Shown: positions 1-38,922 of the stretch, piece by piece
Numbering within the stretch: position 1 is the first letter of the stretch
Layout: each line of letters opens with the position of its first letter
Origin: Clostridia bacterium
GTDB taxonomy: Bacteria; CBDUZB01; JAGLHV01
Assembly: GCA_030595925.1 (NCBI GenBank)
Contig: JAUVLC010000010.1
Coordinates: forward strand, 1-38,922
Reading direction: 5' to 3'
DNA: 38,922 nt
The notes under the pieces: model-generated
Seen by the model: only the letters and a program-made list of their open reading frames with translations
Told to the model about the DNA's origin: nothing
The model's database searches: none
Position numbers and translations under genes: made by a program

Positions 1-50
1 TTAATACTCTCCGTAGCTAAAAATTCTTGAAATGTTTGAAATTTTCCCAT
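1..50 (-). CDS. Start of a gene running off the left edge
   Basis: An ATG at position 50 reading leftwards opens 16 codons (MGKFQTFQEFLATESI) with no stop before the window edge. A good ribosome binding site (AAGGAG) lies 8-9 bases upstream. It follows the radical SAM gene on the same strand, so it is probably the next gene of that cluster. The visible residues are too few to name a family. Confidence 0.5.
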   Translation of the reverse strand, partial: MGKFQTFQEFLATESI

Positions 51-171
51 TAATTTTGCTCTCCTTTATATTAAGTTCTCTTTCATTTTTTTATCCGGTT
101 AAAACAACTTTATTTGTTATAATGCTATTTTTTTACACTAAATAAACTTACCAAAATTAACGACTTAATTG

Positions 172-1620
172 TCAACTATCTTTAAAAGAAAAACTAAAAA
201 CTTTTATTCCCGCCAAAAAAACTCTTTTTAGTTCATTAAAACTATTAATTCTTTTTAACCACGCTAAAATATAGGACGGCCGCAAATAAAAACTCCGATA
301 GGCCTTCTGCACACTTTTTTCTAATTCTTTTCTGGTTAACTGAGTAAATGTTTCATTGAAAAAAGCTCTTGTATGAATTTTATTTAAATCACATGAACTA
401 CCATCTTTTATTTGGGGATAATTTCGGGCTACCTGCTGAAAAAGTTTCGTTCCCGGATAAGGGGTACAAATTCCAAAAGTTGCTGTAGTCGGGTCTATTT
501 TTTTCACAAATTCAATTGTTTGTCTGATAGTCTCTTTAGTTTCCCCGGGACAACCCAACATTAAATGGGCATGAATATCCATTCCCACTTCATGTGCCCA
601 CTTAAAAGTCATGCGGGTCATTTCCAGATTAATTCCTTTATTTATATTATCTAATATCTCCTGTACTCCCGATTCAACTCCCAATCTAATCATATGACAA
701 CCGGCTTTTTTCATTAACAACATCATTTCTTTATCTACCGTTCCCACCCGGGCATTACACACCCAGCTAAGGCTAATATTTTCTTCTACCATACTTTTGC
801 ATATCCTAATATTGCGTTTTTTATAAAAGGTAAAGGTCTCATCTCTAAAAAACACCTCTTTATACCCTTGCCTTTGGATAAGCTTTAACTCCTCTATCAC
901 ACTTTCTGCTGAACGACAACGATTTTTATTTCCATAAAAAGGAGGTACTGTACAAAACACACATTGCCCCGGGCAACCCCGTGAAGTTATCATGGTAGTA
1001 TAAGGAATATTTTTAACAACCGGATTAAAATATTCTATTCCTTTCCGTAACATTGTTCTATCCGGAAAAGGTAAATTATCTAAATTATTCATAAAAGGAT
1101 AAAAATCATTTATAACTATTTCACCATTTTCTCTATATCCAATGCCTTTTATTTTTTTCCAGTCCTCTCCGCCTTTTTCTATTCTTTTTATTACCTCTCT
1201 AATTATAAATTCCGGCTCTCTCCTGATAATAATATCGATAGAATCTTTGAACAAGCAATATTTAGGCATAAATGTTGGGTGTGAACCGAAAATCATAGTA
1301 AGAAGCTTCTTATTTTTCTTCTTTAAATCAGATAGTATTGCAGCATCCTCATTAAAGGTCATTGAGGAAGTAGATATAATAACTACTTTATATTCATTAA
1401 TTAGCATTTTTAAATCATCAAATGCTTTTCTGTCATTACCGGCATCCAATAATTCCACCCGGTGTCCATCCTCTTTTAAAACCGTAGCTATATATAAAAG
1501 ATTCAGAGGCGGAAATTTAGTTCCTCCTATTCTTTCCCCCGTACACCAACATCCATAAATTAAATCCCGCACAACATTCTTGGTGCTTTTACTGAATGGA
1601 CTTAAAACTAATATTTTCAT
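172..1620 (-). CDS. B12-binding-domain radical SAM protein
   Basis: 482 aa. The N-terminal ~150 residues have the layout of a cobalamin-binding fold (MKILVLSPF start, a PPLNLLYIATVL helix, a FGSHPTF segment). The radical SAM core follows, with the 4Fe-4S cysteines C216, C220 and C223 in SRGCPGQCVFC. Later segments (FRDETFTFY, RLGVESG, HLMLGCPGET) match the Elp3-like radical SAM fold. Enzymes of this architecture carry out methylations, ring contractions or other radical reactions, often in lipid, antibiotic or cell-surface glycan pathways; the substrate cannot be told here. It lies next to glycosyltransferase genes on the same strand, which suggests envelope chemistry but does not prove it. 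Length is normal for the family and both domains look intact. Confidence 0.9.
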   Translation of the reverse strand: MKILVLSPFSKSTKNVVRDLIYGCWCTGERIGGTKFPPLNLLYIATVLKEDGHRVELLDAGNDRKAFDDLKMLINEYKVVIISTSSMTFNEDAAILSDLKKKNKKLLTMIFGSHPTFMPKYCLFKDSIDIIIRREPEFIIREVIKRIEKGGEDWKKIKGIGYRENGEIVINDFYPFMNNLDNLPFPDRTMLRKGIEYFNPVVKNIPYTTMITSRGCPGQCVFCTVPPFYGNKNRCRSAESVIEELKLIQRQGYKEVFFRDETFTFYKKRNIRICKSMVEENISLSWVCNARVGTVDKEMMLLMKKAGCHMIRLGVESGVQEILDNINKGINLEMTRMTFKWAHEVGMDIHAHLMLGCPGETKETIRQTIEFVKKIDPTTATFGICTPYPGTKLFQQVARNYPQIKDGSSCDLNKIHTRAFFNETFTQLTRKELEKSVQKAYRSFYLRPSYILAWLKRINSFNELKRVFLAGIKVFSFSFKDS

Positions 1621-1818
1621 AATTTATATGTTCTACCTTTTCTAAAAATAAAAAACATTTTTTTAAAAATCAAATGCCTTTTTTTTTACCACTCCATCTA
1701 AACAGCACAAATCTAAAGATATAAAAACTAACCTTTACCATTGATTTATTTTCTCCGTAAACATTCATCCAGAGAAAATAAATTAATATCGTTTTTAACC
1801 ATATTTCCTTACACTTTT

Positions 1819-2520
1819 TTATTTTAGCTTATCTTTATTAGTATTATCGGAATTCCTTTTATACTCAATATTAACTATCATTTCACAAATCAATCCTAAT
1901 GAAAAAAATTGTAGCCCTACTATTATCAGAAATATTCCTGCTAAACAAGAAAGACCCTGCTGTTTAAACATAAAAGCCAGTGCACCCATTATCCCAACTA
2001 AAATCAAATATTTTTTTTTGTTTACGTTTAAAAAAAATAAAAAAATAAATAGCAAAAATCATCGGCAACAACATATAGGTTTCAGTCATTAAACCTTGAC
2101 TATTTATATAAACCGTATTTGAAAAAAAAGCATAAATTGCAGCGACCCCTAAAGAGATTTTTCTCGTATAAAAAAACCTGGATAATTTATATAAAACAAA
2201 AATTGTAAATAAAGAATAAATTAATTCAAAGATACGCAAACTCAGAAAGGTATTAGGGAGAATATAAAAAACAAAAGCATTTAAATAATAAACTCCCGGG
2301 GGTTTGGATGTCCAGAGTTCTTTATATATCAAATCACCTTTTAATATTCGTTCCCCGATATAAGAAAATACTCCTACATCCCTATCCACACAAAAAAAAA
2401 ATTAGGCAATTTTGTAACTAAAACAACCAGAATGATTAGTAATATTAACCACTTATCGCTTTTATCTATATCTTTATCTTTTTTATTTAATTCAAGTTTA
2501 TTAATCATATCGATATTCAT
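1819..2520 (-). pseudogene. Broken glycosyltransferase: GT39-like start joined to a GT2-like end
   Basis: Three reading-frame pieces lie in order. An ATG at 2520 opens a cytoplasmic tail and one membrane helix (KWLILLIILVVLVTKLPN). The frame is then lost at a run of ten T (minus strand; 2392-2401). The next frame carries the GT39/PMT-like signature DRDVGVFSYIGERIL followed by KPPGVYYLNAF and several membrane helices. It is lost at a run of nine A (2011-2019), after which the third frame gives GALAFMFKQQGL. The last ~45 residues, with LQFFSLGLICEMIV, look like the C-terminal membrane end of a GT2 polyprenyl-phosphate glycosyltransferase rather than a GT39. Even with both frames repaired the product is ~230 aa, less than half a normal GT39. 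I read this as a deletion fusion of two glycosyltransferases that is now decaying. Either slip alone could be a sequencing error. Confidence 0.75.
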
Positions 2521-2565
2521 ACAAATTCACTTTGTCCCATTAGTCAATTTTCGATATTTCATAAA

Positions 2566-3753
2566 TCAAAAATATTCTTTTATTTTATCAAATACTTCAC
2601 CAACACTAATCTTTTTTAAACATTGGTTATCTTTACAAAAAGAATATTTACCATTATATACGGTAATACAGGGAGAACAATAAAAGTTTTTAAAAAACAC
2701 ATGTACTTTGTCACTAAGGGGTTTATACAAAATCGGGGTCTCAGGACCAAAAAAGACAAATGTATTAATATTACTAAGACTAGCTAAGTGAGCCGGGCCT
2801 GAATCGTTGGTAATAAATATTTTACTGCTATAATAAAGAGCCAATAGCTCTTTTATTCTCGTTTCCCCTGTTAAATTAATTACCTTTGCTTTATTCTTTA
2901 TATTCTCAATACAAATATTCACATATTCTCTATCTTCTTTCCCTCCAATAAATACTAAAATTTTTCTTTTATCATAATCAATAATTTTATCTGCAAGAGC
3001 AACAAAATTCTCTTTTGGCCATCTTCTTAAAGTAGTTAAATTAGCACTATTTATATTGAATATTATTAATTCATTATCTTCCTTAATATTCTTATTTGCT
3101 CTTTTTAATTTACAAAAAAATTCTTTTTCTGTCTCTCTATCATTTTTAATTTTTGGCAAAGACATATTTACCCCGTTCATTTTTACACCCAGCACTTCTA
3201 CCATCGCAAAAAAAGCCTTACTCGTATGTTTATAACAATTATAAACTACCGGGTGGGTCAAAAAATTACCACGGTATAACCCTTCAGTATGAGGATTACA
3301 AAACCCAACCCGATATACAGAACTTATTAAAAAAGAAACAATTGCTGTTGCCCGTGAAAAAAACTCCATATCAACGATTACATCCAGTTTTTCTTTTCTT
3401 AAAATGATAATATTTTTTAAACTACTTAGTATAACGGAAAACATCGAAGAACTATCAACTGTTAATATGTCTTGATTATCTACTAAATCTAAAAGTTCAC
3501 AGGTTGTTTTATTTTCTTTAAAAGTCATAAAATAAATTCTACAACCAGGATATTGTTTCTTAAATTCTCTCACTGCCGGAAAAGAAAGAATAATACTTCC
3601 CATTCCCCAAAGTTTAATAAACAAGACTTTTTTATAACTAACAGATTTTTTTCTCTTATGAAAAATAACTATTAATTTATTTGCCACGGAAAGCATAAAA
3701 CATACCGGCATACCAAAATAATAATCAACCTTCCTCATTAAATTTATCTGCAT
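2566..3753 (-). CDS. Glycosyltransferase family 9 (heptosyltransferase-like)
   Basis: 395 aa, a normal length for GT9. These GT-B enzymes move ADP-heptose or a related sugar onto lipopolysaccharide core or other surface glycans at the cytoplasmic face of the inner membrane. The N-terminal acceptor half contains VLFIKLWGMGSIILSFPA, the usual GT9 opening. The C-terminal donor half contains FIGGKEDREY and TNDSGPAHLA at about residues 315-324, followed by FFGPETPILY, the nucleotide-sugar site region. A Cys-rich end (CSPCI, CKDNQCLKKI) is also common in the family. The gene ends 3 bases from the GT-C-like gene upstream, so the two are probably co-transcribed. The acceptor is unknown. Confidence 0.92.
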   Translation of the reverse strand: MQINLMRKVDYYFGMPVCFMLSVANKLIVIFHKRKKSVSYKKVLFIKLWGMGSIILSFPAVREFKKQYPGCRIYFMTFKENKTTCELLDLVDNQDILTVDSSSMFSVILSSLKNIIILRKEKLDVIVDMEFFSRATAIVSFLISSVYRVGFCNPHTEGLYRGNFLTHPVVYNCYKHTSKAFFAMVEVLGVKMNGVNMSLPKIKNDRETEKEFFCKLKRANKNIKEDNELIIFNINSANLTTLRRWPKENFVALADKIIDYDKRKILVFIGGKEDREYVNICIENIKNKAKVINLTGETRIKELLALYYSSKIFITNDSGPAHLASLSNINTFVFFGPETPILYKPLSDKVHVFFKNFYCSPCITVYNGKYSFCKDNQCLKKISVGEVFDKIKEYF

Positions 3754-3755
3754 TT

Positions 3756-5372
3756 TTATGGTTTAATTTCCTTTTCATTTAATACTTGTTGGCCGAATCT
3801 TTCTATTATTTTTTTATTATTTTCTGTTTTTTTTATAAATATTACCGCCCACTCATCCTGATAAATTAATTCCCAATTTGTATCTTTTATTAATATTTGA
3901 GTAAGGGGTTTTTCCCTTCTCCAAAGAATAAAATTAACTTTATATTTCTCAAGAACATCCTGCCACCCAGGGTTAATATTCTGAACATCACAATATTCCT
4001 GCAGCAATTTATCCCCATATACTTGCGTTCTTCCGTCGAAAGCAACCTTATACTCCGGATACAACATATAAATTAAATATGAACCCCAAAGTAAAGAATT
4101 AAACATTGGTCCGGGCAATTTATTCTCTTTAATAAATTCAACGGCTTGTATCGGATAAGATCTTTCCTGCACACAAGATTTAATTTCTTTACTATATGGG
4201 ACCCTCAAATTGATAATGATTATCAGCCCACAAAGAAAAACCCAATTAAAAACCAGAGAACATTTTTTTAAAAGTCCTTCTACTTGTGGCTCATCTTTTC
4301 CGGAAGAATTAAGCTCAAACTTTTTTTTAAATTTACTTGAAATTAAATTAATTACATCATTTAAATAAGGAGTATAAATAGAAGCCGTAACAATCCCCCA
4401 AAAAGGCATATTACGAAGAGCATAAAAGGATTGATGGGTAAACCCAAAAAAAATACACCATTCCGTAAAATCAGGACGGCGGGGAGAACAAATAAAGGAT
4501 AAAAAAGCAATAAACATTAATATTTCAAAAAGAAAAACCAAAGATAAATGAAAACTTGGAGAACGCATCTCGCCTGCAACTTCTGCTGTTGCTCCCATAG
4601 TAACAAACTCGTACGCTTGAAAAAAAATACGATAAGTATATGGATTGAGAAAACTAACAACTATACAGACTAACAATATCTTTACTAATTTTCTTATTTG
4701 CTCCGGAGACAATCGTGGATTATTCGACCAATCAAGCCGATTTCTAAAATATTCTCCTATCACATACAAGGCTATAAGTATCCATCCTATTATAAAATAA
4801 ATATGTAAATTTACCCAAAACAACATAATAAAAGGTAACACCCAGAGATAATCTTTATTCCTGTATTTATATTCTGAAAGAATATAAGTAAATAATCCTG
4901 TAAAAACAAAAGAAAACAGTTGTGGTCTTTCCTCCCAGGAAGGGCCAAAAGAAACAATAATTATGAAACTAATTAAGACCGCTAAATTAAAGTTTCCCGT
5001 ACGATTATACACCGTTTTTAAAATTATGCCAAAGACAACAGTAATTAAAAAAACTCTCAATATTATCAACCAATTTATACCTAAAAGACTAATTTTAAAA
5101 AAAATTATCTCAGCTAACCAACTATATGCTATCCATGATTTGGATAAAGCGGTATAGGAAAAAACTTCTATTTGTGGAAAAGCCCTGTTTTCAAGAATAT
5201 ATCTTCCCGTTGCAAGATGACGCCAGATATCCGGCTCAAACATTTTCACTCCCAAACCAATCCAAAAAATTATCCCCAAAAAACAAATAATTATCAAGCG
5301 TCTGGTAGTTAAAATTTTTAAAAAATTTAAGTCGTATAGAAACGAAGTCGCTGATTTATTTTTCTTATCCAT
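3756..5372 (-). CDS. Polytopic membrane protein, GT-C-like, paralogue of the next gene
   Basis: 538 aa with about ten hydrophobic segments between residues 25 and 400, then a soluble C-terminal domain of ~120 residues. Near the N terminus, FEPDIWRHLATGRYIL and WIAYSWLAEIIFF form an acidic loop after the first membrane helix, the arrangement used by GT-C glycosyltransferases for catalysis. The C-terminal domain has FNSLLWGSYLIYMLYPEYK and FDGRTQVYGD. The neighbouring gene encodes the same architecture with the same motifs, so this is a tandem duplication. I infer a lipid-linked sugar transferase acting on the periplasmic side; no substrate can be assigned, and a non-enzymatic envelope role is possible. 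Confidence 0.8.
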   Translation of the reverse strand: MDKKNKSATSFLYDLNFLKILTTRRLIIICFLGIIFWIGLGVKMFEPDIWRHLATGRYILENRAFPQIEVFSYTALSKSWIAYSWLAEIIFFKISLLGINWLIILRVFLITVVFGIILKTVYNRTGNFNLAVLISFIIIVSFGPSWEERPQLFSFVFTGLFTYILSEYKYRNKDYLWVLPFIMLFWVNLHIYFIIGWILIALYVIGEYFRNRLDWSNNPRLSPEQIRKLVKILLVCIVVSFLNPYTYRIFFQAYEFVTMGATAEVAGEMRSPSFHLSLVFLFEILMFIAFLSFICSPRRPDFTEWCIFFGFTHQSFYALRNMPFWGIVTASIYTPYLNDVINLISSKFKKKFELNSSGKDEPQVEGLLKKCSLVFNWVFLCGLIIIINLRVPYSKEIKSCVQERSYPIQAVEFIKENKLPGPMFNSLLWGSYLIYMLYPEYKVAFDGRTQVYGDKLLQEYCDVQNINPGWQDVLEKYKVNFILWRREKPLTQILIKDTNWELIYQDEWAVIFIKKTENNKKIIERFGQQVLNEKEIKP

Positions 5373-5411
5373 ATTTTACCTTTCTACTTACTTGCTTTCT
5401 TTTTTTTTTCT

Positions 5412-5446
5412 AAATCCCCCTAACCCCCTTTTTCTAAGGGGGGAAG
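5412..5446. repeat. REP-like palindrome CCCCCTT...AAGGGGGG overlapping a gene end
   Basis: A C-rich run (CCCCCTAACCCCC), a short T-rich spacer and AAGGGGGG form a stem-loop. On the minus strand it supplies the last codons (KLPPLEKGG) and the TAG stop of the GT-C-like gene ending at 5420. Similar C/G palindromes are scattered in many AT-rich genomes of uncultured bacteria. A second relative lies inside the gene at 27158-28075. Confidence 0.7.
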
Positions 5447-7057
5447 TTTGCTTTTTTCTTTTGCCTTTTCTTCATATTTACTTATAAATATCCTGTTTTG
5501 GGGAATATCTTTTATAAATATCACGGCTATATCATCGAAATAAATTAATTTCCAATTATCCATCAACAAAAAAATTTCGGTTAAAGGAAGTTTTCTTGGC
5601 CATAGAATAAAGTTTGTTTCGTATTTTTTGAATTTTTTTTCCCACCCCAATGAAAGACTCCAAATATCACTACACCCTGTTAAAAATTCATCTCCATATG
5701 CCTGAGTTCTTCCATCCAGGAATACTTTCCATTCCGGATAAAGGGAATAAATTAAATAGCCCCCCCAATTAAAGGAATTAAACATCTTTCCGGGAAGGTG
5801 ATTTTCCTTAATAAATGTAACCGCTTCTAGAGGAATTTTTTCCATGTCTAAACAAGATTCAAGTTTTGAATCTCTTGGAAAAGAAAAACCAACTATTACA
5901 ATTAATATCCCTAATAGAAACCAATTAATCAAAGAATATTTTTTATCCCCCCCCAATATGGACTTTTGAGAAAAGCCGGTTTGAACTTTATTTTCTACAA
6001 AACCTTGGTTTCCTTTGAATTCTACAAAAAACACTCCTAAGTGTCGTCCTATTATCGGAGACATAACAATAGCCCAAAAAGGTAAATCACGAATAGAATA
6101 TAACGCTTGATAAGTAAATGCTATAAAAAGAATTACCTCTATTAACGAAGGTCTTTTCTTAGAAACGGAAAGAGAAAAAATCAAAAGAAATAACATTATT
6201 TCAAAAAAACGAACTTGAATACAATGAAAATTGGGAGACTGTAATTCTGTAATATTTGCTCGTGCCCATTGTTGTCCGGTAAGTCGAATTACTTCAAGAA
6301 ATATACGGTAGGTATAAGGATTAATAAAACAAACAAATAAACTAATTAGTGTTATTTTGAGTAAAAATCTCTGTTTTTTTATTTCATTTTCTTCATCCTC
6401 TCCAAACAAAAACCATCCTTTAAAAACGCTACAAAATAAATGTATGAAAATTAAAAACAACCCTATCACAAAATAAATATGTAAATTCACCCAAAAAAGC
6501 ATTATTAAAGGAATAAACCAAAGTACTTTTTTTCTATTATCATATTCGAATTCATTTAAGATATAAACGAAAAAAGCAGTAAACAAAAAAGAAAAGAGTT
6601 GAGGACGCAACAACCATGAAGTTGAAGAAATATATGCCATAAAAAAAATAATCAATATCGAAAGATTAAAATTTTTATTTGAAGCAAGGTAGGTTGTTTT
6701 GAAAACTACTATAAAAGTAGTTATAATCAAACATATTTTCAAAACAATCAACCAGTTAAAACCTAAAACACTTACATAATAAAAAATTATTTCCGTTAAC
6801 CAACTATATGCAATCCATGGATGAAACAAAGCAGTATGAGAAAAGGTATTATAAAAAGGAAAGATTTTTTGAGAAACTATGTATTGCCCGGCTCGTAAAT
6901 GCCACCATATATCAAAAGAACCGCATTTTCTTGAAGCTAAATAAAAAATAAAACCAAAAAGATAAATAAATAATAAATATTTTGTTTTAAGTTTATAAAA
7001 AATACTCTCTCTTTCTTCCAATCCCATTTTAATTTTCAAACTTCTCTTCTTCCCCAC
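5420..7057 (-). CDS. Polytopic membrane protein, GT-C-like, second tandem copy
   Basis: 545 aa, paralogue of the 3756-5372 product. Shared features include FDIWWHLRAGQYIV and WIAYSWLTEIIFY after the first membrane helix, a central PQLFSF...FWVNLHIYF segment, about ten membrane helices, and a C-terminal soluble domain with FNSFNWGGYLIYSLYPEWK and LDGRTQAYGD. The motif DIWWHL is the fuller version of DIWRHL in the sister protein; if the second W matters, the sister copy has diverged. The last nine residues (KLPPLEKGG) come from a palindromic repeat and probably replaced the original C-terminus. Likely a periplasmic-face glycan-transfer enzyme; substrate unknown. Confidence 0.8.
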   Translation of the reverse strand: MGKKRSLKIKMGLEERESIFYKLKTKYLLFIYLFGFIFYLASRKCGSFDIWWHLRAGQYIVSQKIFPFYNTFSHTALFHPWIAYSWLTEIIFYYVSVLGFNWLIVLKICLIITTFIVVFKTTYLASNKNFNLSILIIFFMAYISSTSWLLRPQLFSFLFTAFFVYILNEFEYDNRKKVLWFIPLIMLFWVNLHIYFVIGLFLIFIHLFCSVFKGWFLFGEDEENEIKKQRFLLKITLISLFVCFINPYTYRIFLEVIRLTGQQWARANITELQSPNFHCIQVRFFEIMLFLLIFSLSVSKKRPSLIEVILFIAFTYQALYSIRDLPFWAIVMSPIIGRHLGVFFVEFKGNQGFVENKVQTGFSQKSILGGDKKYSLINWFLLGILIVIVGFSFPRDSKLESCLDMEKIPLEAVTFIKENHLPGKMFNSFNWGGYLIYSLYPEWKVFLDGRTQAYGDEFLTGCSDIWSLSLGWEKKFKKYETNFILWPRKLPLTEIFLLMDNWKLIYFDDIAVIFIKDIPQNRIFISKYEEKAKEKSKLPPLEKGG

Positions 7058-7072
7058 ATTTAAATCACCATT

Positions 7073-7354
7073 TTATTTTGACTCAATCACAGCCTTAATT
7101 CCACCCAATCTGTTGGTTACTATATTATAAAATAAAGCGATTAAAATGGCTATTACAGAAGTAATTATACTGAAAATTATTGCATAAAGAATTACAGCTA
7201 AAAATCCAACCAACATTCCACCGGTTGTCAAATTTTGTGTAAATAATGCATAAACGAAAGATATTACTCCTATTACTAAACCCAGTAAAAAAAAGACAAT
7301 ACTACAATTTTTAACAATTGATTTAACATCTATTTTTTTTAGTTCTATTAACAT
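7073..7354 (-). CDS. Small DUF3566-like membrane protein
   Basis: 93 aa with two long hydrophobic segments (about residues 15-42 and 46-78) and the ending LFYNIVTNRLGGIKAVIE. This layout, especially the terminal ALYN-x-x-A/T-x-x-GGI-type motif after the second helix, matches the small DUF3566-like transmembrane family, which has no known function. It opens with IELKKIDVKSIVK, also typical. It lies between the GT-C-like gene and the sensor gene on the same strand with short gaps, so it is probably in the same transcript. Confidence 0.7.
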   Translation of the reverse strand: MLIELKKIDVKSIVKNCSIVFFLLGLVIGVISFVYALFTQNLTTGGMLVGFLAVILYAIIFSIITSVIAILIALFYNIVTNRLGGIKAVIESK

Positions 7355-7388
7355 TTTTTAGAAATTTAAAAACCTCCTTTTTGTTATT

Positions 7389-8567
7389 TCATATTACATT
7401 TTCGAAAACAACAACTGTTTTTGGTCCTCTTTCTTCTTCTTCGGCCAACATTAATATACTTACCTCCTTCTCTCCCGAAAAATTTATAATCTCTTTTACA
7501 ATCTCCCCTTTGTTAGTAAAGGCCTTATTTAATAATGCAATAAACTTTTCCTCCTTAATTACATCTAACAAGTGGCACCCCATTATTTTGTCCCTTTCTA
7601 AACCAAAACCACATTCCTTTTGGATTATATTAGAGAAAACTATATTATTGTTTACATCCGCAACCATTACCTTTTTGTTGCTATTCTTCAAAACAGCATT
7701 CAATATTTCTCCTAATCTTCCCATTTCTACTAATGAACACTCTTTTCTTCTTTCTTCCTGAAGTTCAAACTCATTTTTTATTTGTTTAATAAAATTTTCT
7801 ATTCCTACTGATATTTCACTTATGACATCTTTCGTCTTTATATTGACTTTATATTCAAAATACTGCCCTCCCAACAATCCTATAGCTTCTTTAATCTTGT
7901 ATAAAGGTTTAGAGATTTTATAATTAACTAATAAAAAAACTTCCGCTCCCAACAAAACAATAATTACTCCAATAAAAAAATTTATTTTGGAAATAAATTT
8001 TTTTAATTCTTTTTCCACTTTCTTCTTTGATAAACCAAACCGTAAAACACCTATTTTTTCACCCAAAGTTATTAGTGGAATTCCATAATCATACAAGCTC
8101 TGCTCTCCCTTTTGATAAGATTGGATTAAAAGTTTATCGGACGCCAAAGCTTTTCGGGTAATATCATCAGTATATTCTTTGCCCAACTTATAAACATTGG
8201 TATGCCCAATAACTTTCCCTCTCCCATCCAAAATAACATTATACATCACATTTTCTTGTTGTCGTAAAGAATTCAGTATATTTAACAAAAAAATATCATC
8301 CTGTTCTTCCAACGCTTTTACACACCATGGAACAAAAATTTTGGCAAAAATTTTCCCTTTTTTTTGAAATTCCTCTTCTAAACTTTTTCTCCTATAATCA
8401 ATAATTGTTTTTCTTCCTGCAAGTAAAAGAACTATGAGTAATGTTACAAATAGAAAACAAATCTTGACATTTAATAAACCAAATCCTAATTTATTTGAAA
8501 ATTTAGAAATCAAACTCCCTTTAGTTTCTATTCCATCTTTTTTTCTGATTTTTTTTTTAAAAAGCAT
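7389..8567 (-). CDS. Cache-HAMP-PAS membrane sensor with no output domain
   Basis: 392 aa. A cytoplasmic lead of ~35 residues precedes a first membrane helix (ICFLFVTLLIVLLLAG). An extracytoplasmic sensor of ~150 residues follows with Cache-like motifs (VILDGRGKVIGHTN, DYGIPLITLGEKIGVLRFG). Then come a second helix (FFIGVIIVLLGAEVFLLV), a HAMP-like linker (ISKPLYKIKEAIGLL) and a PAS-like domain to the C terminus (MVADVNNNIVFSN). No histidine kinase, cyclase, EAL or phosphatase domain follows. The sensor half resembles that of the SpoIIE phosphatase at 23426-24934, so the two may read the same signal. The output may pass by direct protein contact; that is inference. It lies downstream of the Tad genes on the same strand. 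Confidence 0.85.
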   Translation of the reverse strand: MLFKKKIRKKDGIETKGSLISKFSNKLGFGLLNVKICFLFVTLLIVLLLAGRKTIIDYRRKSLEEEFQKKGKIFAKIFVPWCVKALEEQDDIFLLNILNSLRQQENVMYNVILDGRGKVIGHTNVYKLGKEYTDDITRKALASDKLLIQSYQKGEQSLYDYGIPLITLGEKIGVLRFGLSKKKVEKELKKFISKINFFIGVIIVLLGAEVFLLVNYKISKPLYKIKEAIGLLGGQYFEYKVNIKTKDVISEISVGIENFIKQIKNEFELQEERRKECSLVEMGRLGEILNAVLKNSNKKVMVADVNNNIVFSNIIQKECGFGLERDKIMGCHLLDVIKEEKFIALLNKAFTNKGEIVKEIINFSGEKEVSILMLAEEEERGPKTVVVFENVI

Positions 8568-8579
8568 TTTCTTTATTCC

Positions 8580-9836
8580 TTAACGTCTTAATTTTCGTAA
8601 TTCCTTTTTAATTTCTTTAAGACTTGTTCTTGCTTTCTCATGGGTAGGATTTATTCTTAAAACCGTTTCCCACTCAGAAACAGCTTCTTCTAAAAACCCA
8701 TTCTGGTAATAATACAACCCTGTAACATAATGTTTCTCCGCTTCTTCAATATCCGACTGAGTTATTTCCCGGCGTTTTATTTCAGATAAACCGGTAGATT
8801 TCCTGTCAGAAGACACAGTAACTTCCTTTGCTCCTGATTTTGTCTGGGGTTTCGGTTTTAAAGCAAGAAGAGCCAATTGTTCCCTTGCTTTTGATAAATA
8901 AGTAAGGACATTTGAAGAACCCGGACTAAATCGTAATGCATTTTTAAAAGACTTGATAGCTTTATTATAATTCCTGCTTTCAAAATATTTTTTACCTTTA
9001 TTAAAGTAATAATTGGTTAAACTTCTCTTTATTTCCTTCCTTTTTGACAGTCCTCCTTTATGTCGCGGAGACAATGCAAGTAATTTTTCAAATACTGCTA
9101 AAGCCTGTTCTTTTTTCCCTGCTTTATAAAGAGCAACTCCCTTTTTATATAAGCTATTTATTTTTTGTTTAAAAACTTCATCCTTAGCAATTTGAATAAG
9201 TTTAAGCACATTACCATACCCAGGATCTATTTTTGCTACAATATACCATTTTGCCAAAGCCAATGCATATTTTCTCCTTTTATAAAAATTTAATCCTTCC
9301 TGATAATATACTTCCGTTAAATGCTTCGTTGCCCTCTTTATCAAATTCCTACAATCTTTATATCCCGGGTTGAGTACAAGTGTTTTTCGCCAAAGTTCAA
9401 CAGCATTTACCAAATCCCCCTGAGTATAAAAATCTAATCCCCGCTGATAATATCTCTCAATAACTCTCTTCTTTGCCCTGCTCGTCCCCCCACATCTAAT
9501 TATTTCACTAATGCCCTCTTTGAAAATCGAAATATTTTTATTTCCCGGATCAATAAGCAACATTTCTTTTAATATTTCCAGAGCATTTTCAAACCTGTTT
9601 TTCTTATAGGCAAGCATTGCATCTTTATAAAAAAAATCAAGCATCCCTCTCATTATTTTTTCTTTCTTCTCCTGGACTATCTCTTGATAAACAATTCTAT
9701 CATCCCCGCGAACAACAGGCTTTATTTTTTGCAGTTTATTCATTTCGTCACTTCCTTTACTTGCAAAGACCCCAACACTGTTCATCATCCAACATAATAT
9801 TATGATAATTATTTTCGAAGTAATATTCATTTTCAC
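8580..9836 (-). CDS. Secreted TPR protein downstream of the Tad genes
   Basis: 418 aa. A signal peptide (IIIIILCWMMNSVGVFA) is followed by about seven TPR-like helical pairs between residues ~65 and 415. The repeats share the pattern YY-x-x-GLxFY...A-x-x-W-x-x-x-L-x-L-x-P, with the unusual W in place of a small residue (AVELWRKTL, ALAKWYIVA, AVSEWETVL). TPRs bind partner proteins. Tad loci usually carry a TPR lipoprotein (TadD) needed for pilus assembly; this protein lies in the right place but has no lipobox Cys, so it is at best an analogue. The same W-type TPRs occur in the barrel protein at 19362-21377, hinting at a common origin. Confidence 0.85.
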   Translation of the reverse strand: MKMNITSKIIIIILCWMMNSVGVFASKGSDEMNKLQKIKPVVRGDDRIVYQEIVQEKKEKIMRGMLDFFYKDAMLAYKKNRFENALEILKEMLLIDPGNKNISIFKEGISEIIRCGGTSRAKKRVIERYYQRGLDFYTQGDLVNAVELWRKTLVLNPGYKDCRNLIKRATKHLTEVYYQEGLNFYKRRKYALALAKWYIVAKIDPGYGNVLKLIQIAKDEVFKQKINSLYKKGVALYKAGKKEQALAVFEKLLALSPRHKGGLSKRKEIKRSLTNYYFNKGKKYFESRNYNKAIKSFKNALRFSPGSSNVLTYLSKAREQLALLALKPKPQTKSGAKEVTVSSDRKSTGLSEIKRREITQSDIEEAEKHYVTGLYYYQNGFLEEAVSEWETVLRINPTHEKARTSLKEIKKELRKLRR

Positions 9837-9923
9837 TAATTTTACCTCACTTTTATAAATTATACTCTCCCTAATCTACAATCCTACATCCCCAAACAAT
9901 AAACATTCAGGTTTATTTTATTT

Positions 9924-10274
9924 CTAAATTATCTCTATATTGTCACCCTGTTGGGTTTTAGTTTCAAAAATTTTTCCGGTAGGGAGTTCAATTACTCCAT
10001 AAGCCTTCCAAATCCATGGACTTATTCTATAGGGCCGCAAATTTGAAATAATTTTTATAACTTTCCGTTCTTTATCAAAAAAAATTACATCAATTGAAAA
10101 ACGCATAAAAAAGGTATGAATGGACGAGGTCTTCAAAATTATCAGTCCCTCTTTTTCATTTAAAAACTTCCTCCCCATTAAACCAATCAATCGCGAAACA
10201 AAAGTATTTGCTTCCTTTGCTTTTTCTGCCAAAAGGCAATTTCGAGTACGATTAAAAACTCTTTTTACGATCAT
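9924..10274 (-). CDS. DUF192 family protein
   Basis: 116 aa. Family motifs are visible in order: RLIGLMGRKFLNEKEGLII, then IHTFFMRFSIDVIFFD, then VIELPTGKI and QGDNIEI at the end. DUF192 is a small beta fold of unknown biochemical role. Most members are exported or lipoprotein-anchored; this one has no signal peptide. Its start overlaps the stop of tadC by 4 bases, giving translational coupling. DUF192 genes are found at the ends of some Tad loci, so a link to pilus assembly is plausible but unproven. Confidence 0.9.
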   Translation of the reverse strand: MIVKRVFNRTRNCLLAEKAKEANTFVSRLIGLMGRKFLNEKEGLIILKTSSIHTFFMRFSIDVIFFDKERKVIKIISNLRPYRISPWIWKAYGVIELPTGKIFETKTQQGDNIEII

Positions 10275-11179
10275 ATATCTCCCGTAAAATATTTTATAAT
10301 CAAAGGAACCAGAATTATTACAAAAGTCATTGGAAAAATAAAAATTATCATAGGGAATATCATTTTAGTCCCGATTTGTGCTGCTCTTTTCTCTGCCATT
10401 TGCAAACGTTTTATTCTTATTTCTGCCGCATAATCACGCATAATAACTACAAGGTCTGTCCCTAATTCTTCTGTTTGAAGAAGTACAGAAATAAAAGCAC
10501 TAATTTCCGCAATATCCACTCTTTTAGCAAGATTTTTTAAAGCATCTCTTCTATTTAGACCCAGTTTTATTTCGCCCAACATTAAATTTATTTCTTCAAC
10601 AAGAGGATCCTTTTCTCCCCATTTTTGTTTAGTGATTATTTTTTCAAAAGCCGACATAAAATCCAACCCTGCCTCTACGCACAAGGTCAAAAGATCTACT
10701 ACCCCGGGCAAGGAAATACGAATTGCATCTGCTCTATCTTTTATTCTTTTTGTAATGTAATAATCAGGGATAAAAAAACTTAATACAACTATACATACCA
10801 AAATCAACGGATTGGTTATAATCCCCTGCATATATAAAAATACTGATAGAGCAAGCCCTCCAATCACTGCAACTTCTTTGAAGATTAAAATATCTCCGGG
10901 ACGAAGATGCGATTGCTTTCCCAATTTGGATAATTGTTGTTCTATTTTTGTTTTTATTTTTCCCTGTGCAAAAAATTTTCTATTGAATTTTTTCAAAATT
11001 CGTTTAACCAAATCAATCAAATTTTTCTTTTTTTCTTCTACAGGCTCTTCTTCCAAGGCATACAAGTCTGCAACTATATAATCGTCCAACTCATTCTTTT
11101 TTTCTTTCATTAAATATAAAAAATAAACTATTTGAAAAATTGCAACAAACCATAAAATCATACCTATTATTATTGACAT
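10271..11179 (-). CDS. tadC: Tad pilus inner-membrane platform protein TadC
   Basis: 302 aa. One N-terminal membrane helix (residues 3-22) and a pair near 95-130 precede the GspF/T2SSF domain (VDLLTLCVEAGLDFMSAFEKI...LGLNRRDALKNLAKRV...LGTDLVVIMRDYA). The protein ends in a long helix (MIFPMIIFIFPMTFVIILVPLII). TadB and TadC form the inner-membrane platform on which the CpaF ATPase acts to extrude Flp pilin. TadC typically has this extra helix pair before a single GspF domain. The gene follows tadB with a 90-base gap and overlaps the DUF192 gene. Confidence 0.93.
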   Translation of the reverse strand: MSIIIGMILWFVAIFQIVYFLYLMKEKKNELDDYIVADLYALEEEPVEEKKKNLIDLVKRILKKFNRKFFAQGKIKTKIEQQLSKLGKQSHLRPGDILIFKEVAVIGGLALSVFLYMQGIITNPLILVCIVVLSFFIPDYYITKRIKDRADAIRISLPGVVDLLTLCVEAGLDFMSAFEKIITKQKWGEKDPLVEEINLMLGEIKLGLNRRDALKNLAKRVDIAEISAFISVLLQTEELGTDLVVIMRDYAAEIRIKRLQMAEKRAAQIGTKMIFPMIIFIFPMTFVIILVPLIIKYFTGDI

Positions 11180-11269
11180 GTCTACTCCCTCTTAACTATC
11201 TGTTTTTCATTTATAAACTATATCCTTCTTATCTCTATCCAAGTAATTTAGTTTTACCTTTGTTCTTAT

Positions 11270-12133
11270 TTAAATCTTTACTTTTGCCATTTTAAAAACA
11301 ATAAAAATTCCTATCATCTGCCATCCCGTAGCTGCTATTAATATAATTATACCGACAGGATGATGAAATAAAGGAGTCATAAACCCAGGTTGTACTATAG
11401 ACAAAGCCGCAGCCAAACCCCATGGAAGAAAAAAAGATATTGTAGACTCTAATATTCCCTGTGCAGTCAAAACCTGAACCTTCCGTTTCAAAACATAATT
11501 ATCTCTGATAGAACGAACAACCTGATCCAGAATTTTAGTAATATCTCCCCCTGATTCCCGTTGAATAACCATCGCTGTAACAATAAATCTTACCAACTCA
11601 CTATCAATGCGAATAGATAAATTTTCTAAACTCATTTCCAGCGTAGAGCCAATACGCGTTTCTTGAAGGACTAATTTGAATTCATCACAAACAGGAGACG
11701 GCATATCACGAACAATCAATTGTATTCCCTGAGTTAAATCAAGCCCTGCTTTTAAAGAATTAGAAAGTAATATTAATGCTTCTACCAATTGTTCTTCGAA
11801 TTTCTTAATACGGCGCGCTTTAGCAAATTTAAATAATACCCGGGGCAATGCCAAACTCGCCAGTGCCGCCAAAACAGCTATCACCGCATTACCTGTCATA
11901 AAATAAACGAATATTCCAACAAGTAACATCCCTGACAAGACGTACAACCCAAATTGCGACTCTTTAACTTTGACAAATATACCACTAAGATCAACAGTCG
12001 TGCCCTTTACTATTTTTTTATAATACCCACTATAACGAAAAACCAATAAGGTTACCGACTGATAAAGAAACATTCCTGCTAACCATAAGCAAAAAGCTAT
12101 TAAAAACGTCGCTCCAAATTTTAATAAAACCAT
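11270..12133 (-). CDS. tadB: Tad pilus inner-membrane platform protein TadB
   Basis: 287 aa. Membrane helices lie at about residues 5-28 and 58-100, and two more near the C terminus (WGLAAALSIV, GIIILIAATGWQMIGIFIVF). The GspF domain between them includes LILLSNSLKAGLDLTQGIQLI and IQRESGGDITKILDQV, the signature of TadB. It partners TadC in the pilus platform. It lies 43 bases after the CpaE-CpaF fusion gene, in standard Tad order (ATPase, TadB, TadC). Confidence 0.94.
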   Translation of the reverse strand: MVLLKFGATFLIAFCLWLAGMFLYQSVTLLVFRYSGYYKKIVKGTTVDLSGIFVKVKESQFGLYVLSGMLLVGIFVYFMTGNAVIAVLAALASLALPRVLFKFAKARRIKKFEEQLVEALILLSNSLKAGLDLTQGIQLIVRDMPSPVCDEFKLVLQETRIGSTLEMSLENLSIRIDSELVRFIVTAMVIQRESGGDITKILDQVVRSIRDNYVLKRKVQVLTAQGILESTISFFLPWGLAAALSIVQPGFMTPLFHHPVGIIILIAATGWQMIGIFIVFKMAKVKI

Positions 12134-12176
12134 TTTATCAAAACCCCTTAAATTTTATTTTTTATCTGTTTATACC

Positions 12177-14354
12177 CTATCCACTTTTTTCAATATGAAA
12201 AACTCCTATCGGCAAATTAACTCCCTGAGTTTTAAATTCTGGATAACATTTAGGAATATTTCCTGTGGCCCGAAAAAAACCCGTTATTTTTTTATCTTCT
12301 ATACCTGTTCGCTGAAAAACAAAAATATCCTGTGCGGTAATAACATCTTTTTCCCTTCCTGTCACCTCGGTCACTTTAGTTATTTTCCTTGTCCCATCCG
12401 AAAAACGGGTTAATTGAATTACGAAATGTACAGCAGAAGCAATTTGTTCCCGAATTGCCCGTAAAGGCAACTCTGCCCCTGCCATAAGTATCATCGTTTC
12501 TAATCTACTCAGCATATCACGAGGAGAATTTGCATGTATGGTTGACAAAGAACCTTCATGTCCGGTATTCATTGCTTGCAACATATCCAATGCTTCAGGT
12601 CCCCGGCATTCACCTACCACAATACGATCCGGTCTCATACGCAAAGTATTTCTCACTAAATCACGTATAGTTACTTCCCCTTTCCCTTCAATATTAGGCG
12701 GTCGTGATTCTAACCGGCCCACATGTATCTGTTTTAGTTTTAACTCAGCAGTATCTTCTATCGTAATAATTCTCTCACCCTCAGGAATAGCTGCCGATAA
12801 AATATTCAACAAGGTAGTCTTTCCTGTTCCCGTTCCTCCCGAAATAAGTACATTCTTTTTTATCTTAACACATGCGGACAAAAACTGAAAAACTTCCCCA
12901 CTGATAGCACCCATCTTTATCAAATCCTCTCCGGTCAACGGATTTTTAGGAAAGCGCCTGATAGTAAGCATTGGCCCTTGTAATGCCAGGGGAGAAATAA
13001 TAGCATTTATTCTGGATCCATCTGCAAGCCGGGCATCCACAAATGGCATACTTTCATCTATTCTCCGGCCCAAAGGAGCAACTATTTTTCTAATTACCTG
13101 AACAACCTGATCATTACTAATAAATTTACGATCAGTGAGATACAGTTTACCATTTTGTTCAACATAAATTTGATCAAACTTATTTACCATAATTTCCGTA
13201 ATAGAAGACTCTTCCATTAAAGCCTCTAAGGGGCCTAACCCTAATGCTTCATCCACTATTTCCGCAATTAACTCTTCTCTCTCCTGTCTGGACATGGTAT
13301 CAACATCTATTTCCGTACTTAAAATAAGTGCAGCGGCTCTTTCAACAATCATCTTTACTTGTTGATTTTTAGCATCAGTAATAAAGTCTATTTTTCTTAC
13401 ATCCAATCGTTTAATTAATTGTTTATGAATCTTTTGTTTTAACTCATTACGGATTGCTTCTTCTTTTCCCTTTTTTATAATTTCCTCTTCTGACAATTTA
13501 TCAACAAAAAAATTCTTATTTTCTATTTTTCCTCTTTTCACAACGGTATCAAATCTATTCAATAACCCATCCAAAACACTTATTTTTTCTATCTTCCTGC
13601 CCCGTTGCGGAACATTAAGCATAATCCCTCTTATTCTTCTAATACTTTCCGAAAAACCGCTATGCGGTTCATTTACTATTAAAGGCTTTCTTTTATCTAT
13701 GGATCGCGAAACTAATTTATCTTGAGGAATAAGCTCCTCAATATTCTTTCCGAAACCCTGTAAAGAAGAATTGATTTCTCCACTTTTTATTGCTCCTTTT
13801 ATATCAAACTGATTTAAAACGAGACAAAATTTAGCAAAACTAAATTTATAAGAAGCAATTTTTTTAAACTTATCAATACTTTGTCTGAGAAAAATATTAG
13901 AGGGCATAAAAATCCAGAAAATTATATCCGCAAAATCAAACATTAATATTCCTTTTTGCGTAATATCACTCTCCATATCTATTACTAAAGAATAAACCTT
14001 ATTTAATCCGATTAAAACCCTCGCAATCTGGTTGAGAGAAATATCTACTGCTACTTTTTCATCAGGAGCTAAAGCTAAAACCCCTACTCCCCACTTATTA
14101 AAACTTATCCGGCCTCTTAAAAATTCTCCATCTAAAACATCTCTTTGCATTACTATAGACATTTTTGAAACATATGAAGCAGAAACATCTAACATTTGTG
14201 CTATTTCTCCCTTACAAAGAGGATCTAAATCAACAATAACCACTTGTTTTTTAGCCCTCATAGCCCAATCAATTGCTAAATTAACAGCTATTACCGTTTT
14301 TCCCATTCCTTTTTGCGGACCGGAAAAAACAATTATCCTATTACTATTTTCCAT
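12177..14354 (-). CDS. CpaE-CpaF fusion: MinD/ParA-like localiser joined to the Tad secretion ATPase
   Basis: 725 aa. Residues 1 to ~245 are a MinD/ParA-type ATPase as in CpaE/TadZ: deviant Walker A GPQKGMGKT at about 12-20, VVIVDLDPLCKG, then SLVIDMES and VLNQFD. A charged linker (~250-310) leads to a complete CpaF/TadA ATPase of the VirB11 family: GLGPLEALMEESSITEIMVN, RIDESMPFVDARLADGSR, Walker A GGTGTGKTT near 506-514, Walker B RPDRIVVGE and the His box GHEGSLSTIHANSP. CpaE normally places the machine in the cell as a separate protein, with its own receiver-like N-domain; that domain is missing here. Joining the two fixes them 1:1 and would place the localiser on each subunit of the CpaF hexamer. 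The ATG at 14354 is clean and no frameshift is needed. Confidence 0.93.
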   Translation of the reverse strand: MENSNRIIVFSGPQKGMGKTVIAVNLAIDWAMRAKKQVVIVDLDPLCKGEIAQMLDVSASYVSKMSIVMQRDVLDGEFLRGRISFNKWGVGVLALAPDEKVAVDISLNQIARVLIGLNKVYSLVIDMESDITQKGILMFDFADIIFWIFMPSNIFLRQSIDKFKKIASYKFSFAKFCLVLNQFDIKGAIKSGEINSSLQGFGKNIEELIPQDKLVSRSIDKRKPLIVNEPHSGFSESIRRIRGIMLNVPQRGRKIEKISVLDGLLNRFDTVVKRGKIENKNFFVDKLSEEEIIKKGKEEAIRNELKQKIHKQLIKRLDVRKIDFITDAKNQQVKMIVERAAALILSTEIDVDTMSRQEREELIAEIVDEALGLGPLEALMEESSITEIMVNKFDQIYVEQNGKLYLTDRKFISNDQVVQVIRKIVAPLGRRIDESMPFVDARLADGSRINAIISPLALQGPMLTIRRFPKNPLTGEDLIKMGAISGEVFQFLSACVKIKKNVLISGGTGTGKTTLLNILSAAIPEGERIITIEDTAELKLKQIHVGRLESRPPNIEGKGEVTIRDLVRNTLRMRPDRIVVGECRGPEALDMLQAMNTGHEGSLSTIHANSPRDMLSRLETMILMAGAELPLRAIREQIASAVHFVIQLTRFSDGTRKITKVTEVTGREKDVITAQDIFVFQRTGIEDKKITGFFRATGNIPKCYPEFKTQGVNLPIGVFHIEKSG

Positions 14355-14375
14355 TTTTTTATTTATTTCCTTTAA

Positions 14376-15167
14376 TTATTTTACTAACTTAAAAGTTACG
14401 AACATAACTAATGATGTTTGTCTATTCATAGTATCCGCATACGTAAAAAAAGCATCCCCAATAAGGGGAATATATCCTAATAAAGGAACTCTCCTTTTGC
14501 TTATTATCTTTGAATCTTTTTTTAACCCGGCAATAACCAATGTTTGTTTGTTTTTTATCATTATTTTATTCCTCATTTCCCGTTTGGTAAAAGAAGGAAG
14601 GCGATACACTCCATAATTATACCAATCCCCTAATTCCACAACTCCCATCTTTAATTTAGCCGAAATGTTTATATTATCAACCACAACAGGTGCAACGTCT
14701 AAGGATACTCCGTACTCTTTCCATTTAATGACAATGTCATTATCATTAGTATAGACATAAGGAATCTCCCCCCCTACTAAAAAATGGGCTTCTGACCCAC
14801 TCTCAGTGACTAATTTAGGATTAGCTAAAAGTCGAGCTTCGTTATTATTAATTAGTGCATGGAGGGAACTCATAAAAGGAGTCGTTCTAAAAACTGTCCC
14901 TATTTTATAAACATCATAAGGCATTCCCCCAACAACATTATCTCCCAAAATGGAAGGAATACTCCCTTCTTCAAAACTAAAAGCATCCATCCACTCTATT
15001 CCTAATTTTTTAAGATTTGTCTCCGTTATTTCTATTGCATCAACACTTATCTCTACCATTCGTCTCGCCCCATAAACAAATGTTGCTTTTCCAAATAGTC
15101 CATATCCTTGCAGGAGAACAACCCCTAAAAAAATTTTCCCAACTATTATAATTATTTTCTTTTTCAC
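14376..15167 (-). CDS. Shortened Tad pilus secretin (CpaC/RcpA-like, C-domain only)
   Basis: 263 aa, against roughly 450-500 for usual CpaC. After a signal sequence (VGKIFLGVVLLQGYGLFG) it goes almost directly into the secretin pore domain: VEISVDAIEITETNLKKLGI, LLANPKLVTESGSEAHFLVGG, EIPYVYTND, KEYGVSLDVAPVV and the end RVPLLGYIPLIGDAFF. The usual N-terminal BON/N0-N1 domains that reach into the periplasm are absent. It starts with GTG at 15167, overlapping the cpaB stop by 4 bases (GTGA), with AAGGAGG just upstream. It is predicted to form the outer-membrane channel for the pilus. The missing N-domains may be replaced by another protein; the repeat-tail protein at 16588 is one candidate. 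Confidence 0.88.
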   Translation of the reverse strand: MKKKIIIIVGKIFLGVVLLQGYGLFGKATFVYGARRMVEISVDAIEITETNLKKLGIEWMDAFSFEEGSIPSILGDNVVGGMPYDVYKIGTVFRTTPFMSSLHALINNNEARLLANPKLVTESGSEAHFLVGGEIPYVYTNDNDIVIKWKEYGVSLDVAPVVVDNINISAKLKMGVVELGDWYNYGVYRLPSFTKREMRNKIMIKNKQTLVIAGLKKDSKIISKRRVPLLGYIPLIGDAFFTYADTMNRQTSLVMFVTFKLVK

Positions 15168-15943
15168 TTTTCCTCCTTTTCTGCACTTACCGTTTCTCTC
15201 TTTCCCTCCCCTCCAATATGTTTTTCATCGCTCACAACTTTAGGTGTTATAGGCGTTTTCTGTTTTTCATAAAGAGCAGGATATGAGGTTTTCTTTATAT
15301 TATTTATTTTGCCGTCATTGTAAGAACGCACGATATAAGTGATCTTTCCTTCCCCTGTAGCCAAAATAAACAACTGACATTGTTCCGGGGTTAAAGCAAA
15401 AGTCAGAAAATTTCCTTTTTCCCCTCCCGTACCAAAATCCGATCCTATACTTAAAATAATAACATTTTGTAATCGGGTAAAAACACAATTTCCCGGATAA
15501 TTAAGATCGGGCAAAGTAAGCAGAATATCCAAATGATCTCCCGGATTAATTAAAGATAATAAGTCTTTATCTCCTTTCGCTACAATTCCACGCATCCCCA
15601 TTGGAACTTTGACTGATAAGCCTGTATCCTTACTCAACGGAACTAAACTGGATTGTAAAACTTGCATCCCCCGGGAAATGGGAACTAAATTAACCAACCC
15701 TTCTGCTGCTTTCGGATCACGAATTGCCTTGGGCTGAATATATTTTTGCGGTATTTCCATAAACCCCAACATATTAGTTTTAATTACACTCCTTTTAGGA
15801 ATATTTCGCACTGCTACTACCACCCGGTTTTTGATCAATCCCCGTTCTAATGCTCTTTCCTTACTTGCTAAATACCATCCATTAAACATTATTGCCAATA
15901 TTCCCGCAATTCCCGCAATTATTAACCCTGCTTTTCCACCCAT
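15164..15943 (-). CDS. cpaB: Tad pilus assembly protein CpaB/RcpC
   Basis: 259 aa. An N-terminal membrane anchor (GLIIAGIAGILAIMFNGWYL) is followed by a SAF-like domain (VVVAVRNIPKRSVIKTNML, then GLVNLVPISRGMQVLQSSL) and the CpaB/RcpC region (VPMGMRGIVAKGD, LINPGDHLDILLT, LTPEQCQLFILATGEGKI). CpaB is a periplasmic partner of the secretin. The start at 15943 has a strong AAGGAGGGG site. A long perfect hairpin sits between this gene and the TadE gene upstream. Confidence 0.93.
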   Translation of the reverse strand: MGGKAGLIIAGIAGILAIMFNGWYLASKERALERGLIKNRVVVAVRNIPKRSVIKTNMLGFMEIPQKYIQPKAIRDPKAAEGLVNLVPISRGMQVLQSSLVPLSKDTGLSVKVPMGMRGIVAKGDKDLLSLINPGDHLDILLTLPDLNYPGNCVFTRLQNVIILSIGSDFGTGGEKGNFLTFALTPEQCQLFILATGEGKITYIVRSYNDGKINNIKKTSYPALYEKQKTPITPKVVSDEKHIGGEGKRETVSAEKEEK

Positions 15944-15991
15944 CTCTTCCCCTCCTTAATTATTAACCTTCTCTTTTTGCTATTCTGCATA

Positions 15992-16038
15992 TAATATTAT
16001 TACTCACCTCATTTTAAATAAGGTGAGTAATAATATTA
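15992..16038. other. Perfect 18-bp stem-loop inside the Tad gene run
   Basis: Arms 15992-16009 and 16021-16038 are exact reverse complements (18 bp; core ACTCACCT / AGGTGAGT), with an 11-base loop. There is no T-run after either arm, so it is not a standard intrinsic terminator. It lies between the pilin/TadE part (right) and the cpaB-secretin-ATPase part (left) of one same-strand run. A likely role is to protect the 3' end of a pilin-rich transcript or to reduce read-through into the machine genes. Confidence 0.85.
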
Positions 16039-16107
16039 CCATTATTTCTTAAATTCCTATTAAAAAAACTAAAATCCGTATGTTAAAAAAACCCAATCAT
16101 TTCTATC

Positions 16108-16497
16108 TTATATTTTTCTCATCATACAACAGCCATGAATTTTATAATCGTTTCCCTCCCCGGCAAAAAACGCTAATATTTCAGGAAGAAGATAACCATA
16201 AGAAATCATTACACTTACGCTCCCTCCTCCATTTTCATGGTCTAAATCTCCATCCCAATCTGACGGCATCACCCCTGCTGCCGCACTTTTTGCTGCACTT
16301 AGCGGATCCCCCACCCCTTTACTTTCTACTACTACAAAAGTCCGACAAAAATAATAAGCAGCATGATTAGCAACAATAATATTATTACAAACATCCCAAA
16401 TAATCAACATCAAAAACAAAGAATATATTAACAAGGGAGAAACTATCAAGAACTCAATCATAGTCTGACCTTTTCTTTCTCTCATTTTTCTCCGCAT
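16108..16497 (-). CDS. TadE-like pseudopilin
   Basis: 129 aa. A short basic lead (MRRKMRERK) is followed by GQTMIEFLIVSPLLIYSLFLMLII, where the prepilin-type cut would fall after Gly with Glu at +5 of the mature form, then a ~95-residue domain. TadE/TadF pseudopilins are minor subunits processed by the TadV peptidase and needed for Flp pilus assembly. Only one such gene is present here; no TadF or TadG was seen. It sits between the repeat-tail protein and the long hairpin. Confidence 0.85.
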   Translation of the reverse strand: MRRKMRERKGQTMIEFLIVSPLLIYSLFLMLIIWDVCNNIIVANHAAYYFCRTFVVVESKGVGDPLSAAKSAAAGVMPSDWDGDLDHENGGGSVSVMISYGYLLPEILAFFAGEGNDYKIHGCCMMRKI

Positions 16498-16587
16498 ATC
16501 CCTTACCTCACTTCCTTTGCTCCTATTTTACTGCCTCTATACCCAATTAATTTATACACACTTACATTTATCTTGTTTTAGGAATAT

Positions 16588-16938
16588 CTACCTGGGGATA
16601 TTTACTTTCGGAACCCGGGGTTTCTTTATTTTAGGAATATCTACTTTCGGAATTTTTGGCTTCTTTATTCCTGAAACATCCACTTTTTCCACAGGCACAA
16701 TATCTATCCGAGGAACTTCCGGCTTTTCTATTTTAGGAATATTCACTTTAGAAACATCTACGGAAAAAGTGAACATTTCATTTAATTTTTCTATCCCGGA
16801 AACCACAAATTTTTTACCTTCCCCATCTATTATTCTCCCCATACCCGTATGCATAAATACTTCTCGTATTAAGAGAACAACAATCAGAATCAAAAAAATC
16901 CTTTTTACATTTAAACTAATTTTTCCTTTCTTAGCCAC
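16588..16938 (-). CDS. Single-pass membrane protein with a Pro/Lys/Val repeat tail
   Basis: 116 aa. A basic start (MAKKGKISLNVKR) and one membrane helix (IFLILIVVLLI) leave ~90 residues outside. From residue ~63 the tail repeats a pattern like IPK-hydrophobic-x-KP-x-hydrophobic-P-K/R-hydrophobic-D/N (for example KIEKPEVPRIDI, KIKKPRVPKVNI). Pro-Lys repeats of this kind form stiff extended rods, as in the TonB periplasmic spacer, but no TonB C-domain follows. The stop at 16588-16590 looks recent: one extra A would give the next unit (VDIPKTR) and a stop six residues later. Between the pilins and TadE, it is probably a pilus accessory protein; I know no named family. Confidence 0.75.
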   Translation of the reverse strand: MAKKGKISLNVKRIFLILIVVLLIREVFMHTGMGRIIDGEGKKFVVSGIEKLNEMFTFSVDVSKVNIPKIEKPEVPRIDIVPVEKVDVSGIKKPKIPKVDIPKIKKPRVPKVNIPR

Positions 16939-16970
16939 TATTATCTCTCATTAAAACTTTATCCGACTGC

Positions 16971-17141
16971 TCATCCTCCAACACTACTTTTTACTGAACC
17001 TCCCACAGAATTATACCCCTCATTAATTTGATCTTTAAAATAACTCAATCCGGCAATAGCTCCCAATACTACTACCGCTAACAAAATCAAATATTCTACT
17101 AAACTTTGCCCTAAAGCACTTCTTTTCTTTTTCTTAAGCAT
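16971..17141 (-). CDS. Flp-type pilin 6 (last of six)
   Basis: 56 aa. Basic leader MLKKKKRSALG, then the mature start QSLVEYLILLAVVVLGAIAG, a hydrophobic helix with Glu5-Tyr6, the hallmark of Flp pilins cut by the TadV peptidase. The tail (SYFKDQINEGYNSVGGSVKS) is short. RBS AAGGAGGG lies 7 bases before the ATG at 17141. The helix is closely similar to pilin 2 (17962-18117): both carry GQSLVEYL and YFKD, so these two look like duplicates. Confidence 0.92.
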   Translation of the reverse strand: MLKKKKRSALGQSLVEYLILLAVVVLGAIAGLSYFKDQINEGYNSVGGSVKSSVGG

Positions 17142-17206
17142 TTTTCTCACCCTCCTTTTTTTAACATCAGTTCAAATTATTCCATTTTTATCCGGCTTAA
17201 AACTAA

Positions 17207-17383
17207 TTATCCACCAAAACTGGCAATACTATTAGCAATACCATCGTACCCGGTCATAATACCAGATCTCATAATGTTAATAATAACCACTGCCGCCGCT
17301 GCCATTACTCCCAAAATTATAGCATATTCTATCGCTGACTGCCCTTTCTTTTTCTTTAAGATGTTCTTCAATGTTATAAACAT
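17207..17383 (-). CDS. Flp-type pilin 5
   Basis: 58 aa from the ATG at 17383. Leader MFITLKNILKKKKG, then QSAIEYAIILGVMAAAAVVI with Glu5-Tyr6, and a short tail ending ANSIASFGG. The frame is open upstream to 17428, but an AGGAGG site sits 9 bases before 17383 and overlaps the alternative ATG four codons earlier, so 17383 is preferred. Its Ala-rich helix and IEYAI start are closest to the classic Flp1 pilin, making it a good candidate for the major subunit. Confidence 0.92.
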   Translation of the reverse strand: MFITLKNILKKKKGQSAIEYAIILGVMAAAAVVIINIMRSGIMTGYDGIANSIASFGG

Positions 17384-17476
17384 TTTTTCCATCCTCCTTT
17401 CTTTTATTCCATATTTAGTTTCCAACAAAACACCATAGATTCACTACATTTTATCCTTTTCGCTCTACATCGATAA

Positions 17477-17650
17477 CTATTCGGATTTTTCTTTCCAACT
17501 ATCCCAATATTCACCCGGATTAGAATGCATAGAAACCTGCGCATTGTTGCGCATATAATCCCTTATACAATTTACTGCTATTCCTACTGCCCCTGCAACT
17601 ACCGCAACAAGCAACAAATATTCTATAATGTTTTGCCCCTTTTTATTCAA
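17477..17650 (-). CDS. Flp-type pilin 4 (TTG start)
   Basis: 57 aa. An in-frame TAG lies just two codons upstream, so the TTG at 17650 is the only usable start. Leader M(N)KKG is the shortest of the six, followed by QNIIEYLLLVAVVAGAVGIA with Glu5-Tyr6. The tail is longer and polar (RDYMRNNAQVSMHSNPGEYW, ending in EKSE). A single Cys (N-C-I-R) follows the helix. Tail and start codon suggest a minor or adaptor pilin; that is inference. Confidence 0.85.
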   Translation of the reverse strand: MNKKGQNIIEYLLLVAVVAGAVGIAVNCIRDYMRNNAQVSMHSNPGEYWDSWKEKSE

Positions 17651-17674
17651 TTTCTAACACATCCTTTCCTCTAA

Positions 17675-17857
17675 TTATTCTGGTTCTTTAATAGTATAAT
17701 ATGAACCTTCACCCGTAGCAACACCCGCTGGATCCGCCTTCGTTACAATAAAGCCTTTTATCGTAGTTGCTACCGCTGTTATGGCTCCGGCTATTACAGC
17801 AACTACTAAAAGATACTCGATTACATTTTGCCCCTTACTTTTTTTATTTTTAAACAA
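17675..17857 (-). CDS. Flp-type pilin 3 (TTG start)
   Basis: 60 aa. GAGGAGGTG stands 6-8 bases before a TTG at 17857, which I take as the start although the frame stays open upstream to 17911. Leader MFKNKKSKG, then QNVIEYLLVVAVIAGAITAV with Glu5-Tyr6. The tail (KADPAGVATGEGSYYTIKEP) differs from all other copies. It shares the QN-x-IEYLL opening with pilin 4, so the two are probably paralogues. Confidence 0.88.
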   Translation of the reverse strand: MFKNKKSKGQNVIEYLLVVAVIAGAITAVATTIKGFIVTKADPAGVATGEGSYYTIKEPE

Positions 17858-17961
17858 TTTAAACACCTCCTCTTTATTATTAAAACAAATCCCTTCCCAA
17901 TTTTCAAGCATCCCCCCCCTTTCTTTAAAAATTTACTTTTTTATTTAATTCTTTTATTTTA

Positions 17962-18117
17962 TTATCCCGCTCGCGACTTCATTGCCTGCGTTACAGAATT
18001 AAAGGAATCAGTCACCGTATCTTTAAAATAAATCATTCCGGCAACAGTCCCGAGCACCACCACCGCTAATAAAACCAAATATTCCACTAAACTTTGCCCT
18101 TTTATCTTTTTTTTCAT
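17962..18117 (-). CDS. Flp-type pilin 2
   Basis: 51 aa. Leader MKKKIKG, then QSLVEYLVLLAVVVLGTVAG with Glu5-Tyr6; tail IYFKDTVTDSFNSVTQAMKS. The RBS is weak (GAGAGAAAG). The stop is TAATAA. Closest to pilin 6 in helix and tail (both have YFKD followed by a short Ser/Val tail). Confidence 0.9.
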   Translation of the reverse strand: MKKKIKGQSLVEYLVLLAVVVLGTVAGMIYFKDTVTDSFNSVTQAMKSRAG

Positions 18118-18151
18118 TTAATCTTTCTCTCTTTAGAAATTTATTTAATCG

Positions 18152-18319
18152 TTAATTGGCATCTATTAATTTCTTAGATATTTTATCAAAATAATCATCA
18201 AAAGTACTTTTCATCCCAACACTTATAACCATCATTCCCAAACATATCACAGCAGTAACAACCAGATATTCCAACAAAGCCTGCCCTTTTTTATTTCTCC
18301 TGCTTCCTCGTCTTTTCAT
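18152..18319 (-). CDS. Flp-type pilin 1, first gene after the riboswitch
   Basis: 55 aa. A long, very basic leader MKRRGSRRNKKG, then QALLEYLVVTAVICLGMMVI with Glu5-Tyr6 and a Cys in the helix; tail SVGMKSTFDDYFDKISKKLI. The RBS is GGAG 6-8 bases before the ATG at 18319. It is the first gene of the Tad run, about 95 bases after the terminator-like element of the c-di-GMP riboswitch. Confidence 0.9.
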   Translation of the reverse strand: MKRRGSRRNKKGQALLEYLVVTAVICLGMMVISVGMKSTFDDYFDKISKKLIDAN

Positions 18320-18417
18320 CTCTATTCTCCTAATTTTTTCTTGATCACCTTTTTCCCTTACCTTATTTTAGACACGCTTTTTAATTATACTCTTCTTTTC
18401 TTTTTCTGTCAAGTCAT

Positions 18418-18461
18418 AAAAAAACCGGCACCACCTTTTCAAGAGTCACTTAGAAACCGGT
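18418..18461 (-). terminator. Terminator-like element of the Tad riboswitch
   Basis: On the minus strand ACCGG (18461-18457) can pair with CCGGT (18428-18424), which runs into seven T (18424-18418). The inner loop is ~28 bases with weak inner pairing. The same segment 18461-18457 can instead pair with ACCGG at 18470-18466, making a competing hairpin with a 5-base loop. These mutually exclusive folds between the aptamer and the first pilin gene are what a transcription-terminating riboswitch needs. The direction of switching cannot be read from sequence. Confidence 0.6.
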
Positions 18462-18481
18462 CATCCCGGTCAGTGATATCC

Positions 18482-18580
18482 CTTCGGTAGCCCGGCTGTC
18501 CACTATTATAGCATAATGAACCACGTGGCTTTGCGTCTCTATCTTTAAATAAAACAATGATAGATTTGCCTTTTTCGAAG
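18482..18580 (-). ncRNA. c-di-GMP-I (GEMM-I) riboswitch aptamer upstream of the Tad pilin genes
   Basis: On the minus strand the GEMM-I order is present. P1 CUUCG (18580-18576) pairs with CGAAG (18486-18482). The joiner AAAAA leads to GGCAAA (18570-18565). P2 is UCUAUC/GAUAGA with a 15-base loop. The ligand-pocket stretch ACGCAAAGCC (18536-18527) follows, then P3 (outer CCAC/GUGG, inner AUUAU/AUAAU) and the closing segment ACAGCCGGGCUACCGAAGG. The paired bases, GGCAAA, CGCAAAGCC and CCGGGCUACC all match the family. The P2 loop lacks the usual GNRA tetraloop, so the P2-P3 dock may be weak. It lies in the leader of the pilin operon. Confidence 0.92.
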
Positions 18581-18621
18581 ATTATTCTAAACCTTTATAG
18601 CTTTTACCACCTGACATTATA

Positions 18622-18649
18622 AGTATAACACAAGAATTCGATTTGTCAA
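18622..18649 (-). promoter_or_regulatory. Promoter of the Tad riboswitch-pilin transcript
   Basis: Minus strand: TTGACA (18649-18644), a 16-base spacer, then TATACT (18627-18622). Transcription would start near 18615, about 35 bases before the aptamer P1. The -35 box is a full sigma70 consensus and the -10 box is one base off it. Confidence 0.8.
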
Positions 18650-18664
18650 GAGGAAAAAGTAGGA

Positions 18665-18832
18665 ATGCTGGAAATGGTCAAAATATTACCCCCGCCCAAA
18701 AGGAAAACTAAAGAAACTATTATATATAAGCCCATAAATATACAAGCGGCTCAAAAGAGAAACAGAACAATTATTCCCGAAAAAAAAGAAACCACAAAGG
18801 GAGGTAGTAGTTTTGTAATTTCCTTAATTTAA
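18665..18832 (+). CDS. Possible small basic protein between the divergent promoters
   Basis: 56 codons including the stop (55 aa) from an ATG at 18665. The product is basic and Pro/Lys-rich (KILPPPKRKTKE, later IIPEKKETTKGGSSF) with a hydrophobic end VISLI. AGAGGA lies ~10 bases upstream. It has no membrane helix or known motif, and no clear plus-strand promoter; its 5' end sits just beyond the -35 box of the Tad promoter. It could be a chance ORF. Confidence 0.3.
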   Translation: MLEMVKILPPPKRKTKETIIYKPINIQAAQKRNRTIIPEKKETTKGGSSFVISLI

Positions 18833-18907
18833 AAGACACAACTGAAATAATTAATTTTTTTTCCAGCATATCATCCTTCCATCTGAGGCAGAGCGGGAAC
18901 TAATTTG

Positions 18908-18947
18908 GCCAAACTTAAGACCAACATCGTCTTTTGGTCCTTTTGGC
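18908..18947. other. Two-tier stem-loop just upstream of the regulator promoter
   Basis: GCCAAA (18908-18913) pairs with TTTGGC (18942-18947) and GACCAA (18919-18924) with TTGGTC (18934-18939), leaving a 9-base loop and an unequal internal bulge. It ends 5 bases before the -35 box of the rightward promoter. It may be a protein-binding dyad or a folded end of a leftover transcript; there is no T-run. Confidence 0.5.
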
Positions 18948-18952
18948 AAAAC

Positions 18953-18981
18953 TTGACAAAAAAAAAAAAAGGTGTTATCCT
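18953..18981 (+). promoter_or_regulatory. Promoter of the MerR-type regulator gene
   Basis: TTGACA (18953-18958), a 17-base spacer consisting largely of A (a tract of at least 12), then TATCCT (18976-18981). It points right, divergent from the Tad promoter ~300 bases away. Confidence 0.6.
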
Positions 18982-18990
18982 TCTTATTGA

Positions 18991-19015
18991 AAGCAAGAAG
19001 TATACTGCTTACTTC
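18991..19015. promoter_or_regulatory. Overlapping inverted repeats, possible operator
   Basis: GAAGTA (18997-19002) and TACTTC (19010-19015) are exact reverse complements 7 bases apart. AAGCA (18991-18995) and TGCTT (19006-19010) form a second, interleaved pair. They lie between the predicted transcription start and the regulator gene, where an autoregulatory site would be expected. Typical MerR operators lie between -35 and -10, so the position is unusual. Confidence 0.45.
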
Positions 19016-19035
19016 TATCTATGGAGGAAAAAAAC

Positions 19036-19314
19036 TTGCCTAATAAAAAAGAACGTTTAAAATTGGGATTTCTAACTATAGGAGAACTGGCCAAAGCAGC
19101 GGGTGTGCCGGTTTCAACCATTAGATACTATACAGACATCGGTTTGCTTGAAATAGAAGCAAAAACCCCCGCTGGTTACCGATTATACAATAAACAGTTA
19201 AGTTTGAAAGTAATTTATAAAATCAGGCCACCTTTTGAAAAACGCCGTTCCCTGCAAGAAATTAAAAATTCTTTAAAAAATAAAAAAGTAGACTATGTCA
19301 AAGGAAAACATTAA
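19036..19314 (+). CDS. Short MerR-type DNA-binding protein
   Basis: 92 aa from a TTG at 19036. I prefer TTG to the ATG at 19021 because GGAGG (19023-19027) stands 8 bases before it and would otherwise be inside the gene. The helix-turn-helix region reads LTIGELAKAAGVPVSTIRYYTDIGLL...GYRLYNKQ, the standard MerR first half. After ~30 more basic residues (KIRPPFEKRRSLQEIKNSL) the protein stops. MerR proteins normally carry a coiled-coil dimer helix and an effector domain, both missing here; such short forms often act as DNA-binding partners or excisionase-like factors. Targets are unknown, though the divergent Tad promoter is the nearest candidate. Confidence 0.8.
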   Translation: MPNKKERLKLGFLTIGELAKAAGVPVSTIRYYTDIGLLEIEAKTPAGYRLYNKQLSLKVIYKIRPPFEKRRSLQEIKNSLKNKKVDYVKGKH

Positions 19315-19361
19315 GCTTTTGACTGAAATTAAAAATAATGATCAATCAAAAAAGGAAAAAA

Positions 19362-21377
19362 ATGAAAAATAATAAAAGGTTCTTGATTACTGTTATTATT
19401 TATTTGTTATGTAATTCATATCTTTATGCTCACTTCGAAAAAATAGGTGTAGGGGCACGATGCATTGGCAGAGCAAAAAATTTTGTTGCTGTTTGTGATG
19501 ATGTTTACAGTATTTATTACAATCCTGCCGGATTATCGCAACTAAGCAAAAAAGAACTTAGTACCAGTTGTGGAAAAATTCACTGGGGACTAGACGATAA
19601 CAGCAATTTAGTCAATAGCCTTTGTTTTTATGCTCAGCCTTTAAAAGGTAAGACAGAAGGATTATCGTGGGGAACTATTGGTATAGGATGGTTAAATTTT
19701 AGTCTGGCTGACTTATACCGGGAAGACACTATTATTCTCTCTTATGGTAGAAGATTATATAAAAATCGCCTTGCCGGGGGAATAAACTTAAAATGGATGG
19801 CAAAAAAATATGGGGAAAATGCTTATACCCAATTAGATCCTCTTTTCAGCAATGGGTCAGTGGTTAGTAACTACAGCATAGATCTTAGCGGCCTATACAA
19901 ACCAACTCAAACTCTTTCTTTTGGCCTTATCTTAACTGATGTCAATCAACCTAACATGGAACTTGAAAAAGAAGAAGAACGTACACCTATGGGTATCAAA
20001 CTCGGTATTGCTTATAAAAAGGATGTCTTTAATGTGGGTTTAGATACCCATTATAAGGATGATAGTCTAAAATTTTATGCCGGGGGAGAAAAATGGATTT
20101 TTCAAAAAATATTAGGCATAAGAGGTGGAATCGGGGCAGGAGACCATTTATATAGAAATTTAACCTGTGGAATAAGCTGGAATTACCCTTTATTTCAAAT
20201 AGACTATGCTTTTGCTTATCCTATTTATGGAATTGAAGAAATGTATGGAACACACCAAATATCTTTAACCTTGAAATTCGGAAAAGAAATTATTTATAAA
20301 TACCCTCTAACTGAAAAAGAACAGGCCGTTGTTACTGCATACTTAAGAGAAGGAATAGATTTATACCAGAAAAAAAGGCTTGCCGAAGCACGTATTATTT
20401 TTAAAAAAATTTTTAGGCTTGTCCCCCGATCTGAATTAGCACATCAGTACATAAACAGTATTAACGGTCGAATAAAGATAGAAATAAAAAGTATTTATAA
20501 AAAAGCTTCTTCTTACTATAAAAACTCTTTGTGGAAAGAAGCCGAAAAGCAATGGCAGTATATTTTAATTTTAAACCGGAATGAAAAACAGGCCCAAGCA
20601 TTTATCCAATCAATTAAACAAAAAATAGATAAGTACTTCCAGCAGGGAATAAACCTGTCTCAAGAAAAAAAATATGTTCAAGCCATTAAAGAATGGGAAA
20701 AAATTGTAAAGGTTTATCCCGATTATCCACAAATAAATGAAAAGATTCAACAAGCATTAATCAACATAAAAAAACAAAAACTATTGCTCAAAAAAGAAAT
20801 TATTCAAAAATACATAAAAGAAGGTTTAAATTCCTACCGTAATAAAAATTACTTTTCTGCAGCGAGAAAATGGAAACAAGTATTAAGTTTAGACCCCGAA
20901 CAAAAAGAAGTTTTACATTTATTTACAGAATTAGGTAATGAACTCTTTGAAAAAGGTACACTTTCTTATCAAAACGGAAAATTCAAAGAAGCAATTAATC
21001 AATGGACTCAACTGCTTAAACTTACTCCTACTTATGTCCGGGCTAAAAGAGCCATCCAAAAAACAAGGAAAGAATTCATTGAAAAAAGCGCTAAACTTCA
21101 TCAGCAAGGAATTAAAGAATATAATGCAGGTAAATATTTAAAAGCCATTATTTTATGGGAAAAAGCTTTACAAATTACTCCCCAACATCAAAAAATTAAA
21201 AATATTTGTTTAGAAGCATATCTGGCTCAGGGAATCATTTATTACCGGGAAAATAAATTAAAAGAAGCAGAAAAAATATGGGAAAAAGCTTTAATTATTC
21301 AACCCGGACACAAAAAAGCAACGAAATACTTAAGGAGAGCAAAAACAAAAATAAAGAGACTGAAAGAATTAAAATAA
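19362..21377 (+). CDS. Outer-membrane barrel (PorV/UPF0164-like) fused to TPR repeats
   Basis: 671 aa from the ATG at 19362, which has AAGGAA before it and opens a signal peptide (FLITVIIYLLCNSYLYA). Residues ~22-310 have the PorV/UPF0164 barrel pattern: KIGVGARCIGRAKNFVAV and DDVYSIYYNPAGLSQL at the start, then alternating strands (SFGLILTDVNQPN, KLGIAYKKDVFNVGLDTH). From ~325 to the end there are about eight TPR-like pairs with the same W-type pattern (KEAEKQWQYIL, QAIKEWEKIV, AARKWKQVLSLDP) as the secreted TPR protein at 8580-9836. A barrel in the outer membrane with a large TPR arm in the periplasm is a good docking site for exported proteins or a pilus. Function is inferred. Confidence 0.85.
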   Translation: MKNNKRFLITVIIYLLCNSYLYAHFEKIGVGARCIGRAKNFVAVCDDVYSIYYNPAGLSQLSKKELSTSCGKIHWGLDDNSNLVNSLCFYAQPLKGKTEGLSWGTIGIGWLNFSLADLYREDTIILSYGRRLYKNRLAGGINLKWMAKKYGENAYTQLDPLFSNGSVVSNYSIDLSGLYKPTQTLSFGLILTDVNQPNMELEKEEERTPMGIKLGIAYKKDVFNVGLDTHYKDDSLKFYAGGEKWIFQKILGIRGGIGAGDHLYRNLTCGISWNYPLFQIDYAFAYPIYGIEEMYGTHQISLTLKFGKEIIYKYPLTEKEQAVVTAYLREGIDLYQKKRLAEARIIFKKIFRLVPRSELAHQYINSINGRIKIEIKSIYKKASSYYKNSLWKEAEKQWQYILILNRNEKQAQAFIQSIKQKIDKYFQQGINLSQEKKYVQAIKEWEKIVKVYPDYPQINEKIQQALINIKKQKLLLKKEIIQKYIKEGLNSYRNKNYFSAARKWKQVLSLDPEQKEVLHLFTELGNELFEKGTLSYQNGKFKEAINQWTQLLKLTPTYVRAKRAIQKTRKEFIEKSAKLHQQGIKEYNAGKYLKAIILWEKALQITPQHQKIKNICLEAYLAQGIIYYRENKLKEAEKIWEKALIIQPGHKKATKYLRRAKTKIKRLKELK

Positions 21378-21431
21378 GCCTATTTAAGTTTTAATAAATT
21401 TATCGACTTTATATTCAGGGAGGAAGTAATT

Positions 21432-23429
21432 ATGTCCAAAAAAAACATATTCGTTATATTATTCATCACCTGTTGGTGTGGCTGTTTTTTCCTTTATCCT
21501 GCAAAAAGCATTGCGGAAACAAATAAAAACCCGGAATGGATTTTTTACAACAAGACAAATTGTGGATTAATAGAAGACACTATTAACTGTATCGCTAAAG
21601 ATAAACATGCTTTCTGGTTTGGAACTCAAAAGGGAGTAAGCCTTTTCTATACCAAAAAAAACACCTTGACTAATTATTCCACGAACGACGGCCTTGCTTC
21701 TAATTATATCAACGGTATTCTTGTCCTGGACAACAAGGTCTGGTTCGGCACAAAAAAAGGATTAACCCAATTTAATAAAAATAAAAAATCCTGGACCACC
21801 TACACCATGAAAAACGGTTTGCCCCACAACCAGGTAAATACGCTTCTGAACATTGGAAATACTCTCTGGATAGGCACCGAAATAGGTTTAACTTCTTTTA
21901 ATAAGACAACTATGACTATGGGTGCTGTTTACACAACCAAAGACGGCCTTTTTGATAATAGAATTAAGACTTTGATCCGGGATGGAGCTCACCTGATTAT
22001 AGGAACTGTCGGCGCTGTAATCAACACCCTTAATATAGATACAGGAAAATGGAAAATACAATATCCTCAAACTACTCTTTACAGCAATATCGTTTTAACC
22101 GCAGAAAGGGGCTTTATCTGGTGTGGAACTAACGGGGGGGGAGTACGCGGCTATAACAAATCTTCTCAAACATGGAAAACCTATACAACTTCTAACGGAT
22201 TATGTGATAACTTTGTTCAGGCAATTGCCCGTGATGGAAAAAATCTATGGGTGGGAACATTTGATGGAATAAGTCTCTTTAATATGGATACAAAAAAATG
22301 GAAAACATTTTCCTCTAAAGAAGGCATATCAATAAGCACAATCCTGGTAGACGGAAATTATGTCTGGTTTGGCACAGATAATGAAGGAATCCGCCGATAT
22401 AACAAACAAATTCCTCAAATAGAAATTAATACAGAACTAAGTTCGCTTACCAAACTAGAAATTTCTACCCCGTTAAAAATAGATTGTTTTATTTCCAGTT
22501 ATCAAAAAATGGGCAAACCGGTAATAGAATACAGTACAGCATCTTTCCCCGACATATGGACTAATACAGAAATAACCGTTGTTCCTGCTAAAACAAAAAA
22601 CCATTACCAAATTATTTGGACAATGGAAAATTTACCTTGTTTAAGTGATACTTATAATCTTCGCCTAACCGTTGAAAATGAACAAGAAGATTATAATTCA
22701 TCCATAGCTACCATTAAAATAGATACTATTCCTCCCAAAATCACCCTTGACTCTACTACTGCTTCCCGAAACATAGGATTACAAAATATTTCAGGAACAT
22801 ACAACAAAAACAAAATTGACAATATACTTGTTCAGCCGGGTAATGTATTAGCTACCTTAAAACCTAACAACCAAACATTTACCGCTCTGGTCAATCTGGA
22901 AGAAGGAAAAAACCTTATCAGGGCAACTTTAACCGACTGGCTTGACCAAACGGCAACAACAAAGACCGTAATGATAGCTAAAGCTAAATCTACTCCAGGA
23001 ATCACGGTAGAAAAAATTCCTACTACAAAAAAGGAAGAAGTTGTTACTCGTCTCACTCTACAGGAAACCTTGCTTTTTGACTCCGGAAGTGCTCAAATAA
23101 AAAAGGGCGGAGAAAAAACAATTGATACAATTGCTGAGTTCTTAAAAAGATATCCTCCGGAAAAACACCCCAATCTGGAAATTGTTATAAACGGACATAC
23201 AGACAATGTTCCCATACAAAAATGTCTTTATTCTTCTAATTTAAAACTTTCTCAGGCCCGTGCACACACTGTTTTTCAGTCTTTAATGAAAAACAGCTCT
23301 TTATCCGCAGAATCTTTTTCGATAAAAGGTTACGGAAAAACAAAACCCAAAGTTTCTAATAAAACGGCTAAAGGACGAGCTCGAAACCGAAGGGTAGAAA
23401 TTATAATTAAAACTAAAAGTGGATTGTGA
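21432..23429 (+). CDS. Seven-bladed propeller joined to an OmpA peptidoglycan-binding domain
   Basis: 665 aa with a signal peptide (ILFITCWCGCFFLYPAKSIA). Residues ~45-330 hold seven W-x-GT strands (WFGTQKG, WFGTKKG, WIGTEIG, IIGTVGA, WCGTNGG, WVGTFDG, WFGTDNE) with NGL-type turns between them: the Reg_prop repeats that sense polysaccharides in hybrid two-component systems. One full seven-bladed ring is present. An Ig-like stretch (~340-520) follows. Residues ~545-660 are an OmpA-family domain (LLFDSGSAQIKKGG, VINGHTDNVPIQ, LSQARAHTVF, GYGKTKPKV, RARNRRVEI), which binds peptidoglycan. The protein would sit in the periplasm, attached to the wall, with a ligand-reading head. The next gene, a sensor phosphatase, overlaps by 4 bases. 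Confidence 0.9.
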   Translation: MSKKNIFVILFITCWCGCFFLYPAKSIAETNKNPEWIFYNKTNCGLIEDTINCIAKDKHAFWFGTQKGVSLFYTKKNTLTNYSTNDGLASNYINGILVLDNKVWFGTKKGLTQFNKNKKSWTTYTMKNGLPHNQVNTLLNIGNTLWIGTEIGLTSFNKTTMTMGAVYTTKDGLFDNRIKTLIRDGAHLIIGTVGAVINTLNIDTGKWKIQYPQTTLYSNIVLTAERGFIWCGTNGGGVRGYNKSSQTWKTYTTSNGLCDNFVQAIARDGKNLWVGTFDGISLFNMDTKKWKTFSSKEGISISTILVDGNYVWFGTDNEGIRRYNKQIPQIEINTELSSLTKLEISTPLKIDCFISSYQKMGKPVIEYSTASFPDIWTNTEITVVPAKTKNHYQIIWTMENLPCLSDTYNLRLTVENEQEDYNSSIATIKIDTIPPKITLDSTTASRNIGLQNISGTYNKNKIDNILVQPGNVLATLKPNNQTFTALVNLEEGKNLIRATLTDWLDQTATTKTVMIAKAKSTPGITVEKIPTTKKEEVVTRLTLQETLLFDSGSAQIKKGGEKTIDTIAEFLKRYPPEKHPNLEIVINGHTDNVPIQKCLYSSNLKLSQARAHTVFQSLMKNSSLSAESFSIKGYGKTKPKVSNKTAKGRARNRRVEIIIKTKSGL

Positions 23430-24934
23430 AAACAAAAATGGAAACAAAAAAAGGAAAAACAAGTTTAAGAAAAAAATTCAGTTTGATAATCAGCGGATTA
23501 ATTTGCTTAACTATGTTAACTGTTGGATTAATTATTTCCAATGAAATAAAAAAACCACTGATTCTCCAGATGCAGAAAAAGGGAGAAGCGTTAGGCTCAA
23601 ACCTGGCGGCAACAAGCGGAGAAGCTTTATTAAGCGGAGATGAATTATTACTGGGAATTTATATGGATAAAATTGCAGAGGACAAATCCATATTATATGC
23701 AATGATATTGGATAAAACAGGCAGGGTTATTTCTCATTCCGACCACGAGGTAGTCAAAGGTACAACTTTTAAGGACCCTTTCTGTCAAAAGGCAGTAGAA
23801 ATAACGGAAGGAACCCTTATTCAACATAACACAGATTCTTCCATAGGTGATTATTATGACATTGCAGTACCTATTTTAAGCAATGGAACCAAATTAGGAA
23901 TTATCCGTTTAGGTTTTTCGGGAAAAGAAATTACTATAGCCATAAAACAAATAAAAAATCTTATTTTTGCCATTACTGTTTTTGTGCTTATTTTGGGACT
24001 ACTTATTTCGTGGGTAATGGTTTCTTTTATTACCAAACCCGTGAGAGTTCTCACTGAAGGGGCACAAATAATTGGTACGGGGAATCTGGATCACAAAATC
24101 ATAATACCAACCAAGGATGAAATCGGACAATTAGCTGAAACTTTTAACCAAATGACCCAAAAACTAAAAAATGCACAGGGGAGACTTATCGAAAACGAAC
24201 GTATAAAAAAAGAATTGCAAATTGCACAACAAATTCAACAATCTCTTCTTCCTAAAAAATGTCCTAAAATTCCATCTTTTAGTATCGGCACTTTTTATAG
24301 AGCAGCAAAAGAAATCGGGGGTGATTATTATGATTTCTTCTGGATAACACCAAAAAAACTGGGTATTGTCATTGCTGACGTCTCAGGAAAAGGAATTCCC
24401 GGTTCTTTAGGAATGGCTCTTACCCGCAGTATATTCCGTTCTCAAATAACAGAAAATAGCCAACCAAAGGAAGTTTTAATTAAAACTAATGTTTTAGTTT
24501 GCCGTGACATAAAAAAAGGGCTTTTTGTAACCATGTTATTTGCCATTTTGGACATAAAAAACCGAACACTTCAATATGCCAGTGCCGGACATAATCCATT
24601 ATTATTTATCCACCAAAACAAAGCATACTGGACTAAATCCACCGGCATAGCTTTGGGAATAGCAGATGAAACACTATTTAATCAACACCTACAACAAGAA
24701 ACCCTCTCTCTAAATAAAGATGATTTACTAATTTTTTATACTGATGGAATAACAGAGGCAATGAATAAAAAACAAGAAGAATTTGGAGAAACCCGTTTGG
24801 AAAAAGCCGCTTTAAATTGTAAAAGTGATAATGCTGAAACTATTATTGCGAAAATTAAAAAAGAAATAGAAATTTTTACCGCCGGTGCCGAACAAAATGA
24901 TGATATTACTATGATATCTATGAAAACAAAATAA
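23426..24934 (+). CDS. Cache-HAMP-SpoIIE (RsbU-like) phosphatase
   Basis: 502 aa from a GTG whose first bases overlap the previous stop (GTGA). A membrane helix (LIISGLICLTMLTVGLIIS) precedes an extracytoplasmic Cache-like sensor (AMILDKTGRVISHSD, DIAVPILSNGTKLGIIRLGF). A second helix, a HAMP domain (ITKPVRVLTEGAQIIGTGN) and a coiled linker (ELQIAQQIQQSLLPKKCP) lead to the PP2C/SpoIIE phosphatase. All metal-binding Asp positions are visible in GGDYYDF, IADVSGKGIPG, YTDGITEA and NDDITMI. Such proteins dephosphorylate an anti-sigma-factor antagonist in partner switching. No antagonist or anti-sigma gene is nearby. Its pairing with the propeller-OmpA gene suggests envelope sensing. Confidence 0.93.
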   Translation: MKTKMETKKGKTSLRKKFSLIISGLICLTMLTVGLIISNEIKKPLILQMQKKGEALGSNLAATSGEALLSGDELLLGIYMDKIAEDKSILYAMILDKTGRVISHSDHEVVKGTTFKDPFCQKAVEITEGTLIQHNTDSSIGDYYDIAVPILSNGTKLGIIRLGFSGKEITIAIKQIKNLIFAITVFVLILGLLISWVMVSFITKPVRVLTEGAQIIGTGNLDHKIIIPTKDEIGQLAETFNQMTQKLKNAQGRLIENERIKKELQIAQQIQQSLLPKKCPKIPSFSIGTFYRAAKEIGGDYYDFFWITPKKLGIVIADVSGKGIPGSLGMALTRSIFRSQITENSQPKEVLIKTNVLVCRDIKKGLFVTMLFAILDIKNRTLQYASAGHNPLLFIHQNKAYWTKSTGIALGIADETLFNQHLQQETLSLNKDDLLIFYTDGITEAMNKKQEEFGETRLEKAALNCKSDNAETIIAKIKKEIEIFTAGAEQNDDITMISMKTK

Positions 24935-25000
24935 AATTTTCTTAGACTCTTGTTTTAAGAAAATAATAATTTTGCCGGTTTTCTACCAAAATCAATATTT

Positions 25001-27154
25001 ATGTTAAATAAAAAAAATTTAGTTATTTATAGCCAAATTATAGAAAAAGGGCTAATCAGTCTGGTTTTTTTTCTCCCCCTGATATTTAGCCCTTATTTAA
25101 ATGATGTCTTTTCTCTGCCTAAAACCTGTTTTTTTATTTTCTTTCTTTTAATTTTAGGTACAGCATGGTTAATAAAAACAATTGAAAAAAATATCCTTCC
25201 AGTTATTTCTTTAAAAACACCTCTTAATATTGCTGTCCTTTTTTATTTTCTAAATATCTCTGTCTCTTCATTATATTCTACCAATACCTACATTAGCTTC
25301 TGGGGAATGTATCTATTCTATTTTGAAGGATTTATCTGTCTAAGCGGTTGTATATTCTTATACTTTTTAATAATAAACAACCTGTCATTTCATAAAATAG
25401 AAAAAATAATTTCTTTTCTGCTTACCGGCGGGGCAATAGTTGCTTTGTACGGTATATTACAACATTTTGGTATAGATTTTGTAAAATGGTTTTCCTCTCC
25501 CCGGGAAAGGGTTTGTTCAACTTTAGGCAATCCTAACTTTCTGGGCGCTTACCTGATTATGCTTATCCCTCTTACCTTAAGCAGAATAATTAAAAAAATG
25601 AAAATATATTACCTTTTTCTTCTGCTTTTGCTCTTTACCTGCCTTATCTTTACTTATTCACGTGCAGCATGGATAGGATTGATTGGATCAATCATTTTGT
25701 GGCTAATCTTAACCAGAAAAATCCTTTTATTCTCTATTCCTAAAAAATTGTTTTATTTAACAGGAATTATTATCTTATTTATTATTATATTTTTATCTTT
25801 TTACAAATTCACTCCCCGGAAAAATCTTCATTCAAATATTCTTTCTCCCGTTATTGAAAGAATTACCTCCATTACCAATCTAAAAGAACAAGATATAGCT
25901 TCCCGTTTAAGCGGATGGAAAAGTTGTTTAAAAATGATTAAAAATAACCCCCTTTTGGGGATGGGTCAAGACACATTCGGCATAAACTTTCGCCGCTATA
26001 TGTCTCCTTCCTATGAAACATTCTCCCGAAGAAATGTTAATGCCGGTTACGCCCATAACGAATTTTTACAAATCATTGTCACCCGGGGAATACTCGGCAT
26101 AATAATATATATTTTTTTATTATTTACCTTCTTCAAAACAGGAATAAAAATTATCAAAAAAACAGATTTATCTTTAACCTATTCAACAAAAAATAGTGAC
26201 CAAAAATCCGGTCAATTGTATCATCCCTGTTTAGAAATAAAACTTCTTACTTCCGGATTAATGAGTTCCGCTGCGGCGCTTTTAATCCAGAATCAATTTA
26301 GTTTTAGCATTTTAACTACTTCCGTTATTTTTTGGTTGTTGATTAGTTTCATTACTATTATTGAAAAAGAAACATCTCATAACCCTGTTGCTGAAAATAA
26401 AGAATCTCCTATGTTTTCTCCTGTTAGAATTAAATTAACGCACTTTTTAAATTTAAAAGCCATTAAGTATCCGCTTTATTCCATAATTGGTATTACTACC
26501 ACTATACTTATCTTATTTACTTTTAGAATTTATCAGGCTGACCGTTATTTTAAAAGCGGAATGTTTCTGGCAGCTCAAAAAATCTATGACCAGGCAATTG
26601 AAAAATACAAAAAAGCCGTTCAACTAAATCCTTATCAAGCTATATATCATCAAAATTTTGCAAAAGTTTACCAGGATAAAGCATTGTTTATGCGGAATAA
26701 TAAAGAAAAAAAATTAACTTTAAATCAATCAATTATAGAATACAAAAAATACATTAAATTTATTCCTCAGAATGCCCTGGGATACAACGGCCTGGGGGTA
26801 ACTTATGTCTATTTAGGAAAATTGGACAAACGGTTTTTTAATTCTGCTGTAATTAATTTTCAAAAAGCAATTATGCTGGACCCCAATTTTATAGAACCCT
26901 ATACTAATCTGGGTTCTACCTATTATTTACAAGGCAATAGCAAATTAGCTATCAGCACTCTTAAAAATTCATTAAAAATAAATCCGCGGGTGGCTCTCAC
27001 CCATTTTAATCTGGGAATTATGTATGCTTTAGAAAAAAAGAACCAGAAAGCTCTTGATTGCTGGCAAAATGCTTTAACAATTGATCCGAATTTTACCGAC
27101 GCTAAAATACATTTGGATACTTTAAAAAAAACAATTGAAAAAGGAGGAAAATAA
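25001..27154 (+). CDS. O-antigen ligase/polymerase family protein with C-terminal TPRs
   Basis: 717 aa. About twelve membrane helices cover residues 15-500, with the Wzy_C/WaaL signatures FTYSRAAWIG near 215 and AHNEFLQIIVTRGILG near 351, plus LLGMGQDTFG before the latter. From ~515 there are four to five TPR units (YDQAIEKYKKAVQLNPYQAI, ALGYNGLGVTYVYLGKL, EPYTNLGSTYYLQGNSKLAI, NPRVALTHFNLGIMYALEK). Proteins of this plan attach or polymerise glycans in the periplasm, including protein O-glycosylation; TPRs would bind the acceptor. With pilins and secreted proteins nearby, surface-protein glycosylation is a fair guess. The following gene starts 3 bases after its stop. Confidence 0.88.
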   Translation: MLNKKNLVIYSQIIEKGLISLVFFLPLIFSPYLNDVFSLPKTCFFIFFLLILGTAWLIKTIEKNILPVISLKTPLNIAVLFYFLNISVSSLYSTNTYISFWGMYLFYFEGFICLSGCIFLYFLIINNLSFHKIEKIISFLLTGGAIVALYGILQHFGIDFVKWFSSPRERVCSTLGNPNFLGAYLIMLIPLTLSRIIKKMKIYYLFLLLLLFTCLIFTYSRAAWIGLIGSIILWLILTRKILLFSIPKKLFYLTGIIILFIIIFLSFYKFTPRKNLHSNILSPVIERITSITNLKEQDIASRLSGWKSCLKMIKNNPLLGMGQDTFGINFRRYMSPSYETFSRRNVNAGYAHNEFLQIIVTRGILGIIIYIFLLFTFFKTGIKIIKKTDLSLTYSTKNSDQKSGQLYHPCLEIKLLTSGLMSSAAALLIQNQFSFSILTTSVIFWLLISFITIIEKETSHNPVAENKESPMFSPVRIKLTHFLNLKAIKYPLYSIIGITTTILILFTFRIYQADRYFKSGMFLAAQKIYDQAIEKYKKAVQLNPYQAIYHQNFAKVYQDKALFMRNNKEKKLTLNQSIIEYKKYIKFIPQNALGYNGLGVTYVYLGKLDKRFFNSAVINFQKAIMLDPNFIEPYTNLGSTYYLQGNSKLAISTLKNSLKINPRVALTHFNLGIMYALEKKNQKALDCWQNALTIDPNFTDAKIHLDTLKKTIEKGGK

Positions 27155-27157
27155 GTT

Positions 27158-28075
27158 ATGCTTAAAAAAGTCATTCTGTTTGTTTTTTTACTTTTTATTC
27201 TGCAGTTTTCAACGGTAAAACCTTCCTATACTGCCGGTTTATCCACTTCTTTCGGAAAAATACTCATAGAAAATTTACAAATCGGGGAAACTTATAATAC
27301 CAAAGACTTAATTAATCTTCCTTTAAAAATAAAAAACACCAGCAATATTACCCTAACACTCAAAGTAGAACCTGCTTATCCCGGTAAAAATCAATTAGAA
27401 ATGGATTTTGAAGCTATCCCGGATCTTTCCTGGATAAAAACAGAAAAAGAAATACTTACGATACCCGCTAAGGAAACCAGGGAAACTAATCTATTCCTTT
27501 CTATTCCTAAAAACAAAAAATATTTAGGGAAAAAATTTATCGTTTATTTTTGGTCACATAGTATCGCCGGTACAGGTTCCATTGCTATAGGTCTGAAAAG
27601 TAAACTCTTATTTACTATTGCCTCCAAGCATTCCCCCCTTCCTAAAGGCGGAGCTTTTCAGGATGAAACGGGAAAAATAAAAGGAAACTACCAATTCAGC
27701 GTTCTCCCTTATGATATTGTAGTAAAAAATATTAAAATGGGTAAAGTATATAACCTTAAACAAACCCTTAAAATAATAAATCCCAATAAAAAATATGGTT
27801 TTACCTATGAAATAAAAAGTCTTTGTGTAGAAGATGTAGGAGGAAAACCAAAAGAAGGATACGAAGATACGCCTAATCCGGGATTTTTGACTTTCAATAA
27901 AACAAAAATTTTCGTTCCGGCAAAAGAGGAAAGAGAAGTAAAAATGTACCTTTCTTTTCCTAAGGAAAAAGAATACAAAGGTAAAAAATATGTGTTTATC
28001 ATTCAAGTAAAAATACTGGGGGAAAAGGTTCATCTAAAAGTTCTTTCCAGGCTTTATGTTACTGTGAATAAATAA
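27158..28075 (+). CDS. Secreted protein of two related Ig-like domains with a repeat-derived linker
   Basis: 305 aa with a signal peptide (VILFVFLLFILQFSTVKPSY). Two domains of similar plan follow: ENLQIGETYNTKDLINLPLK...IPAKETRETNLFLSIPKNKKYLGKKF, and KNIKMGKVYNLKQTLKIINP...VPAKEEREVKMYLSFPKEKEYKGKKY. They are internal duplicates of ~120 residues, probably beta sandwiches. The joining segment SPLPKGGAF (from 27631) is coded by a C/G palindrome like the one at 5412-5446. The RBS AAAGGAGG lies inside the end of the ligase gene, so the two are coupled. A periplasmic chaperone-like or adhesive role is possible; I recognise no named family. Confidence 0.8.
   Translation: MLKKVILFVFLLFILQFSTVKPSYTAGLSTSFGKILIENLQIGETYNTKDLINLPLKIKNTSNITLTLKVEPAYPGKNQLEMDFEAIPDLSWIKTEKEILTIPAKETRETNLFLSIPKNKKYLGKKFIVYFWSHSIAGTGSIAIGLKSKLLFTIASKHSPLPKGGAFQDETGKIKGNYQFSVLPYDIVVKNIKMGKVYNLKQTLKIINPNKKYGFTYEIKSLCVEDVGGKPKEGYEDTPNPGFLTFNKTKIFVPAKEEREVKMYLSFPKEKEYKGKKYVFIIQVKILGEKVHLKVLSRLYVTVNK
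27631..27653. repeat. C/G palindrome fragment inside a coding region
   Basis: CCCCCCTTCCTAAAGGCGG is an imperfect palindrome of the same type as at 5412-5446. Read in frame it codes SPLPKGG between the two Ig-like domains of the secreted protein. Palindromes that insert in frame between domains are known in Rickettsia; here the fit is by resemblance only. Confidence 0.5.
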
Positions 28076-28221
28076 ACATATTAATCAGTATATTAATTGT
28101 TTTCTCATGGAATAGATAATAGTTATGGTTAAATACAAAAAAATTTGACATTATTTTTAGAGAATATATTTAAGAAATGAAAAACCGAAGAAATATCAGT
28201 CCTATTTTAATTTATAATTGG

Positions 28222-28250
28222 TTGACAAATACTAAAAATGGTGCTATTTT
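28222..28250 (+). promoter_or_regulatory. Promoter of the second riboswitch transcript
   Basis: TTGACA (28222-28227), a 17-base spacer and TATTTT (28245-28250) preceded by TGC, an extended -10 box. Transcription would start near 28257, ~25 bases before the aptamer. Confidence 0.75.
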
Positions 28251-28281
28251 TATGGTAGATAATAGTTACATTATCTTTACA

Positions 28282-28362
28282 TTGGAAAAAGGTAAATCCG
28301 TCGTAAGGCGGAGACACAAAGTTACAGTCCCTGACTTAATCAAGGGAGGCTGGGTTACCCAA
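28282..28362 (+). ncRNA. Second c-di-GMP-I (GEMM-I) riboswitch aptamer
   Basis: P1 UUGG (28282-28285) pairs with CCAA (28359-28362). The joiner AAAAA leads to GGUAAA, as in the first aptamer except for C to U. P2 is UCCGUC/GGCGGA (28297-28302, 28307-28312) capped by GUAA, a GNRA tetraloop that the family uses to dock on P3. The pocket stretch ACACAAAGUUAC (from 28314) differs from ACGCAAAGCC by G to A in step with the C to U change, so a C-G pair has become U-A. P3 (CAG-CCCU/AGGG-CUG) and the closing GGGUUACCC follow. It precedes the secreted-protein genes starting at 28631. Any ORF across this stretch is not real. Confidence 0.85.
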
Positions 28363-28386
28363 GAAAATAGGAAAAAAACTTTTAAA

Positions 28387-28429
28387 AACCGGGTAGCCTG
28401 TAGCTAAAAACAGGGAATCCGGTTGTTTT
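28387..28429 (+). terminator. Terminator-like hairpin after the second riboswitch
   Basis: Outer stem AACCGG/CCGGTT (28387-28392, 28419-28424) and inner stem CCTGT/ACAGG (28397-28401, 28410-28414) with an 8-base loop, then GTTTTC. The T-run is weak. It lies 25 bases after the aptamer, as in a transcriptional switch. Confidence 0.65.
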
Positions 28430-28630
28430 CATTGTATAACTAATGAATTGCGAAAGTTTGAATAAAACAATTTAAAAATTAAAAAGAAAGGAAGTGACGA
28501 AAAAACAAACACAAAATTCTATCCCGAAGGAGGTGAAGAAATAGACTAAAAAAAAAGATGTAGAGATGTAGATGCAAATATAGGTTTTTACCTATAATTC
28601 AGTTGTAAAAAAATAAAGGAGGATTTAAAG
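28430..28630 (+). other. Leader between riboswitch and first secreted-protein gene
   Basis: A possible 16-codon peptide (GTG near 28493, MTKKQTQNSIPKEVKK) has a fair RBS but is weakly supported. A strong AAGGAGGTG near 28527 precedes only a two-codon frame. A perfect stem-loop TATAGGT-TTTT-ACCTATA lies at 28579-28596. The RBS for the next gene, AAAGGAGG, is near 28615-28622. Confidence 0.5.
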
Positions 28631-29200
28631 ATGAAAATATCAAAATTATTGAGTATCATCGGAATAGTGTTTTTATTGAGCATCTCCGGCGGTACTGTTT
28701 ATGCCGCTTTATTCGAGGAGATCTATTGTACAGTAATAATTCAGGATTTAAGCGTGTCTCTAGGTGCTTCAAGCTATCCTTTTGGACAATTAGCTACCAG
28801 TGGAACTTCTGCACCAACAGGACAAGCCATTGTCGTTACTAACGATGGAAATGTAACCGAAACCTATGAGCTAAGCCTTGCTTACACCCTTACCGGAAGT
28901 GGAACTGCCTGGACAGCGGGTGCGGCACCAGCAGCACACATATTCAGAATGTCAGCTCTCTTTTCATCAACAGCTAACGCATCAGGCAACTACGATGGAA
29001 CCGCAGATGTACTCACTACCAGTGACCAAGCCGCTTCTGGTACTATATTCGCTATAGATGCCGAAGGAGTAGGCGAAAAAGGATATAGTGTTGCCACCAG
29101 TGCAACCAGAGACTTAAATTTCTGTTTTGAAGCACCTACAAGTACTGATTTAACATCACAGCAGTATATTACGGTTACTATTACCGCTACTGCCAGTTAA
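28631..29200 (+). CDS. Secreted protein made of one stand-alone surface module
   Basis: 189 aa. Signal peptide (LLSIIGIVFLLSISGGTVYA), then LFEEIYCTVII, a motif also found right after the signal peptide of the product of 29647-31389. The rest (~40-189) is a Thr/Ser/Ala-rich beta domain (LSVSLGASSYPFGQLATSG, IVVTNDGNVTETYELSL, RDLNFCFEAPTSTDL, QQYITVTITA). The same module forms the last 150 residues of the proteins at 31834-33459 and 33660-36290. As the first gene after the c-di-GMP riboswitch, with a strong RBS, it is a candidate abundant surface or fibre protein. I know no named family; TasA-like fibre proteins show a loosely similar plan, but that is only a resemblance. Confidence 0.85.
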   Translation: MKISKLLSIIGIVFLLSISGGTVYAALFEEIYCTVIIQDLSVSLGASSYPFGQLATSGTSAPTGQAIVVTNDGNVTETYELSLAYTLTGSGTAWTAGAAPAAHIFRMSALFSSTANASGNYDGTADVLTTSDQAASGTIFAIDAEGVGEKGYSVATSATRDLNFCFEAPTSTDLTSQQYITVTITATAS

Positions 29201-29646
29201 TAGTTCTTACAAGGATCTAAGGTTTACCTTTGGGTTAGAAATTTTATTTTAACCTTTAAGAACATACTCCTTATGTCCTAAAAAAGAACAGGTGTAATTC
29301 TTTGAAACGGGTTGGATTGCTGAGTGGATGATAAATAATTAATCAGCTAAATTAGTCATTTTAGCTAAAATCAATAACTACAAATAAATTACTACTCTTG
29401 AAAATACTATGCGTTAATACCAATTATCCACTTTGAAACAAAAAATCCAAACAGTAAATTTTCGCCTTGAACTACACCATTTGTTGCTTCATCAGTAGTT
29501 TATTAATGGCATAATCTGCTTAACCAGATTAAATAGTAGTCATAATTGATTAAAAAGATTAAGAAAAACAGTAATAAGCCTGAAATCAGCAAAAAAGAGG
29601 TTTCTTGTGATAATTGAATTTAAACAAAACCAAAGGGGCAGGGAAA
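29201..29646. other. Gene-free stretch with small palindromes
   Basis: No convincing gene. A weak stem-loop with GGTTA/TAACC arms near 29233-29261 could end the upstream transcript. A 14-base perfect palindrome ATTTTAGCTAAAAT lies at 29358-29371. The GGGGCAGGG before 29647 is the next RBS. I see no clear promoter. Confidence 0.5.
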
Positions 29647-31389
29647 ATGAACAGTAAAAGACAAAACTCCATTTTCCGAATAGTGGTTTTTACCATCAGC
29701 CTGTTGTTAATAGGAATGGTTTTCTATACCCCTTTCCTGGTTGCTGCCCTATCCGAAGATATTTACTGCACTGTGATTATCACTCAAATACCTCCTCCAC
29801 CGGCTAATTTTTTGGGAACAGCTTTATCTACAACTACTATTCAGTGGTCATGGAATAACGTAACCAATGAAGATGGTTACCGTATTTATACTTCTACTGA
29901 TGGATTTAAAATAGCCGTAAGTACAGATATAATCACCTGGTCAGAAGGCGGGCTAAACACAAATACTCAGTACGAACGATATGTTAAAGCTTTTAACGGC
30001 TCCGGAGAAAGCTCTTCCTCTAATCAGGATATCCGCTATACTTTAGCTAACTTCCCCACGGGTTTAATTTCACCAACCAGCACTCAAACTTCAATTTCAC
30101 TTTCCTGGACAGCAGGTACAGGTGGAAACACCCGTTATGCCATAGAAAGAGCACCGGATAATAGCGGTGTTCCCGGAACATGGGGATTTATTAGAACCTG
30201 GGCAGATAATATTACTACTAGTAATTTTACTGATAACAGTTTAAATAACAACACTACTTATTGGTATCGAATCTGCGGGTATAACGGAGACAGCATTATT
30301 ACTTCAGCCGGTAATATCGTTTCTCAAACGACACTACCTTTTATCGATACCCTTGCGCCCAGAGAACCATCGGGATTAAGAGGAACTTTAAGCCCGGACA
30401 GAAATAGTATTACTTTAAACTGGCATGCGGTAACTCAAAATATCGACGGAACACCTTGTACTGATTTAGCCGGATATAATATCTATCGCACTGATAATAT
30501 CCATCTGGATATCTGGACATTGGTCAACGGTTCATTGGTTACCAATTTATTCTGGACAGATAATACTGTCAACGGACAAATATTTTATTACCGGGTAAAA
30601 GCAGAAGATTCTGCAAATAATGAAAGCACTAATGCGACAATGATTATTGACAGCAGTGCAAATACAAATATTATTGCTTTGGCAACAGATTTTTACACCA
30701 GGATATTAACCCCACACACAATTAATTCTCCGCTCTACTTAGAAAGCAATAATTTCAATGATGACTTAGTGCTTACCATCACTCAGCCACAAATAAGCAT
30801 AAATGACGGATCGATTTGTTCTTTTCTGTTTGCGGCTAATACTTATACCGATAATCAAAGAATTAATTGTATTTTTCCGTATCCGGAAGCCGAAATTATT
30901 CTGCGTTATCCGACAAGCAACGGATTTATTAGCGGAACCAATATTTTTGTTGACCAGGCTGATGAAAAACTTATTGTTTCCTGGCATAACGGAGTAGAAT
31001 GGATAAATCTGGGAGGGGATGTCGATACAGCCAATCAAACCATCACTATTAACTCCCGATATCTGGGTAACTATAAAATTATTCAGAGGTTAATTTTTTC
31101 CAGGTTCACCCTAACCAATGTTTATCCCCGTATTTTTAGCCCTAATGGTGACGGAATAAATGATGTGGCTAACTTTGTCTTTGAAAATCCTAATAATGAG
31201 GCAGTTACCGGCAAAATTTATGATTTAGGCGGCTCTTATGTAGCAGATCTAGTCCCCGGAGAAATAACTAATTCTCTTTGCTGGAATGGAAGATTCAGTG
31301 ATGGGAGAAGAGCAAGAAGCGGTGTCTATATTTATCAACTAAAGGGTGAAGGACAAACAATAAATGGAACAATTGTTCTAGCAAGGTAA
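29647..31389 (+). CDS. Secreted fibronectin-III protein with a gliding/FlgD-type C-terminal domain
   Basis: 580 aa from the ATG at 29647 (GGGGCAGGG just upstream; the frame is open from a TTG 11 codons earlier). Signal peptide (FTISLLLIGMVFYTPFLVAA), then the shared motif SEDIYCTVII. Three fibronectin type III domains follow (PPANFLGTALSTTTIQWSW; FPTGLISPTSTQTSISLSW; EPSGLRGTLSPDRNSITLNW), then a beta region (~340-490). The last ~90 residues form an FlgD-Ig/CHU_C-like domain (RIFSPNGDGINDVANFVFEN, YDLGGSYVADL, WNGRFSDGRRARSGVYIYQL). Fibronectin domains suggest binding to glycans or other cells. No enzyme domain is seen. It is part of the gene run behind the second riboswitch. Confidence 0.85.
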   Translation: MNSKRQNSIFRIVVFTISLLLIGMVFYTPFLVAALSEDIYCTVIITQIPPPPANFLGTALSTTTIQWSWNNVTNEDGYRIYTSTDGFKIAVSTDIITWSEGGLNTNTQYERYVKAFNGSGESSSSNQDIRYTLANFPTGLISPTSTQTSISLSWTAGTGGNTRYAIERAPDNSGVPGTWGFIRTWADNITTSNFTDNSLNNNTTYWYRICGYNGDSIITSAGNIVSQTTLPFIDTLAPREPSGLRGTLSPDRNSITLNWHAVTQNIDGTPCTDLAGYNIYRTDNIHLDIWTLVNGSLVTNLFWTDNTVNGQIFYYRVKAEDSANNESTNATMIIDSSANTNIIALATDFYTRILTPHTINSPLYLESNNFNDDLVLTITQPQISINDGSICSFLFAANTYTDNQRINCIFPYPEAEIILRYPTSNGFISGTNIFVDQADEKLIVSWHNGVEWINLGGDVDTANQTITINSRYLGNYKIIQRLIFSRFTLTNVYPRIFSPNGDGINDVANFVFENPNNEAVTGKIYDLGGSYVADLVPGEITNSLCWNGRFSDGRRARSGVYIYQLKGEGQTINGTIVLAR

Positions 31390-31439
31390 GTATAAAAATG
31401 TTTTTATCGAGAATAGAAGAAGAAAAATCAGTAAAATCT

Positions 31440-31818
31440 AAGCCTGTTGCCGAACTGTATTTCTTGTTTTTTTCTGTCATTCCTGCGAACAGACTGTGTT
31501 ATAACTCAGATTTTTATATGGTAGCCGCAACCTTTAGGTTGCGTTATCGTTGGAAATTTTCCGCAGGCTAAAGCCTGCGACTACCAGAAAGGGGATTATG
31601 ACAGAGTCTGGAAAACAGAAATCTATTTTGTCGACAATAACCTAAATTCCCGCTTTCCAGACTGTGTCACAATTAATGTATTTGCCCAATTTATTGGGCT
31701 AATGAATGCTTTTTTCGACGGGCGTCATAAATTCCGCCCCTACAATTGCATTAAAAATCAGAGTTGTGACACAGTCTGTTCGCGGGAATGACAACAATAG
31801 GATTTCGGCAACAGCTTC
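31440..31818. repeat. Nested inverted-repeat element (MITE-like, no gene)
   Basis: About 70 bases at each end (31440-31516 and 31749-31818) are imperfect inverted repeats; shared cores include GTTGCCGAA and CGAACAGACTGTGT. Inside lie two hairpins GCAACCTTTAGGTTGC and GCAGGCTAAAGCCTGC. A second inverted pair carries the AGTCTGGAAA / TTTCCAGACT core (about 31610 and 31655). Further in are a perfect GCCCAA-TTTA-TTGGGC and a GGGCG/CGCCC stem near 31730. The AGACTGTG motif recurs four times. No transposase is coded. It looks like a layered REP/MITE insertion. Confidence 0.8.
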
Positions 31819-31833
31819 ATATAGGTAAAAATA

Positions 31834-33459
31834 ATGAAAAACAGACTCATCTTTATTCTAATTTTGATTTTCTCAATTTTTCTATTAGAAACCAAACCGC
31901 TTTTTAGTGGTGACTTTATCATTACCCAGAAAACGCCATCATCACTACAAAAATATCCTCCCCAAATAGTTTTAGATAGTACCAATAATAAACTTCATTA
32001 TGTATGGAATGAACTTGACGGAAGTAAAAACCAAATCTGGACGGCAGAAATGAATACTGATGGGACCGGCTGGTCAGCAACAAAAAGAACTACCTCTGCT
32101 TATCACAAAGACTTTCCACAATTAGTTTTAGATAGCACCAATAATAAACTTTATTATGTCTGGGGTGAAAATGACGGAACTTATGATCAAATCTGGACGG
32201 CAGAAATGAATATTGATGGGACCGGCTGGTCATCAACAAAAAGAACTACCTCTAATTATTACAAACATTGCCCCCAATTAGTTCTGGATAGCAGCAATAA
32301 TAAACTTTATTATGTCTGGCAGGAACTTGACGCAAGTTTTAACTACCAGATTTGGACTGCAGAGATGAATATTGATGGGACCGGCTGGTCGGAGACAAAA
32401 CAAACTACCTCTGCTTATAGCAAAGAGAATCCCGAATTAGTTCTGGATAGCACCAATAATAAACTTTATTATGTCTGGCAGGAATCTGACGGAGCTGGTA
32501 AATACCAAATCTGGACTGCAGAGATGAATACGAATCAAACCGGCTGGTTAGCAACAAAAAGAACTACTTCTAATTATCTTAAATACGTCCCCCACTTAAT
32601 TTTAGATAGCACAAATAATAAACTTTATTATGTCTGGCATGAAAAGGACGGAGCTGGTAAAAACCAAATCTGGACGGCAGAGATGAATACTAATGGGACC
32701 GGCTGGGCAGCAACACAAAGAACAACCTCTGCTTATGATAAACTCAACCCGCAATTAGTTCTGGATAGCACCAATAATAAACTTCATTATGTCTGGCAGG
32801 AATATGACGTAAGTTTTAAATGGCAAATCTGGACTGCAGAGATGAATACTGATGGGAGCGGCTGGGCAGCAACACAAAGAACAACCTCTGCTTCTGATAA
32901 ACTCAACCCGCAATTAGTTCTGGATGGTAGTAATGGCCAAATCCATTATATCTGGAAAGATGATTCTAATAAGCTCTTTGTCGCTGTATATACCCTTGGC
33001 CCTGGATTAAGTATCTCTCTTAGCTCTTCCTCTTATGATTTTGAGACGGTGATTAAAGGAAGCACAACTACCTCAACCAGTGCAATTACCGTCACTAATG
33101 ATGGTTCTGTAAATGAACGATATTCTCTCCATCTTACTGCCCCTATTGGTTGGACCTGTGTCACTGATACTGCACCGGGAGTAGAAGAATTCCGTATGTG
33201 CGGTAATTTCCAGACTGCTACTGCCCAAAGCAGTCATTTTGTTATTGCCGTATCTTCTTCTGATGCTATCGGAACTACACAAAGGGTATGTACAGATGCA
33301 GATTTTGCCAGGGATAACGAGGGAGAAGCAGCTAAGGGATATAATATCCCTCAAGGGCAAGACAGATATCTATGGTTCCGGTTTGAGGCACCAACAGACA
33401 CTACTTTAAAAACACAACAGACAATTACCATAACAGTAACGGCTGAAGAACAACCGTAG
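31834..33459 (+). CDS. Secreted protein with six-plus tandem ~53-residue repeats and the shared C-terminal module
   Basis: 541 aa. Signal peptide (LIFILILIFSIFLLETKPLF). From residue 43 six repeats of 52-53 residues run to ~358 with the pattern PQLVLDSTNNKLYYVW...QIWTAEMN-x-DGTGW-x-x-TKRTTS, and a partial seventh unit follows (PQLVLDGSNGQIHYIWKDD). Seven units with WTAE/YYVW strands suggest a seven-bladed propeller. Residues 392-541 are the shared module (ISLSSSSYDFETV, SAITVTNDGSVNERYSL, QTITITVTAEEQP), nearly the same as in the next gene. Propeller heads on exported proteins commonly bind sugars. Function beyond surface binding cannot be told. Confidence 0.87.
   Translation: MKNRLIFILILIFSIFLLETKPLFSGDFIITQKTPSSLQKYPPQIVLDSTNNKLHYVWNELDGSKNQIWTAEMNTDGTGWSATKRTTSAYHKDFPQLVLDSTNNKLYYVWGENDGTYDQIWTAEMNIDGTGWSSTKRTTSNYYKHCPQLVLDSSNNKLYYVWQELDASFNYQIWTAEMNIDGTGWSETKQTTSAYSKENPELVLDSTNNKLYYVWQESDGAGKYQIWTAEMNTNQTGWLATKRTTSNYLKYVPHLILDSTNNKLYYVWHEKDGAGKNQIWTAEMNTNGTGWAATQRTTSAYDKLNPQLVLDSTNNKLHYVWQEYDVSFKWQIWTAEMNTDGSGWAATQRTTSASDKLNPQLVLDGSNGQIHYIWKDDSNKLFVAVYTLGPGLSISLSSSSYDFETVIKGSTTTSTSAITVTNDGSVNERYSLHLTAPIGWTCVTDTAPGVEEFRMCGNFQTATAQSSHFVIAVSSSDAIGTTQRVCTDADFARDNEGEAAKGYNIPQGQDRYLWFRFEAPTDTTLKTQQTITITVTAEEQP
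31960..32985 (+). repeat. Tandem coding repeats, six units of ~158 bases plus a partial seventh
   Basis: Each unit begins CCN-CA(A/C)-TTAG/ATAG-type codons for PQLVLDS and is 156-159 bases long (six units: 31960-32907). Units share long exact stretches, such as those coding DSTNNKL and IWTAEMN. Spacing always keeps frame. This is a gene-internal repeat, not CRISPR. Confidence 0.85.
33007..33459 (+). repeat. 453-bp duplicated module, copy 1 (copy 2 at 35838-36290)
   Basis: The last 453 bases (150 codons plus stop) of this gene and of the next large gene align without gaps. One exact stretch of 35 bases lies at 33181-33215 and 36012-36046. Most differences are single bases. This points to recent duplication or gene conversion. 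Confidence 0.85.
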
Positions 33460-33479
33460 ATAAAAAATTGTTTCCCTCA

Positions 33480-33575
33480 CCTTAATCTTCTCCCCCGACG
33501 GGAAAGCACAAGGTGGGGTTAATAATATCATTCTGAGTGGAGTGAATGTACTCAGAATCATAGATAAAAGGCTGA
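33480..33575. repeat. Two REP-like palindromes between secreted-protein genes
   Basis: The first has outer arms CTCACCTT and AAGGTGGGG around TCTCCCCCGACGGGAA. The second has exact arms ATTCTGAG and CTCAGAAT about 13 bases apart (33531-33559). Either could act as a transcript end; neither has a T-run. Confidence 0.7.
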
Positions 33576-33659
33576 AGGAAAAGCAATAAATGGAATTATT
33601 GTCGGAATAAAATAGTATAAAAACTGAGGTCCTTAATTGGAAAACGGGGGTTACAAAAA

Positions 33660-36290
33660 ATGAAATTAACAAGAAAAAGCTATTTATTATTTTTGTTTTT
33701 TATCATTCTCAATTTTAGTCTTTGGGTTCAATATGTTAAAGCAAACACGGTAACCGTATATTCAAGTGTCGATAATGGACTGGATAAAGATAATTCTGCT
33801 GTGGTAGATAATTCAGCCACCGGATATGCTATCGGACATTCTGCCTCTCATATGTTTAGATATATTGTCCAATTTGACCTTCCTTCTTATATTCCCCCTG
33901 GTTCTTCCATAAATTCCGCTACCTTTTATATATACGAAACAGGAGGTGGAAGCAGTGGTTTAACCCACAGGTGTTATAAACTTACCGAAGCATGGAATAC
34001 TGATTATGCTTGTTGGGATGATCGGGACAACGGTGTTTCCTGGACCAATGCGGGTGGAACATTTAGCACTGAACTGGGCAATTATAGCTCACAAGTGATA
34101 TGGGGAGCAGAAGCAAGTTTCCCGGCTACCAGCATAGTTCAGGACTGGTGGAATACACCGGCTAATAATAATGGCTTAATTGTTAAGTGCGATAATGAAA
34201 CCGGTTCTCCTACAAAATATACTAGTTTTTTTTCCGAAGATGTAACCTCTTATCGTGATTTGGTTCGGCCAAAGTTAGTGGTCGATTATACCCCCAGCGG
34301 GCAAACCCAGGTAACCATTGCCAAACACAGTATTTGTTCTTCTTTACATCCCGGTGCCAGTGACAAATGTGTTGGCACCTTTAAATACTCCGCTGACAAT
34401 ACCTCCGAACCCCGTGATTTAACCACTATTACTCTAACCGAATATGGAACTTGTGATGCCGACGCTATCTTAAGTAACGTTAAATTATTCATCGATACAG
34501 ATGGAGTATATACTGGACATGATGAGACTCTCTTAGGTTCCTCTACAAATTTCAATAGTAGTGACAAAGCCGATTTTAACTTCTCATCAACTCCCGTCAC
34601 TGCAGACTATGCCGTAACGCACTATATTCATGTAGTCTTAGATGTGAGTTCCGGTGCAGAACTGGGTAAGACTGTAGGAATAGAAATTAATTCTTCCAGT
34701 GATGTCACTATTTCAACCGAAAGTGATGATATTACTACCTATCCCGTCCAATTGGGTACAGTGGTTCTCACTTCTTCTACCATGTATTATGTCCATTCCG
34801 ACGCGCCGGATGATAGTGGTGTACCTAACGGTGATCCCGGGGTACTTGATAACTGCTGGAAAACAATCGGACAGGCATTTTCCGACCTTCGCAGCAATGA
34901 ATCAAACGACCTCACCGATAAGGGAGACTTTCTTATCCAGATTCAAAATAGTACCAATTATGTGGAAGGGGTCCTGCTGGAAAATCTGACGACAACCCCT
35001 AATGATACCTTAACTATCCGCGCGGCCCCTGGAGAAAGGCCCACATGGAAAAATGACACAAGCACGGTTGGTCGATACTGGGACTTATGGACTTACTCCT
35101 GCCTGGATATCGACATTTCCAATGTTGTAGTCGAAGGCATAAATTTCACAGGGACACAGCACAGAGGTATCTTTTTCGACGTTGATACGACAAACATCAT
35201 AATTCGCAATTGCATATTCCATGATATGCCGCTTTCTACAGGTGTCTACAATGGTAATGGTCATGGAATATGGACTAACTTTGGTGGAGCAGATTGCCAA
35301 CACAAGATATACAACAATGTATTCTACAATGTTGTCTACGGAATAAAAATTGGGAATAGAGGTCCTATCAAAATAAGGAACAATATCTTCTGTGTTAATG
35401 ATTGCTCGATCGAGGTTGAGATTGGTTTACTAAAATGGCAGGATTTTGAGCATAACACCCCGGATTCAGACTATAACCTCTTCTATATCGCCGGCGGCAA
35501 CAGATGTGCTTATTCATGGTACTCTCCCCAGAATTATCCCACCCTTGTAGATTGGCAAGGGTGCCCGATAACCCCGGCACCCGATTCACAGTCCCTAACT
35601 GCTGACCCAAAGTTTGTAAATCCGGGAGTAGATTTTCATCTTAAATCTATTTTTGGCCACTGGACAGATTCAGGCTGGGTTAATGATGCTGAATCCAGTC
35701 TCGGCATCGATACTGGAGATAATGTTACTTTTCCTTACAATGACTATTCAAACGAAATAGAAGACAATGGCGACCGTGTTAATATAGGTGCCTATGGCAA
35801 CACTAACCAGGCTTCACTTAGTGGGGCATTGTCATTGTTAAGTATCTCTCTTGGTTCTTTTTCTTATGATTTTGGCACAGTAATTAAAGAAAGTACCAAT
35901 ATCATCGTAAGTTCCATAACCGTCACCAATAATGGAGGAGTCAACGAACGCTATTCCCTTCATCTTGCTGCCCCTGCCGGCTGGACTGCTGTTACTGATA
36001 CTGCACCCGGGGTAGAAGAATTCCGTATGTGCGGTAATTTCCAGACGGCTACTGCCCAGAGCAGCCATTTTGATATTGGCGGAAGTTTTTCTGATGCTAT
36101 CGGGACTACCCCCCGGGTATGTTCTACCGGAGATTTCAGCAAAGATGACGAAGGAGAAGGGGCTAAAGTATATAATGTGCCCCAAGGTCAAGATAGATAT
36201 CTATGGTTCAGGTTTGAATCACCAACCAGTACCGCTTTAACCACACAACAAACCATAACAGTAACTATAACGGCTGAAGAGCAACCGTAA
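33660..36290 (+). CDS. Large secreted protein: DNRLRE-like domain, beta-helix and shared C-terminal module
   Basis: 876 aa. Signal peptide (YLLFLFFIILNFSLWVQYVKA). Residues ~28-205 resemble the DNRLRE/CBM96 type (FRYIVQFDLPSYIPPGSSIN, ATFYIYETGG, WWNTPANNNGLIVKCDN, RPKLVVDYTP), a carbohydrate-binding fold. Residues ~210-365 are another beta domain (FKYSADNTSEPRDLTTITL). Residues ~400-720 look like a right-handed beta-helix (DISNVVVEGINFTG, NIIIRNCIFHD, HKIYNNVFYNVVYGIKI, PIKIRNNIF), as in polysaccharide-binding or -cleaving proteins. Residues 727-876 are the shared module, nearly identical to the previous gene's end. Codon and GC content in the beta-helix part (for example 34970-35400) look richer than the flanks, hinting at separate origin. 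Confidence 0.85.
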   Translation: MKLTRKSYLLFLFFIILNFSLWVQYVKANTVTVYSSVDNGLDKDNSAVVDNSATGYAIGHSASHMFRYIVQFDLPSYIPPGSSINSATFYIYETGGGSSGLTHRCYKLTEAWNTDYACWDDRDNGVSWTNAGGTFSTELGNYSSQVIWGAEASFPATSIVQDWWNTPANNNGLIVKCDNETGSPTKYTSFFSEDVTSYRDLVRPKLVVDYTPSGQTQVTIAKHSICSSLHPGASDKCVGTFKYSADNTSEPRDLTTITLTEYGTCDADAILSNVKLFIDTDGVYTGHDETLLGSSTNFNSSDKADFNFSSTPVTADYAVTHYIHVVLDVSSGAELGKTVGIEINSSSDVTISTESDDITTYPVQLGTVVLTSSTMYYVHSDAPDDSGVPNGDPGVLDNCWKTIGQAFSDLRSNESNDLTDKGDFLIQIQNSTNYVEGVLLENLTTTPNDTLTIRAAPGERPTWKNDTSTVGRYWDLWTYSCLDIDISNVVVEGINFTGTQHRGIFFDVDTTNIIIRNCIFHDMPLSTGVYNGNGHGIWTNFGGADCQHKIYNNVFYNVVYGIKIGNRGPIKIRNNIFCVNDCSIEVEIGLLKWQDFEHNTPDSDYNLFYIAGGNRCAYSWYSPQNYPTLVDWQGCPITPAPDSQSLTADPKFVNPGVDFHLKSIFGHWTDSGWVNDAESSLGIDTGDNVTFPYNDYSNEIEDNGDRVNIGAYGNTNQASLSGALSLLSISLGSFSYDFGTVIKESTNIIVSSITVTNNGGVNERYSLHLAAPAGWTAVTDTAPGVEEFRMCGNFQTATAQSSHFDIGGSFSDAIGTTPRVCSTGDFSKDDEGEGAKVYNVPQGQDRYLWFRFESPTSTALTTQQTITVTITAEEQP
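35838..36290 (+). repeat. 453-bp duplicated module, copy 2
   Basis: Gap-free match to 33007-33459. It codes the last 150 residues and stop of the beta-helix protein. A more distant version makes up most of the gene at 28631-29200. Confidence 0.85.
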
Positions 36291-36393
36291 AAAAGGTACT
36301 AATATTAAACAACTAAATATATTTGAAAAAAATTTGGATATCTAATAAAATCATTAATATAGTTTACAAAGTTCTTTTATAAAAGGAATTAAG

Positions 36394-38829
36394 ATGATTT
36401 ATAAAAATACATTTACAAAATTCAGAGTTATATTTATAATTTTTATTTTTATGTTTATTGGATTGTCAATCCTGCGACTCAATCCGGAATTTCTTTATCA
36501 TCCTGATTGTGGGGAATATGTTACACTGGCCAAAGCTATTTCCAGCGGACAGGGTTATCGTGATATTTCCCAATGTGGAAATCCAGAGCACACTAAATAT
36601 CCTTTCTTTTATCCTCTTATGCTTATCCCCTGGGTTTTTCTCTTTCCGGAAAATGTTTTAGCCTGGAAATGTTTATCAATTCTTCTTGCCACCGTTACAC
36701 TAATTGGTATATATTTCCTCTTTAAACCTTTTATGATTGTATTAAAAAATAAAAACCAAATACCTTTTGAAATTGACCCCGGCATAAGTAATGATTTATC
36801 CCATAACAAAAAAGCTCAATCTAAGACTTTGCCTTTTATTTTCTTTTCTATTTTATTTCTGCTAATAATAATTAATCCGACTTTCCTGATATATTCCACA
36901 GAGGTAATGAGCCACATTCCGGCTTTGTGTATAACTATCTGGGTGCTTATTTTTCTTCGCTATTTCGCAGACAAAAAATTTGAAAAGGGCAAAATATTTA
37001 ATTTTTTAATTTGGGCATTTTTCACCTCTCTTTTGATGGCACTTGCTTTTTTTACCCGGGGAGATGGTATTGTTCTATTACCTACGAGCCTGGTTTATCT
37101 TATTTTTAACGGATACAAAAAAACCAAATCTTTTTTCTGTCTGGAAAATATAAAGAAAGCTTTGACCATATCTTTTATTTTTATCATCTTAGTTATACCC
37201 TGGATTTATCGGGATATTCATGTTTCCCGCAATGCATCTACTTCCGGAGAAAATTATGTGTCCCAAATCTTTTCAGTTTGGGCTGCAGACCCTTTTGCCT
37301 CTAAAATCACCCCGCGTTTATTAACCAAACGTATTTTACTTAATCTTAAATTCTATTTTAAAAAAGGGATGGGGATTATCAATCCCCTTTTCCCCTTTGA
37401 ATATCATTATTCTATACTCTGGTTGGAAAAAATTAAAACTTATCAAATTATAATATTTTTACTCTATTCAATAACTTCTTTACTTGTTATTCTGGGCATT
37501 TGGAGTCATTTAAAAGGCAATAAAATACATCCGGCTAAACCTCTTCTATCTTTCCGGTATCTAAGTAATATCGATATAATTATTCTCTATCCCTTTTTTT
37601 ACTTAGCTCTACATCTTTGTTTCACTTATCGCCAACATCGATATCTGGTTCCTCTGATACCTTTTGCCTTTTATTTTTTAGTAAAAGGAATACACCGGAT
37701 AATTGATCAAAATGAAACTGATTTAAATAACTCAATACCATCTAACAGCTCTACCAAAACAAAAAACGGAAAATATATTATCTATTATATGCGTTATTTA
37801 ATATCTGCTGCTTTGATTTTAATTTTTGTCTTACCGGCCGCAATTACTTCAGAAAATTTGATTAAGCATAATCTTCCCTTGCGTAACAAATCCATCTGGA
37901 TGAAAGCAGGGAAATGGTTAAAAGAAAATACCCCTTCATCTACTGTAATAATGGGAGGAAACGAACTCTGGCTCTGGTCTGATAGAAAAATTGTTAGTTA
38001 TGATCCCAAGTGTGCACCCTGGATAAAAAGTTTTGAACAATCAATAAAAGAAAACAAAGTAGAATATCTTATTACCCCGGTAGGAATAAACAACTTATCC
38101 GATTATGATCATCTCTTTTATTCCTCAACTTCTTATAATTTTAAACCTGAAATACATATCGGGAATCTTCTTGTTTACAAAATTGATAAAAATACTCAAG
38201 GCCACATCCAGAAAAAGAAAAGAAAGGATTTTACTGATCTGGTTACACAGTATAAAGATATATTAAAAGTCTTTCCTGAAAATGATGGTTTACATAATAT
38301 TTTAGGCTATATTTTCTACCACAAAAAAGATTATTTGAAAGCTGCCGGTGAATTTAAAAAGGCAGCATTAATAAAGCCTGATAATTCCATTTATCATTTT
38401 AACTGGGGAACAGCCCTTCTTAATGCCGGCGAATACGAAAAATCGCTTAGAGTATTTAAAAAAACTTTGCCTCTTGAGTTTGCTTATGTAACAAAATCCA
38501 TACTGAAACAAAATATAGAAATTGCCCGAATAAAAAAAGAAATAAAAAGAAATCCAAAAAACTCTCAAAATGCCGAACGATATAATATAATAGGAACTAT
38601 CTGGTGGCAGCGGGGAAGTTATGAAAAAGCCATTGCCGAATTCAAAAAAGCGATTCAATCAGACCCGGCATTTATATTTGCTTATTTTAATTTAGGACTT
38701 AATTATGAATCTACAGGTTATTACGGTAAGGCTATTGAACAATATATAAAAAGCTTAGAGATTGATAATAATTTTAGACCTGCTCAACAACGGCTGATAG
38801 TTTTAAATAATCGCCGATTATCAAAATAA
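36394..38829 (+). CDS. GT-C (ArnT/PMT-like) glycosyltransferase with C-terminal TPRs
   Basis: 811 aa. About eleven membrane helices occupy residues 10-490. After the first, YHPDCGEYVTLAKAISSGQGY gives the acidic loop (D, E) used by GT-C enzymes of the GT39/GT83 type, with KYPFFYPLML further on. A periplasmic domain (~500-600: WMKAGKWLKENTPSSTVIMG, LWLWSDRKIVSYDP) follows as in many GT-C proteins. From ~610 there are four or so TPRs (NILGYIFYHKKDYLKAAGEF, YHFNWGTALLNAGEYEKSL, YNIIGTIWWQRGSYEKAIAE, AYFNLGLNYESTGYYGKAIE). It would move a lipid-linked sugar to a periplasmic acceptor bound by the TPRs. It lies at the end of the secreted-protein gene run. RBS AAAAGGAA precedes the ATG. Confidence 0.88.
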   Translation: MIYKNTFTKFRVIFIIFIFMFIGLSILRLNPEFLYHPDCGEYVTLAKAISSGQGYRDISQCGNPEHTKYPFFYPLMLIPWVFLFPENVLAWKCLSILLATVTLIGIYFLFKPFMIVLKNKNQIPFEIDPGISNDLSHNKKAQSKTLPFIFFSILFLLIIINPTFLIYSTEVMSHIPALCITIWVLIFLRYFADKKFEKGKIFNFLIWAFFTSLLMALAFFTRGDGIVLLPTSLVYLIFNGYKKTKSFFCLENIKKALTISFIFIILVIPWIYRDIHVSRNASTSGENYVSQIFSVWAADPFASKITPRLLTKRILLNLKFYFKKGMGIINPLFPFEYHYSILWLEKIKTYQIIIFLLYSITSLLVILGIWSHLKGNKIHPAKPLLSFRYLSNIDIIILYPFFYLALHLCFTYRQHRYLVPLIPFAFYFLVKGIHRIIDQNETDLNNSIPSNSSTKTKNGKYIIYYMRYLISAALILIFVLPAAITSENLIKHNLPLRNKSIWMKAGKWLKENTPSSTVIMGGNELWLWSDRKIVSYDPKCAPWIKSFEQSIKENKVEYLITPVGINNLSDYDHLFYSSTSYNFKPEIHIGNLLVYKIDKNTQGHIQKKKRKDFTDLVTQYKDILKVFPENDGLHNILGYIFYHKKDYLKAAGEFKKAALIKPDNSIYHFNWGTALLNAGEYEKSLRVFKKTLPLEFAYVTKSILKQNIEIARIKKEIKRNPKNSQNAERYNIIGTIWWQRGSYEKAIAEFKKAIQSDPAFIFAYFNLGLNYESTGYYGKAIEQYIKSLEIDNNFRPAQQRLIVLNNRRLSK

Positions 38830-38852
38830 ATTGGAGGAAAGAACATAAAATT

Positions 38853-38922
38853 ATGGGAAAAAATATTCTATTTATAGGTTCTTGTTTATTACTTTTATCT
38901 ATGCAACTGTTTTTTTATTCCT
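38853..38922 (+). CDS. Start of an exported protein running off the right edge
   Basis: ATG at 38853 opens 23 codons (MGKNILFIGSCLLLLSMQLF...) with no stop, forming a clear signal peptide. GGAGG at 38833-38837 is rather far upstream (15 bases). It follows the GT-C gene on the same strand. Confidence 0.65.
   Translation, partial: MGKNILFIGSCLLLLSMQLFFYS

Follow-up and report, generated by a model that had tools for sequence, protein, structure and literature searches.

A CpaE domain built into the CpaF motor of a Tad pilus system, and the occurrence of this architecture in several bacterial phyla

The role of CpaE in the Tad pilus machine has been inferred from a 2026 Caulobacter model, in which six CpaE dimers were fitted into tomograms around the CpaF hexamer and the contacts between dimers were attributed to their receiver domains (PMC13170226). 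The window analysed here, a stretch of 38,922 nucleotides from a Clostridia bacterium, poses the question of that role in another form, as CpaE and CpaF had been described by a first-pass annotation as parts of a single 725-residue protein. Is this fusion real, how widely does it occur, and what could a CpaE domain do that never leaves its motor? The coordinates given in that annotation proved right, and the strand, which had been left out, is the minus strand. The gene and its parts are:

12177-14354, minus strand: cpaE-cpaF fusion gene, 725 aa (open frame, Pfam, NCBIfam, predicted structure, 79% identical orthologue)
13614-14345, minus strand: CpaE ATPase domain, residues 4-247, MinD/ParA fold, receiver domain absent (CbiA, standalone-CpaE HMM, AlphaFold2, PDB fold match 3ea0)
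14295-14315, minus strand: P-loop of the CpaE domain, residues 14-20, QKGMGKT, with Q14 at the signature-lysine position (alignments)
13491-13613, minus strand: linker, approximately residues 248-288 (AlphaFold2 model, dN/dS)
13518-13583, minus strand: candidate amphipathic membrane-contact helix, residues 258-279, LDGLLNRFDTVVKR, moment 0.67 (prediction, low model confidence)
12195-13490, minus strand: three-helix bundle and CpaF/TadA motor, residues 289-720 (T2SSE, TIGR03819, PDB CpaF 8rkd/9e24)
12813-12839, minus strand: intact motor Walker A, GGTGTGKTT, residues 506-514 (sequence)

The frame runs without interruption through 725 codons from an ATG, and the plus strand of the same interval is filled with stops. 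Pfam matches to CbiA (MinD/ParA; residues 9-224) and T2SSE (371-657) fall on the two parts of the protein, and the NCBIfam TadA family matches residues 350-662. The TIGR03819 score, 324.9, lies below the curated cut-off of 373; nonetheless, the nearest PDB entries to the C-terminal part by sequence are the Caulobacter CpaF structures 8rkd/9e24 (E about 1e-115), and the motor also matches Caulobacter CpaF structures in Foldseek (E 1e-41). This part displays the features of the CpaF/TadA family, namely a T2SSE/TadA-family ATPase, an intact Walker A and a three-helix bundle, which the AlphaFold2 monomer places at residues 289-347 ahead of the motor. The structure predicted from 24 fused homologues bears out the annotation's two-domain reading, with two domains that fold as separate units and a connecting linker that includes a low-confidence, disordered stretch (275-292). 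Modelled alone, the N-terminal domain reached a pTM of 0.84, and its best PDB fold match was the ParA-family ATPase 3ea0 (TMt 0.85); MinD, FlhG and FleN were likewise among the closest, and E. rectale TadZ (3fkq) was also among the fold matches. From the domain matches and predicted structures we therefore conclude that the fusion is real and that both domains are complete folds, and the 725-residue protein is almost certainly a genuine Tad motor composed of a CpaE domain and CpaF. Such a fusion imposes equal amounts of its two parts (1:1 stoichiometry), as the annotation had rightly claimed.

A sequencing or assembly error joining two truly separate genes, which the annotation had named as a possible refutation, has a negligible chance of being the explanation: the window comes from a 193-contig draft and adjoining separate cpaE-cpaF genes are frequent in other phyla, but an independently assembled congener (G001, L020:8274-10466) has a fusion gene whose product is 79% identical to this one, a fused paralogue of about 41-44% identity is present at a second locus in all three genomes of the genus, and fused ORFs elsewhere number in the hundreds. 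Within the orthologue pair, dN/dS was 0.20 for the CpaE part, a sign of purifying selection on that domain, 0.61 for the linker and 0.12 for the motor, the linker thus being fast-evolving relative to both flanking domains.

The fusion gene lies between the secretin gene and tadB, and the Tad genes around it are on the same strand:

10271-11179, minus strand: tadC, T2SSF platform protein (Pfam T2SSF)
11270-12133, minus strand: tadB, T2SSF platform protein (Pfam T2SSF)
14376-15167, minus strand: short secretin, 263 aa (Pfam Secretin; GspD/PilQ C-terminal models only)
15164-15943, minus strand: cpaB/rcpC (TIGR03177 above cut-off)
16108-16497, minus strand: TadE/F-like minor pilin with a hydrophobic GQTMIEFLIV start (assigned by eye; no Pfam or family match)
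17207-17428, minus strand: Flp pilin (weak Flp_Fap match, class III signal)
17675-17911, minus strand: second Flp-like pilin (weak Flp_Fap match)

Together with the one prepilin peptidase (peptidase A24) encoded elsewhere in the genome, the parts of a Tad or type IVc system are all present: Flp pilins, CpaB, secretin, motor, TadB and TadC in the locus, and the peptidase in the genome. No standalone CpaE was found in the genome, and a hidden copy was discounted when the two other strong MinD-like matches turned out to be Soj/ParA. The operon also holds a small protein (16588-16938, minus strand) with a repeated proline-rich IPKIEKPEVP pattern and no family match, and the congener encodes a similar protein at the corresponding position (L020:5658-6062). 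A DUF192-type protein (PRK03760; 9924-10274, minus strand) sits between tadC and a TPR protein, with an equivalent in the congener at L020:12360-12710. Secretins in the fused loci of Elusimicrobiota are equally short (240-276 aa), like that reported for KilC. The short secretin was rejected as a companion of the fusion because the fused loci of Omnitrophota have full-length secretins of 536-577 aa.

Which part of CpaE has been kept was determined with an HMM of 400 positions built from standalone CpaE proteins with a receiver domain, two of which (L036 and L038) were checked and carry Pfam Response_reg. Positions 139-397 of this model align to fusion residues 4-265 (E 4.7e-36), and the paralogue matches it at E 1.8e-30. 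By HMM and fold, the N-terminal domain is a MinD/ParA-type ATPase of the CpaE branch, homologous to the ATPase domains of CpaE/TadZ proteins such as E. rectale TadZ (PDB 3fkq) and Caulobacter CpaE. As the alignment begins only at position 139, and positions 1-138 have no counterpart in the fusion protein, the receiver half is exactly what is absent; Pfam TadZ_N found no match in any of the three genus genomes (0/3), in agreement with the annotation, which had noted the missing receiver-like domain. The same domain is absent from all fusions examined, and nearly all are truncated just ahead of the ATPase domain, as judged by the HMM.

The annotation had also implied that the fusion is rare, and here a database search for the domain order gave the opposite answer. 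Because matches in several phyla join two adjoining genes, each of the 80 loci returned by a GTDB genome scan was examined for a single ORF, and only single-ORF cases were counted as fusions; tblastn ranges of 2-719 were rejected as sufficient proof, since they span two adjoining genes in Chloroflexota, Bacillota and Actinomycetota. Single-ORF fusions were found in Elusimicrobiota, Omnitrophota, Bdellovibrionota, WOR-3 and Eremiobacterota (GTDB), and the idea of a unique fusion was dropped. Whole-genome searches, with phylum counts taken from our own reading of the tables and alignments that begin no later than about residue ten, placed the fusion in about 75 of the 120 Elusimicrobiota genomes in which a motor was matched, in about 70 of 98 Omnitrophota genomes and in most of 191 Bdellovibrionota genomes. 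In further Elusimicrobiota and Bdellovibrionota motors only the motor half aligns, yet the frames are 640-770 codons long; of these motors, together with borderline cases, 18 were examined, and CpaE models still match the majority, while the N-domains of some Elusimicrobiota motors can hardly be recognised. Entire phyla, the predatory Bdellovibrionota among them, thus have the CpaE-CpaF fusion as their usual Tad motor. In four Elusimicrobiota loci (L103-L106) the N-terminal 300 residues are faintly CpaE-like, representing either advanced erosion or a different domain. In two Omnitrophota genomes (G193 and G328) another motor is accompanied by CpaF-like copies interrupted by several internal stops; these copies seem to be pseudogenes.

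In Bdellovibrionota motors a single ORF of about 740 aa likewise encodes CpaE followed by CpaF; they differ in the fully canonical P-loop of their CpaE domain, GKGGVGKS, and the papers found name the protein just TadA. The TadA known as Bd0111 was picked up in the attack phase by mass spectrometry (PMC5430801). In a Bdellovibrio-like genome, a published bd0111 primer (PMC3818213) matches within the fused ORF with one mismatch, the reverse primer as printed matching poorly there; judging from that genome, Bd0111 of HD100 is probably a fusion.

We found no published CpaE-CpaF or TadZ-TadA fusion in the open-access literature. The motor part resembles Caulobacter crescentus CpaF/TadA (PDB 8rjf, 8rkd and 9e24) from the three-helix bundle through the C-terminal ATPase, with Walker A intact. 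A 2025 survey of 292 CpaF orthologues distinguished bare proteins (class I), proteins with a disordered N-terminus (class II) and proteins with an FHA domain and a disordered region (class III; PMC12019362). The fused architecture, though widespread, is outside this three-class scheme, its N-terminus being a folded CpaE domain. Class III motors of betaproteobacteria and KilF of Myxococcus nevertheless offer an instructive comparison: these FHA-CpaF motors have an extra N-terminal module in the same operon slot, have no standalone CpaE nearby and fall on the same side of the CpaF tree as the fusions, but FHA is a phosphopeptide-binding domain unrelated to CpaE. Predatory Tad systems of the Kil type combine an FHA-domain motor with a short secretin (PMC8460266); the window's secretin is short too (263 aa), but its motor carries CpaE and not FHA, and the match fails.

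Gene order, where detectable, was cpaB-secretin-[module-CpaF]-tadB-tadC, the module being a separate CpaE, a fused CpaE or FHA. A full standalone CpaE was absent from the fetched flanks of all fused (24/24) and all FHA-CpaF (20/20) loci and present in those of nearly all separate-type loci. Separate CpaE, fused CpaE and FHA therefore share one slot and are mutually exclusive. One side of the CpaF tree comprises the separate type and the Eremiobacterota fusion (support 96/88), and the other side comprises every remaining fused type and every FHA type. The Eremiobacterota locus (L090), on the same side as the separate genes, seems to be a CpaE-CpaF fusion of independent origin. Whether fusion occurred several times, as opposed to a single origin on the N-terminally extended side of the tree, is a close call that we would place slightly on the doubtful side. 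On the careful tree the fused rows take 4 changes to explain, the fusion from Eremiobacterota is nested among separate genes, and co-directional neighbouring cpaE and cpaF genes make fusing easy; nearly all fusions, however, are cut at the same point ahead of the ATPase domain, and a single clade of the 28 non-Eremiobacterota fused rows, with an AU p of 0.296, is not rejected. Such a clade would be compatible with the tree and is not established by it.

How the fused CpaE might work depends largely on its nucleotide-binding site. The first-pass annotation had reported a deviant Walker A, KGMGKT. Its GxGKT is indeed present, but in the context PQKGMGKT the signature-lysine column of the deviant motif (KGGxGKT) is occupied by Q14, and the lysine, K15, comes one position later; the motif is therefore not a textbook deviant Walker A, and many true CpaEs depart from KGGxGK[ST] too. 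Since this near-normal P-loop is accompanied by the A' site Asp (DLDP) and conserved catalytic-site aspartates, the window copy may still bind ATP. Compared with CpaE/TadZ proteins, the fusion differs in having no receiver, in not being a separate protein and in its displaced lysine, and the genus paralogue in having no P-loop at all. The paralogue, the second Tad motor of the genus, with a P-loop-less CpaE domain, was located at:

L019:2045-4207, minus strand
L021:1-2031
L022:166-2358, minus strand

The G000 and G002 sequences show the P-loop loss in this paralogue directly; the G001 copy is uninformative on this point, as a contig end removes its N-terminus. In G002, a genome 94% complete, the P-loop-less motor is the only type present; there it adjoins rodA/mrdA-like cell-shape genes. 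Among the fusions aligned, Bdellovibrionota have KGGVGKS, most Omnitrophota KGGVGKT, some other Omnitrophota GRT, GST or GNT, and the main Elusimicrobiota type KEGVGKT, and in several Elusimicrobiota fusions, as in the genus paralogue, the P-loop is unrecognisable. Weakening of the motif is not specific to fusion, because the sampled standalone CpaEs sometimes lose the lysine as well (KGGxG[ACTV]T), with the glycine skeleton kept. Loss of the whole motif was seen only among fusions, several of which had been chosen since their N-part failed to align; as the sampling is biased and the sequences are related, the contrast between fused and standalone proteins is suggestive only. Judging from these motifs, MinD-type ATP-driven switching cannot be a general requirement of fused CpaE, since the CpaE P-loop is missing from the sister paralogue and from many of the fusions in Elusimicrobiota.

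We consider it fairly probable that the fused protein acts as a Tad (type IVc) extension/retraction motor that carries its own CpaE domain as a fixed collar and for which ATP switching by that domain is dispensable; for the collar mechanism with its dispensable switch, taken separately, the balance tilts only gently in favour. By homology the motor would be a hexamer, which would place six CpaE domains, flexibly tethered, on its N-terminal rim, where they would probably form either three dimers or a six-membered ring, compared with the twelve CpaE molecules modelled per hexamer in Caulobacter. Covalent attachment would take over the recruitment that free CpaE achieves through ATP-dependent dimerisation and receiver-receiver contacts. 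With recruitment supplied by the tether, both could be lost, leaving CpaE as a fixed collar that would hold the motor against the membrane and the platform instead of a MinD-like switch. This would explain why the receiver is absent in all fusions examined and why the ATP site decays with the domain kept. A link through the fusion between membrane placement and pilus extrusion, as the annotation had proposed, is plausible. Within the linker, the amphipathic helix at residues 258-279 is, with low confidence, a candidate for membrane contact; no amphipathic helix conserved at one fixed linker position was found among the fusions. The archaellum offers an analogy only: FlaH is likewise an ATP-binding regulator seated on a secretion-type ATPase hexamer, FlaI (PMC4858521), but it is KaiC-like, separate and not covalently joined, unlike fused CpaE.

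The fused domain could instead remain an active MinD-type switch, dimerising and hydrolysing in response to ATP, cycling on and off the membrane and gating the attached motor. The GxGKT and A' site Asp of the window copy and the full KGGVGK[ST] of Bdellovibrionota and most Omnitrophota fusions speak for such activity, but we regard it as unlikely, given the lysine displaced by Q14 in the window copy, the complete absence of the P-loop from the paralogue and many Elusimicrobiota fusions, and the genus member that has the P-loop-less form only. That the CpaE part is a functionless relic, a passenger of the motor, is more improbable still; heavy erosion in small-genome Elusimicrobiota and the looser constraint on CpaE than on the motor (0.20 vs 0.12) would fit it, but the domain is kept full-length in several phyla and is under purifying selection even where the P-loop is gone (dN/dS 0.19-0.29 in the paralogue).

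Returning to the collar, we see as evenly balanced the broader proposal of a fourth, widespread type of CpaF architecture, in which CpaE would be a permanent domain of the subunit (six per hexamer, not twelve), CpaE and FHA would be alternative modules exchanged at one slot, and a tethered CpaE could lose its ATP site and stay as a structural collar. The natural fusion sets the ratio of CpaE to CpaF at 1:1 and indicates that CpaE can do without its receiver domain and, in some lineages, without its ATP site. It also provides a covalently tethered complex suited to cryo-EM. Bdellovibrionota typically have the fused form and require their Tad pilins for predation, so that the fusion is open to genetic tests in a laboratory predator. 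Finally, annotation and classification of Tad motors by the presence of separate tadZ and tadA genes overlooks whole phyla.

Follow-up and report, generated by a model that had tools for sequence, protein, structure and literature searches.

The riboswitch of the Clostridioides difficile pilus operon contains a class II aptamer, unrelated to GEMM-I. As cited in PMC11656802, c-di-GMP raises the expression of that operon, which encodes a Type IV pilus, whereas the operon analyzed here encodes a Tad pilus. The pilM riboswitch of Geobacter metallireducens (GEMM-Ib, PMC9262584) is a transcriptional ON switch for cGAMP located before other pilus genes, in which ligand binding prevents terminator formation. 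The present leader is predicted to act in the same direction but differs in that it precedes Tad genes, carries G20, which predicts c-di-GMP rather than cGAMP as the ligand, and is followed by a second promoter. With the GEMM-I riboswitches Vc2, Bc1 and Cd1 (RF01051) it shares the core, the P1/P2/P3 layout, G20, A47 and the distal CC, and as in that class an intrinsic terminator platform lies ahead of surface-structure genes. Tad pili and c-di-GMP are both part of the switch to surface life.

The locus lies on the minus strand of a 38,922-nucleotide stretch of DNA from a Clostridia bacterium (contig JAUVLC010000010.1), hereafter the window. The leader comprises the following elements, in the order of transcription:

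18622–18649, minus strand: promoter P1, TTGACA-N16-TATACT with TG before the −10 box, 11 of 12 consensus positions; start of the riboswitch leader.
18483–18580, minus strand: c-di-GMP-I (GEMM-I) aptamer, with G20, A47 and the distal CC present.
18482–18486, minus strand: 3' strand of aptamer stem P1, CGAAG, pairing with CUUCG at 18580–18576.
18486–18497, minus strand: AGCCGGGCUACC, the aptamer 3' strand, which in both species doubles as 5' arm of the long terminator when the full leader takes its minimum-energy fold.
18446–18476, minus strand: guard helix UCACU:AGUGA closing the ACCGG(1):CCGGU(2) hairpin, as obtained by stepwise folding.
18418–18435, minus strand: terminator 3' arm GGUGGUGCCGG followed by a run of seven U.
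18384–18412, minus strand: promoter P2, TTGACA-N17-TATAAT, 12 of 12 sigma-70 consensus positions, past the terminator; candidate riboswitch-independent start for the pilin genes.

We propose, with a probability of roughly 0.6, that through the c-di-GMP-I leader the transcription of a Tad operon with a promoter of its own also becomes responsive to c-di-GMP.

The Rfam c-di-GMP-I model (RF01051) matched the minus strand over its full length at 18580–18483, with a score of 51.9 bits (E 1.8e-7) against a gathering score of 35 bits, which bears out the GEMM-I aptamer and core pieces read from the minus strand in a preliminary description of this DNA. The orthologous leader of the congener G002 (L156:6975–7067) scores 55.3 bits. 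Between the two aptamers the pairing of stems P2 and P3 is kept through base changes, stem P1 is also kept, and the core is identical. Judged by its sequence, the leader is a genuine member of the c-di-GMP-I riboswitch class.

Both aptamers carry G at position 20, A at position 47 and UACC on the 3' side (Vc2 numbering). An A at position 20 is a mark of cGAMP selectivity. The window aptamer has G20 instead, which disfavors cGAMP (GEMM-Ib), and the combination of G20 and A47 fits c-di-GMP as the predicted ligand; G20, A47 and C92 are the ligand-pocket positions named in PMC11218506. Across the three genomes of the genus, four aptamers have A at position 20 and 36 have G; the four are found at L011 (G0_C56), L165 (G2_C179), L025 (G1_C125) and L161:7260–7343 (G1_C323b). 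Having both A20 and G20 aptamers, the genus may respond to two different cyclic dinucleotides.

The window aptamer differs from the GEMM-I model in its P2 loop. As the preliminary description had noticed, this loop is 15 nucleotides long (AUUGUUUUAUUUAAA) and has no GNRA tetraloop; the congener likewise lacks GNRA and has the 5-nucleotide stretch UUAGA. The GNRA tetraloop is present on P2 in 37 of 40 aptamers from the three genomes, the three exceptions being the Tad leader of the window, its ortholog and one other. In type I GEMM-I RNAs this tetraloop docks on P3, and its absence may, as the preliminary description proposed, make affinity or speed unusual. A GEMM-I type without tetraloop receptor (type II) has already been described, and it usually keeps a GYRA loop (PMC11218506).

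The genome (2.6 Mb in 193 contigs) contains 18 c-di-GMP-I matches over the cut-off and one weaker match, and the two congener genomes contain 12 each. Nine GGDEF matches make c-di-GMP signaling likely in this genome. The window itself holds a second GEMM-I aptamer at 28282–28363 on the plus strand, in which U22-A45 replaces C22-G45 and A47 is kept. The c-di-GMP-I-GGC variant was the best-scoring model for it, but this assignment was dropped because position 47 is A and c-di-GMP-I also fits, at 59.2 bits. This aptamer precedes a 189-residue open reading frame and an fn3/CHU_C protein, a context reminiscent of Geobacter bemidjiensis, in which fibronectin type III genes are under GEMM control (PMC2996986).

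The consensus promoter placed ahead of the aptamer in the preliminary description is found at 18649–18622, with an extended −10 box, and 26 of its 28 positions are identical in the congener. The seven-T ending is likewise seen, at 18424–18418, within a terminator stretch (18454–18418) that is identical at 32 of 37 positions. In both species the lowest-energy fold of the full leader is a long terminator that pairs AGCCGGGCUACC with GGUGGUGCCGGU, the 3' arm that adjoins the U run. The computed pair probability between the aptamer 3' strand and the terminator 3' arm is 0.92 in the window and 0.999 in the congener. Because the terminator takes its 5' arm from the 3' strand of the aptamer itself, an ON switch is predicted; in the computed structures the ligand-free terminator borrows part of the aptamer, as in a transcriptional ON riboswitch. 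The short-platform sibling leaders follow the same principle, their terminator arm pairing with the aptamer.

A home-made segment-wise kinetic model of termination gave, for the window leader (G000), terminator values of 0.95–1.00 with the aptamer strand free and 0.20–0.29 with this strand sequestered. In stepwise folding with the aptamer folded, the guard helix ties up the second CCGGU and so stands in the way of a competing local terminator, with a conversion barrier of 16.2 kcal/mol; the first ACCGG/CCGGU hairpin sits inside this UCACU:AGUGA-closed structure. UCAC/GUGA is also paired in the congener, where the barrier is 13.8 kcal/mol via a different inner hairpin. When the aptamer is forced and the downstream segment is folded alone, the local terminator still has the lowest energy of all folds, in the window leader as in that of the congener (−21.0 and −26.9 kcal/mol). 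The ON polarity therefore rests on kinetics, the bound-state terminator of the window leader being kinetically disfavored at the values given above but thermodynamically available. A cotranscriptional simulation of the whole leader with a ligand bonus did not yield the expected contrast between free and bound states and misfolded the 5' part. It was set aside because of this misfold and because four base pairs between the 5' end and the 3' arm were scored as a terminator; this permissive scoring also exaggerates the bound state in the short-platform control leaders C72a and C140.

The thermodynamic availability of the local terminator with the aptamer folded also fits an OFF switch, in which c-di-GMP binding would favor termination, and the same kinetic model assigns this behavior to the sibling leaders C72b and C323a, and partly to C193 (free 0–0.27, bound 0.89–1.0). 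However, the ligand-free Tad leader has no antiterminator, its lowest-energy fold is the terminator itself, and, like the short-platform siblings, it uses the aptamer as the partner of its 3' arm, so that an OFF switch is unlikely here. On the modeled folds, the Tad leader is most likely an ON switch serving one of two promoters.

The congener leader has an additional terminator, UUCGGGUUUUUUU, which overlaps aptamer stem P1 and forms at 0.86–1.00 with the aptamer open; the second terminator of the congener was not reproduced by the kinetic model, whose termination values there did not exceed 0.10 even in the ligand-free state. Bc1 from B. thuringiensis likewise has a dual-terminator platform (PMC11218506), of unrelated sequence; the window's own leader has one terminator.

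The −35 box of promoter P2 begins 6 nucleotides after the U run, and the promoter thus sits between the U run (18424–18418) and the start of the first pilin gene (18319). It is closer to consensus than promoter P1 (12/12 versus 11/12) and is identical to its counterpart in congener G002 at 27 of 29 positions. The pattern TTGACA-N17-TATAAT occurs 60 times in the genome versus twice for a reversed control pattern, which indicates that it marks real promoters there; together with a Markov expectation of ~8e-5 in the 107-nucleotide gap, these counts make a chance match unlikely. Identity to the congener is 93% for promoter P1, 90% for the aptamer, 86% for the terminator and 93% for promoter P2, against 45% upstream of promoter P1 and 69% between promoter P2 and the Shine-Dalgarno sequence. 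When the 300 nucleotides downstream of 43 GEMM-I leaders in the three genomes were compared, a promoter with at most one mismatch was present after the two Tad leaders and after none of the other 41.

The preliminary description had the riboswitch drive the whole Tad run, with a segment able to form either of two ACCGG/CCGGU hairpins as the on/off element. Sole control through these two small hairpins would agree with the aptamer, the terminator U run and promoter P1, all of which exist and immediately precede the pilin genes. Yet in the ensemble of the downstream segment the ACCGG(2):CCGGU(3) hairpin is reached with a probability of ~0, at a cost of 10.7 kcal/mol; in the full leader the 3' arm is taken up by the aptamer 3' strand, and the congener leader lacks ACCGG(1). 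On these grounds the alternation was rejected as the switch. With a conserved perfect-consensus promoter past the terminator, sole drive by the riboswitch is too strong a claim, and we regard it as quite unlikely. The interval originally delimited, 18418–18649, takes in promoter P1, the aptamer and the T run but stops at 18418 and misses promoter P2 at 18412–18384. The original reading holds in two respects: the RNA is a GEMM-I riboswitch, and its transcription-termination platform precedes Tad/Flp genes. Given the arrangement of its sequence elements, the riboswitch probably boosts pilus expression rather than acting as the only on/off switch.

In the mechanism that we favor, RNA polymerase would start at promoter P1 and transcribe the aptamer. 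Without ligand, GGUGGUGCCGGU would invade the aptamer 3' strand AGCCGGGCUACC to form the long terminator, and the transcript would stop at the seven U. With c-di-GMP bound, the 3' strand and stem P1 would be held in the aptamer and the guard helix would keep the alternative CCGGU occupied, permitting read-through into the pilin genes (ON). Promoter P2 would independently start transcripts lacking the riboswitch, such that Tad expression would equal the basal level from promoter P2 plus a c-di-GMP-induced share. If strong, promoter P2 may leave the riboswitch little weight for Tad. A tentative, rather doubtful extension treats promoter, riboswitch, terminator and promoter as one conserved unit: a strong promoter P2 would make Tad pili partly constitutive, the riboswitch would set only the c-di-GMP-responsive share or read-through would interfere with promoter P2, and the tetraloop-less aptamer may respond only at higher c-di-GMP.

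A further alternative takes the leader mainly as a stand-alone, terminated c-di-GMP-binding RNA, with promoter P2 alone driving Tad and the terminator insulating it from promoter P1 traffic. The capacity to form terminators whether or not the aptamer is folded and the better consensus of promoter P2 are compatible with this, as are a precedent in the Bdellovibrio merRNA (PMC3627812) and the GEMM-I Bc1 of B. thuringiensis, reported as locked OFF in vivo (PMC11218506). We nevertheless consider it quite unlikely, as the Neobacillus family repeatedly has GEMM-I upstream of flp, with no site like promoter P2 found there, and as in most sibling leaders a termination platform precedes a gene. On the preferred reading, with a c-di-GMP-dependent input added to an operon with its own promoter, the bypass promoter illustrates that an operon behind a riboswitch can also be under other control.

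The putative operon would extend along the following run of genes:

18152–18319, minus strand: first Flp-type pilin, 55 residues, with a GQxxxEY motif.
17962–18117, 17675–17911, 17477–17650, 17207–17428 and 16971–17150, minus strand: five more Flp-type pilins, each with GQxxxEY.
16108–16497, minus strand: TadE-like pseudopilin candidate, 129 residues (GQTMIEFLIV), proposed from sequence with no Pfam hit.
15164–15943, minus strand: CpaB/RcpC (TIGR03177, 97.2 bits, over the cut-off).
14376–15167, minus strand: short secretin, 263 residues (PF00263, 110.9 bits).
12177–14354, minus strand: TadZ-TadA fusion, 725 residues (PF01656 at 9–224, PF00437 at 371–657).
11270–12133 and 10271–11179, minus strand: TadB and TadC, two T2SSF proteins (PF00482).
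9924–10274, minus strand: DUF192 protein (PF02643, 66 bits).

The six Flp pilins that had been noted directly downstream of the leader are thus recovered; all six contain GQxxxEY, a motif common to Flp pilins from Firmicutes, and the pilin at 17207–17428 also matches Class_IIIsignal and Flp_Fap (E 4–5e-4). With Flp pilins, CpaB, a secretin, a TadA ATPase and TadB/TadC, the run is a Tad/Flp (type IVc) locus. It is not the complete locus that had been assumed, as it lacks a prepilin peptidase (TadV); the only PF01478 match of the genome lies on another contig (G000:C90). The fusion protein has a ParA-like N-terminus and a CpaF ATPase C-terminus; TadZ and TadA are fused in the window and are separate genes in the Firmicutes loci L101, L104 and L120. 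A DUF192 protein or similar open reading frame lies beside the Tad genes in the window, in L101 (6383–6736) and in L120 (1444–1782), and in the Bacillus relatives a DUF192-like gene is often the first after the riboswitch. In the congener, the first pilin gene (L156, about 7240) has an in-frame TAG (KGQA*LEY), and the later pilin open reading frames look open.

The association of GEMM-I with Tad is recurrent, not unique. A c-di-GMP-I riboswitch lies upstream of Tad genes on the same strand in 3 of 80 Tad ATPase loci drawn from many phyla: Neobacillus muris (L120), Fredinandcohnia onubensis (L101) and Clostridia DTU022 (L104, with two tandem aptamers). These three loci include the ATPase, as in the window. 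The N. muris Flp pilin has a match in 21 of 61 sampled genomes of its family, and in 16 of these 21 flp-bearing genomes (L206 and 15 others) GEMM-I is found 62–518 nucleotides upstream of flp on the same strand, similar to the window and to Clostridia DTU022. The Neobacillus-family leaders differ in that a DUF192-like gene often lies between GEMM-I and flp, and in that, between the two, no promoter deviating from consensus by two mismatches or fewer was found in any of the 16 loci. The window leader stands out by its bypass promoter, which is conserved, and by having lost the GNRA loop. Searches of a literature collection for GEMM combined with Tad found no paper describing a c-di-GMP riboswitch on a Tad/Flp operon; the known cases, Geobacter pilM and the C. 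difficile operon, involve pili of other kinds. The occurrence of this arrangement in the genus and in the Neobacillus family suggests that direct RNA-level control of Tad pili by c-di-GMP is a common design, testable in culturable Bacillus relatives.

GEMM-I leaders of the same genus also precede other genes. One leader lies directly before a PD-(D/E)XK nuclease (L002:1709–2614) that matches the PADLOC candidate PDC-S02 with E 5e-44, and leaders L001 and L003 precede proteins without a family hit. The leaders of one genome (L007, L008, L010, L012 and others) are of two kinds, those with an aptamer-strand terminator (ON-like) and those with an independent terminator (OFF-like), and many of the OFF-like platforms carry a CCGTAG mimic.

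Follow-up and report, generated by a model that had tools for sequence, protein, structure and literature searches.

A GEMM-I leader ahead of secreted-protein genes in a Clostridia bacterium: an ordinary aptamer and a predicted c-di-GMP OFF switch

A contig from an uncultivated lineage of Clostridia carries two GEMM-I aptamers, the second of which differs from the first close to the ligand pocket. Does this difference alter the choice of ligand, and by what means would the second aptamer control the genes behind it? The window, by which we mean the whole stretch of 38,922 nucleotides that was analysed (contig JAUVLC010000010.1 of assembly GCA_030595925.1), has its first aptamer at 18483-18580 on the minus strand, with the motifs GGCAAA and ACGCAAAG; in the second the corresponding motifs are GGUAAA (28291-28296) and ACACAAAG (28314-28321). 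The original prediction saw in the second locus a working aptamer with a compensatory base-pair change, its own promoter and a following hairpin, controlling secreted proteins, and supposed that the changed bases could shift the ligand. Comparison with related genomes bears out the architecture and lends no support to a shifted ligand. The most probable reading, to which we give a probability of about 0.8, is that of a canonical class I c-di-GMP riboswitch acting as a transcriptional OFF switch.

The aptamer fold and the compensated pair

The aptamer (28281-28363; Table 1) is matched over the full model (positions 1-87) by the Rfam family for c-di-GMP-I, RF01051, with a covariance score of 59.2 bits against a cut-off of 35, which establishes it as a second, full-length GEMM-I aptamer in the window. 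It is also matched by RF03167 (c-di-GMP-I-GGC) with 60.3 bits, 1.3 bits above the cut-off of 59.

The predicted helices P1, P2 and P3 are backed by covariation. In an alignment of 36 distinct genus aptamers, 93.9% of cells are paired, with P1 the weakest helix at 76.4%. The covariation score of the fold is 0.617, where shuffles average 0.262; it lies far above slid controls and is reached by none of 500 shuffles, a count that does not amount to a probability because the sequences are related. The second pair of P1, which is G-C in the window aptamer and C-G in most relatives, covaries (C-G 19, U-A 10, G-C 4, U-G 2, and one unpaired). P2 is 99.5% paired, shows two-sided changes at all six of its pairs, and ends in the anticipated GUAA tetraloop, closed by a C-G pair. 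P3 is built of a foot of A-U, G-U, U-G and U-G, then CAG/CUG and UCCC/GGGA; the foot is 97.2% paired across the genus aptamers. The interhelical pair C44-G83 is present as well (C at 28315 and G at 28349, from the RF03167 alignment).

In Vc2 numbering, the change between the two window aptamers is from C22-G45 to U22-A45, in the pair adjoining G21-C46. Among the 36 aptamers of the genus alignment this pair is C-G in 25 and U-A in 11; the wider count of parsed genus aptamers gives 30 with C-G and 12 with U-A, and neither set contains a mixed combination. The change is thus truly compensatory and, as had been argued, a good sign of a working fold. U22-A45 is found outside the genus also, in 5 of 44 cleanly parsed aptamers from two other phyla, the remaining 39 having C-G (two further loci were misparsed). 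Judged by these alignments it is a common alternative to C22-G45 and no rarity, and the aptamer, though well supported, belongs to the ordinary run of the known GEMM-I class.

Table 1. Features of the leader and of the genes behind it. Residue numbers follow Vc2.
Feature	Position	Strand	Basis
Sigma-70-type promoter, extended -10: TTGACA, 17 nt, TGcTATTTT	28222-28250	+	consensus match and conservation
GEMM-I (c-di-GMP-I) aptamer	28281/28282-28362/28363	+	RF01051 and RF03167 covariance matches
P1 5' strand UUGG	28282-28285	+	pairs with CCAA 28359-28362
G20, G21, U22	28291-28293	+	RF03167 alignment and published Vc2 pocket residues; pairs G21-C46, U22-A45
P2 helix with GUAA tetraloop (28303-28306)	28297-28312	+	predicted pair list
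C44, A45, C46, A47, A48: interhelical C44, pair partners, stacking base A47	28315-28319	+	RF03167 alignment
P3 helix, bulged G83 at 28349	28320-28356	+	predicted pair list
Predicted antiterminator strand 1, AGUUACAG (P3 5' strand)	28320-28327	+	8 pairs with 28398-28405; covarying in 15 leaders
Predicted antiterminator strand 2, GGUUACCC (P3/P1 3' strand, including C92)	28353-28360	+	pairs with 28391-28398
C92, predicted Watson-Crick partner of one c-di-GMP guanine	28358	+	alignment; role from PMC3764141, PMC4744006
Two-tier terminator-like hairpin and U tract UUGUUUU	28387-28429	+	AACCGGGU/AUCCGGUU and CCUGU/ACAGG stems
Antiterminator partner CUGUAGCU in terminator 5' arm and loop	28398-28405	+	complementary to 28320-28327
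Putative controlled gene 1: 189-aa predicted secreted protein	28631-29200	+	signal peptide by eye; orthologues in G001, G002
Downstream gene: 580-aa predicted secreted protein, fibronectin III domains	29647-31389	+	fn3 1.3e-11

The expression platform and the direction of control

The leader has a predicted extended -10 promoter of its own, as proposed. It is the best promoter-like site within 28050-29700, its hexamers TTGACA (28222-28227) and TATTTT (28245-28250, preceded by TG) match the consensus at 10 of 12 positions, and the hexamer layout is identical at the orthologous or paralogous loci L065, L066 and L069. The two-tier hairpin is likewise present (28387-28424) and is conserved at the same three loci. 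It is terminator-like, with an energy of -17.8 kcal/mol (28388-28423) and a short, interrupted U tract that runs to 28429; a pattern scan requiring an uninterrupted stem does not count it among the terminators. Two other species preserve the whole arrangement of promoter, aptamer, hairpin and genes: in L069 (species G002) and L065 (G001) these elements are followed by an orthologous secreted protein and then by the same second secreted gene. L066 (G001) has the same type of aptamer ahead of a pilus-assembly-like gene. In L065 a short reading frame (MNTKFYPKGG...) lies between the hairpin and the gene; it is absent from the window and from L069 and was set aside.

The terminator begins 25 nt past the aptamer and has no strand in common with it, so that aptamer and terminator can coexist. 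Rival helices could form between aptamer strands and the 5' arm and loop of the terminator (Table 1). The helix between the P3 5' strand and the terminator loop keeps a constant distance from the beginning of the terminator stem in 15 leaders from three species. Over six positions, 82 of 90 possible pairs in these leaders are Watson-Crick, and 43 of 20,000 permutations are as good; with 17 leaders the count is 84 of 102 pairs, and 145 of 20,000 permutations are as good. The 17-leader figure is the fairer one, since the 15 leaders were picked by having at least four of the six pairs and the larger set adds two that have the stem anchor without the motif. In 15 distinct sequences the columns of the rival helix are 91.1% paired, and their covariation score is reached by 17 of 500 shuffles; independent changes are few, with two-sided changes in four cells. 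Nucleotide 53, which is unpaired in P3, changes in L007/L059 and L048 from A to G, together with its partner in the loop of the terminator, which there is C instead of U, and this swap of A-U for G-C is the most telling support for the predicted helix. Its longest form, of 8 pairs, is that of the window and L069.

A second helix (28353-28360/28391-28398) is found in the window and L069 and not in all leaders. Ensembles were computed for growing transcripts with an energy model that is without ligand and without tertiary contacts. In partial transcripts ending at 28399-28419 the second helix has a probability of about 1.00 and the conserved helix reaches 0.17; from 28423 onward the terminator has a probability of 0.98-1.00. 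The second helix prevails in the ensemble computed for the window, but as it is absent from L065 and L066 it was rejected as the switch on its own, and for this reason the helix with the P3 5' strand is taken as the conserved element. Once the RNA is complete, the computation prefers the terminator whether the aptamer is there or not, which means that the switch has to be a kinetic one. In these models the transcripts show the pattern of a kinetic OFF switch, like that reported for Cd1 of C. difficile.

The terminator is independent of the aptamer and the antiterminator needs aptamer strands, which is the arrangement of an OFF switch. Sequence and comparison show the fold of the aptamer, its canonical pocket, the conservation of the rival helix, the hairpin and the preserved order of genes; from these we infer that c-di-GMP is the ligand, that binding turns transcription off, and that the switch operates in the cell. 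The start of transcription would lie some 25-30 nt ahead of the aptamer. Bound c-di-GMP would lock P1, P2 and P3, leaving the strand 28387-28401 to fold into the terminator hairpin, and RNA synthesis would end near 28429. When no ligand is bound, the P3 5' strand (28320-28327) would pair with the terminator 5' arm and loop (within 28391-28405), where in the window copy the P3/P1 3' strand (28353-28360) could pair also; this antiterminator pairing would delay the terminator, and RNA polymerase would read into the secreted-protein gene at 28631.

Control in the ON direction, with the ligand preventing termination, is known in GEMM-I leaders such as Bc3-5, in which terminator and aptamer share strands (PMC4759541); it is unlikely here, where the terminator stands clear of the aptamer and it is the antiterminator that has aptamer strands in common. 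Slightly less likely still is that the aptamer folds within a leader that has decayed, or that is read constitutively, and regulates little. The interruption of the hairpin, the shortness of the U tract and three wobbles in the P3 foot would all fit such decay, but promoter, aptamer, rival helix, hairpin and gene order have been kept in two other species, the changes in relatives are compensatory rather than disruptive, and the window and L069 carry the longest rival helix. A c-di-GMP OFF switch thus remains the preferred reading.

The ligand pocket

Ligand contacts have been assigned to G20, A47, A48 and C92 (PMC3764141, PMC4744006). The pair C22-G45 is the docking site of A49, whose only role is in helping A47 to stack (PMC3764141). 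By alignment, all four pocket residues of the window RNA are canonical (G20 at 28291, A47 at 28318, A48 at 28319 and C92 at 28358), and position 20, which governs specificity, is G, as in the c-di-GMP type. The supposition that the changed bases shift ligand choice is therefore unsupported, since the pair 22-45 makes no ligand contact and the contact residues are unchanged. The same holds for GUU in place of GCC. These bases are nucleotides 50-52, in the foot of P3, and are still paired through wobbles (G-U, U-G and U-G with 28353-28355); the relatives L065, L066 and L069 carry GCU there. Three successive wobbles may weaken P3 or binding, so affinity could differ. We consider it most improbable that U22-A45 and an all-wobble P3 foot give the subgroup of L065, L066, L069 and the window a clearly different affinity or a preference for another cyclic dinucleotide.

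The highest Rfam score is that for RF03167, a variant class whose true ligand has not, to our knowledge, been established. Membership on the strength of this score was rejected because the G47 of the model consensus GACGCGAAG is absent, A being found at 28318 and at position 47 in all parsed genus aptamers; the class name GGC presumably refers to positions 20, 47 and 92. The window RNA probably fits the model because its P3 is short. GEMM-Ib riboswitches, of the cGAMP type, carry A at position 20, and membership of this class was rejected also, with G at 28291.

That the aptamer senses another cyclic dinucleotide, be it cGAMP, c-di-AMP or an unknown one, deserves very little credence: the top score for RF03167 and the departure of pair 22-45 and the P3 foot from the commonest type would speak for it, but the contact residues are canonical, the consensus of that model has G where the window RNA has A47, its cut-off is passed by 8 of the 19 GEMM-I matches of the genome, and U22-A45 is found with canonical pockets in another phylum. 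The pocket appears suited to c-di-GMP, the customary messenger. An RNA that marginally matches an orphan-ligand variant class of Rfam can thus be a canonical aptamer for c-di-GMP whose P3 is short, and existing knowledge of GEMM-I ligand choice is left unchanged.

Genes behind the leader, the lineage and known systems

The aptamer precedes predicted secreted-protein genes, in keeping with the original prediction. The product of the first has orthologues of 78-79% identity in G001 and G002, where the same leader precedes them. It has no Pfam or NCBIfam family above cut-off and no match over the cut-off in a PDB search, and single-sequence AlphaFold2 gave a mean pLDDT of 43, with only a helical signal peptide discernible. 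Its mature part (28706-29197) recurs with 38-43% identity at 33001-33447 and 35832-36278, where two further large proteins encoded in the window have their C-terminal ends, and again on contigs C96 and C13; this repeated part resembles a shared surface or sorting domain. The second gene follows after a gap of about 450 nt, and its position is shared in G001 and G002. Directly after their signal peptides both proteins, and their orthologues, have the sequence AL(S/F)E(D/E)IYCTVII (28706-28740 and 29740-29790). Just upstream of the first gene, a perfect 6-bp inverted repeat, ATAGGT-TTTT-ACCTAT, runs into TATAAT (28580-28602); it is conserved in L065 and L069 and could be an extra promoter or an RNA hairpin.

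The genome (2.6 Mb, 193 contigs) has 19 GEMM-I matches, 18 of them above cut-off, and two congeners have 12 each. For a conserved secretion ATPase of the genome the nearest matches were about 45% identical, with Elusimicrobia at the head. Of the other GEMM-I leaders of the genus, the majority stand before genes for pilin-like, pilus-assembly-like or signal-peptide proteins. The first aptamer of the window lies upstream of short Flp-pilin-like ORFs and of Tad secretion genes (RcpC/CpaB-like, secretin and T2SSE ATPase). Signalling through c-di-GMP is made plausible by nine domain matches to GGDEF and seven of the HD-GYP type; a search of the genome for EAL domains gave no match. Two of the GGDEF proteins (L153 and L157) have N at the usual D of GHxxGD.

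Several unusual aptamers were seen in the same survey. Four have A at position 20 (AAAAGCAAA): L011 (G000:C56:6807-6887, minus), L061 (G002:C179), L042 (G001:C125) and L058 (G001:C323:7260-7343). They are possibly a cGAMP branch outside Geobacter. In L017/L033 (G000:C178:2822-2963), L062 (G001:C31:4467-4608) and L063 (G002:C336:3944-4085, minus) the 3' half is duplicated, as AGCCGAGCGTAYCGAT and, some 50 nt later, AGCCGAGCTACCGA; the arrangement is conserved in three species, and the two copies appear to be alternative closing strands for one aptamer. L019 (G000:C32:458-619, minus), a GEMM-I match of 34 bits, just below cut-off, carries a long insert behind GAC as well as two candidate 3' halves, and is perhaps a degenerate or rearranged tandem.

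The related leaders suggest that c-di-GMP switches off secreted surface-protein genes. This adds a c-di-GMP switch, with a comparative working model, in an uncultivated lineage whose 18 above-cut-off leaders stand mostly ahead of pilus, pilin-like and secreted-protein genes. The new part is the evidence on the switch, an expression platform found lineage-wide.

Among known systems, c-di-GMP-I-GGC has in common with the window RNA its short P3 and differs from it in having G as the consensus base 47. GEMM-Ib, the class of the 3',3'-cGAMP riboswitches in Geobacter, shares the scaffold and has A20 where the window RNA has G20. Its members are present many times in one genome, in some cases ahead of pilus genes (PMC6456294). 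Vc2 of Vibrio cholerae, the type example of RF01051, has the same three-helix aptamer, GNRA loop, C44-G83 pair and pocket of G20, A47 and C92. It has C22-G45, however, where the window RNA has U22-A45, a swapped P1 pair and a terminator-based platform, and the P3 of the window RNA is short and without the usual loop receptor sequence. The closest in logic is Cd1 of Clostridioides difficile, a GEMM-I transcriptional OFF switch in which aptamer and terminator can coexist, both compete with an antiterminator, and the ligand turns transcription off (PMC9262584). The same competition is proposed for the window; its aptamer, unlike that of Cd1, has a P1 helix, and the predicted antiterminator in 15 leaders of the genus is formed by the P3 5' strand and the terminator loop.
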